A stretch of DNA of 61,031 nt from Candidatus Poribacteria bacterium. Lineage in GTDB: Bacteria > Poribacteria > WGA-4E > WGA-3G. The stretch lies in the NCBI GenBank assembly GCA_028821605.1, contig JAPPFM010000019.1:1-61031 (forward strand). The letters run 5' to 3'. A program made the translations under genes and the position numbers. A model generated the notes under the pieces. It ran no database searches and had not been told where the DNA came from. It worked only from the letters and a program-made list of their open reading frames with translations. This document shows, piece by piece, positions 1 to 61,031 of the stretch; the first letter of the stretch is position 1, and the number at the start of each line of letters is the position of its first letter.

Positions 1-9
1 AGGTGTTCT

Positions 10-357
10 ATGTATAGGCATTACCCTATTGTGATTCACAAAGACTCAGATAGTGACTACTGTGTAACCGTTCCAGACCTACCCGGTTGCATAACGGCTG
101 GCGATACACTTGAGGAGGCACAAAATCAAGCAGCCGAAGCTATTCAATGCCATATTGAGGGCATGCTACTTGATGGTGAACCAATTCCTGAGGCAAAAGA
201 AATTCCATTCCACCAAGATAATCCAGACTATGCTGATGGGGTGTGGAAATCCATAACAATAGTTCTGCCCGACATTTCCGAAATTCGGGTCTCTCGCCCT
301 GGTCGGATTCGGAAATTTTTTCAGTGGTTCAGCCAAACGACGCAAATTTTGCGGTAA
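10..357 (+). CDS. HicB-like antitoxin with altered C-terminus
   Basis: The first ~75 residues match the HicB fold: an N-terminal YPIVIHKD strand, then DYCVTVPDLPGC, the hallmark of HicB antitoxins, and the helix EEAQNQAAEAIQCHIEG. HicB proteins normally neutralise the HicA mRNA interferase and carry a DNA-binding C-terminus. Here the region after W79 is not a recognisable ribbon-helix-helix or HTH; it is encoded by a stretch of palindromic repeat DNA (276-353). A hicA partner would lie upstream, outside the window. The ATG at 10 follows an AGGTG. HicB-fold identity is fairly sure; function as a working antitoxin is uncertain. Confidence 0.7.
   Translation: MYRHYPIVIHKDSDSDYCVTVPDLPGCITAGDTLEEAQNQAAEAIQCHIEGMLLDGEPIPEAKEIPFHQDNPDYADGVWKSITIVLPDISEIRVSRPGRIRKFFQWFSQTTQILR
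276..353. repeat. Inverted repeats inside the hicB-like 3' end
   Basis: An imperfect inverted repeat runs from TTCCGAAATTCGG (276) to CGGATTCGGAA (ending 314). It is followed by the palindrome CGCAAATTTTGCG at 341-353. Both lie within the last third of the hicB-like frame and seem to supply its final residues. Confidence 0.5.
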
Positions 358-396
358 ACTTAATTTGGACTCCGAAATTACAGGAATAAAACTTAA

Positions 397-570
397 TACA
401 AGAAAATCTACATAAAAGGTGTTATCCTGGGTTGTTATAGTTCTGAAAAATTGAAAAACAAAATCGTTGAACTGTGTCGTGATGCTCCTGAGTTTGGACA
501 CTTACGGATCCAACAAACGCGTATATCCGAAACGCACTACTCCATAGCGATAGAAGATATTGCGACTTAA
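397..570 (+). pseudogene. Open-frame remnant without a start codon
   Basis: An open frame of 57 codons ends at TAA 568-570 and reads like coding sequence in composition (a stretch LKNKIVELCRDAPEFG then ISETHYSIAIEDIAT). No ATG or GTG with a ribosome site precedes it, and a stop lies just upstream at 394-396. I do not recognise a family. It may be the 3' remnant of a gene whose front was lost when the repeats at 276-353 arrived. Weak call. Confidence 0.25.
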
Positions 571-586
571 GCTGCTTCTGTTTTGT

Positions 587-946
587 CTAAAGGCGACGGA
601 TCCGTAAGCGTCGGGATTGGTAAACAGCAATCAAAGGTGGAGTCCAATCTACCTGCATTTTGAGTAACTCTTGTAGGTCATCAATTACTTCAACTGGCGT
701 ACGCCCACCTGGACGCAGAAGGGTAATTCCCGTAGCAGCGTGTTTCCGATAGACTGCCAGTTTCCCGAAATCGGAATCATGCGTTAGAACAAATCGACTC
801 ATTATATATGCATTAGCGAGAATGTCCTCGTCTTTGTAAAGATGCCAACCCTCTTCAAAAGCAGAAACTACATCAACCCCTTGAGAACGTAAAAACTGAA
901 TAACTGGGGTCGTTATATTCATATCCGCGACAAGTGGAGGTAGCAT
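587..946 (-). CDS. DUF5615 PIN-like toxin component
   Basis: A 119-residue protein of the DUF5615 PIN-like family. The acidic site pattern is visible: D8 in VADMN, E31/E32 in SAFEEG, and the THDSDFG motif near residue 57. Members are thought to act as toxins of the VapC/PIN-like nuclease type. It lies 2 bp behind the DUF433 gene on the same strand, the usual antitoxin-then-toxin order, so both are probably translated from one mRNA from the promoter near 1232-1260. Confidence 0.8.
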   Translation of the reverse strand: MLPPLVADMNITTPVIQFLRSQGVDVVSAFEEGWHLYKDEDILANAYIMSRFVLTHDSDFGKLAVYRKHAATGITLLRPGGRTPVEVIDDLQELLKMQVDWTPPLIAVYQSRRLRIRRL

Positions 947-948
947 CG

Positions 949-1188
949 TTAAGAAATCCCTTCGTGTTGAGAAGGGACATCAACAACTATATCATTCTGC
1001 AATGCGCGTGCTGCGTAGCCAAGGACAGCCCGAATGCTTTCTTCACTTAATATCGGATAAGATTCAATAATCTCCTCGTTTGTCATACCTTTTGCCAATA
1101 AACCCAACACCTGTTCCACGCTTATACGCGTGCCTTCAATTACCGGTTTTCCACCAAGTATTTCCGAATTAGCGATAATTCTAACCAC
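949..1188 (-). CDS. DUF433 antitoxin
   Basis: A 79-residue DUF433 protein. The core is typical: ILGGKPVIEGTRISVEQVLGLLAKGMTNEEIIESYP, the small HTH-like fold found with DUF5615 toxins. The start is GTG at 1188, preceded by a GGAGG eight to nine bases upstream; no in-frame ATG fits better. It is co-directional with the following toxin gene (2-bp gap). By analogy the pair is a type II toxin-antitoxin module that represses its own promoter; that regulation is inferred. Confidence 0.8.
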   Translation of the reverse strand: MVRIIANSEILGGKPVIEGTRISVEQVLGLLAKGMTNEEIIESYPILSEESIRAVLGYAARALQNDIVVDVPSQHEGIS

Positions 1189-1231
1189 AATTATTTTCCT
1201 CCATAATCAGATTGGTTAATCTTGCATGGAT

Positions 1232-1260
1232 ATTTTATCATAATTTTCGGTTTGTATCAA
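1232..1260 (-). promoter_or_regulatory. Sigma-70-type promoter of the DUF433/DUF5615 pair
   Basis: On the minus strand, TTGATA (1260-1255), a 17-bp spacer and TAAAAT (1237-1232) lie 44 bp before the GTG start. Spacing and both boxes fit a housekeeping promoter. Confidence 0.65.
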
Positions 1261-1300
1261 ATCGTTTTGCTGAATTACCTACCGATCCACCACAAAAAAT

Positions 1301-1329
1301 TTGACTTCTAATCTGATGCGGTATATAAT
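1301..1329 (+). promoter_or_regulatory. Sigma-70-type promoter of the Gfo/Idh gene
   Basis: TTGACT (1301-1306), a 17-bp spacer and a perfect TATAAT (1324-1329). Transcription would begin near 1336 and give an ~80-nt leader before the ATG at 1418. It is divergent from the toxin-antitoxin promoter. Confidence 0.75.
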
Positions 1330-1417
1330 CGCTTCCGTAGCAAAATAGTTAATCTCGTAGGCATTTCGTTTGCAGTTTTCCATAGTTTGAAGTTACAGGA
1401 TATAGGGGGACATAGAC

Positions 1418-2416
1418 ATGGCAAATTTACGTGTTGGGGTTATTGGGTGTAGCGGTATCGGTACGACGCATGCATCGGGGATCGTCGGGCTGCCGAATGT
1501 TGAATTAGCCGCTGGCTGCGATTTTGTTCAGAGTACGTTAGATGCTTTCAAGGAAAAATATCAGAACACTTGGGACAACATCTCTCTGTATACCAACCAT
1601 CAGGAAATGCTCGCCGCTGAGAATTTGGATGTCGTGACGGTGGCAACGTCTGATCACCGACATGCCGACCTCGTTGTTGACGCAGCGAACGCCGGTGTAA
1701 AGGGTATCTTCTGCGAAAAGCCGATGGCGACGAGTGTTGAAGATGCCGACAGAATGATTGAGGCTACCGAACGAAACGGCACCATTCTGTCGATTGACCA
1801 TACCCGACGGTGGCAACCCTTGTGGCGGCATACGCACGATGTGATTGTCGGTGGTGGACGCATCGGGGATGTCCAATATGTCATCGGCACCTTGAGCGGT
1901 GGTCGCGCAATGCTTTTCCGTAACGGAACACACCTCGTCGATGCTATCTGCTATTTTGCAGACTCGGATCCAGAGTGGGTCTCTGCCGAATTAGAAGATG
2001 GTTATGAAGATTATAACGAGTATAAGGGTGATGGTGGACACGTTCCAGCAACGGAACCGTCGGCGCACGGGTATATCCACTTTGCAAACGGTGTACGAGG
2101 CTACTACGCTGGAGGTCCGAAAACGACACTCTCCGGATTCCGTGTAGAGATTGTTGGCACCAATGGCTATATTCTCATCAGTGACAAAGGGGCAACACTC
2201 CATCAAGACGACGTTGTCGAGACGATTGAGGCACCGTCATGGGATATGACAGGTATCCCCGCAGGCGTTCGAGAATTGGTAGGTCTTGTTGCAGAGGGTG
2301 GACAACCCGTTTCGCCTGGAAGTGAAGGTTACAAGGTCGTCCAAATTATCATTGGTTTCTTGACCTCGCAACAGCAAGACAATGGAAAAGTTAAGCTTCC
2401 GTTGTCCGGCGGTTAG
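1418..2416 (+). CDS. Gfo/Idh/MocA family oxidoreductase
   Basis: A 332-residue NAD(P)-dependent sugar/inositol-type dehydrogenase. The N-terminus has the Rossmann glycine motif (GVIGCSGIGTTHA, residues 7-19). The family signature CEKPMA at about residue 99 carries the lysine that contacts substrate and cofactor, and DHTRRWQP follows. The C-terminal half is the alpha/beta substrate domain. The substrate cannot be read from sequence. The gene stands alone, with a good ribosome site (GGGGG about 9 bases before the ATG). Its stop codon overlaps by 4 bp the end of the convergent ABC ATPase gene. Confidence 0.9.
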   Translation: MANLRVGVIGCSGIGTTHASGIVGLPNVELAAGCDFVQSTLDAFKEKYQNTWDNISLYTNHQEMLAAENLDVVTVATSDHRHADLVVDAANAGVKGIFCEKPMATSVEDADRMIEATERNGTILSIDHTRRWQPLWRHTHDVIVGGGRIGDVQYVIGTLSGGRAMLFRNGTHLVDAICYFADSDPEWVSAELEDGYEDYNEYKGDGGHVPATEPSAHGYIHFANGVRGYYAGGPKTTLSGFRVEIVGTNGYILISDKGATLHQDDVVETIEAPSWDMTGIPAGVRELVGLVAEGGQPVSPGSEGYKVVQIIIGFLTSQQQDNGKVKLPLSGG

Positions 2417-3525
2417 TCTTCTTCAGTTTTCAGGACAATCGCATTTTCAGGTGCCCATTGCAGATAGACTGTATCACCGCGTTGGAAGTGATGTATGTCT
2501 TTCGTGCCCGTATTCTGTTGGTGAGCGATAAGTGGCGTTGGGTAATCGGTCTGCACCGTGTATTGTAGCGTTGTGCCGAGGTAACTTTCGTCCTGAATGG
2601 TGCCATGTAAGAGATTCACGGCATCAGCGGTCGGAGTTGTTTTCAGGTCAATACGTTCTGGACGGATCGCAACGGTGACAGGTGTGTTTAAGGGAATATC
2701 GCTGGTCGGTGCGCAGACAATTTTAGACGATGGTTCTATTGTCAGTGCAACCTCGTTTTCGCTGATAAGTGTTCCTTCAAGGAAATTGGAGGTACCAATA
2801 AAGTCCGCGACGAAACGACTCTGCGGTGAATCGTAGATTTCAGAGGGTGTCCCGACCTGAAGGATTTTCCCGCCATTCATTACCGCGATACGATCAGAGA
2901 GTGCCAACGCTTCACCTTGATCATGCGTGACATAGACGAACGTAATACCGACTTTGCGTTGCAATGCCTTGAGTTCCGATTGCATCTGTTTTCGGAGTTT
3001 GAGATCGAGTGCCGAGAGTGGCTCATCTAACAATAGGATGGTGGGTTCATTGATTAACGCGCGAGCGAGTGCCACACGCTGTCTTTCGCCACCGGAGAGT
3101 TCGCTCGGTTTCCTATGTCCGTACCCTGGTAACCGAATTAAATCTAATGAACGTTCAACGGCATCTGAAATTTCTGATTTCGATGCCTTTTTCATTTGTA
3201 GTCCGAATGCGATATTCTGTGCGACGGTTTTGTGTGGAAACAGGGCGTAATTTTGGAAGACGGTGTTGACCGGACGGCGATAAGGCGGTGTTTCTGCCAT
3301 CAATTCATCGTTGATGTGAACCTCTCCAGTGGTAGGGTACACAAATCCACCGATGATACGAAGCGTTGTCGTTTTGCCGCACCCGCTCGGTCCAAGCAAG
3401 GAAAAAAACTCTCCACCCTCTATCTGTAACGACACATCATCAACTGCGACTGTATCACCGAACCGTTTTGTTACAGATGTAAGCGTAATCTGTCCTACAG
3501 ACATGTATGAGTCGTCCTTTGGCAA
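2413..3525 (-). CDS. ABC transporter ATP-binding protein, PotA/CysA type
   Basis: A 370-residue ATPase of the polyamine/iron/sulfate importer class. Walker A GPSGCGKTTTL lies near residue 47, the Q-loop at VFQNYALFPH, the ABC signature at LSGGERQRVALARAL, Walker B at LLLDEPLSALD, the H-loop at YVTHDQGEALALSD, and a C-terminal TOBE domain follows (IRPERIDLK). ATP hydrolysis would drive an inner-membrane permease, but no permease or binding protein is adjacent: gatB lies upstream and a convergent oxidoreductase downstream. The partner must be encoded elsewhere. The start could be Met1 or the Met at residue 8. Confidence 0.88.
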   Translation of the reverse strand: MPKDDSYMSVGQITLTSVTKRFGDTVAVDDVSLQIEGGEFFSLLGPSGCGKTTTLRIIGGFVYPTTGEVHINDELMAETPPYRRPVNTVFQNYALFPHKTVAQNIAFGLQMKKASKSEISDAVERSLDLIRLPGYGHRKPSELSGGERQRVALARALINEPTILLLDEPLSALDLKLRKQMQSELKALQRKVGITFVYVTHDQGEALALSDRIAVMNGGKILQVGTPSEIYDSPQSRFVADFIGTSNFLEGTLISENEVALTIEPSSKIVCAPTSDIPLNTPVTVAIRPERIDLKTTPTADAVNLLHGTIQDESYLGTTLQYTVQTDYPTPLIAHQQNTGTKDIHHFQRGDTVYLQWAPENAIVLKTEED

Positions 3526-3620
3526 ACGACGATGTTTTCTTCGTGCATTGTTGTAGAGATTTGACCTGCAATGTTGGAGGGGCTATTCTTCTTTTTGTGT
3601 GCATTTCAGCAAGGATCCCA

Positions 3621-5066
3621 TTAATCTGTCGCTAAGACCTTTGTCAAAATCTGATTCACGAGTTGTGGGTTTGCCTTTCCGCGAGTCGCACGCATCACCT
3701 GTCCTACGAGGAATCCGATCGCTTTTTTCGTGCCGTCTCGGTAATCCTGGGCAGGACCGGGGTTTTCCTCTACCACCTGTAAGACGATGGCTTCTATCTC
3801 CGAGGTATCTGTAATTTGCGCTAAGCCCTTTTCGGAAACAATCTTTTTTGGCATTTTACCTGACGCGAATGCATCGTCAAGGACGGATTTGGCGATTTTG
3901 CCACTGATGGTTGCATCCTCGATTAACTGGATGAGTTCATTGAGGTGCGCTGGCGTAACCTTCGAGTCTTGAATCTCAATTTCTGCCGTGTTAAGTAGAC
4001 GTGTCAAGTCTCCCATCATCCAGTTTGCACAGGCGGTAGGTTCACCGCTGAGTTGAGCGGCTTCGTCAAAAAATTCAGCGAGTTGTCGGGTACTGGTCAA
4101 GAATTCGGCGTTTTCGGACGAGATGCCGTAGTTTGAAATGAAGCGTTCCCGGCGGGCAGCGGGGAGTTCGGGGAGTGTTGGCTGAATTTTCTCAATCCAT
4201 TCGTTGCTTATTTCGACATGGACGAGATCCGGTTCAGGGAAGTAGCGGTAATCGTCTGCTTCTTCCTTACCACGCATCGCAACGGTTTTGCCTGTGCTTG
4301 CGTCAAACAGAAGTGTCTCTTGGACGACTTCCTCGCCTGCATCTAAAATTCGTGCCTGTCGTTTTACCTCGTACTCCATCGCTTCGATTAACTCTTGAAA
4401 CGAGTTTTTATTCTTAATCTCTGTGCGCGTGCCGAGCTCTTTACTGCCCTTGGGTCGCAGGGAGAGATTCGGTTCACATCGCAGGCTTCCCTCTTCCATG
4501 TTGCAGTCGCTGACTTCAATATACTCTAAAATTTCCTTAACAGCACGGCAATAGGCAATAGCCTCTTCAGGAGAGTGGAGTTCCGGTTCGCTGACAATTT
4601 CAAGGAGGGGGACCCCAGCGCGGTTGAAATCCATAAAACTACGGGTTGGATCGCCAGTAACTTCAGCATGGATGGACTTTCCTGCGTCCTCTTCTAAGTG
4701 AATTCTGCGAAGGGCAACAGTGCGAGCTTCTCCTTCAAATTCAAATGTTACCTGTCCCTTTTGGCACAAAGGGATGTCGTATTGCGAAATCTGGTAGTTC
4801 TTCGGCAGGTCAGGATAGAAATAGTTCTTCCGATCGAATTTACTGGAAGCGGTGATTTCACACTCCATCGCCAAACCTGCGCGAACCGCGAACTCTACCG
4901 CGCGTCTATTGATGACCGGTAATGTTCCAGGCATCCCCAAGCAGATTGGGCAGGTACAATCGTTTGCCGATGCCCCAAAGGTATAAGCACAATTACAGAA
5001 AAGTTTACTCTCTGTACACAATTCCGCGTGGATTTCCAATCCAATAACTATCTCATATTTTTCCAT
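3621..5066 (-). CDS. gatB: Asp-tRNA(Asn)/Glu-tRNA(Gln) amidotransferase subunit B
   Basis: A 481-residue, full-length GatB. It opens with the family signature (EIVIGLEIHAEL) and the zinc-site cysteines (FCNC ... CTCPICLGMPG, residues ~23-46), continues through the kinase-like cradle domain (SKFDRKNYFYPDLPKNYQIS) and ends in the YqeY-like helical tail that binds tRNA. It phosphorylates the misacylated aminoacyl-tRNA for transamidation with ammonia from GatA. gatA and gatC are not in the window. A PotA-like gene follows on the same strand after 95 bp. Confidence 0.95.
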   Translation of the reverse strand: MEKYEIVIGLEIHAELCTESKLFCNCAYTFGASANDCTCPICLGMPGTLPVINRRAVEFAVRAGLAMECEITASSKFDRKNYFYPDLPKNYQISQYDIPLCQKGQVTFEFEGEARTVALRRIHLEEDAGKSIHAEVTGDPTRSFMDFNRAGVPLLEIVSEPELHSPEEAIAYCRAVKEILEYIEVSDCNMEEGSLRCEPNLSLRPKGSKELGTRTEIKNKNSFQELIEAMEYEVKRQARILDAGEEVVQETLLFDASTGKTVAMRGKEEADDYRYFPEPDLVHVEISNEWIEKIQPTLPELPAARRERFISNYGISSENAEFLTSTRQLAEFFDEAAQLSGEPTACANWMMGDLTRLLNTAEIEIQDSKVTPAHLNELIQLIEDATISGKIAKSVLDDAFASGKMPKKIVSEKGLAQITDTSEIEAIVLQVVEENPGPAQDYRDGTKKAIGFLVGQVMRATRGKANPQLVNQILTKVLATD

Positions 5067-5238
5067 TTTTCTAATAATTCACCGAGTGTTCGATAAGGCA
5101 AGTTTAGCATGAATGCCCCACGCCGTAGACCCACAACGAATGTTGTTCATTGCTAAACGCTTTGGCTGGATTTTTAACAATCCACAAGGTCTTCGGTGGA
5201 AGCATTGTGCATAACATAGGCTCCGTATATCCAGTTGG

Positions 5239-6009
5239 CTAAGGTTTTGAGGATAATTCGTTAACGACGGCGACATTCGCTTCCACTTCACTCTCAGAAG
5301 TCATGCCGATCGTCATCGCATGTACACACGGAAGTCCCATCACAAATTCAATTGCTTCACGCTGGCTCTCCGCATCTTGCGCCAATTTCCCCATACCTAA
5401 GACTTTCATACCGTAAATGCCCTTACCAGCAAATGCCATCTGTTCCATTGTTCGGATAACATCCGCAGGCGATGCGTCCATGCTAACCCCGGCGTGATTA
5501 ATCCGTGCCAACACAACTTCGACCCATTCTGTCATCGCTGATGTTTGGAACGCTCCGTAGTCGTGACAAGATACGCCGTGCGCGCGAATTAATCCTTGCT
5601 CCTTGCAACGGGCGAGTGCTTCCATAGCATCTGGATAGCGTTGTGGCCAATCTACCTGCGTGAGACAGTGGAGCAGTACAATATCCACATAGTCAGAACC
5701 GATTTCTTTGAGAAATCGCTTTACGTCCGCTTCTACGGTCTCTCGCGTTCGAGATGTCGTCTTTGTGGTGATAGTGACACTCTCACGCGGTAGTTCATTG
5801 AGGGCTGCCTTGACGTGTGGGTGACTGCCGTACTGGTCTGCGGAATCCCAAAATCTTACGCCTTTTTCGTGTGAGAATAACAGTAGGTCGCGGAACGTTT
5901 CAAATCCCAAATCCGTCTGATTTGAGCGACCGTTCCAACCATTTGATCCGGTTCCAATTGAAAGCCGTGAAACATTTAAACCTGTTTTTCCTAATGCTAC
6001 AATTTCCAT
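5239..6009 (-). CDS. Aldo/keto reductase family protein
   Basis: A 256-residue NADPH-dependent (beta/alpha)8 oxidoreductase. The tetrad is present: Asp and Tyr in FWDSADQYG, Lys in TITTKT, and His in IVLLHC. The protein is shorter than the usual ~320 residues; the C-terminal helices after GMTSESEVEANV are reduced, as in the Poribacteria/Planctomycetes-type oxidoreductases I associate with this subgroup. Substrate unknown. It sits alone behind a good promoter at 6056-6084. The 172 bp between its end and gatB shows no gene. Confidence 0.85.
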   Translation of the reverse strand: MEIVALGKTGLNVSRLSIGTGSNGWNGRSNQTDLGFETFRDLLLFSHEKGVRFWDSADQYGSHPHVKAALNELPRESVTITTKTTSRTRETVEADVKRFLKEIGSDYVDIVLLHCLTQVDWPQRYPDAMEALARCKEQGLIRAHGVSCHDYGAFQTSAMTEWVEVVLARINHAGVSMDASPADVIRTMEQMAFAGKGIYGMKVLGMGKLAQDAESQREAIEFVMGLPCVHAMTIGMTSESEVEANVAVVNELSSKP

Positions 6010-6055
6010 TGCAATTTCTCCTTTATTTCAAGGGACAATTTGGTTAACTGCAGTA

Positions 6056-6084
6056 AGTATAACATAATATATCCAATTTGACAA
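6056..6084 (-). promoter_or_regulatory. Sigma-70-type promoter of the aldo/keto reductase gene
   Basis: On the minus strand TTGTCA (6084-6079), a 17-bp spacer and TATACT (6061-6056) lie 47 bp before the ATG at 6009. Confidence 0.65.
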
Positions 6085-6269
6085 CTGATTTATAAAATTC
6101 GCAGGATCACTTAGTTCTCCATATTTTTGCTCGTTTGTTCATTTTTTTGTTGCTTTTCGTCTTTAAGAAACGTTACAATATCATTATGATAATGGAATCA
6201 AGAAAAATCTATGTTCATTTCAAGTGAATCCGCAGGAACTGACATGAGGAGGACCCAAAAAAGGGCGAA

Positions 6270-8549
6270 ATGAAATATTTGAAGTTTTTTAGCAGAAGCC
6301 AAATACGATCCAGCAGAAAAACAGGTTTGAGTACTGTATTAGATACTATCATAATCCAAAAGTTTTTTTTAGGTTTGCTCGCGCTGGTTTACGGCTGCTT
6401 GTCCATAGGGATATCGGTTTCAGCTGATGAAGTTCGTAGTGCCGCATGGCAAGAGGCGTTCGCATTGGTTGATAAAGGTAACCGTAGAAAAGCAGTATCG
6501 AAACTGGAGGTTTTATTGCAAACCGATTTGTCTGAGTCAGAAAAACTTGAAATTCATCATGCACTCGGCTATAACTATGAGAAGCTTCGGAATCGTCCGA
6601 AGGCGGTTCGGCACTACGCGCGAGTTGCCACGCGGAGTTATCCGTTAGCAGATTATGCTGTTTATCGCTTAGCAAAACTTTACGAAGATATGGATAATAG
6701 CACACGGGCGACAAAATGGTATGCGCAGCTTGTTGAGGATTATCCTACAAGTTTTTATTTTTTACAGGCAAAATGGGCTTTATCGCAGCTGCATCTGGAG
6801 AAGAAACAGTATGAGGCGGCGAAATCGCAATTGGTAGATCTCGTTGATCATCCGCGTTATGCGAGAGAGGTCAACTTCGGTTTGGCACGCTGTAATGAAG
6901 AATTTGGTGACATTTCCGCAGCGTTCGAGGCTTATCGCGAACTTATTACAGAGAAGCACTCCGATGGTGTCGCAGAGGAAGCACTTGGTCGACTCAAACA
7001 ACTTGTGAGAACCAATAAAACCCTAAAACTTACTCCCACGGATCGGCTTAATTGTGGTTTAGTATTTTTTTCTCATAAGCAGTGGCGGGCCACCGTGGCA
7101 GAATTGGAATTAATTCCTAAAACTGTGGATTTGAATCTACGGGCGCATGTGATCTATCTTATCGGGCGGAGTTATCAGGGACGGAAGTGGTATAATACAG
7201 CGATTAAGAAATTTCAATCTGTGATTGCCCTCAGTGATAACAATGAATATATTACGCGTGCTACCTATCAAATAGCCCAATGTTATCGTCGGAAAGGACA
7301 TATTAGAACTGCCATCACTCGACTTGAGAATTTCGTGAAGACCTATGCTTGGAGCGAGTTGGTGGATAATGCACTGTACGATATTGCACAGCTCCGGGAA
7401 AAGCAGGGCAAAGTGGAGTTGGCACTTGATGCGTATTTACGCTTGATTAAGGTCGCGCCTAAGAGTCCTTATGCGGATGTTGCCGCATGGCGAACCGGTT
7501 GGCGGCGTTTTGACGAGCGTCGTTATGAGGAGAGTTACAATGCGTTCAAGGTATTGAAAGAAAACTTCCCTGGAAATCGCTATGCGATGGGAGCGCATTT
7601 TTGGATGGCGAAGATCCGCGAACGTCAAAACAAGCCTGCACTTGCTCGCAAGTTGTATAAAGAAGTCGCAGAGGCGGATTATTGGTACTACACAGCAAGG
7701 GCGAAGGTGCTTTTGGATATTTCTATACCTGAGTTAGATCCAAAAGCCGTTCAGGATGCAGAATTGCCAGCACGGGGGGTATGCCCGCCACAGGTGTCGG
7801 TGTTGATGGAACTTCGGCTCTATGACGACGCGGCCGCACAGTTGAACGAACATATCAACACAACTTCGCTCTCCGAACGACAGTGTTTTTATGATTTGAT
7901 CGCCTGTTATGAGGGACTCGCGATGTATGATAAAGCGAGAAAGGTAACGGAACAGTCCCTTGAAAACCGTGCTTTTGCAAATGCAACGCGTGCGGATTTA
8001 GAGAGACTTCAGCAGAAACTCTATCCACGCTACTATGCTGATGCGGTTAAAAAGTATGCGAAGTTATATAATGTAGACACTTTCTTAGTTGCCGCAATGA
8101 TTCTGGAAGAGAGTCGATACAATGCAGAAGCGGTGAGTTGGGCAGGCGCGATTGGACTGATGCAGATTATGCCCGCTACTGGAAGGGAACTCGCGCAGCA
8201 ACTCAAAATTCGTCGCTTCCGAACCTCAATGCTTAAGCAGCCCGATATTAATATTCGGATGGGGACGAAATATATAGGGGACCTCAACTCGTGGTTTGAT
8301 GATAACGCGATGCTCGTAATTGGCGCATACAACGGTGGTCCCGGACGAATGAGACGCTGGGTAAAATCCAAGAATATTAAGGACATTGATGAGTTTGTCG
8401 AGAAAATTACGATTCGAGAGACCCGACTTCATATCAAGAAGGTGATTGACAGTTACGACCGCTATGTTGCGCTTTATGGGAAAACGCAGGAGCCGCCTGC
8501 AATGAATTCGGCAACAGTAGTCGGAGAAAAGCGGTTAGAAGGTTTTTAA
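6270..8549 (+). CDS. Lytic murein transglycosylase with TPR solenoid (Slt70-like)
   Basis: A 759-residue periplasmic protein. A hydrophobic segment (~residues 30-52, FFLGLLALVYGCLSIGISVSA) acts as signal or anchor; the start may be internal because ~28 polar residues precede it. Residues ~55-560 form about a dozen TPR/Sel1-like helical hairpins. The C-terminal SLT domain (~590-735) has the catalytic glutamate in ILEESRYN (~613), the motif GAIGLMQIMPATGRE and AYNGGPGR. It would cleave peptidoglycan with formation of 1,6-anhydro-MurNAc. Unlike E. coli Slt70, the TPR part is the main mass. It is monocistronic. Confidence 0.9.
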   Translation: MKYLKFFSRSQIRSSRKTGLSTVLDTIIIQKFFLGLLALVYGCLSIGISVSADEVRSAAWQEAFALVDKGNRRKAVSKLEVLLQTDLSESEKLEIHHALGYNYEKLRNRPKAVRHYARVATRSYPLADYAVYRLAKLYEDMDNSTRATKWYAQLVEDYPTSFYFLQAKWALSQLHLEKKQYEAAKSQLVDLVDHPRYAREVNFGLARCNEEFGDISAAFEAYRELITEKHSDGVAEEALGRLKQLVRTNKTLKLTPTDRLNCGLVFFSHKQWRATVAELELIPKTVDLNLRAHVIYLIGRSYQGRKWYNTAIKKFQSVIALSDNNEYITRATYQIAQCYRRKGHIRTAITRLENFVKTYAWSELVDNALYDIAQLREKQGKVELALDAYLRLIKVAPKSPYADVAAWRTGWRRFDERRYEESYNAFKVLKENFPGNRYAMGAHFWMAKIRERQNKPALARKLYKEVAEADYWYYTARAKVLLDISIPELDPKAVQDAELPARGVCPPQVSVLMELRLYDDAAAQLNEHINTTSLSERQCFYDLIACYEGLAMYDKARKVTEQSLENRAFANATRADLERLQQKLYPRYYADAVKKYAKLYNVDTFLVAAMILEESRYNAEAVSWAGAIGLMQIMPATGRELAQQLKIRRFRTSMLKQPDINIRMGTKYIGDLNSWFDDNAMLVIGAYNGGPGRMRRWVKSKNIKDIDEFVEKITIRETRLHIKKVIDSYDRYVALYGKTQEPPAMNSATVVGEKRLEGF

Positions 8550-8615
8550 AGAATAGTTGTTGACCTTCAATAATGGGTGTATAGGTAGTAAAGTTCATGG
8601 TCGCGGTGTGTCGTT

Positions 8616-10301
8616 CTACAACGGGATTACTTCTGGTGGATTATCGTGTGTGATAAGGATACGGTGGTGCCAGTTGATATCGTCTTGCGTCGGGAAGTCA
8701 GCACGGTAGTGCGCGCCGCGGCTTTCAGTTCGCATAAGTGCAGATTGCGTTATCATCAAGGCAACATCGAGCATATTAACCGTTTCGATCACCGCTATAT
8801 CGGTCATTTCTGGTGTTGCTCGCGCATCTTCTAAATATGCCGTTAAATCTTCCAATTCGGCGAGGGTTTGCCTTAAACCTTCGCCGTTTCGTTCAATGCT
8901 CACATTTTCCCAAAGTGTTTCCCGAATCGCATCTTTTATCGCTTCTATAGAATGGTTATCGATGTTCAATTTTCGGTTACCAGTTAAAAAGGCTCTCGTG
9001 GCAGCCACAGAACCCTCTTGTAACTGACCAGTCTTTTCAACTGATGACTGATAACTATTTGCAAAAGTTGCTGCGTTTGTGCCAGCACGGGTACCGTAGA
9101 CAAGACATTCCAGAAGAGAATTACTTGCCAAACGGTTTGCCCCGTGCACGCCAGTACATGCCACTTCACCGCATGCATAAAACCCTTTGAGGTTCGTTTC
9201 TGTATCGGTATTCGTACGGATGCCACCCATCATAAAGTGAGCACCGGGACGGACGGGAATTAGGTCAATGTTGATGTCTAAGCCATAACGTTTGGTAGTA
9301 TCGGAGATGGTTGGGAATCGCTCAAGGATGAACTCAGCGGGTTTATGTGTAATGTCAAGATAGACGCATGGAAATGCAGTCAATTCCATCTCTTTTTGGT
9401 TGGCACGACTGACGACATCACGTGGTGCAAGTTCGCCTTTCTCGTGGTATTTCTCCATAAAGCGTTCACCACGAATGTTAATGAGTCGACCACCTTCACC
9501 GCGGACCGCTTCAGAGATTAAGAAGTTGGGGGCACCATCTAAGTAGAGCGTTGTTGGGTGGAACTGAACGAATTCCATATCGACCATTTCGCATCCAGCG
9601 CGCCATGCTGCGGCGAAACCATCGCCAGTTGCTACTTTTGGGTTAGAGGTACAGGGATAGACGCGTCCGAGACCACCCGTCGCGAGGATTGTGGCTTTCG
9701 CGCGAATACAAACGACTTCTTTCTCTACAATTGCAGTAACACCGTAGCATGTAACAGTCTTGCCACGCTCCTTTGCAACGTCTGCATCCGTTAATAGGTC
9801 AATGGCAAATGTGTTTTGCAGAACATGAATGCGTTCGGTATTAAGCACACGCTGAATGAGAACATCTGTTGTTTCGCGTCCGGTTGCGTCCCCTTTATGG
9901 ACAATGCGGCGGCGACTGTGCGCGGCTTCTTGTGTGAAACGAGGGAGCGTGCCTTCCCAATCAAAGTTCGCACCCCAATCTAAAAGTTCAGCAACACGTG
10001 GAATGCCTTCAGATACCATCATCTCAACGGCTTCGACATTACAGAGTCCAGCACCCGCATCACAGGTATCCTTTATGTGCAAAGCAATCGTGTCATCAAG
10101 ATTCATGGCAACTGCGATACCGCCTTGCGCGTAGTGTGTGTTGCTCTCTGTCAGCGTGGTCTTGGTGATTAACGTCACATTCGCGTGCTCACTCGCAGCG
10201 AGGGCAGCGCGTAATCCAGCAGCACCGCTACCGATGATGAGGACATCTGTGTCCCAATTTGGATGCCCTTCTGGATTCATCGCAGATGTTGAATTTTCCA
10301 T
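8616..10301 (-). CDS. nadB: L-aspartate oxidase
   Basis: A 561-residue flavoprotein that oxidises L-aspartate to iminoaspartate, the first step of NAD synthesis. The FAD motif is DVLIIGSGAAGLRAA (residues ~20-34), followed by SNTHYAQGGIAVAM, RRIVHKGDATGRETT, EFVQFHPTTL, HFMMGGIRTNTDT and ACGEVACTGVHGANRLASNSL, all diagnostic of NadB rather than SdhA. Residues ~414-445, at the hinge to the helical C-terminal domain, are encoded by a copy of an intergenic palindromic repeat (8967-9060). nadA and nadC are not nearby. Confidence 0.95.
   Translation of the reverse strand: MENSTSAMNPEGHPNWDTDVLIIGSGAAGLRAALAASEHANVTLITKTTLTESNTHYAQGGIAVAMNLDDTIALHIKDTCDAGAGLCNVEAVEMMVSEGIPRVAELLDWGANFDWEGTLPRFTQEAAHSRRRIVHKGDATGRETTDVLIQRVLNTERIHVLQNTFAIDLLTDADVAKERGKTVTCYGVTAIVEKEVVCIRAKATILATGGLGRVYPCTSNPKVATGDGFAAAWRAGCEMVDMEFVQFHPTTLYLDGAPNFLISEAVRGEGGRLINIRGERFMEKYHEKGELAPRDVVSRANQKEMELTAFPCVYLDITHKPAEFILERFPTISDTTKRYGLDINIDLIPVRPGAHFMMGGIRTNTDTETNLKGFYACGEVACTGVHGANRLASNSLLECLVYGTRAGTNAATFANSYQSSVEKTGQLQEGSVAATRAFLTGNRKLNIDNHSIEAIKDAIRETLWENVSIERNGEGLRQTLAELEDLTAYLEDARATPEMTDIAVIETVNMLDVALMITQSALMRTESRGAHYRADFPTQDDINWHHRILITHDNPPEVIPL
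8967..9060. repeat. Palindromic-repeat copy inside nadB
   Basis: This segment contains TCGGTTACCAGTTAAAAAGG, then CACAGAACCCTCTTGTAACTGA and CTGATAACTATT. These match in order the intergenic repeats at 13556-13640 and 18388-18480. It stays in frame with nadB and codes for the linker around SSVEKTGQLQEGS. Confidence 0.55.
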
Positions 10302-10461
10302 AAGTTTCTTTGATAGACAGGGAAACCTTGCAATCAGTCGTCAGTTAAACGTGTGGTCCTCGCAGACGTTTTCAAGTCCACAAATGGGTTACTGAAGACT
10401 AATAGTTATTCTGCAAAAATGTTCCTTCAACTTTTCTATTGCACTTTTTTCAGGTAGACGC

Positions 10462-10899
10462 TTATGGCGTTGGTGAGTGAGGAGCGAAACTCTCACTAAC
10501 TGGTACGACTTTACCAGTCCCCGTAGCAATGAGGGTACCATCACTGAGTGTCACTTCCGCTTTTGCCTCGACTAACCTTTTAGAAACCTTAATACGCTCT
10601 GCACATACATGGAGTTTCACGCCGGTTGGTGATGGCTTGCGAAAACGGACTTCAAGCTGTGCTGTTACTGCGGGCTGATCAAAAGTGCCTATTCCTACAT
10701 AAGTAATTGCTTCATCTAATAGCGTGCTGAGGATGCCGCCGTGTAGAATATTTGCCCAACCTTGTAAATGTTCATGAGGCGTACATTCAATGCGTACAGA
10801 TGCCCCGCCATCTATAATTTCAGGTTTCACCTGAAAGCCGAACGGATTCTTCATGCCACAAACAAAGCAGTTGTCATTGTTTTCAATCGCCATTTTCAC
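10462..10899 (-). CDS. PaaI-type hotdog thioesterase
   Basis: A 145-residue single hotdog-fold protein of the acyl-CoA thioesterase PaaI group. The HGGILSTLLDEA motif (residues ~53-64) holds the conserved Gly-Gly turn and the catalytic Asp. An N-terminal NCFVCGMKNPFGF cysteine motif is common in this subgroup. The substrate is unknown. Its start overlaps the 3' end of valS by 17 bp, so it is probably translated from the valS mRNA. Confidence 0.85.
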   Translation of the reverse strand: MKMAIENNDNCFVCGMKNPFGFQVKPEIIDGGASVRIECTPHEHLQGWANILHGGILSTLLDEAITYVGIGTFDQPAVTAQLEVRFRKPSPTGVKLHVCAERIKVSKRLVEAKAEVTLSDGTLIATGTGKVVPVSESFAPHSPTP

Positions 10900-13549
10900 T
10901 TCCTGATTCGGTGAGCATTGTGAGGCTCCGTGCTAATTTTTCCTGCTCCATCATTAGCCGCTCGAGCTGCGCTCTTTTTTGTGCGACAACTTTTTCGGGC
11001 GCGCGCTGAATGAAGTTTGGGTTATCTAAAGTTTTCTGTGCTGCCGCGACATCTTTAACTGCCTGTTGATGCCGTTTGCTAAGTCTTGCCTGTTCTGCTT
11101 CCAAGTCGATTACGTCAGCAAGCGGGATATAAATGGCAAGTTCCCCGATCACAGCTTCCGCTGAGGCACTCGGTTTTGGCAGCGATTCCGCGATAGTAAT
11201 GTCTGCTACTTTTGTGAAAGCGGGCAAGTACCGTGCGAGATATGTTTCCAGACGTTGACGCACTTCAGCCTCTGGTGATTGGATGTGAACTTCCACAGAT
11301 GCACCGATTGGAACGTTCAACTCACCCCTAATACTACGGACACTATCAATGACTTCCATTAGCGTGGTCATCGTGGTTTCCGCTGTTGGATTTTCTGCTA
11401 TCGGTTCTGGCCAGGAGGAAACTGTTACAGAGCCTTCTTCTCTTGCATCACCGTGTGGGAGTTGTTGCCAGATTTCTTCGGTTAAGAAAGGCATGAGCGG
11501 GTGAAGGAGTCGCATTGTCTGCTCTAAAACATCGGCGGCTACCCAAAGTGCCTCTGGTTTATCTTGCGCGATTCGCTGTTTGGCGAATTCCAGGTACCAG
11601 TCACAGAATTCATGCCAAAGGAAGGCATAGAGTGTTTGTGCTACTTCATAGAACCGGAAATTTTCAAGGGCATCAGTTGCTGTCTTGATGGTGTGGCTGA
11701 GACGACTCCGTATCCACGTGATTTCTAATGTTTCCTCTGTAGTTTTCAGAGCATCCGTTTCTGTAGGAACAGGGTGTTTCTCTAAATTCATCAAAATGAA
11801 CCGAGCGGCATTCCAAATTTTGTTGGCAAATCGCCTACCTGCTTCAATCTGAGGTTCTTGGAGCGTGACATAGGGGATTGGCGTGCTTGTGTTTATGAGT
11901 GCAAAGCGGAAGGCATCCGTTCCGTAGGTGTCAATTGTTTCCAACGGATCGATGCTATTTCCCTTCGATTTGCTCATTTTTTGTCCCTTTTCATCTGCGA
12001 CAAGCCCGTGCAGATAGACAGTACGGAACGGAACTTGGTCCATACACCCTAATCCTAACATAATCATTCTCGCCACCCAAAAAAAGAGGATATCCCAGCC
12101 GCTTACAAGAACGGAGGTCGGATAAAAGGTTTGCAATTCTTCCGTTTTTTCTGGCCATCCCATTGTGGAGAAGGGCCACAACCCAGAGCTGAACCATGTG
12201 TCTAAAACGTCTTCTTCCTGATGGAAATTGGCGGCACCACACTTGCATTGCTGAGGTGCTTCCATTGCTGCGACGACTGCCTCACATGCGTTGCAGTACC
12301 ATATTGGAAGTCGATGTCCCCACCACCGTTGACGTGAAATGGGCCACGGTTCAATGTTTTCCATCCAGTGGTAGAAGCGCGCTGTTTCGCGTTCTGGAAT
12401 GAACTTTACTTCACCTTTTTGAGTTGCTTCGATGGCACGCTTCGCAAGTGGTCGGACATTCATGAACCATTGCAGCGATATAGTGGGTTCGACAATGGTG
12501 CCGCACCGATCATGATGTCCAACGGCGTGCCGATGCGGTACAATTTTGACGAGATCATCCGAATCCTGCAAATCTTCGACGACCTGTTTGCGACAATCCC
12601 ATCGGTCTAAACCGACGTATTTCTCAGGTGCATTTTCGTTTATATATCCATCTCGTGTGAAAATCGTGAGTTGTTCGAGGTTGTGTCGTCCGCCGATTTC
12701 GTAGTCGTTAGTATCGTGCGCGGGTGTAACTTTCAAGGCACCGGTGCCGAATTCTCTGTCTACATAAGCGTCTGCGATTATCGGAATTTCTCTGTCACAG
12801 AGCGGTAGGAGAGCCATCTTTCCTATCAGATGTTGGTAGCGTTCATCGTCAGGATGCACAGCAACAGCAGTATCCCCCAACATTGTTTCTGGACGTGTTG
12901 TGGCAATTTCAAGCACGACATCACTGTCCTTAATTGGGTAATGGATGTGATAAAAGTATCCATCTATCTCAATAGGTTCGACCTCAAGGTTACTTAAGAC
13001 AGTGTTGCAGTTCGGACACCAGTTTGCCATATACGTATCGCGATAGATAAGTCCTTGGTCGTAGAGCTTGACGAAGGCGGTACGGACGGCTTCAGACAAA
13101 CCTTCATCGAGGGTAAAACGTTCGCGTTCCCAATCGCAAGAGCACCCGATTTGTTGAAGTTGTGAGACGATGTAGCCAGCAGATTCGGCTTTCCACTGCC
13201 ACATGCGTTCGATGAATTTTTCGCGTCCAAGTGCGGTTCTGCTGGTACCCTCTTCGGTAAGTTGTCGCTCCATAATAAGTTCGGTGACGATACCGGCATG
13301 GTCGGTACCGGGCATCCAGAGCGTGTTATACCCTTGCATGCGTCTCCATCGGATGAGGCAATCCTGGAGTGTATTATCAAGCGCGTGCCCAATGTGTAGG
13401 CTGCCCGTAATATTCGGTGGCGGGATCACGATCGCGTAAGGCGGTTTTTCAGAAGTCGCCTCCGCGTGGAAGTAGCCGTTTTTCTGCCAAAATTGGTACC
13501 ATTTCCCCTCAATTTCCTGAGGGGTATAGGTTTTCGGAAGATTTGTCAT
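10883..13549 (-). CDS. valS: Valine--tRNA ligase
   Basis: An 888-residue class I aminoacyl-tRNA synthetase. PPPNITGSLHIGHALDN carries the HIGH motif (~residue 52). The CP1 editing domain follows (TTRPETMLGDTAVAVHP), then KMSKSKGNSIDP (~residue 530), the anticodon-binding helical domain and the C-terminal coiled coil (ARLSKRHQQAVKDV ... NFIQRAPEKVV). Length and motif order are those of bacterial ValRS with an intact editing site. The thioesterase gene overlaps its 3' end. Confidence 0.97.
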   Translation of the reverse strand: MTNLPKTYTPQEIEGKWYQFWQKNGYFHAEATSEKPPYAIVIPPPNITGSLHIGHALDNTLQDCLIRWRRMQGYNTLWMPGTDHAGIVTELIMERQLTEEGTSRTALGREKFIERMWQWKAESAGYIVSQLQQIGCSCDWERERFTLDEGLSEAVRTAFVKLYDQGLIYRDTYMANWCPNCNTVLSNLEVEPIEIDGYFYHIHYPIKDSDVVLEIATTRPETMLGDTAVAVHPDDERYQHLIGKMALLPLCDREIPIIADAYVDREFGTGALKVTPAHDTNDYEIGGRHNLEQLTIFTRDGYINENAPEKYVGLDRWDCRKQVVEDLQDSDDLVKIVPHRHAVGHHDRCGTIVEPTISLQWFMNVRPLAKRAIEATQKGEVKFIPERETARFYHWMENIEPWPISRQRWWGHRLPIWYCNACEAVVAAMEAPQQCKCGAANFHQEEDVLDTWFSSGLWPFSTMGWPEKTEELQTFYPTSVLVSGWDILFFWVARMIMLGLGCMDQVPFRTVYLHGLVADEKGQKMSKSKGNSIDPLETIDTYGTDAFRFALINTSTPIPYVTLQEPQIEAGRRFANKIWNAARFILMNLEKHPVPTETDALKTTEETLEITWIRSRLSHTIKTATDALENFRFYEVAQTLYAFLWHEFCDWYLEFAKQRIAQDKPEALWVAADVLEQTMRLLHPLMPFLTEEIWQQLPHGDAREEGSVTVSSWPEPIAENPTAETTMTTLMEVIDSVRSIRGELNVPIGASVEVHIQSPEAEVRQRLETYLARYLPAFTKVADITIAESLPKPSASAEAVIGELAIYIPLADVIDLEAEQARLSKRHQQAVKDVAAAQKTLDNPNFIQRAPEKVVAQKRAQLERLMMEQEKLARSLTMLTESGSENGD

Positions 13550-13555
13550 TTTTTT

Positions 13556-13640
13556 AGTTGTCAGTTATCGGTTATCGGTTAAGAGATTTTCGTTTAAGAA
13601 CGGTTCCCTCTTGTAAGTGATAATCGATAACTATTCCTCA
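13556..13640. repeat. Palindromic intergenic repeat, copy next to valS
   Basis: GTTATCGGTTATCGGTTAAGAG is followed by CCCTCTTGTAAGTGATAATC and ATAACTATTCCTCATC. It is the same family as 14902-15013 and 18388-18480. It occupies most of the gap between valS and the IsrB element. Confidence 0.6.
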
Positions 13641-13767
13641 TCTAATCTTTGGGTTGGAAACCCAAGTCTTCAGACGTGGGAGGAAAACCCGCTCCTATAA
13701 GTAAAGTTCAAGCGTCTTAGCACTTTCAAATCAGAAGTTTTAGCGTTTTGGCAAAGACGAGTGCCCC

Positions 13768-14688
13768 CTAAATCGTAGAGAGAAATACCGCGTTTGCCAA
13801 AACCACTTGCGTCAAGCCATGTTTGATATGTTTGACGAGTGTGTTTTTTACCAATCCATTCTGAGTTGTGCCACCATAGCGTGGACGTTTACCCCCTTTT
13901 TGAGGGAGCTGTCTGTGAAGTTCGCGTCTGGCAAGAGGGATCGGTGAAACACATATCACGTCTGTATTATCAGGGACAGAAACACCACCAACACTATGAT
14001 GTGCCAAACACCAACTATCTACACAGTGTGCCTCAAATGTTTCTGAAAGTTTCTTAGCGGATTTTTTCAGTCCAAACCTATCACGTATCTCTTTGGTCTC
14101 CCACCCTTGAAGGGTGAATAACTTCCAACGCTTCTCTATTTCAGTATAAAACCATTGTTTACCAACTTCAAGTGGACTAAAAGAGGTATTCCACTTCTTA
14201 GCACGTTCTATCGTCCGTGCCTTAATATCCTCGACACAAACACGCGTTATGGGATAGAGTCTCGAAAGCCAATGAAGTATCCTTAACTTCCAATCCCACC
14301 TCGCACGGGTGCCTGCGGGGATACGCTCCTTGTTCGCAAGACGGTTCGTTCTGTTTTTTCGGTTTGGACACTTACGAGAGCGTCTACTCCTGCGTAACTC
14401 ACGACGCTTTTCAACTTTCTTACCCACTTTATTATGAGCGTCCGCCTGCACGTTCAAATAGGTATGCTTCTCTGACTTAACAGTAAATCCCTCTTTCTTA
14501 CTACCGGGGTCTACACCTACGACTACATCTTGCGTGTATTCGTCTTCTGTAGCATAGTTAAGTCTGATACAGAATATACCATTAGACCAATAGGGCGTGG
14601 CTAAGCCTTTCTTAATCAGCATGCCGGCTTTGTTCGCATGCGTAGGCATTAACTTCTTACCAGATTGACTCTTTACGGGAACAAACAT
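13768..14688 (-). CDS. isrB: IsrB-like RNA-guided nickase (RRXRR domain protein)
   Basis: A 306-residue protein. The PLMP-like N-terminus (KKLMPTHANKAGMLIKKG, residues 11-28) is followed by RuvC-I with D60 (VVVGVDPGS), an arginine-rich bridge helix (RRELRRSRRSR, 95-105), RuvC-II with E153 (VCVEDIKA) and RuvC-III with H221/D224 (HCVDSW). The C-terminus has RRELHRQLPQKGGKRPRYGGTT, typical of the IscB/IsrB target-interaction domain. There is no HNH domain between RuvC-II and RuvC-III, which separates it from IscB. All three RuvC acidic residues are present. By family knowledge it would use an omega-RNA and nick the non-target strand; activity here is untested. The ATG follows GGGAG. Confidence 0.8.
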   Translation of the reverse strand: MFVPVKSQSGKKLMPTHANKAGMLIKKGLATPYWSNGIFCIRLNYATEDEYTQDVVVGVDPGSKKEGFTVKSEKHTYLNVQADAHNKVGKKVEKRRELRRSRRSRKCPNRKNRTNRLANKERIPAGTRARWDWKLRILHWLSRLYPITRVCVEDIKARTIERAKKWNTSFSPLEVGKQWFYTEIEKRWKLFTLQGWETKEIRDRFGLKKSAKKLSETFEAHCVDSWCLAHHSVGGVSVPDNTDVICVSPIPLARRELHRQLPQKGGKRPRYGGTTQNGLVKNTLVKHIKHGLTQVVLANAVFLSTI

Positions 14689-14895
14689 CGTTTGTAATCT
14701 CCCTTACGGGTTGTATATTGCCCCATTCAGATCACAGTATCCAAGAGGAATCAGACTTGAGGAGCATCCGAAACATTGTGCTGGCTGCCACGCCAAGAGA
14801 CTGCGATATATTACTGTAGAAAACCGTTTAACTTGTGGGTCCCCGTGTGGCTACGGATGTTCACAAGCCCAAGTCTTCAGACTTGGGTAGTTGAC
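14689..14895 (-). ncRNA. Candidate IsrB omega-RNA scaffold
   Basis: The ~207 bp between the element's left end and the isrB start fold into several hairpins: CCCAAGTCTGAAGACTTGGG, and CTTGTG...CACAAG enclosing CCGT...ACGG. The sequence recurs at 22756-22937 without the protein gene, with stretches such as ACGGTTTTCTACAGTAA and GGCGTGGCAGCCAGCAC unchanged. IscB/IsrB omega-RNAs are encoded at this place, with the guide 5' of the scaffold; here the guide would come from the bases just beyond 14895. Confidence 0.6.
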
Positions 14896-14901
14896 ATTTA
14901 C

Positions 14902-15013
14902 AGTTGTTAGTTGTCAGTTAAGAGTGGTTTGTAACAATTGATCGCTGCTCTGAAATATTCCAAGTGAACGGAGATCGTTACAAAGAAACCTCTTAACTGA
15001 AAACCGATAACCA
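14902..15013. repeat. Palindromic intergenic repeat, long inverted copy
   Basis: A near-complete inverted repeat. The left arm AGTTGTCAGTTAAGAGTGGT pairs with the right arm ACCTCTTAACTGAAAACCG, ending at the hpf stop codon; inner arms GTAAC and GTTAC bracket the ~50-bp loop. Transcribed from hpf it would give a long hairpin directly after the stop. Confidence 0.65.
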
Positions 15014-15571
15014 TTAGGCGAAGAGAGGCTCTACCCACCCGTATCTCTCTTTTTCCATTTCATAGAGTAGATTTACCTGTCGAGTTTCAGCGTTTAAAAA
15101 AAGAAGAAAGTCCGAATTTGAGGCTTGAAGTTCCATTGTCGCTTCTGCTACAGTCAGGGGTTTCGACGCAAATTTGTCTTGTGTTGACACAACAACCGGG
15201 GCATCATCAGTATCAACTTCTGGCAATGTTTCTTCCATGTTTGGATTGAGTCGCTCCACCACTTCTCGGTGCGGTGCGTTATGTCGTCTGTCTTTCACTC
15301 TATCCCTGTATCGTCGGATCTGGCTGACGATCTTACCTGTAACGCTGTCCAATGCAGATAAAATTTCATGTGTTTCGCTTTTTGCATAGAACGATACGCG
15401 TGGTGCTGTCACTATCATCTCAGCATCAAAACGATGCTTCTCGGATTTAAGCACCACATTTAGTTCCTGCATCCCGTCGAAACGTGATTCGATTTTATCG
15501 GCACGCTTGAGGATGTATGCGTGGATGTCATCGGTAATCTTTAAGTTATGTCCGGAGTACGTTACTTTCAT
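15014..15571 (-). CDS. hpf: Ribosome hibernation promoting factor, long form
   Basis: A 185-residue protein with the start set at the ATG of MKVTYSGHN, which follows AGGAGG at proper spacing; longer frames reach into the rpoN end. The N-terminal S30AE domain (residues 1-100, beta-alpha-beta-beta-beta-alpha) binds the 30S decoding region. The C-terminal ~60 residues (SKPLTVAEATMELQASNSDFLLFLNAETRQ) form the dimerisation domain of long HPF, which pairs ribosomes into 100S particles. It follows rpoN after 70 bp, as in many Gram-negatives. Confidence 0.92.
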   Translation of the reverse strand: MKVTYSGHNLKITDDIHAYILKRADKIESRFDGMQELNVVLKSEKHRFDAEMIVTAPRVSFYAKSETHEILSALDSVTGKIVSQIRRYRDRVKDRRHNAPHREVVERLNPNMEETLPEVDTDDAPVVVSTQDKFASKPLTVAEATMELQASNSDFLLFLNAETRQVNLLYEMEKERYGWVEPLFA

Positions 15572-15641
15572 TTCAAGCCTCCTATTTTTTCTTTTATGAA
15601 TAATTTGAAAAAATGAATTCCTTCTTGTAGGGAATCTGAAA

Positions 15642-17549
15642 TCAGCCAGCACGGGGACTCTCGGGTGAAGCAGACCTTTCACGTGATGTAGGAATGCCTA
15701 ATTCGTCCCGATACTTTTGGACGGTTCGCCTCGCGAGCAAAATACCCTTGGCTTTCAAAGCGTTACTGATTGCCTGGTCGCTCAGTGGTTTCTTAGGTGC
15801 TTCAGCACCAACCATCTCTTGAATGAGGTTTTTCACCTGTTTGGCGGAGACACCATCTCCTTTTGTAGTTGCCAGTTCATTGCTGAAGAAAAATCGGAGT
15901 GGATACATGCCGTGAGGGGTTTGCACGTATTTGTTGCTTGTTACTCGGCTAACTGTTGACTCGTGAATGCCTACTTTTTCAGCAATAGTTCTCAGCGTTA
16001 GGGGTTTAATGCTTTTAGTGCCATGTGTTAGGAATTCTATTTGCACCTCAAAAATCGCTTCGGTGACTCGGGCGATTGTACTGCCTCGCTGTGCGAGACT
16101 GCTGAGCAAATTTGCGGCATCACGATACCGTTTTTCTATCCATCCCTTTGTCTCTGCGTCTAAAGTATCTTGGCGGTTCCGCATCAGATTCAGATAGTAC
16201 GGATTCATCTGTAAGCGTGGTATGTAATTGTCGACAGAGATGGCTTGATATTTCCCGTTAAGGTATTGTATCTCCACGTCGGGTGTAACGAACTCTGTAA
16301 CGGAGAATTTTTTGAGCGAGTGAGTTGTTGGATCTGAGAAGTAGCGACCCGGGTAAGGCGATAGTTTTCCTATCCACTTAGCAACTGTATCAATCGTTGT
16401 GAGATCAATTTTTAGTGTTTCTGCTATGCAGCTCCATTGCTGATTCAGGAAAGCATCGTAATGATTTTCAATGACTTCTTGGGCAAGACACTTCAAAGGC
16501 ACGTTTTTATGTGAGAAATCCCTACATTCTGTTGAATGGGTTGAATTGTTTTCTCTTTCCCTTGCAATGTCAGAAATCTCTGAATCGTACGCTATATCCG
16601 TTCCTTCGTCTGGTTTCCGGTTGCGGATCTGGATGAGCAGTGCTTCTCTTACATCTCGATGTGCTATGCCGAGAGGTTCAAAGGTATCTTGTATTTTGCG
16701 AAGGACAGTTTCAACGAGTTGTGTCTCACAACCGACTACCTCGGCGATGTCTTCCAATGTCAGTTGATAGAAATTGAGAGCTGCTTTGTGAGGATCTAAT
16801 GTCTGTTCGTATAGAATCGTATATGTTTTTTTATTTTCTGGATCGTTAATTTTCCATGCGCGATTTGGGAATGCGTCCCCGTTTTCTGTGAAGGTGTGGG
16901 CGGTATCTTTCACGGCAATCGTGGAATTTTTTGAGAATTGGCTATTACTGTTGCCTGTTGCTGTTTGTAAGTTTTTCTGAATAACCCTGTGTAGTTCTGG
17001 CGAAAGGTTTTCTTGATCCAGTTCTGGCACGAATTCGCACGCGATTTGAAACAATTTGAGTTCCAATTTCCCGTCCTCGTTTAGATTCCCGAGAATCTGT
17101 TCCGCAATGGCACGTTCTGTTTCTGATGCTATAATATGGGGAGGGGCAAGTTCCAATTGTTCGGCGAGATGCTCATGTAGCGAGCATTCGTATGCTAATT
17201 CCGATAGAGGTTCTTCGTTGGTATCTGAGTATTTGGAATTCGTACGTTCGCTAAGGGATACACGGTCTTCAAAAGCAGTTTCCCAGTCGATATCAATAGT
17301 ACTATCTTCGCGATCAAGATTTTCTTCCGGTTCATTCCATTCGAGTGCTGGATCAAGTTCTTCAACGGTCTGTCCTGTTTCATCCTCTTCTTCCAGTTCC
17401 AGGAATGGATTCTGTTCGAGTTCTTGGGTGATGAAATGTTTCAGTTCCTGCAGCGGCATGTTTAGCACTTTAAGTGCCTGTTGTAACCTCGGTGTGATAG
17501 ACGTTTTCTGCGTCAGTTGAGGGGTTTGGGTAAGTTGCGCTTTGTACAT
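15642..17549 (-). CDS. rpoN: RNA polymerase sigma-54 factor
   Basis: A 635-residue RpoN. Region I is intact (QLTQKTSITPRLQQALKVLNMPLQELKHFI, residues ~9-40). The acidic region II is followed by the core-binding domain, the HTH (LRTIAEKVGIHESTVSRVTSNKYVQTPHG) and the RpoN box ARRTVQKYRDELGIPTS, which reads the -24 element. It is about 150 residues longer than usual. Extra polar stretches lie around residues 190-250 and 330-370, inside the core-binding part. Transcription from its promoters needs AAA+ activators, none of which are in the window. Confidence 0.95.
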   Translation of the reverse strand: MYKAQLTQTPQLTQKTSITPRLQQALKVLNMPLQELKHFITQELEQNPFLELEEEDETGQTVEELDPALEWNEPEENLDREDSTIDIDWETAFEDRVSLSERTNSKYSDTNEEPLSELAYECSLHEHLAEQLELAPPHIIASETERAIAEQILGNLNEDGKLELKLFQIACEFVPELDQENLSPELHRVIQKNLQTATGNSNSQFSKNSTIAVKDTAHTFTENGDAFPNRAWKINDPENKKTYTILYEQTLDPHKAALNFYQLTLEDIAEVVGCETQLVETVLRKIQDTFEPLGIAHRDVREALLIQIRNRKPDEGTDIAYDSEISDIARERENNSTHSTECRDFSHKNVPLKCLAQEVIENHYDAFLNQQWSCIAETLKIDLTTIDTVAKWIGKLSPYPGRYFSDPTTHSLKKFSVTEFVTPDVEIQYLNGKYQAISVDNYIPRLQMNPYYLNLMRNRQDTLDAETKGWIEKRYRDAANLLSSLAQRGSTIARVTEAIFEVQIEFLTHGTKSIKPLTLRTIAEKVGIHESTVSRVTSNKYVQTPHGMYPLRFFFSNELATTKGDGVSAKQVKNLIQEMVGAEAPKKPLSDQAISNALKAKGILLARRTVQKYRDELGIPTSRERSASPESPRAG

Positions 17550-17565
17550 TTCATCATATCTCCCG

Positions 17566-17620
17566 ATTATTAGTTATCAATTGTCAGAAAGGTGCACCTT
17601 CTTAGCAATAACTAATAATC
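17566..17620. repeat. Palindromic intergenic repeat between lptB and rpoN
   Basis: GATTATTAGTTAT (from 17566) is mirrored by ATAACTAATAATC (to 17620) around AAAGGTGCACCTT. The right arm includes the lptB stop codon at 17612-17614. It is a shorter member of the palindrome family seen elsewhere in this operon. Confidence 0.55.
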
Positions 17621-18382
17621 TGTCGGTGTTCCAGCAGCGTTGCTACCCAGCCGATAGGAGAAATTGTGTCCAAAATAGAGATCTCTCGCAGTTTCACTAT
17701 TTATGAGTTCCATAGGCGTTCCGGTGAGGGTAATTTTTCCATCAACAATGATGTATGCCCTATCAACAATGTCAAGCGTTTCGGCGGCATTATGATCTGT
17801 AATAAGCACCCCCAGGTTGCGGTCGCGTAAGTGTGCGATGAGCTGCTTAATGTCAGCAACAGCAATCGGATCTATTCCGGAAAGCGGTTCATCGAGCAAA
17901 ATGAAATCGGGTTGTGCCGCGAGGGCTCGTGCTATCTCCGCGCGACGACATTCACCTCCTGAAAGTGTATATGCCTTGCGTGGTAAAAGGTTTGAAATGC
18001 CGAGTTCGTCTGTCAATTCACGGATACGAGGCTCCCGTTCTGATTTCGGTACGCCTTGTACTTCGAGAATCGCCTCAATGTTCTGTTGAACCGTCAGTTT
18101 ACGGAAAATCGATGTCTCTTGTGCAAGGTAGCCGATGCCGAGCCTCGCACGTTTATACATCGGATAGAAGGTGATGTCTTTATCGTCGTAGGTGATTCTA
18201 CCAGTATTCGGACGGATCAACCCTACGACCATGTAAAATGTTGTCGATTTTCCAGCACCGTTGGGACCGAGTAAGCCTACAACTTCACCCTGTTGGACCG
18301 ACAGGCTCACTTCGTTAACAACAATGGGACCGCGCCGCGTATAGCGTTTTACGAGTCTGTGTGCTTGTAGTTCTATTGCCAT
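17612..18382 (-). CDS. lptB: LPS export ABC transporter ATP-binding protein
   Basis: A 256-residue ATPase. Walker A is GPNGAGKSTT (~residue 38), the Q-loop region AQETSIFRKLTV is typical of LptB, the signature is LSGGECRRAEIARAL, Walker B is FILLDEPLSGIDP and the H-loop is LITDHNAAETLD. LptB2 works with LptFG and LptC to lift LPS from the inner membrane onto the LptA bridge. lptF/lptG are not in the window. It lies between lptA and rpoN in the conserved order. Confidence 0.93.
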   Translation of the reverse strand: MAIELQAHRLVKRYTRRGPIVVNEVSLSVQQGEVVGLLGPNGAGKSTTFYMVVGLIRPNTGRITYDDKDITFYPMYKRARLGIGYLAQETSIFRKLTVQQNIEAILEVQGVPKSEREPRIRELTDELGISNLLPRKAYTLSGGECRRAEIARALAAQPDFILLDEPLSGIDPIAVADIKQLIAHLRDRNLGVLITDHNAAETLDIVDRAYIIVDGKITLTGTPMELINSETARDLYFGHNFSYRLGSNAAGTPTDY

Positions 18383-18387
18383 GATTT

Positions 18388-18480
18388 TTTTAACAGTTAT
18401 CGGTTTTCAGTTAAGAGGTTTGTGTTTAACACGGGAAATCCACAGAAACACCTTCTTGTTACTGACAACTATTCCTCATA
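18388..18480. repeat. Palindromic intergenic repeat between lptA and lptB
   Basis: AGTTATCGGTTTTCAGTTAAG, then CACCTTCTTGTTACTGACAA and CTATTCCTCAT, ending at the lptA stop codon. It fills the entire gap between the two genes. Confidence 0.6.
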
Positions 18481-18482
18481 TC

Positions 18483-19433
18483 TTAATTATTTTCAGATTC
18501 TTTCGTTTCGGTGTTTGAATCTGCGTCATCGGGGTCTTCAGGGTCTGTATCTGTTTCTTCCTCCGAGTCCGCATCTTCAGAGTTTTCAGTATCTGTATTA
18601 GGTTCCTCTTCTGTTTCTTCTTCTGCGTCCCCTTCAGCATTATCAGTCTCGGTATTTGTGTCTTCTTGTGTCTGATCTTCTGTTTCCTCAGGAGCAGTTG
18701 TAGAAGTTTCTTCTTCGCTGGTCTCTGCGCCACTCTCAGTGTTTTCGGTTTCTTCTGTAGTTACCGGTGCTGCTTGTGTAACAGTAACCTTAAATTTGAC
18801 ATCGCCCTCAGCAGTCTGTTTGCCAGTTATCCGATTGAAAGTGAAGAATTTAGTTTCGAGTCGATCCTTGTTTTGTAAGACGACAACGTTATCTTTAAGG
18901 ATAATAGTACTTGTGAGATTGTCCATGACAGCGTGGTCACAGGTAGCAAAGATATCTTGATCGCGGATTTCTACATTGCCCTCAGCGACGATTTCTTTTG
19001 TCGTTTCAGTTTCTAAGTCACGCTTGAGGGTGATTTTGTCGGCGTTGAGAAACCCGATCTCAATTCCCTGCTCGTTACGCCGAACCGTCTTGGCTTCGCC
19101 AATAAGAATCGTTATGCCTTTCTGCTCGTAACTTTCCATCCTTTTCGAGGTGCCGGTGATTATTTCTTTGGTCATTTCTGCTGCAGCACCGGTATCTTCA
19201 GCAGTGCCGGTTTTTTGTTCAGTGTTCTCTGTGGTTTGCATTTCCACACTGCTAACTGAAGAAGGTTCTTCTATTGCTGTGTTCTCTGCGGCGAGAGTTA
19301 GGGACACAAGACAGACAAGAAGAGTTAGGAAACCTGCATACGTACAAAGATTACAAAATTTGCGAAGTCGAGATCTATGTTTGTGCTTACTCTGGTTTGG
19401 TTGCAGTCTTATGGTGTTCATGCGCTTTCTCAT
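18483..19433 (-). CDS. lptA: LptA/OstA-like LPS transport protein with acidic tail
   Basis: A 316-residue protein. A cationic N-terminus and hydrophobic segment (NLCTYAGFLTLLVCLVSLTLA, ~28-48) form a signal peptide. Residues ~105-220 are the OstA beta-jellyroll (ADKITLKRDLETETTKEIVAEGNVEI, FNRITGKQTAEGDVKFKV). The last ~95 residues are almost only D, E, T, N and S. This tail is not part of known LptA structures; it could bind divalent cations or be a low-complexity expansion. The start may be Met1 or Met5. The gene overlaps lptC by 47 bp. Confidence 0.8.
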   Translation of the reverse strand: MRKRMNTIRLQPNQSKHKHRSRLRKFCNLCTYAGFLTLLVCLVSLTLAAENTAIEEPSSVSSVEMQTTENTEQKTGTAEDTGAAAEMTKEIITGTSKRMESYEQKGITILIGEAKTVRRNEQGIEIGFLNADKITLKRDLETETTKEIVAEGNVEIRDQDIFATCDHAVMDNLTSTIILKDNVVVLQNKDRLETKFFTFNRITGKQTAEGDVKFKVTVTQAAPVTTEETENTESGAETSEEETSTTAPEETEDQTQEDTNTETDNAEGDAEEETEEEPNTDTENSEDADSEEETDTDPEDPDDADSNTETKESENN

Positions 19434-20061
19434 CTTTTGAGTGAAGTTTGAATTGATTGTTTTTCATTTCTACGGTTTCGAGCGTCGGATTGGCATACAT
19501 TTTTATTCCGACCCAGGTGGAATCTCCACGGACGAGTGTCGCTTTGTCAGGGGCGTATAGTCTGCCCATCCGGTTTTGCCAATGGAGAGTATCGGTATAC
19601 AAGGTGCCATCTTTACTGATACCCACGACGTTACCTGAGAGGTGCAGATTGTCTTTTTTGCTACCCGTGAGAAATTGTTTGCCTTTCTGGCTACTCAAGG
19701 TGATAGAAACGGCACCATTTTCAAAAATTTCGACAGTCGGGTTTTCCACTTCAATGTAACTTCCGTGAAATGTTGAAGCGTCTCCGACAAGTGTCCATTT
19801 AATAATGCCTGCCTCGGTGTGTTGCGTAGAAAACTGCTCCAATTTCTGGGTTGGTACCACTTCTACAGGTTCATCAGTTACACCGACTGGGGTCTCTGTG
19901 TTTTTACAACAAATTACGCAAAGTAGCAGACAAAAAGACAACCACGTGCCGATCTTGCTAAGGTTGTGTTTTCCACCGTTGATGCATCCAAATCCACTGT
20001 GCTGGGTATTGTTGAATATAAGATTCAATAATTTTTGTGAATTTCTGCGTATTGATAACAA
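19387..20061 (-). CDS. lptC: LPS export periplasmic protein LptC-like
   Basis: A 224-residue frame. A hydrophobic segment (WLSFCLLLCVICC, ~residues 39-51) ends in cysteines that could be a lipoprotein site. The C-terminal ~140 residues match the LptC beta-jellyroll (VENPTVEIFENGAVSITLSSQKGKQFL, LHLSGNVVGISKDGTLYTDTLHW). It would receive LPS from LptBFG and pass it to LptA. The start is unsettled: the first Met overlaps the upstream acyltransferase gene by 104 bp, and I see no convincing ribosome site closer to the membrane segment. Confidence 0.8.
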   Translation of the reverse strand: MLSIRRNSQKLLNLIFNNTQHSGFGCINGGKHNLSKIGTWLSFCLLLCVICCKNTETPVGVTDEPVEVVPTQKLEQFSTQHTEAGIIKWTLVGDASTFHGSYIEVENPTVEIFENGAVSITLSSQKGKQFLTGSKKDNLHLSGNVVGISKDGTLYTDTLHWQNRMGRLYAPDKATLVRGDSTWVGIKMYANPTLETVEMKNNQFKLHSKDEKAHEHHKTATKPE

Positions 20062-20830
20062 GATCTTTCTCTTTTATATCTGTCCGTTTCAACGCCAAGG
20101 GCGGTTCGATAATTGCGCGGTGTGAACCATCGGGTTGACGAATAATAAACGTTGGCAGTATCGCGGCACCTGTTTTGAGGGCAATAGCAACTGGGCTATA
20201 CGGCGTATAGGCGTGCCGACCGAAAAAATCGACAAAAACGCCGTTCACGGCTGTATCTACATCAGCGACAATTCCAAGTAATTCGTTACGTTTGAGACAC
20301 CGAAGGGCATGGCGCACCCCTGTATCTCGATCGATAGTAGCATATCCCGCTTTCTCTCGGTAACTGGAGACCAAGGCGTTCAAACGAGGCGAACGCAATT
20401 CACGAACAATAGGTGTGAGGGGCGCAATTGTGGCGGAAATACTCGCAGCGAGAAGTTCCCAGTTCCCAAAATGCCCAGTTAGAATGATTGCACCTTTCCC
20501 TTGGGAAAGTGCTTGCTCTACATGCTCAGTCCCCTCAAACGTAACATATTGTTGAATCTGCTGCCTGTCTAAGCGGGGGAACTGCATAAACTCTACGACA
20601 GTTTTCCCTAAGTTTTCAAAGCATTGTTTTGCTATTGCTTTAACCTTGCGTTCGTCTGAAAGCACCAAGCTGCACCTTAAATGTTCATACGTCAGTTCTC
20701 TTTGCTGCGGTGCCAGCCGAAACACAAGGGCACCTAACCATCCACCCATAGTCAGTGTTATTGGGCGCGGCAGTCGAGACACACAGAATCCGATCAATTT
20801 GGCGGCAAACTCATAACACCAGTCTTTCAT
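19958..20830 (-). CDS. LpxL/HtrB-family lipid A acyltransferase
   Basis: A 290-residue inner-membrane acyltransferase. An N-terminal amphipathic anchor (LIGFCVSRLPRPITLTMGGWLGALVF) precedes the H(X)4E catalytic motif in TGHFGNWELLAA (~residue 125). RDTGVRHALRCLKRNELLGIVADVDTA and FFGRHAYTPYSPVAIALKTGAAILP are typical of LpxL/LpxM. It adds a secondary acyl chain to lipid A or a similar lipid. It is first in the block with lptC, lptA and lptB, which fits LPS biogenesis. Confidence 0.88.
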   Translation of the reverse strand: MKDWCYEFAAKLIGFCVSRLPRPITLTMGGWLGALVFRLAPQQRELTYEHLRCSLVLSDERKVKAIAKQCFENLGKTVVEFMQFPRLDRQQIQQYVTFEGTEHVEQALSQGKGAIILTGHFGNWELLAASISATIAPLTPIVRELRSPRLNALVSSYREKAGYATIDRDTGVRHALRCLKRNELLGIVADVDTAVNGVFVDFFGRHAYTPYSPVAIALKTGAAILPTFIIRQPDGSHRAIIEPPLALKRTDIKEKDLVINTQKFTKIIESYIQQYPAQWIWMHQRWKTQP

Positions 20831-21038
20831 TGGTTAAATAGTATACTAAATTTCTGGCAAAATTACAAAGAAAAATGCAAAGCAACGTAAATCCTCCCGC
20901 ATATACGGCAGAATTTGATATTTTGTTGCATTACAAGTGGATTTCCTTTGTTTTTTAGAATATCTGTTAGGAGAGCTGAATACCTCTGCCCACAGATTAT
21001 ATGAAAATATGAAGACAGTTGTTTAGCGATCAGAACTC

Positions 21039-21132
21039 TCACCGCCGCTGGCGAGGGAGTTTTGCTTGGGTGTTTCTGCTAGTATCCTCGCCCTTCCACA
21101 ATATCTAATTAATTGTAGGTTTTACTATAAAT
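21039..21132. repeat. TTTACTATAAA-type MITE, reverse copy
   Basis: CACCGCCGCTGGCGAGG, GTATCCTCGCC and AATTGTAGGTTTTACTATAAA occur in this order. They are the reverse complement of the core and left end of the element at 58443-58566. It lies in the 364-bp gap before the MATE gene; nothing else is evident in that gap. Confidence 0.55.
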
Positions 21133-21194
21133 ATCACTTGATTTCCATCGTAACCCATGTTAAGTTATGGGACAGAAATGGAACGGAAATCTCT

Positions 21195-22514
21195 ATGAGT
21201 AACCCAAAAGACATCAATAAGCAGATCTATCGACTTGCACTTCCCAACATCATTAGTAACTTCTCCATTCCACTTTTAGGTGCTGTGGATACCGCCTTGA
21301 TGGGGCGGTTAGAATCTGAATACTACCTCGGTGCAGTCGGTATTGGTGGTATTATCTTCAGTTTCATCTATTGGGGGTTTGGATTTCTCAGAATGGCAAC
21401 GACGGGACTGACAGCGCAAGCCTTCGGAGAAAAAGACCTCCGGGAATGCGGACGTTTGCTGCTAAGAGCGATATGCATCGGTATCACATCAAGCTTATTA
21501 CTCCTTATCTTTCAGTGGCAGCTGATTGATCTCAGTTTCCTCCTCATTGATGCGAGCCCTGATGTGGAGCATCTCGCCCGCATCTATTTCCATATCCGTA
21601 TCTATGCGGCCCCAGCAACGTTATGCCTACACGCCTTTCACGGTGTCTTTTTGGGGTTACAGAATGCCCGCTATCCGATGCTATTGACGATTATGGTGAA
21701 CCTCGTCAATGTCATCCTGAACTTGGTATTTGTGTGGTTGTTCGGTATGAAGGTGGCAGGGATCGCTTTGGCGACTGTCATTGCGCAATATGTTGGATTA
21801 TTTGTAGCAGTTCTACTCTTTTCGAGATACTATCGCGGTATTTTGCCAGCATGGGATTTCTGGGAAATCTTATCATTTTCCAAACTCAAACGATTCCTTA
21901 ACATTAGTGCGGACATCTTCATCAGGACCTGCTGCCTTGTGTTTAGCCACGCCGTTTTCACAGCGAAATCTGCGGCTTTGAGTGATACTCTCCTCGCGAT
22001 TAACACAATCTTGCTCCAGTTTATTAATCTTTTATCTTATGCGATTGATGGATTCGCTTTTGCAGCGGAGAGTCTTATTGGTAAGTACAAAGGTGCTCAG
22101 GACCTACAGAATCTGAAACGGACGACGCGTCAAATCTTCCTCTGGGCGTTTCTGTTTGGGGGCGTACTTATGTTAATTTTCGTGCTGTTTGGGAAACACT
22201 TGCTGCATCTTTTCACCAATCAGATGCCGCTTATCGAACAAGCGAAACCGTATCTCATTTGGATAATTATCGCTCCTGTTATCAATGTTACCGCCTACAT
22301 TTGGGATGGGATCTTTCTGGGAGCGACTGCTTCTAAGGCATTACGAAATTCTGTGATTGTCTCAACGACGCTCTTTTTAAGTGCTGTTTATCTACTGATA
22401 CCCTTTGGCAATCACGGGTTATGGGGTGCGTATACACTCCTTCTGATTGCCCGCGGTGTTTCGTTGACGGTGTTGGCACCGAAATATTTATTTAAACGTG
22501 AGTTTGATAATTGA
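21195..22514 (+). CDS. MATE family efflux transporter (DinF type)
   Basis: A 439-residue, 12-helix transporter, start set at MSNPKDINKQIYRLALPNI; an upstream frame extension runs into repeat DNA. The N-half motif PLLGAVDTALMGRL and the charged GLTAQAFGEKD loop are those of the DinF branch of MATE exporters, Na+- or H+-coupled pumps for cationic compounds. Two pseudo-symmetric six-helix halves are visible. A MITE with AGGACTTACGCA ends begins 14 bp after its stop. Confidence 0.88.
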   Translation: MSNPKDINKQIYRLALPNIISNFSIPLLGAVDTALMGRLESEYYLGAVGIGGIIFSFIYWGFGFLRMATTGLTAQAFGEKDLRECGRLLLRAICIGITSSLLLLIFQWQLIDLSFLLIDASPDVEHLARIYFHIRIYAAPATLCLHAFHGVFLGLQNARYPMLLTIMVNLVNVILNLVFVWLFGMKVAGIALATVIAQYVGLFVAVLLFSRYYRGILPAWDFWEILSFSKLKRFLNISADIFIRTCCLVFSHAVFTAKSAALSDTLLAINTILLQFINLLSYAIDGFAFAAESLIGKYKGAQDLQNLKRTTRQIFLWAFLFGGVLMLIFVLFGKHLLHLFTNQMPLIEQAKPYLIWIIIAPVINVTAYIWDGIFLGATASKALRNSVIVSTTLFLSAVYLLIPFGNHGLWGAYTLLLIARGVSLTVLAPKYLFKREFDN

Positions 22515-22527
22515 ATGTGGGTTGAAC

Positions 22528-22649
22528 AGGACTTACGCAGAAAGCGAATATTCGGATGAAAGGATGGAAGGCAGGGAAGGATGGAACCCACCATCCACAC
22601 TTCCAATCCTCCGATTCTGCAGGAAAGGAAGGAGTTTTGCGTAAGCCCT
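22528..22649. mobile_element. MITE with AGGACTTACGCA terminal repeats, copy 1
   Basis: A 122-bp element. AGGACTTACGCA at the left end is mirrored by TGCGTAAGCCCT at 22638-22649, with an inner palindrome (GGATGGAAGG ... CCATCC). No coding capacity. A relative with the same ends is at 51824-51944. Confidence 0.75.
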
Positions 22650-22689
22650 ATTGAAGAAAAATGGGGTAAATGAAACCATAAAAATTGTA

Positions 22690-22718
22690 TTGCATCAAGT
22701 CTGAATTCATGTTAAAAT
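22690..22718 (+). promoter_or_regulatory. Promoter-like boxes before the orphan omega-RNA copy
   Basis: TTGCAT (22690-22695), a 17-bp spacer and TAAAAT (22713-22718). A transcript from ~22725 would begin about 30 nt before the omega-RNA-like scaffold. It could also serve the S41 protease gene. Confidence 0.5.
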
Positions 22719-22755
22719 AAAAGCGAATCTCAAAATGTTGACAAAGTTAAGGTAA

Positions 22756-22937
22756 GTCAACTACCCAAGTCTAAAGACTTGGGCTTGTGCGAAGCGCATG
22801 CCGAGCGTCCACTCCACAAGGTAAACGGTTTTCTACAGTAAACTATCGCGGTATCTTGGCGTGGCAGCCAGCACTATGTTTCGGATGCTCCTCAAGTCTG
22901 ATTCCTCTTGGGTACTGTGATCTGGATGGGGCAACAG
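22756..22937 (+). ncRNA. Protein-less copy of the IsrB omega-RNA region
   Basis: Starting at GTCAACTACCCAAGTC, this segment follows the plus-to-minus counterpart at 14895-14714 closely. It keeps the first hairpin, ACGGTTTTCTACAGTAA, GGCGTGGCAGCCAGCAC, TTTCGGATGCTCCTCAAGTC and GATTCCTCTTGG. One hairpin loop is different in sequence, but its closing stem CTTGTG/CACAAG is kept. No isrB follows; similarity ends near GGGGCAAC. It may be a relic or a guide-RNA gene acting in trans with the 13.8-kb protein. Confidence 0.6.
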
Positions 22938-23094
22938 ACACCCACGAAAGCGGCGTTTGACATGGTAACATGTCGTATTTGATATGTTTGGCATGCGTTG
23001 GTACTTTTTATTGTAGTATTCATACCGTCAAGGCACGCTAACAACCCAACACCCGCCTACATCCCAAACCTGAAGGATTGGGCCTTGGCGGGAG
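22756..23094 (+). mobile_element. Internally deleted IsrB element
   Basis: The left end is nearly the same as in the full element. The right part has a hairpin, ATCCCAAACCTGAAGGATTGGG, at 23061-23082, in the place of the right-end hairpin CCCACGTCTGAAGACTTGGG of the complete copy. About 120 bp between them match nothing I recognise. The whole looks like a non-autonomous derivative. Confidence 0.5.
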
Positions 23095-23131
23095 AAAATA
23101 GATAAAATTTAGATCTACAAAGGGAACTCTC

Positions 23132-24676
23132 ATGAAAAGATACACTTTGTCCTTCATCGTTTTAGTGATTGCTATCGGCATTCCATTTCTGCTCATTACG
23201 CCAAATGAAAGAGATGTCATGAGTGGAGATGAACGCGTGACGCGCGAGTTGCTAAACGACGCGCTCAGAAAAGCGATTCAAATTGCGACAGAGAATTATT
23301 ATAAGCCGATAGAAGATCCCAACAAGATGTATCGTGGTGCGATCAAAGGGGCATTGGCATCCCTTGAAGATGACTACACGTACTATATCTTGAGGCGTGA
23401 GCATCAGCGCGCTGTCGAAAATCTCTACAAAGCAGAATTTGGAGGACTTGGTGTTCAAATCTATAACGACCACCGTGGGTTCATTAAGATTTCTAAACCG
23501 ATTCCGAATACACCCGCTGCGCTCGCGAACCTCCAAGCGGGCGATTACATTACCAAAGTCGATGGCAAGCGGATCCATCTGAGCGAAAAAACTGGTATGA
23601 CTCGTGCCAGCGTGATTGATTTACTGAGAGGAAAAACCGGCACCGATGTAACGATCACAGTGCAACGCAAATTTCTTGAACCCTTTGAAGTAACACTAAC
23701 GCGTGCCATTGTTCCGATCAGGAGTGTGAAGTCCACAATGCTTGACGGGAATATCGGGTATATTCAGATTTCAGGGTTCATCGGAAGCAAGGAGGGGACA
23801 GAAGAAGAGTTTAAAAATGCACTCACAGCGCACCAAGCCGCTCGCATGAAAGCCTTGATTTTAGATTTACGAGGCAATCAAGGTGGGCTTCTGAACGCTG
23901 CATATCACATCGCCGATGCCTTTATTGACAAAGGTCTCATCGTATCAACAAAAAGCGAAACAAACAGTAAATTTGATGAGGAATATCCGGCGACGCCCAA
24001 TCTTTCATGTCCATCAGATATCCCCCTCATTGTCCTCGTCAATGAATATAGTGCGAGTGCTTCCGAAATCGTAGCGGGCGCGATTAAGGATACGCGTCGC
24101 GGGATACTCGTTGGACAGAAAACTTACGGCAAAGGGGTCGTCCAAAAACGCTACGAACTGCCAGATCGCAGCTCAATGTCGCTCACGATCTCAACCTATT
24201 ATACACCAAATGGCACCTCAATTAACGAGGTAGGGATTACGCCGCAGGTCTCCATTGAACGTGAAGAACCGGACGAGATAGAAAGCATAATGCGCAGAAA
24301 GGTGGATTCAACCGATTCCGTCGAAGATTTTGTCTCAAAATGGATCGATGACGCACACCAGACACCTGGCGAAATGCCAAAAGATTTCTCTCTGCTTGAA
24401 AAGGATCTTCCTAAATTGCAGCGAACGCTTGAAGCAGACAATATTACCGTCGACCTACAATGGTTGAGACAGCGTGCAGAGCAGTACTTTAACCTCTATG
24501 TCGGTATCGACAAAGTAGTGAATTTACCGTACGACCGACAATTGAAGGAGGCAATCCGCATCATTGAAGCGAATGAAGTTGAGAAGTATCTCAATCCGAT
24601 ACCTGAAACAGCGGAACCGCCTTCAACGACACAAGCGAATATGCCTCCGGAACATGAGACGACAACTGAAGAATAG
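23132..24676 (+). CDS. S41 C-terminal processing protease with PDZ domain
   Basis: A 514-residue exported serine protease. Signal peptide YTLSFIVLVIAIGIPFLLI (~3-21). An N-terminal helical part includes the DDYTYYILRREH motif. The PDZ domain (~90-190) has GLGVQIYN. The catalytic core has the Ser in NEYSASASEIVAGAIKD (~310) and the Lys in TYGKGVVQ (~334), about 25 residues apart as in CtpA/Prc. A C-terminal helical extension ends in a Pro/Thr-rich tail. It degrades or trims periplasmic proteins; targets unknown. Confidence 0.92.
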   Translation: MKRYTLSFIVLVIAIGIPFLLITPNERDVMSGDERVTRELLNDALRKAIQIATENYYKPIEDPNKMYRGAIKGALASLEDDYTYYILRREHQRAVENLYKAEFGGLGVQIYNDHRGFIKISKPIPNTPAALANLQAGDYITKVDGKRIHLSEKTGMTRASVIDLLRGKTGTDVTITVQRKFLEPFEVTLTRAIVPIRSVKSTMLDGNIGYIQISGFIGSKEGTEEEFKNALTAHQAARMKALILDLRGNQGGLLNAAYHIADAFIDKGLIVSTKSETNSKFDEEYPATPNLSCPSDIPLIVLVNEYSASASEIVAGAIKDTRRGILVGQKTYGKGVVQKRYELPDRSSMSLTISTYYTPNGTSINEVGITPQVSIEREEPDEIESIMRRKVDSTDSVEDFVSKWIDDAHQTPGEMPKDFSLLEKDLPKLQRTLEADNITVDLQWLRQRAEQYFNLYVGIDKVVNLPYDRQLKEAIRIIEANEVEKYLNPIPETAEPPSTTQANMPPEHETTTEE

Positions 24677-24703
24677 GCAATCTGTGGTAGAGGGGTTGGT
24701 TCG

Positions 24704-24742
24704 TTGAACAACTGTCTATATATTTCGGGCTTTACTATAAAC
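24704..24742. repeat. One-ended copy of the TTTACTATAAA MITE
   Basis: TTGAACAACTGTCTATATAT then GGGCTTTACTATAAA match the right end of the element at 58443-58566 (TTGATCAACTGTTCATATAT ... GATTTTACTATAAA). The other half is absent. Confidence 0.45.
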
Positions 24743-24803
24743 GAAAAACGGTTTCTCTGAGTAACCCCATTCATCCATCACCGCGCTCTCCTGAATATAA
24801 AAC

Positions 24804-26735
24804 ATGAATTCCAGAACCGAGAATCCACCCGATGTAATCACCAAAAAAGCACTAATTGTCGGATTAATTTTGGTGGTTGTCAATGCCTATTGGGTGGGGA
24901 TAGCGAGTGAACTTTGGTATGCAGTCTACACACTGGTTTCGCCGTTTTCCAACGCTGTTTTCACGTTAGTCGTACTCCTCGTTCTCAACGTTCTACTCCG
25001 TAAACTTTCACCACGTATCGCCTTTACGCCTGCAGAATTGCTGCTCATCTACATTATGGTGACGATGGTGTCTACCATCTCTGGACACGCGATGATGGCG
25101 ATACTCATGGGGACGCTCGCACACCCTTTCTGGTTCGCAAGTCCTGAAAACGAATGGGCGCAACTCTTTCTGCACCACATCCCATCATGGCTCACGGTAC
25201 ACGAATTTGAATGGTTAGCCGGTTATTATGAAGGCGAATCCAGTATCTACTGGGCAGAACATCTCCGAATTTGGATTAGACCCGCACTCATCTGGTCGGG
25301 TTTTATTTTTCTACTCTACGGTTCATTACTCTGTTTAGGGCTGCTGCTCCGCAAGCAGTGGATGGAACGTGAAAAACTGAGTTTCCCACTAACACAATTG
25401 CCGTTGCAAATGACAACTAATCGGAGCTTCTTTCGCTCACGTGCGCTCTGGTTCGGATTCGGGATTGCTGCACTGCTCCGGGTGATGGCTGGGTTGCACG
25501 ATATTTTTCCCGTTATCCCGGCACTGCCGCCCAACTATCGGCTCGACCGACACTTCACGGAGCGACCTTGGAACGCAATCGGCTATGCCTCAATGTCCTT
25601 TAATCTTGCGGTGGTTGGACTGACCTATTTCATGCCGCTCGATCTTGCGTTCTCGACGTGGTTCTTCTTCTGGCTCACCCGTGCGGAACGTGTGATTGCG
25701 AGTGCAGTTGGCCTTACAAATATCAGTGTCCTGCATCTTAACGACCGCGCATCGGGTGCTTGGGTAGGCATCGCCGTCTTGACCCTCTGGATGAGTCGGC
25801 GGCACTTCGCTCGTTTCTTCCGACATGTGATTGGGCGCGAGTGGGGCGATGATAGCAACGAACCCTTCTCTTACCGGACAGTAGCAGTGCTAACAGTACT
25901 GAGTGTAGGACTTGTTTTTGGATTCTGCTATGCGGCGGGTATGTCGTTATGGGCAATTAGTGTATTTTATGCGCTGTTTATCGCATTCGCTATAGCAATA
26001 GGACGCGTGCGTGCCGAACTTGGTCCCCCGTACCACGAAGTTATCGGCATCAATCCACGGCAAATGATGGTGAGTATGTTCGGGACGCGACAATTGGGGG
26101 GTGCAAATCTCACTGTAATGACGTTCCTCTACGCTTTTAATCGTTGCAACCGTTCGCATCCGATGCCGAACCAGATTGAATCACTCCGGATCGGTGAACG
26201 CTCAGGGATGCCCGGTAAAACCTTGCTGTTGGGAATGGCACTTGCCATTGCGGTTGGTGCGTTGGCGACATTCTGGACCTATTTGCAAGTCGCGTATCAT
26301 TACGGTGTTCTGGCGCGATGTCAAGGCGTTGTCGGACGATTTGGATGGGAGAGTTTCAACCCACTTCAGAGTTGGTTGCAGCATCCCAAAGAACCGGATA
26401 TTAGCGCAATTACCTTTATGTGTGGTGGGTTCGCGTTCGTGTTCCTTCTCAATTTTTTGCGGACACGTCTACTGTGGTGGACGCTACACCCATCGGGCTA
26501 TGTGCTTTCAGGCGCATCGTGGGGCGGGCTCATCTATTTCTGGTTTCCTGTGATGGTAAGTTGGTTGATTAAGTTCTTGATTCTCCGCTTTTGGGGTTGG
26601 CAGATGTATCGTAAAGCGATCCCTTTTTTCCTGGGATTGGTCTTAGGTGACTACATCCCGCGAAGTATCTTGAGTCTCATCAGTTTTGCTTTGAATCTCT
26701 ACATGCCTTCGTCCGGTGCGGGGCACACACTTTGA
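24804..26735 (+). CDS. DUF6785/DUF6784-type polytopic membrane protein
   Basis: A 643-residue integral membrane protein with some 12-14 hydrophobic segments. The C-terminal part has the pattern HPSGYVLSGASWGGLIYFW followed by WLIKFLILRFWGWQMYRKAIPFFLGL, which I associate with DUF6784. The preceding GRFGWESFNPLQSWLQHP belongs to the DUF6785 part. The overall plan resembles oligopeptide (OPT) transporters, so a transport role is likely but unproven. It follows the protease gene after 127 bp on the same strand. Family naming is from memory and not verified. Confidence 0.7.
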   Translation: MNSRTENPPDVITKKALIVGLILVVVNAYWVGIASELWYAVYTLVSPFSNAVFTLVVLLVLNVLLRKLSPRIAFTPAELLLIYIMVTMVSTISGHAMMAILMGTLAHPFWFASPENEWAQLFLHHIPSWLTVHEFEWLAGYYEGESSIYWAEHLRIWIRPALIWSGFIFLLYGSLLCLGLLLRKQWMEREKLSFPLTQLPLQMTTNRSFFRSRALWFGFGIAALLRVMAGLHDIFPVIPALPPNYRLDRHFTERPWNAIGYASMSFNLAVVGLTYFMPLDLAFSTWFFFWLTRAERVIASAVGLTNISVLHLNDRASGAWVGIAVLTLWMSRRHFARFFRHVIGREWGDDSNEPFSYRTVAVLTVLSVGLVFGFCYAAGMSLWAISVFYALFIAFAIAIGRVRAELGPPYHEVIGINPRQMMVSMFGTRQLGGANLTVMTFLYAFNRCNRSHPMPNQIESLRIGERSGMPGKTLLLGMALAIAVGALATFWTYLQVAYHYGVLARCQGVVGRFGWESFNPLQSWLQHPKEPDISAITFMCGGFAFVFLLNFLRTRLLWWTLHPSGYVLSGASWGGLIYFWFPVMVSWLIKFLILRFWGWQMYRKAIPFFLGLVLGDYIPRSILSLISFALNLYMPSSGAGHTL

Positions 26736-26823
26736 AAATAAGTATACCTTTTTCGACAACTCTGGTATGATATTTTCATCCTGTAAATCTTAGTAGTAAC
26801 GTAAATTTGAGAATAAAAAGCCA

Positions 26824-26956
26824 GGTGTAGGCGTAGGTTGGGTAGAGCGGTGAAACTCCAGCCCATCTTAATTTATATGGAGAATGCCGCTTTTTCAATG
26901 ATCCTTTCACATAAGATAGAGATATAGCGAAACCCAACAATCCAAACGTTATCGAT
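26824..26956. repeat. GTTGGGT-flanked inverted segment
   Basis: GTAGGTTGGGTAGAGCGGTGAAA near the left is mirrored loosely by ATAGCGAAACCCAACAATCC near the right. It looks like a worn MITE; no gene is seen in this 263-bp gap. Confidence 0.35.
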
Positions 26957-26998
26957 TGACGGTTTCAGGTTTCTAAAGGACCAAACATGACTTAAAAG

Positions 26999-27844
26999 AT
27001 GAAGAATATTGAACTCCGATATCATACAGGCATAAAACAAGTCGATGGCATCCTACAGGGGGTGGTCCAAATGACTGAAACCCTTATCCCATCTACGATC
27101 AGTTCAATTTATTTGACGGGGAGTCATGCTTTTGGTACCGCTGTGCGTACCAGTGATGTTGACCTAATTTTCGTGGGTAAACCTAATCAACTCAACGATA
27201 AAATGAAAGCAAAAATTTTTTCGCTCTCTCAATTATCACCGTTGATTTGTCCACTTCGCCTTGATATTAAAGGTTATCAACAAACGGAGTTAGTAGAACT
27301 TAATTCTGTAATAGGTCAAGACTTTTCTCCGATGAAAGCCCTATTGCATCTCAATGCAGTAACAGTTAAGATTGCCAGTCGGCTCATTTACGGAGAAGAC
27401 ATTCGTCCCCAGATATGTTTACCTTCTATGACACAATTTATCAATAATATCTCTGATTTTACCACATGGTTGATAGGTACATTACGTGGGAAGAACACCC
27501 CATTGAGATTTCCGCTTGAATACCCAAATCCAGAGGCATCTTTTTATGGATACATTATTGATGAGAAACTTGAACAGTTAGTCTACATAGTTGGGTTGAT
27601 TGCATCAACTCGGATCGCTCAGTCAGCTGGCAAATATGTAACTCATAAACACGACTGCCCACGCCTTTATCGACAGTATGTTGCTGACGAGTTTAGTGAT
27701 TTTGTCACCAAGGTTTTTCATTGGTGCCGCGACCAATGGGAATATCATATCCCTGACAATCCAACTGACCGAACCCGACTCAATGAAATATGCCAACATA
27801 CTTTAAATTTTGAAAATCAGTTCTTAATCAACACCCAAAGCTAA
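26999..27844 (+). CDS. Nucleotidyltransferase-fold protein (Pol beta superfamily)
   Basis: A 281-residue protein. The nucleotidyltransferase motif IYLTGSHAFGTAVRTSDVDLIFVG (~residues 38-61) has the GS and the DxD metal site. A third acidic residue may be in RLDIKG (~88). The C-terminal half is helical, as in aminoglycoside adenylyltransferases and their unassigned relatives. No antibiotic-specific signature is clear. It sits 4 bp before the next ABC ATPase gene, so the two may be co-transcribed. Role unknown. Confidence 0.65.
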   Translation: MKNIELRYHTGIKQVDGILQGVVQMTETLIPSTISSIYLTGSHAFGTAVRTSDVDLIFVGKPNQLNDKMKAKIFSLSQLSPLICPLRLDIKGYQQTELVELNSVIGQDFSPMKALLHLNAVTVKIASRLIYGEDIRPQICLPSMTQFINNISDFTTWLIGTLRGKNTPLRFPLEYPNPEASFYGYIIDEKLEQLVYIVGLIASTRIAQSAGKYVTHKHDCPRLYRQYVADEFSDFVTKVFHWCRDQWEYHIPDNPTDRTRLNEICQHTLNFENQFLINTQS

Positions 27845-27848
27845 GTCA

Positions 27849-28892
27849 ATGACACCACTCCTTACTGTCAAATCCATCACAAAGCAATTTGCCGCTATCC
27901 CTGTTGTGAAAGATGTGAGTTTCTCTGTTTATCTGGGGGAAATTTTCGCGCTTTTGGGACCCAGCGGTTGTGGGAAAACAACAACCTTGCGCATCATAGC
28001 GGGATTTGAAATTGCAGATGCTGGAACAATCTCAATGGCAGAACGTACACTCGCCGACAGTGACACCCACGTGCCACCTGAATCACGAGGCATTGGGTTT
28101 GTATTTCAGGACTATGCCCTTTTTCCACACAAGAATGTGCTTGAGAATGTCGCTTTTGGTCTCCGAAAGGTGTCGAAAAAGACGCGACAAGAAAGGGCAT
28201 TTGAGGTGCTGGATATGGTCGGTTTGACGGATTTACATTCGCGTCTACCGCACCATCTCTCTGGTGGCGAGCAGCAGCGGGTGGCACTGGCACGCGCGAT
28301 CATTGCCCGCCCGAAACTTCTTCTCTTGGATGAACCCTTCTCAAGTCTTGATCCGGGGTTGCGACAGGCGACGCGCGAAGAGGTCCGATCACTTCTGAAA
28401 GCGGAAGGAATTAGTGCTGTGCTCGTCACACACGCGCAGGAGGAAGCATTGAGTTTCGCCGAGCGGTTGGGAGTGATGAAAGACGGCACCCTTGAACAAA
28501 TAGGCACACCTGAAGCGGTATACCGCCAGCCGAAAACGGCTTATGTCGCAGACTTTTTAGGGCAGACGAATTTCGTTCAAGCGAACATCAAAGAGGGGAT
28601 TGCAGAAACGCCATTCGGACGCGTAAAAGTGGAGGGTGCTGACACCGGGGACGTGCTTCTCTCTATCCGACCTGAATGCTTGAAGATGATAGCATCTGAT
28701 TCTCAAAACAACCCCGCAAAAAGCGGTCGTGTCGTGGGCCAGGAATTTAAAGGACACGACTTCACTTATCGGGTCGAGGTAGACGGAAAGCACTATTTCG
28801 TTCAGACCGACTACCTTTGTCCATTTCAGATTGGTGACACTGTGCTGTTGGAAGCAGCGTCGGCAGTGGCAGTCATGCCTGAAAACACATAA
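27849..28892 (+). CDS. ABC transporter ATP-binding protein, FbpC type
   Basis: A 347-residue importer ATPase. Walker A GPSGCGKTTTL (~39), Q-loop VFQDYALFPHKNV, signature LSGGEQQRVALARAI, Walker B LLLLDEPFSSLDP, H-loop VTHAQEEALSFAE, then a TOBE-like domain (LLSIRPECLKM). Sequence style is that of Fe(III)/polyamine ATPases. Like the PotA-like gene at 2.4-3.5 kb, it has no neighbouring permease or binding protein. It converges on the M28 peptidase gene. Confidence 0.88.
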   Translation: MTPLLTVKSITKQFAAIPVVKDVSFSVYLGEIFALLGPSGCGKTTTLRIIAGFEIADAGTISMAERTLADSDTHVPPESRGIGFVFQDYALFPHKNVLENVAFGLRKVSKKTRQERAFEVLDMVGLTDLHSRLPHHLSGGEQQRVALARAIIARPKLLLLDEPFSSLDPGLRQATREEVRSLLKAEGISAVLVTHAQEEALSFAERLGVMKDGTLEQIGTPEAVYRQPKTAYVADFLGQTNFVQANIKEGIAETPFGRVKVEGADTGDVLLSIRPECLKMIASDSQNNPAKSGRVVGQEFKGHDFTYRVEVDGKHYFVQTDYLCPFQIGDTVLLEAASAVAVMPENT

Positions 28893-28944
28893 GTGCGCCG
28901 AGCAACACCTATAGGATGGATTTCTAACTGTGATATTTTCCGAA

Positions 28945-31002
28945 TTATAACATACTTCGGATTTCATTAATCCCTTGGATCATTCGTGTGAATGCTTCAA
29001 CCAGCCGGTCGATTTCTGCATGGACTGCGGCATCATCACTATTCTCTAATGCATCAAGAACCCCGGGAAAAACAATCGCCGCGTAGCCTGTGTTGAGTCC
29101 GGGTGCATAGATGAGATGTTTAAACCAAGGACGTAACGGCAAGCCCGTCTGATCCGTCAAATTTCGCTCTAATCCGTACAATCGTTGGTTTATCTCCGCA
29201 ATCTGAGATAAATCATCAGAAGCGAGGTAGCGGGCAAGCTCCTGATTCAACGACCCTGCCACCTGTTGCCACTCTGTGAGTAAACCGTCTAATTTCTCAA
29301 TGTCTTTGGCAATTTTGTTCTTTGAACCAGAGTTCTGCAACAACTTTAAAGGGGTCATCAGGTCTGTCGCGTAGGTCTCATAGTCAAAAGGCAAAATATC
29401 GGCATTGGCAAGCTGCAGCGCGAGGGTGCCCCAGATCTGTGCCATCGCTGCCTGATACTGAAACGTAGGATCGCCGAAATGCTCCATCCAATAGAAGTTA
29501 TCCTGCATAGCATGGTAGACACCGTAGGGACCACCGAATCCCATGCTGACAGCAGGGATGCCAGCATGTCCAACAAACGGCGAATGGTCTGAACCACTTC
29601 CAAGGTTGCCAACTTGTGGAATCTCCTTGCCCTGAGATGTCTTCCAACTCTCGTAAACCGGCTTTAGTGTTCCTGGATCAATAACGTTTTGCGTTACCTC
29701 TCGCATTAACTCACGCAGTGATGGAATCGCACTCACATAGAACCGCCCACCGGTTGCGGCGATGTCTACATTGAGATAGGCGATGGCTTTCTGCTGGAGG
29801 GTTGCTTTTAAGTCCTCAACCCACTCGGTTGAACCGAGGATGCCGAATTCTTCAGCATCCCACGAGGCGAAAACAATACTCCGCTTGGGACGCACTCCCG
29901 TTTTAGCGAGTTCACCTAAACATTGTGCGACCTCTAAAAGCGAGGTCGTACCACTGCCGGGGTCTGCTGCACCATACACCCATGCGTCGTGGTGGTTACC
30001 TAAGATTACCCACTGATCCGGATATTCCGTCCCCTCCAAAGTTGCAATGACATTATAGATTGGACGGATGCTGTGTTCACAACGCACCTTGATACGAACC
30101 TTCGCAGGTCCCGGTCCGATGTGGTAAGCAAAGGGTAAACCTCCCTGCCACTGCGGTGGAACATTCGGGCCCGCGAGTGCTCTCAGAAATGGTTCTGCAT
30201 CCCTATAAGCGAGCGGAGCGACGGGAATGTTGGGCAGATCTGTGGCTTCGTCAATTGAGAGTCTTTCAGCATCTTTAGTCGCCGCCCAACCGGGTGTCAA
30301 CGGGTCACTGGCGTGTTGAAAAATATACTTCACGGTGCCGCGCTGTATTGCGTCATCTGAACGCCACGGACCGCGAGGATAGACATCCCCACGCATGTAT
30401 CCATCGTCTGCTGGATCTGAGTACAGGATTAAACCAACAGCACCGTTATCACCAGCCACTTTTGCCTTCACACCACGATAGCTGCCCCCATAGCGAGCGA
30501 TGCAGATTTTGCCTTCCACCGAGATGCCCTGTTTCGCGAGAATTTGGTAGTCCTCGGGCAATCCTTTGTTGACATAGATGAGTTGGGCAGTTACATCCCC
30601 ATCGGGTGAATAGGCGTTGTATCCGGGCACAATTTCGGTTTCATAAGAATCTTTGTCCCATTCCCAACTGGATTCCTTGCCGACAGCGAGATGTTGGGTA
30701 GGTGAAACAAGTTCTACATGTACCTCAAGGGGATGCGGAAGATATACATGATATTCGTACATCTGAACCTGCAAACCGTAGTTTTCATATTCTGTACGCA
30801 GATATTCCGCTATCTTGCGGCTATTCTCTGTACCAGCGAGGTGAGGTTCCTCGCTCAGGAAACGCAATTTATGCTGGCACCTTTCCGCCGATACCAGTTC
30901 CTTAAAACGGATTTCATACTGCTTTTGTGAGGCAGCACTTTCCGCCGTGAACCCACGCATACCGAAGACGTTATGCGAAGAAAGCACAAATACGGCAAGC
31001 AT
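28945..31002 (-). CDS. M28 zinc peptidase, glutamate carboxypeptidase II-like
   Basis: A 685-residue protein with three parts: an interrupted peptidase fold with a PA (protease-associated) insert (~105-290, GKICIARYGGSYRGVKAKVAGDNGAVG), the M28 core, and a C-terminal transferrin-receptor-like dimerisation domain. Zinc ligands are visible in NHHDAWVYGAADPGSG (~335-350), DAEEFGILGS (catalytic Glu plus ligand) and GSDHSPFVGHAGIP. The family removes C-terminal glutamate or dipeptides. The N-terminus (MLAVFVLSSHNVFG) is a short signal without a charged head; the reading frame continues upstream without a usable start codon, so the true start is uncertain. Confidence 0.9.
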   Translation of the reverse strand: MLAVFVLSSHNVFGMRGFTAESAASQKQYEIRFKELVSAERCQHKLRFLSEEPHLAGTENSRKIAEYLRTEYENYGLQVQMYEYHVYLPHPLEVHVELVSPTQHLAVGKESSWEWDKDSYETEIVPGYNAYSPDGDVTAQLIYVNKGLPEDYQILAKQGISVEGKICIARYGGSYRGVKAKVAGDNGAVGLILYSDPADDGYMRGDVYPRGPWRSDDAIQRGTVKYIFQHASDPLTPGWAATKDAERLSIDEATDLPNIPVAPLAYRDAEPFLRALAGPNVPPQWQGGLPFAYHIGPGPAKVRIKVRCEHSIRPIYNVIATLEGTEYPDQWVILGNHHDAWVYGAADPGSGTTSLLEVAQCLGELAKTGVRPKRSIVFASWDAEEFGILGSTEWVEDLKATLQQKAIAYLNVDIAATGGRFYVSAIPSLRELMREVTQNVIDPGTLKPVYESWKTSQGKEIPQVGNLGSGSDHSPFVGHAGIPAVSMGFGGPYGVYHAMQDNFYWMEHFGDPTFQYQAAMAQIWGTLALQLANADILPFDYETYATDLMTPLKLLQNSGSKNKIAKDIEKLDGLLTEWQQVAGSLNQELARYLASDDLSQIAEINQRLYGLERNLTDQTGLPLRPWFKHLIYAPGLNTGYAAIVFPGVLDALENSDDAAVHAEIDRLVEAFTRMIQGINEIRSML

Positions 31003-31216
31003 GCAGATAAGACGAAAATTCGGTTTCCTTGTCTGTCTTGGTAGATAGAATATATTTTTTAGCGTTGTGATAAGTCATTCCCCCTTTTGTTTTGTAGACA
31101 TCATAACACATTTCCGATGCCTTTTCACTATATTTTTTTATCTGCGCGATTTTTTACTATTTTTCATCGTGAAAGAGAAAATCGAAAGTTTGCGATTAAG
31201 GAAACGTCTCTAAAAA

Positions 31217-31246
31217 TTGACACGATACTGCATTATTTGTTAAAAT
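31217..31246 (+). promoter_or_regulatory. Sigma-70-type promoter of the response regulator gene
   Basis: TTGACA (31217-31222), 18-bp spacer and TAAAAT (31241-31246). The leader before the ATG at 31396 would be ~140 nt. It is in the 393-bp gap between the divergent M28 and regulator genes. Confidence 0.65.
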
Positions 31247-31395
31247 AGAATTGTAATCAAATTGATCGGTGTGATTTAGTTTTCGGTTTCTGATTTATAT
31301 TCTCTGGGGTATCGCTATAGTGGGGCGGCTTTATCCTGAAATTGACACCACAGGGGAACTGAATGCCTCTGAAAATCGACTGCAAGGAAACCTAA

Positions 31396-32088
31396 ATGGA
31401 TGCAAAGATTCTAATTGTTGAAGACGAACGTGATATCGTAGATTTATTACGATATAACCTACAAGAAGCAGGCTTTGAAACAGATTACGTCCGGAACGGT
31501 GCTGATGCTCTCCATCGAGCTATCGAAAAACCACCGGACCTTATTTTATTAGACTTGATGCTACCAGAAGTGGATGGTCTCATTGTCTGTCGTTTATTAA
31601 AAAACGATCCGAGGACGAAAAATATTCCTATCGTGATGGTAACCGCGAAGACTGAAGAGCAAGATCGGCTTGCCGGGTTGGAACTTGGGGCAGATGATTA
31701 CATCACAAAACCCTTTAGCCCAAGGGAAGTTGTACTCCGCGTGTCCGCTGTATTACGCCGAATTCAGGTTGGTAAACAGACAGAAGATACTAAGCAGATC
31801 AAAACACATGGGTTAACAATCGACCTCGACAAACATCAGGTATTGACCGACAACGGTCCAATCGACCTTACAGCAACCGAGTTTAAACTCATCACCCTAT
31901 TTGCGCGTTCACCGGGACGCGTTTTTACCCGCGATGTTCTGATGGATGTGATTTGGGGACAGGAGTATTACAGCATCTATCGGACGGTAGATACGCACGT
32001 CAGCCGTCTGCGACGTAAACTTGGGGAATTCGGTAAGCATATTGAGACTGTGCATGGGGTTGGGTATCGGTTTAAGGAAAGTAATTGA
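31396..32088 (+). CDS. PhoB/OmpR-family response regulator
   Basis: A 230-residue regulator. The receiver domain (1-120) has the acid pocket D10/E11, phospho-acceptor D53 in LILLDLMLPEVDG, and the switch residues in VMVTAK and YITKPFSP. The C-terminal winged helix (~130-228) has ATEFKLITLFARSPGRVFTRDVLMDVIWG and RTVDTHVSRLRRKLG, closest in style to PhoB. No histidine kinase or pho/pst gene lies next to it, so the partner kinase and regulon are unknown. Confidence 0.92.
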   Translation: MDAKILIVEDERDIVDLLRYNLQEAGFETDYVRNGADALHRAIEKPPDLILLDLMLPEVDGLIVCRLLKNDPRTKNIPIVMVTAKTEEQDRLAGLELGADDYITKPFSPREVVLRVSAVLRRIQVGKQTEDTKQIKTHGLTIDLDKHQVLTDNGPIDLTATEFKLITLFARSPGRVFTRDVLMDVIWGQEYYSIYRTVDTHVSRLRRKLGEFGKHIETVHGVGYRFKESN

Positions 32089-32254
32089 GAACGGCTACAC
32101 CAGAGGCATTCGATCCTCTTGTAGGAAGGATATTTGAATCTTGACGCGTGCTGCTGGCTGCTGATGAAGTGCCTCCAAGCGAGAGGGAACCCTCAAGGTT
32201 TCCCCCCGCGTTGAATTGCACTTGTAGGGTTGATATACAGATCTCACTCCAGAC

Positions 32255-32629
32255 CTACGGAAACTCTATTCCGAGTTTTCGACACACCTTTCGGATTTTG
32301 TTAATCGCGCCGCCTATCTGCTTCCCGCCTCGCGTAACACCAAAAAGGTGTTGGCTTACAACACGGCGAGAAATACCGAGAATGTTCCCAATCTCCTCCT
32401 GCGTTTTACCTTTATAGAAGTAGAGTTGGATACACTCCGCTTGACGTTTGGTTAGTTCCTGCGCGATAATCCAACGAATTTGCTTCAGGACCACCTGCCG
32501 TTTGGCACGGCGCGCCTCCGCATATTCGTCATCAGGTGCTTGATACCAGAAATAGTCCTCGGTTGTGAGCTGATCAAAATACTCCGGTGGCACCGGGATC
32601 TCCCAAAAATCGGGATTAAATTTGGGCAT
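32255..32629 (-). CDS. Sigma-70 region 4-like HTH protein
   Basis: A 124-residue protein. The first ~60 residues are acidic and aromatic (DFWEIPVPPEYFDQLTTEDYFWYQAPDDEY). Residues ~70-115 form a sigma region-4 HTH (ELTKRQAECIQLYFYKGKTQEEIGNILGISRRVVSQHLFG). There is no region 2, so it cannot act alone as a sigma factor. It resembles phage-type or accessory region-4 proteins. It follows a 23-codon ORF with a strong ribosome site by 52 bp. DNA-binding regulator is a fair guess. Confidence 0.7.
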   Translation of the reverse strand: MPKFNPDFWEIPVPPEYFDQLTTEDYFWYQAPDDEYAEARRAKRQVVLKQIRWIIAQELTKRQAECIQLYFYKGKTQEEIGNILGISRRVVSQHLFGVTRGGKQIGGAINKIRKVCRKLGIEFP

Positions 32630-32681
32630 AGATAAGCAACTCCCTCAAATGTGAGGCGACTGCGCCTATGCCTTAATCAAA

Positions 32682-32753
32682 TTATCGATAAAGGGCAGAG
32701 GCACCATCGCCATAGACTAAATACTGAAGTGTGGCGTGGCTTATACGTAACAT
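32682..32753 (-). CDS. 23-residue ORF with strong ribosome site
   Basis: The ORF reads MLRISHATLQYLVYGDGASA plus LYR. Its ATG follows AAGGAGGATAAGGAGGTAGCCATT, two Shine-Dalgarno boxes with the second at ideal distance. It ends 52 bp before the region-4 HTH gene on the same strand. It could be a leader peptide or a small protein. It shares its start context (GGAGGT, 7 nt, ATGTTA) with the 17-codon ORF at 32996-33049. Confidence 0.45.
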   Translation of the reverse strand: MLRISHATLQYLVYGDGASALYR

Positions 32754-32838
32754 AATGGCTACCTCCTTATCCTCCTTATTGTTTTTTAATTGGGAACGGT
32801 GCAACGATGTCAATGACTTTTTGCAAACCGCACATGAT

Positions 32839-32866
32839 AGTATACCAAACAATGCAAAAATATGCC
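32839..32866 (-). promoter_or_regulatory. Possible promoter of the small ORF and HTH gene
   Basis: On the minus strand GGCATA (32866-32861), a 16-bp spacer and TATACT (32844-32839). The -35 box is weak. The leader to the 23-codon ORF would be ~80 nt. Confidence 0.35.
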
Positions 32867-32931
32867 ATAAAAATTCGGTTCAGCACGCGATGGTTAACAA
32901 AAACCGCGTTCTACCCAAAAGTAGCATACTT

Positions 32932-32970
32932 TGCAAAATAGGGGACAGAGGGGTTTGAACCCTCCGTCCC
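32932..32970 (-). terminator. Hairpin terminator-like structure
   Basis: On the minus strand GGGAC-G-GAGGG, a 7-nt loop TTCAAAC, CCCTC-T-GTCCC, then CTATTTT. It lies downstream of both the 17-codon ORF and the nucleotidyltransferase gene. A sequence relative, with a better T-run, is at 36353-36393 after the GNAT gene. Confidence 0.5.
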
Positions 32971-32995
32971 TTTCCAAAGAGTGCGACACTTAGTG

Positions 32996-33049
32996 TCACA
33001 CCGCAAGGGCGTAACACTAAGTGTCACACCTCCTCTGGTTTGCTAACAT
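32996..33049 (-). CDS. 17-residue ORF with strong ribosome site
   Basis: The ORF reads MLANQRRCDTKCYALAV. Its ATG is preceded by AAAGGAGGTATTTATT, an ideal Shine-Dalgarno sequence. The stop falls in the repeated GTGTGACACTAAGTGT sequence, and the terminator-like hairpin begins 26 bp further on. The arrangement of ribosome site, short ORF and hairpin resembles an attenuator leader, but no run of one amino acid codon is seen. Confidence 0.35.
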
Positions 33050-33126
33050 AATAAATACCTCCTTTTTTTCGCTTGCCACAATACAGTAGCAATAGGATAC
33101 CATCGTCATAAAAATGACAATGATTC

Positions 33127-33156
33127 ACTTAAACACATTTTCGGATGCACTTTTGC
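33127..33156 (-). promoter_or_regulatory. GCATCC box motif, copy 1
   Basis: On the minus strand GCAAAAGTGCATCCGAAAAT followed by GTGTTTAAGT. It is about 80 nt upstream of the 17-codon ORF. Copies also lie at 34156, 36271 and 38651. Confidence 0.45.
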
Positions 33157-33304
33157 ACGTTTTCGCGAAAAAAAATGAAAAAAATATTTCTTAAGGTTGC
33201 AAAATGATTTTGAAGCAAGCGTTTGATCGTAATCCCAATACGGATTTCTAGTGTCTTATCACCATACCTGCTTGTGCCCGTTTAGATTCCGTACTCAGAC
33301 AACT

Positions 33305-34123
33305 TTATACTGGATCAAGTTGCTCCCCAATCCAATCCACCCAAAGAACAAGTTGAGATAAATAAGCAGAGATTTTGCTATCAGTTGCAGATGGATCCGG
33401 GGCAATATATAACGCTTCCGTCTCATTCAAGAAGGCGCACCATTGTGGAAAAAGCGAATTTAATAGCGGAAATACGTCTGTCCCCTTGAAAGAATACAAT
33501 TCACCGCGCCCTATGAGGAGATATGCGCCACCGAGTACAGCTAACCGAGCGAGTTTGCGAAGACAGTGAGATGGTGTTTGTGGTAATCGAAAATCGGTTT
33601 TATTCTCTGTTTCTAACCCAGCAGCATATCGAACAAGGTCCGATACACACTGAAAGTAATCCTGTGCCTGCTCCTCATCCATGTCAGGCACTCGAAGTTC
33701 CCCGATCAGATCGTCTCCTAAAATAAGGGTCGTATCATAACGGAGACGATACACCCACGCTTGAGACCGTATTTGTGCGATTTCATCAGCCGTGGATTGT
33801 AATCCATCAAGTACTTCAGTAACACAACGCGGTGGACATAAACCGTTCGCGGAGGGGTATCTTGATTCAACGCGCTGTTCTGCTTGAATGAACCATTCCC
33901 TATCCGCGTCATTGAATTCGTCCATAATAAATGGATATAGATCAAGATCAGAAACGCCGGGGACGGCTTCATTTCGGTGAACGCTGCCCCCAACATAGAT
34001 AGCTGCCAACCGATTTTGGAAGTGAGTCCAGTACTCATAGGCGTGGTACCGAATCGCTTCCCTGAAAAATTCTTCACCAAACAGAGAGAAGTTAACAAGA
34101 TACGGTTGTCTTAGTTGTTGCAT
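33305..34123 (-). CDS. Nucleotidyltransferase domain protein
   Basis: A 272-residue protein. AAIYVGGSVHRNEAVPGVSDLDLYPF (~residues 40-65) is the Pol-beta-type nucleotidyltransferase motif with GGS and DLD metal ligands. The helical C-terminus (CLRKLARLAVLGGAYLLIGRGELYSFKG) resembles the substrate domain of aminoglycoside adenylyltransferase-like proteins of unknown substrate. The ATG follows CGGAGGAAAG. It is a distant counterpart of the protein at 27.0-27.8 kb, not a recent duplicate. Confidence 0.65.
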   Translation of the reverse strand: MQQLRQPYLVNFSLFGEEFFREAIRYHAYEYWTHFQNRLAAIYVGGSVHRNEAVPGVSDLDLYPFIMDEFNDADREWFIQAEQRVESRYPSANGLCPPRCVTEVLDGLQSTADEIAQIRSQAWVYRLRYDTTLILGDDLIGELRVPDMDEEQAQDYFQCVSDLVRYAAGLETENKTDFRLPQTPSHCLRKLARLAVLGGAYLLIGRGELYSFKGTDVFPLLNSLFPQWCAFLNETEALYIAPDPSATDSKISAYLSQLVLWVDWIGEQLDPV

Positions 34124-34155
34124 GAACTTTCCTCCGTGAAAAATAAGAACAATTT

Positions 34156-34184
34156 ACTTAAACACATTCTCGGATGCAGTTTGC
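34156..34184 (-). promoter_or_regulatory. GCATCC box motif, copy 2
   Basis: On the minus strand GCAAACTGCATCCGAGAATG then TGTTTAAGT, ending 32 nt before the ATG of the nucleotidyltransferase gene. This is the expected place for a promoter. Confidence 0.5.
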
Positions 34185-34238
34185 TAATTACGCAACAACA
34201 CTTTTGCCTGAAAAGTATTGTTGTCATTTCTCAAGATG

Positions 34239-36140
34239 TTATTGTGTCGGAATCCGGTTCATATCCCACAGAATAACCGTGCCATTGTCGCTCCCGCTGG
34301 CAAGTATTTGCCCATCTGGGGTGAAGGCCACAACTCGATTCAAACCTGGATGTGCAGTGAAAACGCCTTTGCGCTCGCCAGTGATAGTATTCCACAATTC
34401 GATTGTCTGCCAACTCGCGCTGGCAAGTGTTTGTCGATCTGGACTGAAGGCGATGCCATAGACAACGCCCCTTACAGGTTTTAGTGTTTTCAGCGGTTTA
34501 CCCGTTTCCACATCCCACAAACGGATTCCGCTCCTTTCACCTGCAGGCACGTTGCCTTCAGCTGCGATCACATTACCGTCTGGAGAAAATGCGACAGCAG
34601 CAGCTCCATGCCTATTTGAAGCGAGGGTTACTTTGACTTTGCCCGTGAGTATATCCCACAACCGAATCACCTCTTCATCTGTTGCCACGGCAAGTGTGCG
34701 TCCGTCAGGATTGAGCGCAATAGCTTTGACTCCGATGCCTGGATCCGGTTCGGTAATGTTGCCGGTGATGGTTCGCAGGAGATGTCCAAAGGGCACATAC
34801 CATAAATGGATATTATTATCCCTACTCCCGCTCACAAGAGACTGACCATCCGGTGAATAAGCGATAGAAGGTATTCCTTCTGTGTGCCCAGTGAGTGTTT
34901 TGAGGAGTTTTCCGGTTTCCACATCCCAAAAACAGATCTTGCCATCCGAATTTCCACTCGCAAGCGTTCCACCATCGGGTGAATATACTACTGAATTAAC
35001 GTAATTGGTATGCCCAACGAGCGTTTTTAACAGTCTGCCGGTCTGTACATCTCGCAGCGGAATTGTATAGTCCTCCATTTCACTACTCGCGAAGGTTCTA
35101 CCATCTGGTGAAAACGCCACTGATCTCACCATAAACGTGTGACCAGTGATGGTTTTCAAAAGATCGCCAGTGTCCGTATCCCAGAAACGCAGCGTTTCAT
35201 CGTATCCACGACTCACAAAGGTTTTTTGATCCGGTGAATGCATTATAGCACCAACGCTATTAGTATGTCCGTTAAGGATCTTTGAAATTTCACCGGTGTC
35301 AACATTCCAAATACGAATTGTCTTATCCTCACTTCCACTGACAAGTGTGGCACCATCTCGTGAGTAACTCACAGAAAGAACACGATCTGTATGTCCAACA
35401 AAGGTTTTCAGGAGTTCTCCTGTCCGCACATCCCAGATACGAATCTTATCGTCACGCCCGACACCCGCAAGTGTGCGACTATCTGGAGCATACGCGATAC
35501 TTGAGATTCCATCTGTATGTTCTGTAATAGTTGTCAGAAGTTGTCCAGTGCTAACATCCCAAATAAGAATTGTATTGTCTTTCCAACCAACACTCGCCAA
35601 CGTCTTTCCATCATTTGAATACGCTACTCGGCGGATACGCTCCGTATGCCCTACGAAGGTTTTTACCAATTTACCTGTGTGAACATCCCAGAGTCGAACT
35701 GTAGTGTCCCGACTCCCACCGATAAGTGTTTCCCCTGTTGGACTGAACGCCAATGAATAAACCCTATCTTCGTGTCCTACCAGAAAATTTTTCAGTTTGT
35801 TAGCGTGTAGATCCCACAAAATTACCTGACCGTCGGTTGCAGCAGCAAGCGTCCTACCATCTGGACTAAGCTCCATGATATTCCACATCTGTTCTGTTCC
35901 AAGGTCTGTGAGTAGATCCAGTTCTTCACCCGTACGTACATCGTATATCCAAATGCCAATTGAACTCAAAGCGGCAAGTCTATTACCATCGGGAAAATAT
36001 ACGAGATCCCTTAAGAAACTCTTCCCAAAACGCGCGATAGCCCCTTCGGGAAGGTGCCATCGGGTGTAATCTTGTGCGAAACCGTTTGGCGAAAAAAGAA
36101 TAGCAATTAGAACAAAACTAAAAAATCGTGCTGTTCTCAT
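34239..36140 (-). CDS. Exported WD40-repeat protein, 14 repeats
   Basis: A 633-residue protein with a signal peptide (FFSFVLIAILFSPNGFAQ, ~6-23). Fourteen WD-type repeats follow, each with a GH start and a WD-like end (for example IRIWDVRTGELLKTFVGHT, IRLWDVETGKPLKTL). Fourteen repeats would make two seven-bladed propellers. One repeat has a degenerate end (IPLRDVQTG). Such propellers act as binding scaffolds; no catalytic domain is fused. The repeats are very alike, pointing to recent internal duplication. Partner unknown. Confidence 0.88.
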   Translation of the reverse strand: MRTARFFSFVLIAILFSPNGFAQDYTRWHLPEGAIARFGKSFLRDLVYFPDGNRLAALSSIGIWIYDVRTGEELDLLTDLGTEQMWNIMELSPDGRTLAAATDGQVILWDLHANKLKNFLVGHEDRVYSLAFSPTGETLIGGSRDTTVRLWDVHTGKLVKTFVGHTERIRRVAYSNDGKTLASVGWKDNTILIWDVSTGQLLTTITEHTDGISSIAYAPDSRTLAGVGRDDKIRIWDVRTGELLKTFVGHTDRVLSVSYSRDGATLVSGSEDKTIRIWNVDTGEISKILNGHTNSVGAIMHSPDQKTFVSRGYDETLRFWDTDTGDLLKTITGHTFMVRSVAFSPDGRTFASSEMEDYTIPLRDVQTGRLLKTLVGHTNYVNSVVYSPDGGTLASGNSDGKICFWDVETGKLLKTLTGHTEGIPSIAYSPDGQSLVSGSRDNNIHLWYVPFGHLLRTITGNITEPDPGIGVKAIALNPDGRTLAVATDEEVIRLWDILTGKVKVTLASNRHGAAAVAFSPDGNVIAAEGNVPAGERSGIRLWDVETGKPLKTLKPVRGVVYGIAFSPDRQTLASASWQTIELWNTITGERKGVFTAHPGLNRVVAFTPDGQILASGSDNGTVILWDMNRIPTQ

Positions 36141-36270
36141 ACCAATAATTCCCTAATGATGTTCGGTGCGGTTAGAACCGCTCCTACCGCGCCAGAGAAA
36201 AATATCAAATTACCGAAATATTGATTGACACCTCATAAAAATTGTGCTACAAGGGTAGCAACTTAGGTTA

Positions 36271-36298
36271 TTTATATACACTTTTGGATGCACTTTGC
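36271..36298 (-). promoter_or_regulatory. GCATCC box motif, copy 3
   Basis: On the minus strand GCAAAGTGCATCCAAAAGTG then TATATAAA. It is 130 nt before the WD40 gene, in a 314-bp gap that also holds the GNAT terminator. Confidence 0.5.
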
Positions 36299-36352
36299 AG
36301 GTTGCGTAGAATTATACAAATTATCCGAAATTGAGTCATGGAGACATCAATT

Positions 36353-36393
36353 AAAAAAAGAAGAGGACAGAGAAGTATCAACTCCCTGTCCCC
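36353..36393 (-). terminator. Rho-independent terminator after the GNAT gene
   Basis: On the minus strand GGGGACAG, loop with GGAGTTGATACTTCT, CTGTCCTC and then TTCTTTTTTT. The stem is 8 bp with one G-U pair. It lies 62 bp after the GNAT stop codon. Confidence 0.7.
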
Positions 36394-36454
36394 TTCTAAA
36401 GGACGCGACACCTTGTGCAGCGCGTCTATACATATCCAGTTGTTGCGATAAAAA

Positions 36455-37285
36455 TTATTCCTCGGTGTCGAAAAACGCTTTGAGCGGTGTACTGAGCCGT
36501 GGGGCTACGGTTTGCTCATCTATTGACTTCTCGCCTCTCCATTCGGCATGTTCAATACCCATCGTATAAGACTGATCTCCGCTGTCAGTGTAACTGAGGT
36601 ATTGAAACCCGGCATTCTCAAAACAGATGAGGGCGGGTCCGTTGTCAGGGGATACCTGTAGGGTAATATGTTCAGCCTCCAGCTCCTCAAAGGCGTAGCG
36701 GACAGCTTCATGGAGTGCATCAGTGCCGTATCCGCGAGCACGGTAATCGGGTCGAATGATGACGAATTCGAGGGTAACGGTGTTGGTATCGGCTCGGAGA
36801 AGGACAAATCCAATGAGAAGGCGTGTATTATGAACTTCAATAGCGAGGGCGTGCATCTGCTCATCTGCTACCCAACGGTGCCAATCTGAAAGAAAGGTCT
36901 CAAAAGATACTTGTGATGTATAGAGAAGATTCCTGATGCCCGGTCGGTTTATCCATCCCCAAATTCGGCGCAGTTCATTTTTAGCGATCTGTCGGAGGAA
37001 AATGCCACCGCCGTGAAGGCGTTCCAACTGGTACAATTGACTCCGCAATCCTTCCAATTGCGCTGAGTGTGCACCGATTTGTGCACCCGCAGCGCGAACC
37101 ATGCGTTGATTCGGCTGATCCATGAATTTCGCCTGCTTCACGCGGTTCTGGAAGTACCCAAGTTTCTGTTCGCTTCTTTCAATAATGCGTAGTAAGTTCT
37201 GGATGGCATCCGCCCACTTTTGTGGGTTAGCGTCTGCGTCTTCGCGCGTTTCGGTCCGTTCTCTTCTTATCTGAGTTTCGTTCAT
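36455..37285 (-). CDS. GNAT family N-acetyltransferase
   Basis: A 276-residue protein, start set at MNETQIRRERTE because AAGGAGGGGAG lies just before it. The first ~105 residues are a charged helical or coiled-coil segment (IIERSEQKLGYFQNRVKQAK). Residues ~110-260 are the GNAT fold: the acetyl-CoA loop is RPDYRARGYGTDALHEAVRYAFEEL, and HITLQVSPDNGPALICFENAGFQYL is the typical motif B. The substrate is unknown. The gene begins 59 bp inside the 3' end of rsgA, so the two are translationally linked. Confidence 0.82.
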   Translation of the reverse strand: MNETQIRRERTETREDADANPQKWADAIQNLLRIIERSEQKLGYFQNRVKQAKFMDQPNQRMVRAAGAQIGAHSAQLEGLRSQLYQLERLHGGGIFLRQIAKNELRRIWGWINRPGIRNLLYTSQVSFETFLSDWHRWVADEQMHALAIEVHNTRLLIGFVLLRADTNTVTLEFVIIRPDYRARGYGTDALHEAVRYAFEELEAEHITLQVSPDNGPALICFENAGFQYLSYTDSGDQSYTMGIEHAEWRGEKSIDEQTVAPRLSTPLKAFFDTEE

Positions 37286-38216
37286 ATCTCCCCTCCTTGA
37301 ATCCAGAAATCCGAAGGTAGCTTTCATATCGGAGTGGATTAATATCGCCGGTTTCAACTGCGCGTTTGACGGCGCATGATGGCTCGTGCTGGTGCGTACA
37401 GGCTGCGAATTTACACTCTGGGATATAAGAACGCATCTCCGGAAAATGAATATCTAATCCCTGTTCATCATCAATTTCAAGCAAGCCGAGGGTACGGATA
37501 CCGGGTGTATCTGCGACGAACCCACCGAATTCAAGTGGTAGGAGCATGACTTCCGTCGTCGTATGCCGCCCTTTGTGGATGCGCTCGTCTACTTCACCTA
37601 TGCGCAATTGGAGCCCTGGCTGTAAGGCGTTGAGCAGAGAGGACTTCCCGACCCCCGATGAACCTACAATCGCTGAAATTCTGTTTTTCATCACCCCCCG
37701 TAATTCTTCAATACCAACTCCGGTTACAGTACTAGTATAAACCACTTTATAACTTAATTCTTCATATAAATTGAGTTCGCGTTGTACGTTCTCGAATTTT
37801 GCCAAATCAAGTTTGTTAATACAGATAACCGGTTCCACGTCAGATGCCTCCGCGGTAACGAGAAATCTGTCAAGCATTCGGAGTTTGAGGGTTGGGTGTC
37901 GTGCGGCGAAAATGATGAGCAGCATATCAAGGTTGGCGACGATAACCTGTCGCCAACCATCCATTCGGATACGTCCAAATTGGGTTTCGCGCGGGAGACA
38001 TTCCTCAATGTACCCGTTGTCTGTTGCAGATGTCGCAGGAGAGATACGGACTCGATCACCAACAGCGACTAAATCGACGTACGGCATCTCTTTCGTCTCA
38101 GCGAGTCGCCGCTTTTCATCTTCAATGAGGTGATGCCGCAAGGCACAAGTATAGCACTGTTTGCCAACCTGTACCTCATAAGCACCACCTCGTGCTTTTA
38201 TGACAATGCCTTCCAT
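37227..38216 (-). CDS. rsgA: Ribosome small-subunit biogenesis GTPase RsgA
   Basis: A 329-residue circularly permuted GTPase. The OB domain (1-110) is followed by G4 (ICINKLDLAKFE), then G1 (IVGSSGVGKSSLLN, ~190), G2 (GRHTTTEV) and G3 (VADTPGIRTLGL). A zinc knuckle follows (CKFAACTHQHEPSCAVKRAV). It checks the decoding site of maturing 30S subunits. The tail is very basic (KKRTDRNARRRRR). infA lies 118 bp upstream on the same strand, giving a small translation-related group. Confidence 0.93.
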   Translation of the reverse strand: MEGIVIKARGGAYEVQVGKQCYTCALRHHLIEDEKRRLAETKEMPYVDLVAVGDRVRISPATSATDNGYIEECLPRETQFGRIRMDGWRQVIVANLDMLLIIFAARHPTLKLRMLDRFLVTAEASDVEPVICINKLDLAKFENVQRELNLYEELSYKVVYTSTVTGVGIEELRGVMKNRISAIVGSSGVGKSSLLNALQPGLQLRIGEVDERIHKGRHTTTEVMLLPLEFGGFVADTPGIRTLGLLEIDDEQGLDIHFPEMRSYIPECKFAACTHQHEPSCAVKRAVETGDINPLRYESYLRISGFKEGRYERNSDKKRTDRNARRRRR

Positions 38217-38334
38217 ATTTAGATTTACCTGTAGAAGCGTTCAGCTTATAAACTGAAAACTTTTACTGTCTTGGCACAGCAGAACAGGGCACGTTTAGAG
38301 GAAGCCTCAGAATTTAATCATACGGCCGCGCCTA

Positions 38335-38616
38335 TCAAGCACCCGGATTTCGCCAGATAATGCGTCCACGCGTCAGGTCATAAGGCGAAAGTTCAAGGGT
38401 GACTTGGTCGCCGGGAAGCACCCAGATTTTGTGCTGCATCAGTTTGCCAGCGAGGTACGCCACAACTTTGTGGTCGTTCTCTTCTAATTGTACATGAAAC
38501 AGATTACCCGGTAGGGATTCCAGAACTGTCCCAAGTACACGGATAGCTGCGTCTTTAGTAGATTCTCGTGCGTTAGTAGATTCAACGGTTTGGGGGGTTA
38601 CATTTTCATTTCTCAT
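38335..38616 (-). CDS. infA: Translation initiation factor IF-1
   Basis: A 93-residue OB-fold protein. [31 protein letters not shown] and the end motif [10 protein letters not shown] match IF-1. A ~20-residue polar N-terminal extension precedes the core, and IF-1 is normally ~72 residues. The ATG follows AAGGAGAAAATAG, so the long start is well supported. It binds the 30S A site during initiation. It is not in a ribosomal-protein operon here. Confidence 0.88.
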
Positions 38617-38650
38617 TTTCTATTTTCTCCTTTTTGTAATTGTTTGTTAC

Positions 38651-38677
38651 TTTATACACTGTATTGGATGCACTTTG
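38651..38677 (-). promoter_or_regulatory. GCATCC box motif, copy 4
   Basis: On the minus strand CAAAGTGCATCCAATACAGT then GTATAAA, ending 34 nt before the infA ATG. Confidence 0.5.
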
Positions 38678-38700
38678 TTAACGAATTGTTCGGAAAAAAG

Positions 38701-38729
38701 TTGACATGAAGCCTCAAAAGTTGTAAAAT
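38701..38729 (+). promoter_or_regulatory. Sigma-70-type promoter of the phytanoyl-CoA dioxygenase gene
   Basis: TTGACA (38701-38706), 17-bp spacer and TAAAAT (38724-38729). The leader to the ATG at 38785 is ~50 nt and ends with AAGGAGAAA. Confidence 0.8.
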
Positions 38730-38784
38730 GCACAAATATGAAATTAGATGTTGAGTTTCGCTATATATAATAAGGAGAAAAAGA

Positions 38785-39588
38785 ATGAGTCAAGCCTTAC
38801 CTCTTGTAGGTTATCCTGACCTTGAAAGCCAAGTCAAGGCGATGGAAGAAGACGGATATGCCTATCTACCAAAGGTTATCGAGGGCGAACAACTCACGGA
38901 ACTTCGTGCTGCGATGGATCGGTTAACAGCAATCCCCGAAAGTTTTGATCGGCACGGCACGCCAGAGAATGGAAATGGTTTCCTTAACAAACACATCAAC
39001 AACGCCTTCAACCGCGACTCTGTCTTCTTACAGTATCTCGACCTGTCTCCAGTTATTGAATTGGCAGAGGCAGTGCACGGTGAAGATTGCCATGTCATCG
39101 GTATGACAGCATGGGTAACGGGACCCGGTCGCCCTGACCAAGGGTTGCACATAGATTGGCTGCCGATTCCACTGCCAGCGGATCTTCTCGAAGATCCACG
39201 CGTCAAGGTGCCTATTTTCATCTCAACCGCCCACTACTACTTGGATGATCTCTATGAAGACCTCGGTCCAACAAAATTTGTTCCGGGTAGCCACCTTTCC
39301 GGACGGCGACCCGACGGCGAGACAGAATGGAAGGGTGCATCAGAAAAGAGTATTCTTTGCAACGCCGGTGATGTGGTGCTTTTCCGAAGCGAAGTCTGGC
39401 ACCGAGGCACAGCGAACCGTAGTGAGCAAACCCGCTATCTTTTACAAGTGCATTACGCGCAGCGGATGATAACGCAGAAATTCCCACCCTATCTGAACCG
39501 ATTTCAGTTCAATGAGGAAATTTTGGAGCAAGCAACGGAACGGCAACAGCGTTTAATGGGCAATCACCGCCCTGGTGCCTACGATTGA
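38785..39588 (+). CDS. Phytanoyl-CoA dioxygenase family protein
   Basis: A 267-residue Fe(II)/2-oxoglutarate-dependent oxygenase. The HxD iron motif is in GLHIDWLP (~residue 120) and the distal His in VWHRGTANRSEQTRYLLQVHYAQR (~206), which also holds the Arg for 2-oxoglutarate. FVPGSHLSGRRP is the usual loop. The substrate is unknown: the family hydroxylates acyl chains and secondary metabolites and is much expanded in Poribacteria. It is first of a plus-strand pair with a DMT transporter. Confidence 0.92.
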   Translation: MSQALPLVGYPDLESQVKAMEEDGYAYLPKVIEGEQLTELRAAMDRLTAIPESFDRHGTPENGNGFLNKHINNAFNRDSVFLQYLDLSPVIELAEAVHGEDCHVIGMTAWVTGPGRPDQGLHIDWLPIPLPADLLEDPRVKVPIFISTAHYYLDDLYEDLGPTKFVPGSHLSGRRPDGETEWKGASEKSILCNAGDVVLFRSEVWHRGTANRSEQTRYLLQVHYAQRMITQKFPPYLNRFQFNEEILEQATERQQRLMGNHRPGAYD

Positions 39589-39638
39589 TCCTAAATTTTT
39601 CAGAGAACAATGACCTCCATTGAGGATAACAGCCTCCT

Positions 39639-40559
39639 TTGAACAGAAAAGAGACCATCGGGACATTGCCACGACCAAACGTCATCAGCGAGGAGCCGCA
39701 CGGGAAAATTATCGCCCTGAGTTTGCTCCTCGCGTTTCTTTGGGGTGGGAACTCACCTTCCATAAAAATCGGCTTGCAAGATTTTCCACCGATGGCATTG
39801 GCGTTTCTCCGTTTTGTGATTGGGCTTGTTGTTATTGGAGGTTGGTCGCTCTATCGCGGGGTCTCGCTCTCCTTGCGCAAGGGTGAACTCCCTCGATTGC
39901 TCCTGCTCACAGCGATTTTTATACTCCAAATTATCTGCTTGAACACCGGAACCTTACTCACGACTGCTTCCCGCTCCACTATTTTTATCAACGTCTATCC
40001 GTTTTTCACTGCACTCTTTGCGCATTTATGGATTCCCGGTGAACGTCTCTCTGTTCCAAAGACATTGGGAATTATTGTCGCTTTTAGTGGCGTTTTCATA
40101 ACAGTTGCCCCGCACCTCGGGGAAGGTGAAAGGGATGTTCTCGGCGATCTTCTCGTCCTCATCAGTGGTGGTTTCTTGGGGCTGCGCGTCGTTGTGACAA
40201 AACTACTCGTCCAAGCAATACACCCGTACCGACTTCTCGTTTGGTATTTAAGTTTAAGTCTTCCATGTTACGCCGCAATGAGTTTGCTACTGGAACGCGG
40301 CGACCCCATGCAGTTGACCGTTTCAAGTGCTGCCGCACTTCTTTATCAAGGCGGTGTTATCGCTGGCTACTGTTTCTTGGCGTGGACTTCAATACTGGAG
40401 AGATACAGTGCAAGCAAATTGGTTGTGCTTTTTTTCGCAACGCCCCTGTCGGGTGTCGTGTTTAGTTACCTGGTCTTGGGAGACGAGCTAACACTGAGTC
40501 TGCTCGCCGGTGCGATTCTCGTGGCAGCTGGAATCTATCTTGTGAATATGCGACGTTGA
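39639..40559 (+). CDS. EamA/DMT superfamily transporter
   Basis: A 306-residue protein with ten hydrophobic segments in two EamA halves. LLLAFLWGGNSPSIKIGLQDFPPMALAFLRFVIG opens the first half; WTSILERYSASKLVVLFFATPLSGVVFSYLVLGDELT lies in the second. It exports or imports small metabolites. The start is probably the TTG at 39639; a 10-codon ORF (ATG 39610) ends overlapping it and might couple translation. The next in-frame ATG is past the first helix. Confidence 0.85.
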   Translation: MNRKETIGTLPRPNVISEEPHGKIIALSLLLAFLWGGNSPSIKIGLQDFPPMALAFLRFVIGLVVIGGWSLYRGVSLSLRKGELPRLLLLTAIFILQIICLNTGTLLTTASRSTIFINVYPFFTALFAHLWIPGERLSVPKTLGIIVAFSGVFITVAPHLGEGERDVLGDLLVLISGGFLGLRVVVTKLLVQAIHPYRLLVWYLSLSLPCYAAMSLLLERGDPMQLTVSSAAALLYQGGVIAGYCFLAWTSILERYSASKLVVLFFATPLSGVVFSYLVLGDELTLSLLAGAILVAAGIYLVNMRR

Positions 40560-40611
40560 TGTGCTAATTTGCATCTCTATTCCAATAATTTCATGCGATT
40601 CATACAACTTC

Positions 40612-40773
40612 CTACAGATTAACAAATATGATTCCGAAAACCAACATCAACAAACCCGCAATGAGGTAAAACATCACAGTGACCTTGTTCATTTCCGTTT
40701 CGTGTGCCTGATAATATGCAATAACTGCTTTTGCAATTTCATCTAAGATAGGTTTTCCATTAGATTGTTTCAT
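40612..40773 (-). CDS. Small single-span membrane protein
   Basis: A 53-residue frame starting MKQSNGKPILDEIAKAVIAY and ending in one strong transmembrane helix (VTVMFYLIAGLLMLVFGIIFVNL). The amphipathic front and clean helix look real, but there is no good ribosome site. A TTG-initiated form of 70 residues is possible. Confidence 0.4.
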   Translation of the reverse strand: MKQSNGKPILDEIAKAVIAYYQAHETEMNKVTVMFYLIAGLLMLVFGIIFVNL

Positions 40774-40892
40774 TCTTAATTGGGCAGTTCCTTTCCATGA
40801 GTGAATAATAACTTGTAACTCCAAATCATGTGAAATGAGTTTTCGGTGAAGGTGCCATCACCGATATTTGTGCCGATTTCCGTTAGTTATAT

Positions 40893-41942
40893 TTACTGTT
40901 TTTCAAGTAAACGTTCTACCTCAGCCTTATGTGGTGAATCGGAGTAATGCTCCAGAAGCATCGTAAGCATCCGTCGGGCGGCGGCTTCTTCATCCAGTTC
41001 CAAATACGCTTTACCAAGACCATACACGACTTCTTCATAGATTTGCTCAGCGTCGGGACCCACGAATCCTCCTTGTAGAGCCATCTTAAGTAGTCCCTCA
41101 AGTTGGGCAAATACACGCCGCGCAGCGGCTTCATCTCCCAACTCCAAATACGCTTTACCAAGATCATACGGGATCTTCGCAAAGATCCCCTCAGCATCCC
41201 AACCAAGGAAGTCATCCTGTAGCTCTATCTCAATTAGCCCCTCAAGCTGGGCAAATACACGCCGTGCAGCAGATTCATCACCCAACTCCAAATACGCTTT
41301 ACCAAGCGCACACATGACTCCCGCAGTGTGGAAATAACTGTCTGCTCCGTGAATCATGGCTTCCAGCTGGGCAAATATCTGTCCTGCAGCGGTTGTATCA
41401 CCGAGTTCCAAATACGTTTTACCAAGCGCATACATAGCCTCCTCAAGGAAGCGCCCCCTGAATCCACTCTGCGGGGCGGCATCAATGAGTTCCTCGAATT
41501 TGGAAAATGCCTCCGCATATCGTCCCTGCTTGAAAAGGATGTATCCCCAAAGATAGAGCACATCTGCCTGATCGCGCGAGAGTATCGCCGTTTTGTAACT
41601 TTCTCGGGCTGCTGCTTCGGCTTTAACATAGAGGGAAACATCCCCGTTCGCTTCTGCTAACTTGGCATAGCAAAAAGCGATATGGTATTTGAGGAAAGTA
41701 GGGAAACTAACATTAATGACCTTTGTATCAGCGGGGGATCGCGGGAGCTTTTCAAGAGCCTGCTCATATTCCGCAATTGCTGCCTCGTATTTACCACTGT
41801 ATCGCAGACCGTTCGCCTTATACACATCGGCGTAAAGATTCGGGCTCTGCGGCGTAAACGGGTAGAGACACCCACATCCTAACAAACCGACTGTAAGAAC
41901 GCCTATAACGCTCCCCATTAAAATCCTTATTAAAATAGACAT
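40893..41942 (-). CDS. TPR-repeat lipoprotein
   Basis: A 349-residue protein, start set at MSILIRILMGS because AAGGAGATCACT precedes it. The lipobox LTVGLLGC places the lipidated Cys at ~24. TPR units follow. The last four are nearly the same (GKTYLELGDTTAAGQIFAQLE, GKAYLELGDESAARRVFAQLE and two more), showing recent duplication. Outer-membrane anchored protein-binding scaffold is the likely role. It is last in the minus-strand block that begins at 44.4 kb. Confidence 0.75.
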   Translation of the reverse strand: MSILIRILMGSVIGVLTVGLLGCGCLYPFTPQSPNLYADVYKANGLRYSGKYEAAIAEYEQALEKLPRSPADTKVINVSFPTFLKYHIAFCYAKLAEANGDVSLYVKAEAAARESYKTAILSRDQADVLYLWGYILFKQGRYAEAFSKFEELIDAAPQSGFRGRFLEEAMYALGKTYLELGDTTAAGQIFAQLEAMIHGADSYFHTAGVMCALGKAYLELGDESAARRVFAQLEGLIEIELQDDFLGWDAEGIFAKIPYDLGKAYLELGDEAAARRVFAQLEGLLKMALQGGFVGPDAEQIYEEVVYGLGKAYLELDEEAAARRMLTMLLEHYSDSPHKAEVERLLEKQ

Positions 41943-41972
41943 AGTGATCTCCTTGACAGTCAACAAAACACG

Positions 41973-42575
41973 CTAATAAAGTTTCAAGTCATTTTGTGGG
42001 CTGACAGAGTATCTCCGATGCGTGATGAAAAAACTCCCCAAGTGATATTCCACCCGTTCGGGGCTGCCTGTCGCATCCAAACGGATGATAAATCTCAGAG
42101 ATTCTGCGTCTCCTGGATAGTTATACGTATTTATCAAGACACTATAAAGTTCTTCCGGTTCGAGAGGTTGGGCTTTCATTCCTTCTTCATAACCCGGTGG
42201 CACTTCTCCGTAAACTAGACAAGAGAGGGGTGATGGCGATAATCTCAAGAGTCTCTTAATGAAATTATTAGAGGGCTTATACTCTAAGTACCAAACCTTG
42301 TTCATATCTTCCCATCTTGCTGGCGAGTAGGACTCCCATCCCTTTTTCTCCTCAGAGGAGCGTCGCACCTTTGAAACCGTAATTGTTTCAATGTCCAATC
42401 GTTCTTGATGATGACGAAAGCATCGATCCAAATATACACAGAACGTAGGCTTCATCACTTTCGACCGCGAATCGATGGTGATATACCCAGAAAGATACGA
42501 GCATCCAACAGCAAAAAAACAGCTGATAAGAATGCCAATGCGTGCAATAAGAGCAATACCGATTCTATTTTTCAT
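41973..42575 (-). CDS. Lipoprotein of unknown function
   Basis: A 200-residue protein, start at MKNRIGIALIARIG following GGAGGCAAC. The lipobox is FFAVGC. The rest is mixed alpha/beta with no family I recognise. Its ATG overlaps the stop codon of the upstream gene (TAATG), so translation is coupled. Confidence 0.6.
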   Translation of the reverse strand: MKNRIGIALIARIGILISCFFAVGCSYLSGYITIDSRSKVMKPTFCVYLDRCFRHHQERLDIETITVSKVRRSSEEKKGWESYSPARWEDMNKVWYLEYKPSNNFIKRLLRLSPSPLSCLVYGEVPPGYEEGMKAQPLEPEELYSVLINTYNYPGDAESLRFIIRLDATGSPERVEYHLGSFFITHRRYSVSPQNDLKLY

Positions 42576-43180
42576 TATGTTGCCTCCGGTGGGATCCACC
42601 TTTTCGCTTCAGCCGATTTGACTAAATCTCGCAAACAAAGCGGCGTAAGAGAGTCAGGGTCTTTTAGTTTTTGCAGTTTTTCCCTGTCAAATACTAAGTA
42701 ATAGAGATCAATATACACATGAAACAGGTTACACCCCTCTGGACCGAAATATTTGTATGGATTAATCTCACTCATATTTTCAATCTCAAACGCTTCACAA
42801 AACGCCTCAAGCAGGTCATAACCATCGTCCCCAGCTATCCCTAAACCCTCGAACAAATCCGTGTCTGGCGTGAGTTTCGTGAATTTTTTCGGCGATACAC
42901 CCGTCTCTTCTGCTACGAAAGCTTTGACGTGGGCGTAAAGTTCGGGATCCATACTTTTTATCTCTTTTTGAGGCCGTTTCTCTCCCAAAGCACTTCCACA
43001 GTATAGACACCTGATAGTCCTTTTTCCGATCGCTCCTGCACAGTTAGGGCACTTCGGGCGCGAGAAAAATTCATAGAAACCTTCTATCACCATATAAAGA
43101 ACATTAACAATAAGCGTAATGCCCAAAATCAGAACCAACGCAATCGTAGGAAAAAGAATAATAGACTTAACAGATTCCAT
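42575..43180 (-). CDS. Membrane protein with zinc ribbon and DUF1493-like domain
   Basis: A 201-residue protein, start at MESVKSIILFPT (GGAG, 6-nt spacing). One transmembrane helix (IILFPTIALVLILGITLIVNVLYMVI) is followed by a zinc ribbon (CPNCAGAIGKRTIRCLYCG). The C-terminal ~100 residues match DUF1493, an acyl-carrier-like fold (KLTPDTDLFEGLGIAGDDGYDLLEAFCEAFEIE). The usual Ser for phosphopantetheine is replaced by GDDG, as in DUF1493. Function unknown. Confidence 0.65.
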   Translation of the reverse strand: MESVKSIILFPTIALVLILGITLIVNVLYMVIEGFYEFFSRPKCPNCAGAIGKRTIRCLYCGSALGEKRPQKEIKSMDPELYAHVKAFVAEETGVSPKKFTKLTPDTDLFEGLGIAGDDGYDLLEAFCEAFEIENMSEINPYKYFGPEGCNLFHVYIDLYYLVFDREKLQKLKDPDSLTPLCLRDLVKSAEAKRWIPPEAT

Positions 43181-43332
43181 CCATGTCTCCGTTCCGCTAC
43201 TCGAGGCTCCTATGAAATAATGCAAGTTCGACCCAAACATTAGAGAAATCCGACACGGTTTCAATAGTTTTTTCAACCCCGCCACAGGAGAAATACGTAA
43301 GTCCTTGTAAAAGAAACCATTCTGGTATATCC

Positions 43333-43845
43333 TCAAAAAATATATAGCCAACCCACCATGATACCGCACCCTGCAACAGCACCAGCAGATGCTGCTATCA
43401 GCTGTCTGGATCGCATTTTCTTGTTGTAGATATCAACGTAAGTGCTGACATATTCAGGGCGTTTTCCAATCAATCTTTCAATCGACGGGTGTGGAGGGGT
43501 ATTGTAGTGTTTAATAAGCATGAGGAAAAAAGGTGAGGACCCCACAGCAACAAGCGCGCACCCCACTCTGTCTGAGGCACCAGGGTACACTTCACTAGCG
43601 ATGCATCCCGTCACCAGTCCAGACATCGCGCCAGCAAAAGCCGATCCGATACCCATGCCAAAAGGCGTAAGCACTGTCATAATCTGGTCCACATCCTTTT
43701 TGGCATCAGATTCCGCCCTAAGGCGCAGCGCATTTATGTCTTCTACCTCTAAAGGCTCTTGCGCGAAGGTCAGAAATGGAGTAACAAGCGTTAGCAAAAT
43801 TATGAGAAAGCAGCCTTTGTTGATGTGTAACTTGATTTCTATCAT
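43333..43845 (-). CDS. Exported membrane protein, paralog A
   Basis: A 170-residue protein with a signal peptide (FLIILLTLVTPFLTFAQ). Two or three hydrophobic segments follow and a conserved stretch HPSIERLIGKRPEYVSTYVDIYNKKMRSRQLIAASAGAVAGCG. It is a clear tandem duplicate of the next gene upstream (43862-44368). No family recognised. The ATG of MIEIK is preferred to an upstream TTG. Confidence 0.6.
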   Translation of the reverse strand: MIEIKLHINKGCFLIILLTLVTPFLTFAQEPLEVEDINALRLRAESDAKKDVDQIMTVLTPFGMGIGSAFAGAMSGLVTGCIASEVYPGASDRVGCALVAVGSSPFFLMLIKHYNTPPHPSIERLIGKRPEYVSTYVDIYNKKMRSRQLIAASAGAVAGCGIMVGWLYIF

Positions 43846-43861
43846 CAGTTTTAATCTTTTT

Positions 43862-44368
43862 TTAGTGTAATGCAATTATGAGTATATCGGCAAAAGTATA
43901 CGCCCAAACCGTTATGAGACCACACCCTGTAGCAGCACCAGCAGAGGCTGCTATCAGCTGTCTGGATCGCATTTTTTTGCTGTATGTATCGACGTAAGCC
44001 CTGACATATTCAGGGTGTTTCCCGATCAATCTTTCAATCGGCGGGTGTGGAAGGGTGTCATAGTGATTAAGCGCGAGTACAACAGGTAATGCCCCTGAAA
44101 CAACAAGCGCAGCGCACCCAACCTCTGAGCCGCCAAGAGGCAATGTACGAAACGTCATCACCAAACACGTTCCGCTAGCGAAAGCTGATCCCATACCCGT
44201 GATAAAAGGTGCAGGCTTTCTCATATCCTTATTTGCATCCTTTTTCGCATCAGATTCCGCCGCTTTAAGACGCAGTGCTTTTACGTCCTCTACCCTTAAA
44301 GGTTCTTGCGCGAAGGTAAGAAGTGGAGCAATAAGCGTTAGCAAAAGTATTAAAAAGCAGCGTTTCAT
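43862..44368 (-). CDS. Exported membrane protein, paralog B
   Basis: A 168-residue protein with a signal peptide (CFLILLLTLIAPLLTFAQ). It shares with paralog A the segments EPLRVEDVKALRLKA, HPPIERLIGKHPEYVRAYVD and KKMRSRQLIAASAGAATGCG; the middle has diverged. The ATG follows AGGTAGGGAAA. Function unknown. The pattern of small glycine-rich helices suggests a membrane-embedded structural protein. Confidence 0.6.
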   Translation of the reverse strand: MKRCFLILLLTLIAPLLTFAQEPLRVEDVKALRLKAAESDAKKDANKDMRKPAPFITGMGSAFASGTCLVMTFRTLPLGGSEVGCAALVVSGALPVVLALNHYDTLPHPPIERLIGKHPEYVRAYVDTYSKKMRSRQLIAASAGAATGCGLITVWAYTFADILIIALH

Positions 44369-44467
44369 TTTCCCTACCTCCAGGGGACTCTACGACCATC
44401 ATACCCTACAGTGTTCAGAAGCTTTTCCATAGGACTTTTTCATTCTCAATCACAAGTTCTTGATGTC

Positions 44468-46504
44468 TTAGTTATTAAAAGCATTTGCAACGGAGACCAA
44501 GTCAAGTACGTTTACCACCCCATCGCCATTGATATCGGGATCAGTTTCGCCGAAGGCATTTGCGACGACAACCAAATCCAAGATATTAACAACACCATCT
44601 TCGTTCACATCCGCCATAGGAGGGCTTTCTACCCCCGATTCCGATTTCAGATAAATCTCGCCATCTAAATCAGGTATTGTATGCGCTGTGGCAGTGAGAC
44701 CACTTGCTGTGCCCTTAACTTTTTCCGAGAACTGGATCTGTTGTTCCTTGCCGGAACGATTATACACCGCCCAACCGTTGGTGAACTCTCGGATAAACAA
44801 ACCTTCCGTGTTTTCATAGAGTTGCCCTTTCTCATCTACAGGGGTTCCGAGGTCCGCATCCCAGAAGGCGTACCAATAATGATCGTGGTCGTGGACATGG
44901 GAGTGCGTGTCGTGGGACTCCGGTAGGAATGAATTATACCAATAATGTTCATGAAAGAAACTACCACTACCAATATTATATAACACGTAGCCATTTGAAA
45001 GCGTCAAACTCATGGTTGTGAATAAACGCATCCATTGTCGGTTGCGAGGGGAATCCGGTGGTTCTTTGATAAGTCCCCACCCCTCCAGCCCGTTGATCCG
45101 GGGTTCGCGAAAGTTCTTTTCTGACCAAATCAAGGTTTCTTCTATTTCAAGAAGATCCGCCTGGTTATACCCCGCGCCTTGATGAGGAGCGATGGTTATG
45201 CCGGGGGATGTCTCCATGAAAGTGCCGTTGATATACTCTGCCCACCGCGGGATCTTATCTCGATTGGTATTCACCATTATCAAGAAATCCTCGCCGACTG
45301 CATCACGAATGTTTTTCAAGATTTTATCACGTGCAAGGTTTTCCTCTTTTGAGGTCTTATATCCATGCAATCTTAGCCCCCAGTGATCAAGGAAGATTCC
45401 GTCAAATAATCCACATCTGGCAACAGCTTGAACATGTTCAAGTGTCCACTTTTGGGTTTCTGGTAGCGTGAAGTCTACGAGAGCTGCCCACCACCCTCCG
45501 TCATGAATACGATTACCCTCTGCATCTCGGAGCCAAGATACCCAATCTTCTGGATAAGCAGTTGCGCGTACTGTGTAATATGGAATTTCTACGAGCATCA
45601 CCATATTGGGATTCTGTGCCAAAAGTCCTTCCCGCCGCCTTTTGGCTTCTTGGAGATTACCAACCAAATGGATACCGTTATCAGTTACGGCAAACTCAAG
45701 ACCAAGCTCGTTACTACCAAACCACAGATCGTGATGAGCGTATCGCTCAGACTCAGATAAAGTCGGAAGATTTAGGATGTTTGCCCACGCTGCGAAAACC
45801 GATGGATACTCTCGATCTTCAATGCGGTCTTTCACAGGAAGTCTTGGCAAGTCACAAATCCCGATATTAGGTAAGGCTAACTGCAATAACTGCGATTCAT
45901 CAACAGCATTAGCATAGATGCTCAAAAATTCTAAGGCTACCAGGTTCTTAAGAGGTGTAATATCTGTGATCAGATTATTTTCAAGATCCAATCTTTGTAA
46001 GCCAACAAGCCTCGAAAGAGGGGTAACATCCTTAATCTGATTACCTGATAGATACAACATTCGCAAGTTAACAAGCCCAGCGAGGGGTGAGATATCCCTA
46101 ATCTCGTTAGAAGATAAATCTACTGTTTCTAAATTCGTCAATTTTGCTAACGGTGCGATATCTGAGATTTGGTTCTCATAAAGCTTCAATACTTTCAGTG
46201 ATACTAAATTCTTAAGGGGCGTAAGATCGCTTACCTTGCTGTCGGATAAATGTAAAAATTGAAGGTTTTTGGCGTGCTCTAATCCTTGAAGATTTGATAT
46301 GTCAGAACTGAAAACCACCAAACCTGTCATCCTTTGTAAGTCCCTAATTGTTAGGGGGACATTCTCTGGAACATCCTGTGTCTCACGAACCGCATTTCGT
46401 AGGTTGGGATCCGGTATCCAGTCTTTTTCTTGAGCGTTGACAAGGTGAGGCATCCAAATCATGATCAGAAGTAAAATGAGAAAAAACGTGTAGAATCTTT
46501 TCAT
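44468..46504 (-). CDS. LRR - glycoside-hydrolase-like - dockerin protein
   Basis: A 678-residue exported protein. Signal peptide (FFLILLLIMIWMPHLVNA, 7-24). An N-cap motif DPNLRNAVRE and about six leucine-rich repeats (~35-210, DISPLAGLVNLRMLYLSGNQI style) follow. A TIM-barrel glycoside-hydrolase-like domain (~230-600) has CGLFDGIFLDHWG, which would carry the acidic site, and a His-rich loop HDTHSHVHDHDHYW. The C-terminus is a dockerin with two Ca-binding motifs (DVNEDGVVNILDLVVVANAF, DINGDGVVNVLDLVSVANAF). The middle domain is a paralog of the sigma-factor fusion at 52-54 kb. Enzyme activity unproven. Confidence 0.8.
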   Translation of the reverse strand: MKRFYTFFLILLLIMIWMPHLVNAQEKDWIPDPNLRNAVRETQDVPENVPLTIRDLQRMTGLVVFSSDISNLQGLEHAKNLQFLHLSDSKVSDLTPLKNLVSLKVLKLYENQISDIAPLAKLTNLETVDLSSNEIRDISPLAGLVNLRMLYLSGNQIKDVTPLSRLVGLQRLDLENNLITDITPLKNLVALEFLSIYANAVDESQLLQLALPNIGICDLPRLPVKDRIEDREYPSVFAAWANILNLPTLSESERYAHHDLWFGSNELGLEFAVTDNGIHLVGNLQEAKRRREGLLAQNPNMVMLVEIPYYTVRATAYPEDWVSWLRDAEGNRIHDGGWWAALVDFTLPETQKWTLEHVQAVARCGLFDGIFLDHWGLRLHGYKTSKEENLARDKILKNIRDAVGEDFLIMVNTNRDKIPRWAEYINGTFMETSPGITIAPHQGAGYNQADLLEIEETLIWSEKNFREPRINGLEGWGLIKEPPDSPRNRQWMRLFTTMSLTLSNGYVLYNIGSGSFFHEHYWYNSFLPESHDTHSHVHDHDHYWYAFWDADLGTPVDEKGQLYENTEGLFIREFTNGWAVYNRSGKEQQIQFSEKVKGTASGLTATAHTIPDLDGEIYLKSESGVESPPMADVNEDGVVNILDLVVVANAFGETDPDINGDGVVNVLDLVSVANAFNN

Positions 46505-46604
46505 TAATTGTTCCTTATTGATAAAGTTTTAGAAATCGTTTGGCGTACGGCGAGGTCAAGGATATTGACAATAGATAGAGAAACCTTCTCGGTTTTTGTA
46601 TCTA

Positions 46605-49600
46605 CTACTTCAGAATCACCATTTTACGCAGGAAAGACAGGTTATCCGCCTGCAGTTGATAGTAATAGACACCACTGGCAACACGCTCACCGACAGCATT
46701 TCTGCCATCCCAATAGGCGGCACGATTCCGACTGGTATAGTGAGCTGCCCGTTGATGTCCAAGTTCTAAACGTCGGACGACGGTACCGCGTGTGTCATAG
46801 ATGATAATCCGTACGTCACTCGGATTCGCCAACTGATAGGGTATCCATGTCTCTGGGTTGAACGGGTTGGGATAGTTGGCGAGCAACGCTGTCTTTTCTG
46901 GAATTAGCGATGCTAAGAGGCGTTGAAGGTTCGCAATGCCCTGTTGGAAGACGATAGAACCGTCATCCTCAACTTGTGCCTTCTCTATCCATGCCTGTAT
47001 CATTGCAGGGTCCAATCCGTCTATGTCATCCATTGCGAGAATAGAGGGTGAAGCGGAAGCCGTTGACTTACCCATGTTCTGCGAGACAAGGATGAGATCC
47101 AAAACATTGATAATCCCATCACCATTCATGTCAACTTCTGAGTTGGCAGGCACAGTTTTTCCGAAGTGCTGAGCAACAAGGACCAAATCCAGAATGCTCA
47201 CTCGTCCATCCCTATTTACGTCTCCAATAGTGAGTTGTCCTTCTATGGTGATGACAACCTCATAAGATTCTGCGGCAATATGCTCACCTGTGATGGATCC
47301 CAATTCAAAGTTGTGCAATACCAATCGTGCTTCGCCCATCGTTTTTGCAGCGAACGTCACTGATAACAGGGAGCCCGTACCAGTAGCACCACCTTCGCTG
47401 AGGCGTGCCGAACTTAGATCTGTGATTTTTCCTGCCGTATTATCAATTGTTCCTTCTTGAAAGAAGGTCGTGCTGCCCCCTGCTTTCAGAAAGTTGCCTT
47501 CGTTGATTTCAACGACTTCAAGTACTGTAGCATCAAATGAAATATCAAATTGCCATCCTGCTAAATCGCTCACATTTTCTGCGTTCAACTCGACAGTGAA
47601 AGTATCGCCTGTATGGATTGCTGTTTCGGGGAGACTGGCACCGATACCGGAGGTTGCCACTGTATATTCCGTGCCGGGTTCAAATCCAATGAAAACTTTA
47701 CTGAAGGGCAGAAACGCTATCAGCAAAACATTTTTCCCTCGTTGCAGCGTGACAGGAAAAAAATCCTTGTAAGAGTCTGCTCCGCCGCCATAATCATTAC
47801 CGTAATAGACCAAATCCCCATTGAGCCACACCTTTAACCGATCGTAAGCACTACCGACATAAAGTGTTGTTTCCTGTTCCTGTGTTGAATACACGGATAC
47901 GGCACCGTATAAGACTCCATTCTCTTCACTCAGGAACGGAACGTTCAGGACATCTGCAAGGTTTTCTGGATCTGCAATTCTTCCTGTAGGTAGGAGTTTG
48001 TGGGATGTCCAGACGCTATTTCCGACAGATTTTCCCTCAATTGCGCCATGGGTAGCAATTCCTACCTCCGTTACCGTGCCTCCGCTCACTTCTGATAGTA
48101 AATCCATAGGGCTATGTAAGTTCACGTCTGGGAACACACACCATAACCAAGGTCCTTCTATTTTCGGACCTCCTTGTGGGAACCCCGGATTGTCATACCA
48201 AACGAACAGTTCTATATTTTTGCGTATGCCATCCAAAGGTGAAAAGTCGGATATGTTGTTGTTTTGAAGTCTCAGTTCTGTCAAATCTGTTAAGCCTATC
48301 AGCGGTGATATATCCGAAATGTTGTTGTTTTGAAGTCTCATCTGTGTTAGCTGGGTTAAGCCTGCCAGAGGTGATATATCCGCGACTTCGTTTTCAGCCA
48401 AGCCGAGAAGTTTCAAATTCGTTAATTTCGCCAAAGGTGTCAGGTCTGATATAAGCGCGCCGCAGATATCAAAATGCTCCAACTGCGTTAATTCTGCGAA
48501 GGGTGATAAATCACTCGCTAATGGATTACCCCACATTATAAACTCTTTGAGGTTACTCAATTCTGCAAGTGGAGAGAAGTCTGATACTCGAACCCAATGG
48601 GGCCAAAGACTTGTAAGATTTGTTAATCCCTTCAGCGGCGATAAATCGGTAACCTTGGTGGTGGCAAATTGTAAGGTCTTGAGATGGGTCAATCCTGCCA
48701 GTGGCGACAGATCAGATACCTGCCCGTTTACAAACCAATCTCTCTGCTCAAACCAAAGACCTGTAAGATTTGTTAAATCTGCCAATGGAGATAAATCGGA
48801 CACAGGGTTTCTATGGAATCTGAGTTCGGTAAGTTTGATTAAACCTGCTATGGGTGAGAGATCGAAAATATTATTGTCATTGATAGCTAACCAATTCAGA
48901 TTTACAGCAAACTCGAGCCCCGTCAAATCATTGATGTCTTTGCTGTTCAGATTAAGCCGTTTTAATGTAGCCATCTCCATCGCTGTAATCGTGTCACCAG
49001 CTGCTTTACCGAGTTCCACTCCAATTGCTGCGCGGAGGTTTGGATCGGTGAAATTGACTTCGGTCGTAAATATCCTTACCTCTGGATTTTTGAGGAGTTC
49101 ATCTATGGGAGAGAAATCTGAGATCGGGTTGTCACTCAGATCTAATTCTCTTAATTCAGTTAGTCCCGCTAACGGCGATATATCTGAGACCATGTTTTGA
49201 GGTAGGAAAAGATTTCTCATTTTCGTTAGGTTCGCAAGCGGTGATATGTCCGATACCTTGATTCGCTGTATTTCAAGGAATGCCAATTCTGTTAAGTTCG
49301 CCAAAGGCGATATGTCCGATATTTCGTTGATGCTCAGCTTGAGACGTTGTAACCCAGTCAACTCCGCAAGGACGGATATATCCGATATTTCGTTGTTAAC
49401 AAGAGACAGAGATTTTATATTCGGTAACTCCGTCAAAGGCTTAAGGTCTGATATATGTCCACCGCAAATATTTACATACTCCAGTTTTGTTAACCCGATT
49501 AAAGGTGATAAATCGGATATACCAGTGCCCCACGACCTAAACCATTCCAAGTTGACTAACTCTACGAGTATTGAGAGGTCGGGGACATGCATCCAATTAT

Positions 49601-51776
49601 ATTCCAGGGCAGTGAGATTCGTTAACCCCTTCAGCGGCGATAAATCGGAGACAAGGGTGCTGGAAAAATGCAATTTCTCAAGATTGATTAATCCGGCAAG
49701 TGGTGATATATCAGATACCTGTCGATTTTCCTCAAACCACAATCCAGTGAGGTTTTTTAATCCCTCCAATGGCGATAAATCGGAGACAGGATTTCTGTGA
49801 AACCTGAGTTCGGAAAGTCTAATTAAGCCCCCAATCGGTGAGAAATCAGCGATATTATTGTCACTGATATTTAACCAATTCAGATTTATTGCAAACTCAA
49901 GTCCTGTTAAATCACTGATGTCCTTGTTGTTCAGCTCAAGACGTTCCAATGTTGCCATCTCCGATGCTGTAATTATGTCACGAGGTGCTTTGTTGAGCAC
50001 TGCTTCAATTGCGGCGCGGAGGTTCACATCAGGAATGTCAACAGACTCCCCCGGGATAAGTTCGGGACGCTGTACGACCGGCGGAAGGATACTATCAGGG
50101 GTATTGAGCGCAGAAATCACATCGTCAAAATTAGATGTCCATGCATCCCGTTTCACGGTGCCGTTCTCATCTATGAGGGTTTGTAATCCCAAGTTTTTTA
50201 AGCTCTGTTTCTCACGGATCTGTGTGAGGAAGGCATCCGTTTCCAATCCAACAGCGGCAGCAGCATGGAAGGCATCCAGTGGCATTTGAAACAACTCATG
50301 AAACCGTTGGATCGGTTCATTTTCATGTTGCTTGAAGAAGCGTTGTCTGGACGCGTCATCCACAAATGGACCGCCAATCTTTTCTAACGCCTGCTGAAAC
50401 CTAACCGTGTCTTTCTCCACCAGAGCATCAACTGCCGCCTGTTCAGGATAGAGGCGGAGCGCGTGTTCTTTATTGTATGGTGGATTCTGATCCTGTTCAA
50501 TTGCTGCTCGGACGCTATCTTCAAACTTCTTCATGCCTTGCGTATGGCACCCAATACAGGAGAGACCGTTTCGAACCGTAGGATCGCTGGCGGCGGGGTT
50601 AGAAACAATCTTAATCGGAGCATCGTCCAGTCGGACACCATTAGCATCAACCAGCAAGTACGCCTGCAACCCGTTGGGGAGATTGAAGATAATTTCGCCA
50701 CCATCGTGTGTGAAATCAAGCGGATGCGTAAAGACATTTTGTGAACCTACGCTCCCAGCAAAGTCATAACTTTTCCAATACGCACCATACCGAGACGTAT
50801 GGCGTTCCACAACGCGGTTGTTTGAGGAGACACCCGAATCGTTGAAACCCGCACGCCAGACATCTATCCCCGGTGCGTTTCTGATATTGCTCGCAACATT
50901 CACCTCTAATTGTGCCTCTAACACACGGTCTGTTTGTGGAAGACCTAAAATGTCGTGGTAGAGGGGTGGTAGCGAAGCGGTCGCAAGAAACCAATCGACA
51001 TGGACAAACGGCACTATGCTGCCCGTTTCAGTCTGCAGTTGGGTCAGTTTTTCAAGGAGACCGGCTTGTGTTTCTGGATCAAACGCAATGTTGTAGGGAT
51101 ATGCTTGCTCAATTTGTGTCCAGACATCGATCGTGATATTATTCCATTCGTAACGCCGTAGGTCAATATAGAAGATTGTTTGTGCCTCATCAATAGGTGT
51201 TGGATTCGTAATCTCAAACTTCCACGAGAGACTATTTACGAGTTTAGAGAGTGCGATCCGATAGTCGCTGAGGGTTTCAGGGCTTTCACCGGCATTATAG
51301 AGATGCGTCATTGTAAAATAGCGTGCGGAGGGACGATCAAACGGATCCAGCGACTTTAGATGGTTTCGGATGGTATTGAGTATTGTATCTGTGGTTATGA
51401 AATTGATGTCGTGCTGCACATCCCAATCTGGCGCGCCTGCGGTAATCCAACGGGCAATCGTTTCAATGGCTTCTGGTGAGAGCGGTGGTAGATTGAGCGG
51501 CATTTGCGGACCCTTCTCAGTCGGTCCAAGGAGTCGTTTATAGAATTCTGAGTTTTCTGGGTTTCCTGGGATGATGACCTGCGTATCAATAAGCGCGGTG
51601 CGGTCAAGCAGGAGTGCTTCCTTAAAGGAACCGGAGGGTCCATGACAATTCAAGCAGTTTTGCTGAAAAATAGCGGACACTTGTTGTGTTAGATTCTCTT
51701 GAGCATCAACACCTTGATAACTCAAAACAAACATCAATAAGCAAACAAAAGTAACAAAAATTTTCCAGTTTTTCAT
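46605..51776 (-). CDS. Giant cytochrome c - LRR - cohesin - dockerin surface protein
   Basis: A 1723-residue protein, start at MKNWKIFVTFV (AAAAGGAGAAAAC before it; an upstream extension would run into a MITE). Signal peptide to ~25. A planctomycete-type cytochrome domain has heme site CLNCH at 41-45 and GNPENSEFYKRLLG; a second heme site CIGCH lies at ~407. Two LRR blocks (~580-905 and ~905-1195) each start with a NLRAAI...TASEMATL cap. A beta-sandwich follows (~1200-1370), then a cohesin (~1375-1515), a dockerin (~1516-1570) and a FlgD/T9SS-like C-terminal domain (YPNPFNPETWIPYQL...VYYYQLQA). Redox plus assembly roles are inferred. Confidence 0.85.
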   Translation of the reverse strand: MKNWKIFVTFVCLLMFVLSYQGVDAQENLTQQVSAIFQQNCLNCHGPSGSFKEALLLDRTALIDTQVIIPGNPENSEFYKRLLGPTEKGPQMPLNLPPLSPEAIETIARWITAGAPDWDVQHDINFITTDTILNTIRNHLKSLDPFDRPSARYFTMTHLYNAGESPETLSDYRIALSKLVNSLSWKFEITNPTPIDEAQTIFYIDLRRYEWNNITIDVWTQIEQAYPYNIAFDPETQAGLLEKLTQLQTETGSIVPFVHVDWFLATASLPPLYHDILGLPQTDRVLEAQLEVNVASNIRNAPGIDVWRAGFNDSGVSSNNRVVERHTSRYGAYWKSYDFAGSVGSQNVFTHPLDFTHDGGEIIFNLPNGLQAYLLVDANGVRLDDAPIKIVSNPAASDPTVRNGLSCIGCHTQGMKKFEDSVRAAIEQDQNPPYNKEHALRLYPEQAAVDALVEKDTVRFQQALEKIGGPFVDDASRQRFFKQHENEPIQRFHELFQMPLDAFHAAAAVGLETDAFLTQIREKQSLKNLGLQTLIDENGTVKRDAWTSNFDDVISALNTPDSILPPVVQRPELIPGESVDIPDVNLRAAIEAVLNKAPRDIITASEMATLERLELNNKDISDLTGLEFAINLNWLNISDNNIADFSPIGGLIRLSELRFHRNPVSDLSPLEGLKNLTGLWFEENRQVSDISPLAGLINLEKLHFSSTLVSDLSPLKGLTNLTALEYNWMHVPDLSILVELVNLEWFRSWGTGISDLSPLIGLTKLEYVNICGGHISDLKPLTELPNIKSLSLVNNEISDISVLAELTGLQRLKLSINEISDISPLANLTELAFLEIQRIKVSDISPLANLTKMRNLFLPQNMVSDISPLAGLTELRELDLSDNPISDFSPIDELLKNPEVRIFTTEVNFTDPNLRAAIGVELGKAAGDTITAMEMATLKRLNLNSKDINDLTGLEFAVNLNWLAINDNNIFDLSPIAGLIKLTELRFHRNPVSDLSPLADLTNLTGLWFEQRDWFVNGQVSDLSPLAGLTHLKTLQFATTKVTDLSPLKGLTNLTSLWPHWVRVSDFSPLAELSNLKEFIMWGNPLASDLSPFAELTQLEHFDICGALISDLTPLAKLTNLKLLGLAENEVADISPLAGLTQLTQMRLQNNNISDISPLIGLTDLTELRLQNNNISDFSPLDGIRKNIELFVWYDNPGFPQGGPKIEGPWLWCVFPDVNLHSPMDLLSEVSGGTVTEVGIATHGAIEGKSVGNSVWTSHKLLPTGRIADPENLADVLNVPFLSEENGVLYGAVSVYSTQEQETTLYVGSAYDRLKVWLNGDLVYYGNDYGGGADSYKDFFPVTLQRGKNVLLIAFLPFSKVFIGFEPGTEYTVATSGIGASLPETAIHTGDTFTVELNAENVSDLAGWQFDISFDATVLEVVEINEGNFLKAGGSTTFFQEGTIDNTAGKITDLSSARLSEGGATGTGSLLSVTFAAKTMGEARLVLHNFELGSITGEHIAAESYEVVITIEGQLTIGDVNRDGRVSILDLVLVAQHFGKTVPANSEVDMNGDGIINVLDLILVSQNMGKSTASASPSILAMDDIDGLDPAMIQAWIEKAQVEDDGSIVFQQGIANLQRLLASLIPEKTALLANYPNPFNPETWIPYQLANPSDVRIIIYDTRGTVVRRLELGHQRAAHYTSRNRAAYWDGRNAVGERVASGVYYYQLQADNLSFLRKMVILK

Positions 51777-51823
51777 GTGTTTTCTCCTTTTACCAAAGTT
51801 TTGATTGACAAGTTGTAGTAGAC

Positions 51824-51944
51824 AGGACTTACGCAATGCGCAATGAACTGCGCGACTTCGGACCATACTGCTTTTGAGAAAAACACATCCTTCCAAGGGA
51901 TATATTTGTAGGAATGCGATTTATCGTATGTTTGCGTAAGTCCT
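51824..51944. mobile_element. MITE with AGGACTTACGCAA terminal repeats, copy 2
   Basis: A 121-bp element with perfect 13-bp inverted ends, AGGACTTACGCAA and TTGCGTAAGTCCT. It lies between the sigma-factor fusion gene and the giant protein gene. No coding capacity. Confidence 0.8.
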
Positions 51945-51960
51945 AAGATGAACCCGTTTC

Positions 51961-54138
51961 CTATTTCAGATAAATCTCGCCATCTAAATCAGAGATCGTG
52001 TGGTGTGTAGTGGTGATACCACTTGTGACAGCGGTAACTTGCATGGGTAGTTGTATGTTTTGTGGCTTTCCGCTACGATTGTAGGCTACCCAGCCGTTGG
52101 TGAACTCGCGAATGAATAAACCCTCTTGATTTTCATATAGTTGTGCCTTTTCACCGACAGGTTGTCCGAGATCTGCATCCCAGAACGGGTACCAATAATG
52201 GGAATGGTCCTGTGCTTGAGGATCAACGGAGCGCATGCCATCGGTATACAGCACATAGCCATTAGAGTGTGTGAGGCTGAGTGTTGTGAACAGGCGCGCC
52301 CAACGCATATTCTCCGGGCTATCTGGCGACGATGTCCCGATTCCTTCACCTTTTAAACAGTTAACCCGCGGTTCTCTCAGCTGTGTTTCTGCCCATAGGA
52401 GCACGTCCTCAATTCTCTGTAGTCCTTCGCCGGTATAACTGTCTTTGGAACCGCGTCGGGTATCCATGAAAGTGCCGTTGACATATTCGGTGTAGGCTGT
52501 CGGTTTTGTTCGGTCGGTGTTGACGAGTATCAAAAAATCGTCTCGCACGCGTCTGCGAACTTCTTGTAAAATTCGGGTTGTTGCTGCAATAATCTCTTCA
52601 TCTGTGGCATCGTGAAAATGACGATCAATAAAATCCGTGGCATTTGCATTGAATCCAGCTATCATGACACCATCAAAAAGCCCGCATTTGTCAATTGCAA
52701 CAATCCGTTGAATAAGCAAATCCTGCAAATCTGGATTCAAGAAGTCCATCACGTACTCGTCACTCCTATTTTCGATAATCCTGTTGTTACTATCTCTGAG
52801 CCAGAAATCGGAATCTGGCGGAAACGCAGAGGATTGCAAATGGTTATGAATGCGAACTTCAACGAGAAACAACATATTCGCGTTTCGCGAGAGTCTTTGT
52901 TGACGTATGGTTTTTGCCGCTTCCAATTCACCACCCAACCGAGTTGACAGCCCATAAGTAGGTTCCGCCACGGAAGTATCCCACCACAGTCCAAAGAATG
53001 GGCTCCAATGAAGATCGTGCTTCGTAAGACTTTCTGTGTAAAGTATCTCAGTGTCCAAAGACTCTATATTTCCCGATGTCTGTTCATCCCCTATAGATCC
53101 GATAAGATCATCCCATGCCTGAAATACCGAAGGGAAACTTCTGTTTTCCATGCGTGAGACGACTAACGGATTATCTGTTACATCACTGACGGTATCCGAG
53201 GTTTTCTGCGGCAACTGAATTTCCTGTAGCTTGCTACCACGGTTCCCCTTGTCTTCATCAGCATCCACAGTCCTTCCTACCTGATTCCGCACGGATGGTT
53301 TTGCGTCAGTCTCAAGGACGATAGGGGCATCAATAATTTCAACTGTAGGTTCGGATTCAACCTCAAAACTATAGGGTTTCTGAAAACGGGTGAGGTATCG
53401 GCTGCTGGCACTGAACATCAATAGGGTCGCTACAACTACAGCAGTACCAAAAGCTACCCACGGCAAGAACGGTTCCATTTTCGGAGAGGATGTTGGTTTC
53501 ATGTCAACAACTTCGCGCATGATGTTCTGCCTTATATTCGCTGATATCTGCACGCCACCGAGCACTTCTTGGACCAAGAGTTTCTCTTCTTCTTGTAGCC
53601 GTTTTCGGGCACGATGCATCCGAGTCCTTATCGTTTCCACCGACACTCCCAAGAATTTGCCAATTTCCTTCGTGGTCATTTCGCCGAGGTAATAGAGCGT
53701 CATTACCGTACGTTCGCTCTCCGGCAATTTTTCCAAAAGTTTCTTGACGATTTCAAAACGATGTTCAGTTGCTTCCATCTCGCGTTGTTCCAATACGTAA
53801 CGCGCATAAGCAGATTTCGCCACTTCTTCCATAGGTGTGTCCTCCAACGATTGCAATTGATTCGCGGGCTTATGTTTGCGTAGCCAATTCAGACAAAGCC
53901 GATTCGCGATGACATACAGCCACCCAAGAAACTGGCTCGGATTTCTGAGCGTTGAAAGGTTTTGATAGGCGCGGAGGAAAGTATCCTGTGTAATTTCTTC
54001 TGCATAATGGAAATCACCGATTTTCCGCCACGCAAGGGCATGAACGCTTTTTTGGTATTTTTGAACTAAAGTGTCAAATGCCGCGTCGTCGCCCGATAAA
54101 ACAGCGTGAATTAACTGAACATCGTCTTCTCTTTCCAC
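51961..54138 (-). CDS. ECF sigma factor fused to membrane helix and glycoside-hydrolase-like ectodomain
   Basis: A 725-residue protein, GTG start after GGAAGGAAC. Sigma region 2 (~20-90, YAEEITQDTFLRAYQNLSTLRNPSQFLGWLYVIANRLCLNWLR) and region 4 (~130-185, LPESERTVMTLYYLGEMTTKEIGKFLGVSVETIRTRMHRARKRL) are complete. A transmembrane helix (WVAFGTAVVVATLLMFS, ~226-242), a ~95-residue linker and a TIM-barrel-like domain (~336-725) follow, paralogous to the neighbour at 44.5-46.5 kb (both have CGLFDG, DFLILVNT/DFLIMVNT and end DLDGEIYLK). The protein would hold a sigma factor at the membrane with its sensor outside. Release or in-place action is unknown. Confidence 0.82.
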   Translation of the reverse strand: MEREDDVQLIHAVLSGDDAAFDTLVQKYQKSVHALAWRKIGDFHYAEEITQDTFLRAYQNLSTLRNPSQFLGWLYVIANRLCLNWLRKHKPANQLQSLEDTPMEEVAKSAYARYVLEQREMEATEHRFEIVKKLLEKLPESERTVMTLYYLGEMTTKEIGKFLGVSVETIRTRMHRARKRLQEEEKLLVQEVLGGVQISANIRQNIMREVVDMKPTSSPKMEPFLPWVAFGTAVVVATLLMFSASSRYLTRFQKPYSFEVESEPTVEIIDAPIVLETDAKPSVRNQVGRTVDADEDKGNRGSKLQEIQLPQKTSDTVSDVTDNPLVVSRMENRSFPSVFQAWDDLIGSIGDEQTSGNIESLDTEILYTESLTKHDLHWSPFFGLWWDTSVAEPTYGLSTRLGGELEAAKTIRQQRLSRNANMLFLVEVRIHNHLQSSAFPPDSDFWLRDSNNRIIENRSDEYVMDFLNPDLQDLLIQRIVAIDKCGLFDGVMIAGFNANATDFIDRHFHDATDEEIIAATTRILQEVRRRVRDDFLILVNTDRTKPTAYTEYVNGTFMDTRRGSKDSYTGEGLQRIEDVLLWAETQLREPRVNCLKGEGIGTSSPDSPENMRWARLFTTLSLTHSNGYVLYTDGMRSVDPQAQDHSHYWYPFWDADLGQPVGEKAQLYENQEGLFIREFTNGWVAYNRSGKPQNIQLPMQVTAVTSGITTTHHTISDLDGEIYLK

Positions 54139-54210
54139 GGAGTTCCTTCCTCATAAATAGATTCGGCTATGTTGACATCCACTGAAACATCCAATTCAGG
54201 GTTGAGTCTC

Positions 54211-54236
54211 GGACTGTGTGCACTGCAAAACAGTCC
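54211..54236. promoter_or_regulatory. Inverted repeat upstream of the sigma-fusion gene
   Basis: GGACTGT (54211-54217) is mirrored by ACAGTCC (54230-54236), 73 bp before the GTG start, in a 327-bp gap with no other clear feature. Possible operator. Confidence 0.35.
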
Positions 54237-54465
54237 ACACAATTATGTTATGACAATATTAAAGACACAATTTTTATGCAAAACGTTACATCATGTAAAA
54301 AAAATGAATTTTATCAGAAGGGATTTACGGGGCAAGTGGAATTTATCTTGTAAATATGCAGAGTTGATGTCTTTTGACCTGGAAAGTTGTAGTGTTAGTA
54401 TTGGCAATTTGGTACTTGAACGAACTGCTGCCTCGCGTTTACACATGGAAAGGCAGAACGTTTTT

Positions 54466-54966
54466 CTATGGTGAATTGATGAGAAGATCTAGGGAGGTTT
54501 TACTATTAGTTTCGGGATTGAACGTGAGCAGCCGCTCGCTTTGCGCCGCCCGAAGCAGGCGTTTATCGGAACTGACCAGAATTAGATTACGCCCACCTGC
54601 TTGTAGTTCGTTCGCTTTATCAAGCGCGCACTGAAGGATGTATGCATCGGTACTATTAATGGAATAGTCATCAATAAGTTTCCTAGCGGAGATTTTTTGG
54701 CTGACGGTTGCATGCACTTGTACCATTTCGCTACTATTTATGACTTCAGTCTCAAACTGCTGAATTGCTTGATTGAACTCGGAGGCGGTAATTTCCGCTC
54801 TATTCCTCTTTCTCACTATGACAGAGCGAGTTTCGTCCATACTATCAAACAAACAAACTATTCGCTCTGCAGAAACATTGGCAAAGAAATAGTTGATGAG
54901 AGGTGTTCCTTTTTCTACAACGTATCGTTTTGCAATAGCATTCGCATCTAACCAGAAATAATTCAC
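54466..54966 (-). CDS. PIN-domain protein, VapC-like
   Basis: A 166-residue PIN domain. Acidic site residues appear as D8 (YFWLDANAIAKRY), E45 (MDETRSVIVRK), D107 (NSTDAYILQCAL) and D133 (LVSSDKRLL). PIN proteins are Mg2+-dependent RNases, most often toxins. No small antitoxin gene is next to it; it follows the 1139-residue protein by 20 bp on the same strand, which suggests one transcript. Confidence 0.8.
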   Translation of the reverse strand: MNYFWLDANAIAKRYVVEKGTPLINYFFANVSAERIVCLFDSMDETRSVIVRKRNRAEITASEFNQAIQQFETEVINSSEMVQVHATVSQKISARKLIDDYSINSTDAYILQCALDKANELQAGGRNLILVSSDKRLLRAAQSERLLTFNPETNSKTSLDLLINSP

Positions 54967-54986
54967 GCAGGCTGCTCCTTATTATC

Positions 54987-57900
54987 TCAATTCTGATTTT
55001 CATCATAAAGAGACCTTAAGAAGTCAAATCCTGCTTCACCGTATAGATTGCAAATCTGGTCAGCAACCTCCTTGTGCTTGGTGTTATACAGAGCACGGAC
55101 GATTCCCTGAATATGTTCCTGATCGTGATATGGATAAATGCTGTGCGTTAGCATTCCCAGATAAATGTCTGCCACTTCCCTTGGGGTTTTGGTGGCATGC
55201 GGCAGCAGCTCCTCAACGAAAAATGCAGAATCGGTAAGTCCTCTGATGTGCTGTGTAGACATTTTTAGCCATTTTAGCACTTCCGCATCTATCTTATCAA
55301 CGAGTGCTACCCATCCCGATAAACGAGATAAAACCTCCTGGTATTCCATCACATCACTTTTTTGGGAAAGCACCTCAAACAATGCACGCCATGCTGGAAC
55401 AACCTTCGCTTTCACTTTTGGGGAGAGATTATGTCTTTGTCGCCAGAAAAAATGAACCAAGTGTGAGAGGTGATTTGGGTTTTCACTATTTATCAACTGA
55501 TAGATGAGACTGGTTTTGTCGTTTAAAGTTTCACTACCCTCTATCCAACCTGTACAGACATGTGCAACAAGCCGCTCCTGGACTTCCATATTAGTAAAAT
55601 CGGTGTTTAGTCCTTTTTGATAGTGTCCATGCGCCTTAAGCAGATAATGTAACTCTTCGTGGATGTCGGAATAGAATAAATATCCAGAAAAAGCTACTCG
55701 CCAATAATCTTCGTCTTGTTGCGGGAAAATGTTGTCTATGTTGCTAATGACCCATTCCTTATCAAGATATAGGAGATTTGGTAAATAAGCACCAAGGGCA
55801 AAAGAAAACCCAATAGAGGGCTCAATGCTTCTGTCCAGTCTATTGGTGAATTCCCTTTTGATAGAAAGAGGCCAACGACTGCCTTGTTTGATATTGTTAG
55901 TACGGGCAAACCGTAAAGCATAGTCTATCATCGCTGTGAACGTCTTACCCTTGACTGAACCCGCAAAAGTGAGAGGCAAGTCTACAGTCTGTATACCGTC
56001 TCTGGTTGCAATAACAGGACCTTCCGCTTTAACCTTTCCTACAAGTATTAAAAGGATTTCCTCAGCAAGAGGTAAGAGTTGCACATCAAATGCATATTTA
56101 TCATTTTTTGTTCCCTCTGTCACCAAATCAGCTACGACAGATAAAACCCAATCCCTATAGTTTAAACCGGTTTCGTGTTGTTCATCCCAAAACCGTTCGG
56201 AGGAAAGGAGTTGATGGATAAATTTTAGCAACCCTGTCCAATCAAATTCCTTTTTATCGCGCCATGCATCTAGAAATCCGTATAACAACGAATGTTGATA
56301 AAAATTCTTGACCTCTTGGAAGGATTGTAAATCATCCGTAAACCGTTGTGGATTTGTCCCAACACATTCTTTCAGTGTCCTCGCTAATCCTTCTTCAGTT
56401 GGATCTGATCTTCTGACTATGACTTCCTGTTCCTTAAACTCAACGAGATATTCAGCAATTTGCGTATTTGACATGGCAAACAGTTCTTCAACAGTTAGTG
56501 GACTAGAGCTTCCTGCCCAAATTTCAATATTGAAAAGAGACCCCGGATTTTCAAGTTGCTCTGGGTTTATCTGCTCATACTTCTGATAAGCAGATAAAAT
56601 CTCTGCATTGCCTGTTTCCATAAGCGCAGATAACCATTCTCGCTTTCTGTAAGCTATAACTTTCTCGCGAGTTTCAAAATCATCGGCAGACACCATGTAC
56701 TGAGCACGCTCTATCCAGTCCAATATCCGCTCAATTTCGGACTCCCCAAAGGTACGACAATTAGTTTGAATCAATTGATAAAGTTCAGGCTTCAGCCCAA
56801 TACTTTCAAGCGGGTTTCCCTGCCATTCCCAAAATATCTGTTTCAAATTCTCGTAATGATGTGTGACGGCGGTAAGGGCAATCCGCCCGAAAATAGATCG
56901 CGCTTCTTTTTTCAAAGGATCATCGCAATTTACGGCTAATCCTTCTTGCAACAAACCCTTTACTATTTCCTCAAGGTCATTATCAAATTCGACAGATTGT
57001 AACAAACCAGAGGTAAAACCAACCAACAGTTCGGCATAACGTCGGTGAGGATAGTCAGAAGGGTTACTGTCAATTTTGGATATAATATTAAACGAATATG
57101 CTCCTTCATCAATAAGTGCTTGAATTCGCGCATAGGCAATCTGTACAGTTTCAATTCCACATAACTTTGCGATGTCTTGCTCGTGTTTATGGAGGGCATC
57201 CCATAGCCAGTGCTCCTCCATAACAGCTCTTATATCACGATGGACGACCTCGGCATCAAGCATATTTTCAAGCAGCGCAAGGGTTAGTTCTTTGGCACCT
57301 CCGTTGAGAAGTTTCGGTAAAACTGTTTCACTGATTGTGGGGTTCATTAATGCAGTTCGTACTCTAGATTTCAATGCAACACCAATGAACGTTATGTGCC
57401 GAGATCCTATTCTCTCTATAGGAAGAGCACAAATAATTTTGATAACTTGAGAATCCGTGTGATCGCTTGTTACACTTACCTCAGCATCATTGGTGTAATC
57501 AACTATGGAGTCGACAATGTCAGCAAGAATGTTGATAGTTTCTTCACAAGGTGACTCCTGAGTGTAATTGGCAACCTTCTCTACGTATCCCAAAGCATGC
57601 CAAAAATGTATAGGCTGATCAGGTGCCTCTCGGTGAATAGGTTGATTTCCCGGATCAAACCATCCTGCCTCCTTTAAAGGTTTCAGCCATGTCGGAGAGT
57701 CCAGTTCGTTGAAGAAATAGGTGTATCTGACTTCGGATGTTAATAGAGTGGGCAGTGTTTTTATTCTTTCTTTTGTCGGTTTTTTATCGAGGAGGCGATC
57801 TATTGTGTTAAGAAGATTAAAATGGTTACCTACCAAATCTGCCAAGATGTTTTCAAATTCGTTCCAAAGCGGAACAAACGCTTCTTTTTCTCGAGGAGAG

Positions 57901-58406
57901 TTCCATGCACCGTGGCGATGGGCAAATGCAGCAAAACGTTTAGCAACGCTTATCCACCTTTCAGCAAGTGGGGAAGGATGGTCAATACCTAAGGACTGCA
58001 GAATTGAAGTTTTATGTTTCCCGATTCGGTTGTAAGCTATTTCGACAGTTCCAGGAGTACTGGTGGCAAATTTAAAACTGCCTTCTTTTCCTTTCTCGTA
58101 GGTAGACTTGTTCCCATCGGGGGTTCTAATGACAAATTCAAGTTCCTCTTTTTTTTCTTCTGACAAGATATTTCTTAAACCGCCCTCAATTTCCCGAGCA
58201 ATATGTGCTAAAAGATAAGACGCAGCCTCCAAATCGTTGTCGTTTAGTACTTTTACGCCTGAGAGATAAAAGGCAGCGATTTCGGGACCGATAGCTTGTA
58301 GGTTTCGGTAAATTTCAACTTGCCGTGGAGATAATTCAGAATTGCGGTTTTGAAGTCTCTCAGGTGGCTGTAGTAAATTTTGTTCTCCGTCAAATCCATT
58401 TTTCAT
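54987..58406 (-). CDS. Large helical protein of unknown function
   Basis: A 1139-residue cytosolic protein with no signal peptide or membrane segment and a predicted all-helical make-up. The stretch YTYFFNELDSPTWLKPLKEAGWF (~230-252) resembles a motif I associate with large helical-repeat proteins found in bacterial defense islands. I see no Walker A motif, nuclease motif or HTH. Start ATG at 58406. A MITE lies directly upstream (58443-58566) and the PIN protein directly downstream. A role with the PIN protein is inference only. Confidence 0.6.
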   Translation of the reverse strand: MKNGFDGEQNLLQPPERLQNRNSELSPRQVEIYRNLQAIGPEIAAFYLSGVKVLNDNDLEAASYLLAHIAREIEGGLRNILSEEKKEELEFVIRTPDGNKSTYEKGKEGSFKFATSTPGTVEIAYNRIGKHKTSILQSLGIDHPSPLAERWISVAKRFAAFAHRHGAWNSPREKEAFVPLWNEFENILADLVGNHFNLLNTIDRLLDKKPTKERIKTLPTLLTSEVRYTYFFNELDSPTWLKPLKEAGWFDPGNQPIHREAPDQPIHFWHALGYVEKVANYTQESPCEETINILADIVDSIVDYTNDAEVSVTSDHTDSQVIKIICALPIERIGSRHITFIGVALKSRVRTALMNPTISETVLPKLLNGGAKELTLALLENMLDAEVVHRDIRAVMEEHWLWDALHKHEQDIAKLCGIETVQIAYARIQALIDEGAYSFNIISKIDSNPSDYPHRRYAELLVGFTSGLLQSVEFDNDLEEIVKGLLQEGLAVNCDDPLKKEARSIFGRIALTAVTHHYENLKQIFWEWQGNPLESIGLKPELYQLIQTNCRTFGESEIERILDWIERAQYMVSADDFETREKVIAYRKREWLSALMETGNAEILSAYQKYEQINPEQLENPGSLFNIEIWAGSSSPLTVEELFAMSNTQIAEYLVEFKEQEVIVRRSDPTEEGLARTLKECVGTNPQRFTDDLQSFQEVKNFYQHSLLYGFLDAWRDKKEFDWTGLLKFIHQLLSSERFWDEQHETGLNYRDWVLSVVADLVTEGTKNDKYAFDVQLLPLAEEILLILVGKVKAEGPVIATRDGIQTVDLPLTFAGSVKGKTFTAMIDYALRFARTNNIKQGSRWPLSIKREFTNRLDRSIEPSIGFSFALGAYLPNLLYLDKEWVISNIDNIFPQQDEDYWRVAFSGYLFYSDIHEELHYLLKAHGHYQKGLNTDFTNMEVQERLVAHVCTGWIEGSETLNDKTSLIYQLINSENPNHLSHLVHFFWRQRHNLSPKVKAKVVPAWRALFEVLSQKSDVMEYQEVLSRLSGWVALVDKIDAEVLKWLKMSTQHIRGLTDSAFFVEELLPHATKTPREVADIYLGMLTHSIYPYHDQEHIQGIVRALYNTKHKEVADQICNLYGEAGFDFLRSLYDENQN

Positions 58407-58442
58407 ACTTTATACCTCTTCTTCCTCAAGACTCATATCAAT

Positions 58443-58566
58443 ATTTTATAGTAAAGCCCACAATTACTTGAACATTGCGGGGAGGCGAGGATACAATCCT
58501 CGCCAGCGGCGGTGGGGAGGATTGTATTGATCAACTGTTCATATATTTTCCGATTTTACTATAAAT
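58443..58566. mobile_element. MITE with TTTATAGTAAA terminal repeats
   Basis: A 124-bp element. ATTTTATAGTAAAGCC at the left end is mirrored by GATTTTACTATAAAT at the right end, and the core CGAGGATACAATCCTCG is a palindrome. Partial or reverse copies are at 21039-21132 and 24704-24742. Confidence 0.7.
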
Positions 58567-58594
58567 CCCGGAGATTCAAGATACTCGCTTTTGG

Positions 58595-59020
58595 CTATTT
58601 TTGTTGAATTTGCTGAATTCCTTCCAAGATTGTGTCTCGGTCAAGTTGGTCAAGCCATTTATGACGTTCAGCGGTATAATCGTCGGTACCGGGTTTGCGT
58701 ATCCTGATAAAGCGCGCCATTCCGACGGGCCCCAGTTGGTCTGAAATAACCTTAAGCCCCAATTTGTAAAAAGCTATGTCTGACATTTGACTGAGGTCTC
58801 TGTGAGACACAAACAGTTTTATTGGATACGCCTCATAGACTTTCTCTTGAATCTTTTGCATCTCAGGGTGGGAAAGTGTCTGTGCTCTCACCTCGATGTC
58901 GTTCTCGCTTGGTTTACAGATTCCGAGAAACCGTGTTGTCCCGTCTATCCCGAGATGTTCCGCCAGAATTTTAATCACGAGTTCGTAAACCTTGCTATCT
59001 GGCATTTCTAAAATGTTCAT
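58595..59020 (-). CDS. Two-repeat small protein of unknown family
   Basis: A 141-residue protein made of two related ~60-residue halves. Half 1 is MPDSKVYELVIKILAEHLGIDGTTRFLGI...; half 2 is MSDIAFYKLGLKVISDQLGPVGMARFIRI.... Both continue into a HP/RH-rich helix. Single copies of the second type (LGPVGMARF, YTAERHKWLDQLD) occur as ~70-residue proteins in other bacteria as I recall. A possible antitoxin-like or small regulatory fold; unproven. Confidence 0.5.
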   Translation of the reverse strand: MNILEMPDSKVYELVIKILAEHLGIDGTTRFLGICKPSENDIEVRAQTLSHPEMQKIQEKVYEAYPIKLFVSHRDLSQMSDIAFYKLGLKVISDQLGPVGMARFIRIRKPGTDDYTAERHKWLDQLDRDTILEGIQQIQQK

Positions 59021-59098
59021 TTGCCCTTACCTTTGTAATCATGTATGTGGATTTTCGACGCGGACAGGAAGCGGCGATCAGAAAGGAATGTTTCACCA

Positions 59099-59132
59099 CC
59101 GTAAGGCGAAGTCGGAAAACCTCGCCTTATGG
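59099..59132. other. Hairpin after the 59.2-kb gene
   Basis: CCGTAAGGCGA (59099-59109) and TCGCCTTATGG (59122-59132) form an 11-bp stem with one G-U. No T-run follows on either strand, so a mRNA 3' hairpin or repeat is more likely than a rho-independent terminator. Confidence 0.45.
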
Positions 59133-59151
59133 ATAAATCAGGGTCCAAAAC

Positions 59152-59775
59152 CTATTTGCGTTCAGGTTGTGCTTCCATCGCCGGATAGACAACTATATCG
59201 GATTGCGTGATGAGTACACCGACGTAGAAAGTCAACCAGTCACCGCAGAGTTCAATAGACATGTACTCGTCGTTATCGCTGGCGTACTCGTGAAGCTCAA
59301 CCTCAAATTTCTCTTCCCCTTCTGCATTGGTAACGGTGAGCATTCCGGGGATAACATCCTGTCGGTTGTATTCAACAGCGATGTCTTCGTTTTCATTCTC
59401 TGGATCCGGAAAATAGAGGGTCATTTCATCCGGCAACGGATCCCCAAGTTCGCATTCGTCGTCAATAATCCACCGGGAAACCTCGTAGTCGTCCTTAGTT
59501 CCGGCAACATGATCGACACCGATAACAACCTCCTCCTCTGCGTCGCGGATATGATACATATAGCGACGGAGACTGTCGCCTTCATACTTCTTTCGCGTGA
59601 CCAGTTTGAAGGCGTGCGAAGTGTCTCCGGTCTCCTCATACGTAATGATGTCGGAGAGTTCAATCATACTGTCAATCGGAATGTCAACTAACTCATGCCG
59701 TTCCGGCTTTTTGGGTTCAGCCTCTTTTCGTCTGCCAAACAGAGATTTGCCGTCTTTTCTACCAAATAGTGCCAT
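59152..59775 (-). CDS. Acidic cytosolic protein, possibly YjfK/DUF2491-like
   Basis: A 207-residue protein. A basic, glycine-rich N-terminus (MALFGRKDGKSLFGRRK) precedes an acidic beta-rich body (GVDHVAGTKDDYEVSRWIIDDE, CGDWLTFYVGVLI). The pattern weakly recalls YjfK/DUF2491 proteins; not certain. The ATG follows AGGTGGGAAC. It lies 8 bp behind the next gene, so the two form an operon. Confidence 0.5.
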   Translation of the reverse strand: MALFGRKDGKSLFGRRKEAEPKKPERHELVDIPIDSMIELSDIITYEETGDTSHAFKLVTRKKYEGDSLRRYMYHIRDAEEEVVIGVDHVAGTKDDYEVSRWIIDDECELGDPLPDEMTLYFPDPENENEDIAVEYNRQDVIPGMLTVTNAEGEEKFEVELHEYASDNDEYMSIELCGDWLTFYVGVLITQSDIVVYPAMEAQPERK

Positions 59776-59783
59776 GTTCCCAC

Positions 59784-60857
59784 CTAAAAATAACCCTTAT
59801 TATACATCACCAACGCAATCACACCAACAACAAGGATACTTCCGAAGATAAGAAGGAACCAAGTCCCTCCGGATGTCCCCCTCTGGACAACAACAGTTCG
59901 CGTGGGTGGCGAGCGCGCTGTGCTTGTGGTGGATGCGGGTGCAGTTACGTTAGGTGTTTCTTGGGCAGCTGCAAGGAGTTCCGCTTTTAATGCCTCTTCA
60001 TCTGGAAGCTCATCAACCGTGAAAACCTCCGAGCCTTCCCCATAAAATTTATCCGGATTCTCTTCAACATAACTTGCTACATAGTTTTCATCTGGATTGG
60101 TCCCCGGATCCACATAATTCGAGTTCGGCTCAATACCTTGGTTTTCGTAATAGTCTCGATAGAGTTCATACTCCGCCTGCTTTTCGGCACTCCAATGCGA
60201 CCTGTCATAATCGCGATGATGGTAGTGCCACAAGTAACTATGGCGAATCGCGTGGTTGTAGTAGTCATGGAAATAGATACCGAACATGAGATTGTTAAAC
60301 GCCATGGATGCAGCCAAAGGGTACATTGAATATCCCATCATAGGATAGTAACCACCGAAATTATTGACGTTGATCGTTTGGCGTCCCTCCCGACGCGCAC
60401 GTGCGGTTTCCCGATTTGCCCTTCGGTTCTGGCGTTTCAAACTGCGGTTTTCCGCTTTGAGTTGCCGAACTTGTTTCCGGTTCTGTGTTCTCACCTGTCG
60501 CTGCTGGCCGCGCGTTGTGGTCGTGTTTCGGTTCGTTGCGGTTGTTGCTCTGGCACGGCTTGTCGCGGTCTGCCTCTGACGTGCTACGGTACTGGAGCGC
60601 GTGGTGCTCCGCGTTGCGCTGTTTCTGCTATAACTGCTACCGGTACTGCGTGTCGTCCGCGTCGAATTTCGCGGAGTACTATAAGAACGCCTCGGTGTGG
60701 AACTTCGGCGACTGGTGCTGCGGCTGAAACTCCGGCTGCGGCTGAAACTCCGCCCTCCGCCAAAACCGCGGCGGCTTTCTACGATATCCGGTGCAAAACT
60801 AAACAAAAAGACAACCAAAACCGCGAGGATTGAGAATTTTTGAAATTTACGTTTCAC
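59784..60857 (-). CDS. Exported Ser/Arg/Thr-rich protein with C-terminal membrane helix
   Basis: A 357-residue protein, GTG start after AAGGAGGAAG. Signal segment (FSILAVLVVFLFSFAPDIV, ~7-25). Residues ~30-125 are almost only S, R, T (FGGGRSFSRSRSFSRSTSRRSS style). A basic coiled stretch (LKAENRSLKRQNRRANRETARARREGR) and a His/Tyr-rich part (YFHDYYNHAIRHSYLWHYHHRDYDRSHW) follow. A transmembrane helix near the end (WFLLIFGSILVVGVIALVMY) completes the protein. Function unknown. Confidence 0.6.
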   Translation of the reverse strand: MKRKFQKFSILAVLVVFLFSFAPDIVESRRGFGGGRSFSRSRSFSRSTSRRSSTPRRSYSTPRNSTRTTRSTGSSYSRNSATRSTTRSSTVARQRQTATSRARATTATNRNTTTTRGQQRQVRTQNRKQVRQLKAENRSLKRQNRRANRETARARREGRQTINVNNFGGYYPMMGYSMYPLAASMAFNNLMFGIYFHDYYNHAIRHSYLWHYHHRDYDRSHWSAEKQAEYELYRDYYENQGIEPNSNYVDPGTNPDENYVASYVEENPDKFYGEGSEVFTVDELPDEEALKAELLAAAQETPNVTAPASTTSTARSPPTRTVVVQRGTSGGTWFLLIFGSILVVGVIALVMYNKGYF

Positions 60858-60894
60858 CCTGATCTTCCTCCTTAGATTTTTTCATTGAAAAAAC

Positions 60895-60923
60895 TTGACA
60901 AAAGACACCGAATTTGTTAAAAT
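60895..60923 (+). promoter_or_regulatory. Sigma-70-type promoter of the tRNA-Arg gene
   Basis: TTGACA (60895-60900), 17-bp spacer and TAAAAT (60918-60923), 58 bp before the tRNA. The best consensus promoter in the window. Confidence 0.8.
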
Positions 60924-60981
60924 ATTAAAGATATATGTGAATTCAGGCTTGGTTTTGCAACCTCCCTGATTTTAGATTCAT

Positions 60982-61031
<50 letters not shown>

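Follow-up and report, generated by a model that had tools for sequence, protein, structure and literature searches.

MITE- and PATE-type derivatives of IS200/IS605 insertion sequences have two hairpin ends and no open reading frame (ORF), and depend on a transposase supplied in trans. The closest described guide RNA is the omega-RNA of IsrB (HEARO, Rfam RF02033), one of the OMEGA RNAs of IS200/IS605 elements, the compact fold of which could favour use in trans (PMC9581776). Standalone omega-RNAs able to function with IscB have also been described (Altae-Tran 2021, as cited in PMC9581776). The locus analysed here (the 'orphan') lies in a contig of a Candidatus Poribacteria bacterium (the 'window', meaning the whole 61,031-nt stretch of DNA that was analysed), and is an IS200/IS605-type element of approximately 346 bp (22756-23101) with no ORF and with both transposon ends present. 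It resembles the IsrB omega-RNA in the 5' position of the guide, in S1, SL1 and SL2, in the nexus and adaptor pseudoknots, and in the overlap with a transposon end, but it has a conserved hairpin instead of isrB behind it and, like the isrB-linked copy in the window, falls below the Rfam gathering score. With the standalone IscB omega-RNAs, as far as these are described in PMC9581776, it has in common that no effector gene is linked to the guide scaffold and that an action in trans is proposed. It differs from them in being of the IsrB type and in forming a mobile element of defined limits, which has two ends, an empty counterpart site and an interior RNA specific to its family. MITE- and PATE-type derivatives are alike in their ends, lack of an ORF and dependence on a transposase in trans; to these the orphan adds a full guide-RNA scaffold and a conserved interior RNA. 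Among the top matches in the limited open-access literature searched, no report linked Poribacteria with IsrB, IscB, TnpB or HEARO. From sequence comparisons, we consider the orphan to be probably a protein-less, non-autonomous element with an IsrB omega-RNA as cargo. This RNA would be transcribed from a promoter of the host, and IsrB proteins encoded elsewhere in the genome would use it in trans.

The initial annotation had described a protein-less omega-RNA locus with long blocks identical to the isrB-linked copy, and both points were borne out. The region 22756-22943 matched, in inverted orientation, the scaffold (14709-14895) preceding the isrB gene of the window, over 34 nt at 97% and 130 nt at 92% identity, and an intact IsrB-type scaffold was found with no isrB between it and the right end of the element. 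A scaffold search of the 6.0-Mb genome gave 10 places, eight of which were isrB-linked, the others being the locus at 22756 and a candidate second orphan (C55), which on reading resembled the right end of a TnpB-type element in inverted orientation and was set aside. One hairpin interior had been noted as changed within a retained CTTGTG/CACAAG stem; the stem is indeed kept, and the hairpin within it is nearly identical to that of the isrB-linked C13 and C10 copies. Decay of this interior was ruled out, as it represents the C13/C10 form and its stem covaries.

The structure of the scaffold (22756-22939, forward strand), which doubles as the guide-side transposon end, was drawn up after the IsrB omega-RNA described in PMC9581776, and covariation was scored across 44 scaffolds of the genus (42 located beside a near full-length isrB, and the two window copies). 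Altogether 93% of cells were paired and 24 pairs had changed on both sides, so that the compensatory changes proposed as a check in the initial annotation were found; the covariation score was 0.27, whereas shuffles scored 0.12 +/- 0.005 and slid positions of the structure no more than 0.08. Both pseudoknots showed exchanges of pairs in the same set, the adaptor pseudoknot between G-C (28) and A-U (15), the nexus pseudoknot between A-U (25) and U-A (16). Both pseudoknots are kept in the orphan, the UGCC/GGCA adaptor pairing being present, and 46 of its 48 nested and nexus pairs are formed, with both misses in S1 and common to 28 of the 44 sequences. The isrB-linked scaffold of the window (14702-14895, reverse strand) forms 43 of 48, a comparison that favours the orphan since the structure was drawn on it. 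The tip length of the orphan scaffold in the tree was ordinary (0.076), and single-sequence folding was uninformative (z -0.3). Matches to RF02033 were weak (16.2 bits for the orphan and 22.1 for the isrB-linked window copy, with a gathering score of 83); as the isrB-linked copy also falls below this threshold, the score does not discriminate, and it excludes genuine Poribacteria copies. By its predicted fold, with guide-adaptor stem-loops together with nexus and adaptor pseudoknots, the orphan scaffold is of the IsrB omega-RNA type.

At the other side of the element, the distal end (23050-23101, forward strand) contains a hairpin, CCCGCC..GGCGGG. Of this end, 26-31 nt align with the ends of the C13 and C10 isrB elements, and approximately 50 nt align, in inverted orientation, with the upstream ends of TnpB-type elements. 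Judged from its two family-specific ends and the clean empty site in relatives, the locus is an IS200/IS605-type non-autonomous element. A profile search found two PF01797 matches above cut-off elsewhere in the genome, and these Y1 transposases are candidate trans mobilisers. End hairpins common to TnpB-type and IsrB-type elements, in inverted orientation, were also seen at L010:488-522, at 22756-22789 of the window and at L179-L187, which suggests that both types of element are mobilised by a common set of transposases.

These observations could also be explained by a passenger, a MITE-like non-autonomous element in which the ends alone matter for mobilisation by TnpA, while the omega-RNA is kept through its overlap with the end and guides nothing. 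The two hairpin ends, the lack of an ORF and the two Y1 transposases elsewhere agree with such an element, as does the finding that the first scaffold hairpin of an IsrB omega-RNA also forms part of the transposon end (PMC9581776). A bare MITE needs its ends alone, however, and covariation extends to the parts of the scaffold distant from the end, to both pseudoknots and to the interior hairpin; a mere passenger is thus regarded as rather unlikely.

The insertion site was resolved from three close relatives (G029, G034 and G021, with S41 proteins 90-93% identical), in which the site is empty and the left flank to 22748-22755 abuts the right flank from about 23102. The element is followed by ATAA (23102-23105), the presumed target-adjacent motif (TAM) after resealing, this border being uncertain by 1-2 nt in the empty-site alignment, and by a gene for a 514-aa S41 (CtpA-like) protease (23132-24676, forward strand; Pfam PF03572 and PDZ), the leader of which holds the element. 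Among named records, the best matches to this gene were from Poribacteria metagenome-assembled genomes, at 81-91%. Upstream lie a -35 box, TTGCAT (22690-22695), and a -10 box, TAAAAT (22713-22718), separated by a 17-nt spacer. A consensus promoter scanner scored both boxes under its threshold; the region is nonetheless conserved, with TTGCA and GTTAAAAT kept across 11 aligned element-free relatives (L061 having one substitution in the second box). Because the boxes are conserved in relatives that lack the element, the promoter (22690-22718, forward strand) is that of the S41 gene, and a promoter borne by the element was ruled out by the empty sites. The boxes proposed earlier are real, but belong to the protease gene and not to the RNA locus, and the element, as aligned, separates this promoter from the start codon of the gene. 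Just upstream of the promoter, a separate repeat of about 127 bp (22526-22652) has terminal inverted repeats GGACTTACGC/GCGTAAGTCC and 13 matches in the genome.

With a start near 22725, a transcript would begin about 10 nt ahead of the guide. The predicted guide (22736-22755, forward strand) derives from the S41 leader and adjoins the start of the scaffold, its 20-nt boundary being set by analogy with DtIsrB (PMC9581776). The genome-wide search for guide matches proposed in the initial annotation gave no second match to 22733-22755 with up to three mismatches. Given its position between promoter and start codon, the element would be part of the mRNA leader if transcription reads through, and it could in principle alter S41 expression through the structure that it gives to this 5' leader, with no guiding role; since one genome alone has the element at this site and sister elements precede unrelated genes, this is highly improbable. 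With the site empty in G029, G034 and G021, the insertion is young, and the intactness of the RNA at this single site may reflect its age; it demonstrates intactness and, because of the youth of the insertion, is not proof of selection there.

No isrB was present in 22940-23131, and no isrB remnant was detected between the scaffold and the right end by DNA search or by comparisons of the interior. The interior begins with an SL7-like terminal hairpin (22940-22953, forward strand; assigned from position and sequence) with one A.C mismatch, followed by a terminator-like, six-pair hairpin with a GUAA loop (22959-22974, forward strand), which lies immediately 3' of the scaffold, and by a long hairpin with a UAUUCAU-type loop (22986-23044, forward strand), which replaces isrB. 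A plain DNA search of 38 genomes gave no match to the interior, the right end alone being matched, and homology emerged only through hairpin comparison and covariance models. A 33-nt ungapped match between the orphan and L273 spans the SL7-like and GUAA hairpins (0 of 2000 shuffles), and the stem of the latter is compensated in L273. The long hairpin is common to L193 (p 0.004, in a comparison run after the resemblance had been spotted by eye), L102 and L273. A first two-sequence model (R1) recovered its own two members alone in the genus, while a covariance model (R3) built from C19s, L102 and L273 and run on 85 genomes of the phylum produced four new matches (E 1.7e-4 to 4.6e-4), every one of them directly behind an IsrB-type scaffold without isrB. 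In total, the hairpin was found at eight loci (four genomes, four species), with double changes in 13 of 16 pairs and a covariation score of 0.76 against 0.25 +/- 0.04, in an alignment of nine rows (the eight loci and one antisense match) that was fitted to the model. Five of the eight loci are in one genome, and some members (L102, L288 and L289) have no recognisable distal end hairpin. The orphan is, on this comparative evidence, a member of a small family of protein-less omega-RNA elements in which the scaffold is followed by the UAUUCAU-loop hairpin and not by isrB.

That the interior is isrB debris was ruled out by its conserved hairpin, which recurs in protein-less elements elsewhere in the Poribacteria. 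Internally deleted copies with isrB fragments do occur in the genus (L112, L128, L144 and L268), and the orphan is a single young insertion, as would be expected of a relic formed by recent internal deletion of an isrB element and now decaying. No isrB fragment is left in it, however, its interior is common to protein-less elements of other species, its pairs are kept and its branch length is ordinary, which makes a relic quite improbable. Between the two possibilities raised in the initial annotation, relic and trans-acting guide RNA, the latter is favoured comparatively by the covarying fold, the pseudoknots, the two ends and the protein-less family, with its promoter and partner revised. 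The trans-acting reading is itself weakened by the youth of the insertion, the mismatch in the SL7-like hairpin and the concentration of the interior hairpin in one genome.

A near full-length isrB was located beside 59 of the first 80 scaffold loci. Among these 80, a protein search found no isrB match at L094, L102, L112, L135, L158-L160, L162 and L166, and small isrB fragments were recognised on reading at L094 and L112. Another protein-less family, larger than the first, likewise has ends and a scaffold of the IsrB type; in this second family they are followed by SL7 and a different covarying RNA domain of about 125 nt (GACACCGGGUCAGGUC..GAAGCAGCCC), which stands where isrB would start (L135, L158, L159, L160, L162, L166, L217-L219, L225, L226, L229-L234, L240-L243 and L252). 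The model for this family had 50 matches in 23 of 85 Poribacteria genomes, in two genera, and the element context was read at about 20 of them. Capture of SRP RNA by this family was considered from GGUCAGGUC/GAAGCAGCC and a likeness to SRP helix 8 noted by eye, and was rejected, as the Rfam SRP models gave no match. Three further loci, L254 (in this genome, G000:C10 about 38178-38690), L255 and L256, are apparent protein-less TnpB-type elements with the GUCAGG..AAGCAG domain of the second family, so that the two types of protein-less OMEGA element seem to be marked by a single RNA module. The related protein-less elements across Poribacteria suggest that such RNAs may borrow a nuclease from elsewhere in the genome.

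The isrB gene of the window (13768-14688, reverse strand; RRXRR domain, with a partial match to the IscB model) had been proposed as the partner of the orphan. It is frameshifted before the C-terminal, TAM-contacting region, as judged by translation and comparison with full-length relatives (sequencing error being possible in a metagenome-assembled genome). The flank of its element is moreover ATGA, in contrast to the ATAA of the orphan, of C13 and of C10; the proposal was therefore abandoned. Seven full-length isrB genes (335-346 aa) are present elsewhere in the genome, and the C13 IsrB matches the solved IsrB structure 8dmb (E 2.7e-30). In IsrB, R323 contacts the third TAM base and Q326 the fourth (PMC9581776). 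ATGA mostly flanks elements with proteins containing KRLCQNAK or KRLTTGAK, ATAA flanks all four KQVV elements (C13, C10, L089 and L092), and ATGG flanks C59, the protein of which carries KRIVRGAK. A putative natural TAM code (KR..Q/T with ATGA, KQVV with ATAA, and KRIVR with ATGG) is in line with the DtIsrB R323 and Q326 contacts, the equivalent positions having been assigned by eye. As the orphan is flanked by ATAA, and as L089, among its closest scaffold relatives found (92%), has a full-length isrB of the ATAA type, the C13 and C10 IsrB proteins would be its natural partners, and they are most likely better candidates than the window isrB.

The right flanks of 45 isrB elements were scored (isrB elements such as L093, L104, L113, L120, C9, C46 and C59), and in 37 of the 45 the distal end is followed directly by ATGA. 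In 27 elements this ATG begins a reading frame that extends for 40 codons or more, or that runs off the stretch, with a purine-rich GAAGA 6-9 nt before it; from these contexts, isrB elements are seen to insert at start codons.

Trans use of the orphan RNA by IsrB is our best inference from these comparisons. The host promoter would transcribe the guide (22736-22755) together with the scaffold, and a full-length IsrB, most likely the ATAA-type C13 or C10 protein, would bind the RNA in trans. A Y1 transposase, also acting in trans, would excise the element and reseal the site, whereupon guide and ATAA would together constitute a complete target; nicking of the resealed target by IsrB would then favour the element being copied back. 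An element in place divides its own target in two, and the chromosome would therefore be safe for as long as the element stays there.

Standalone omega-RNAs have already been noted for IscB, whereas the family here is a delimited mobile one in which a guide RNA is combined with an RNA domain replacing the nuclease. Hijacking of a host promoter illustrates how transcription of the guide could be achieved by an element that brings no promoter with it. Trans use is directly testable, as the RNA, candidate nucleases of full length and two transposases occur together in one genome, and it bears on the separability of guide and effector, a step from OMEGA to CRISPR-Cas9. More tentatively, the protein-less OMEGA lineages of Poribacteria may be ones in which dedicated RNA domains have replaced the nuclease gene, their RNAs being selected to capture the IsrB or TnpB of other elements, as parasites or partners, and the added domains doing the former work of the linked gene (processing, stability or effector recruitment).
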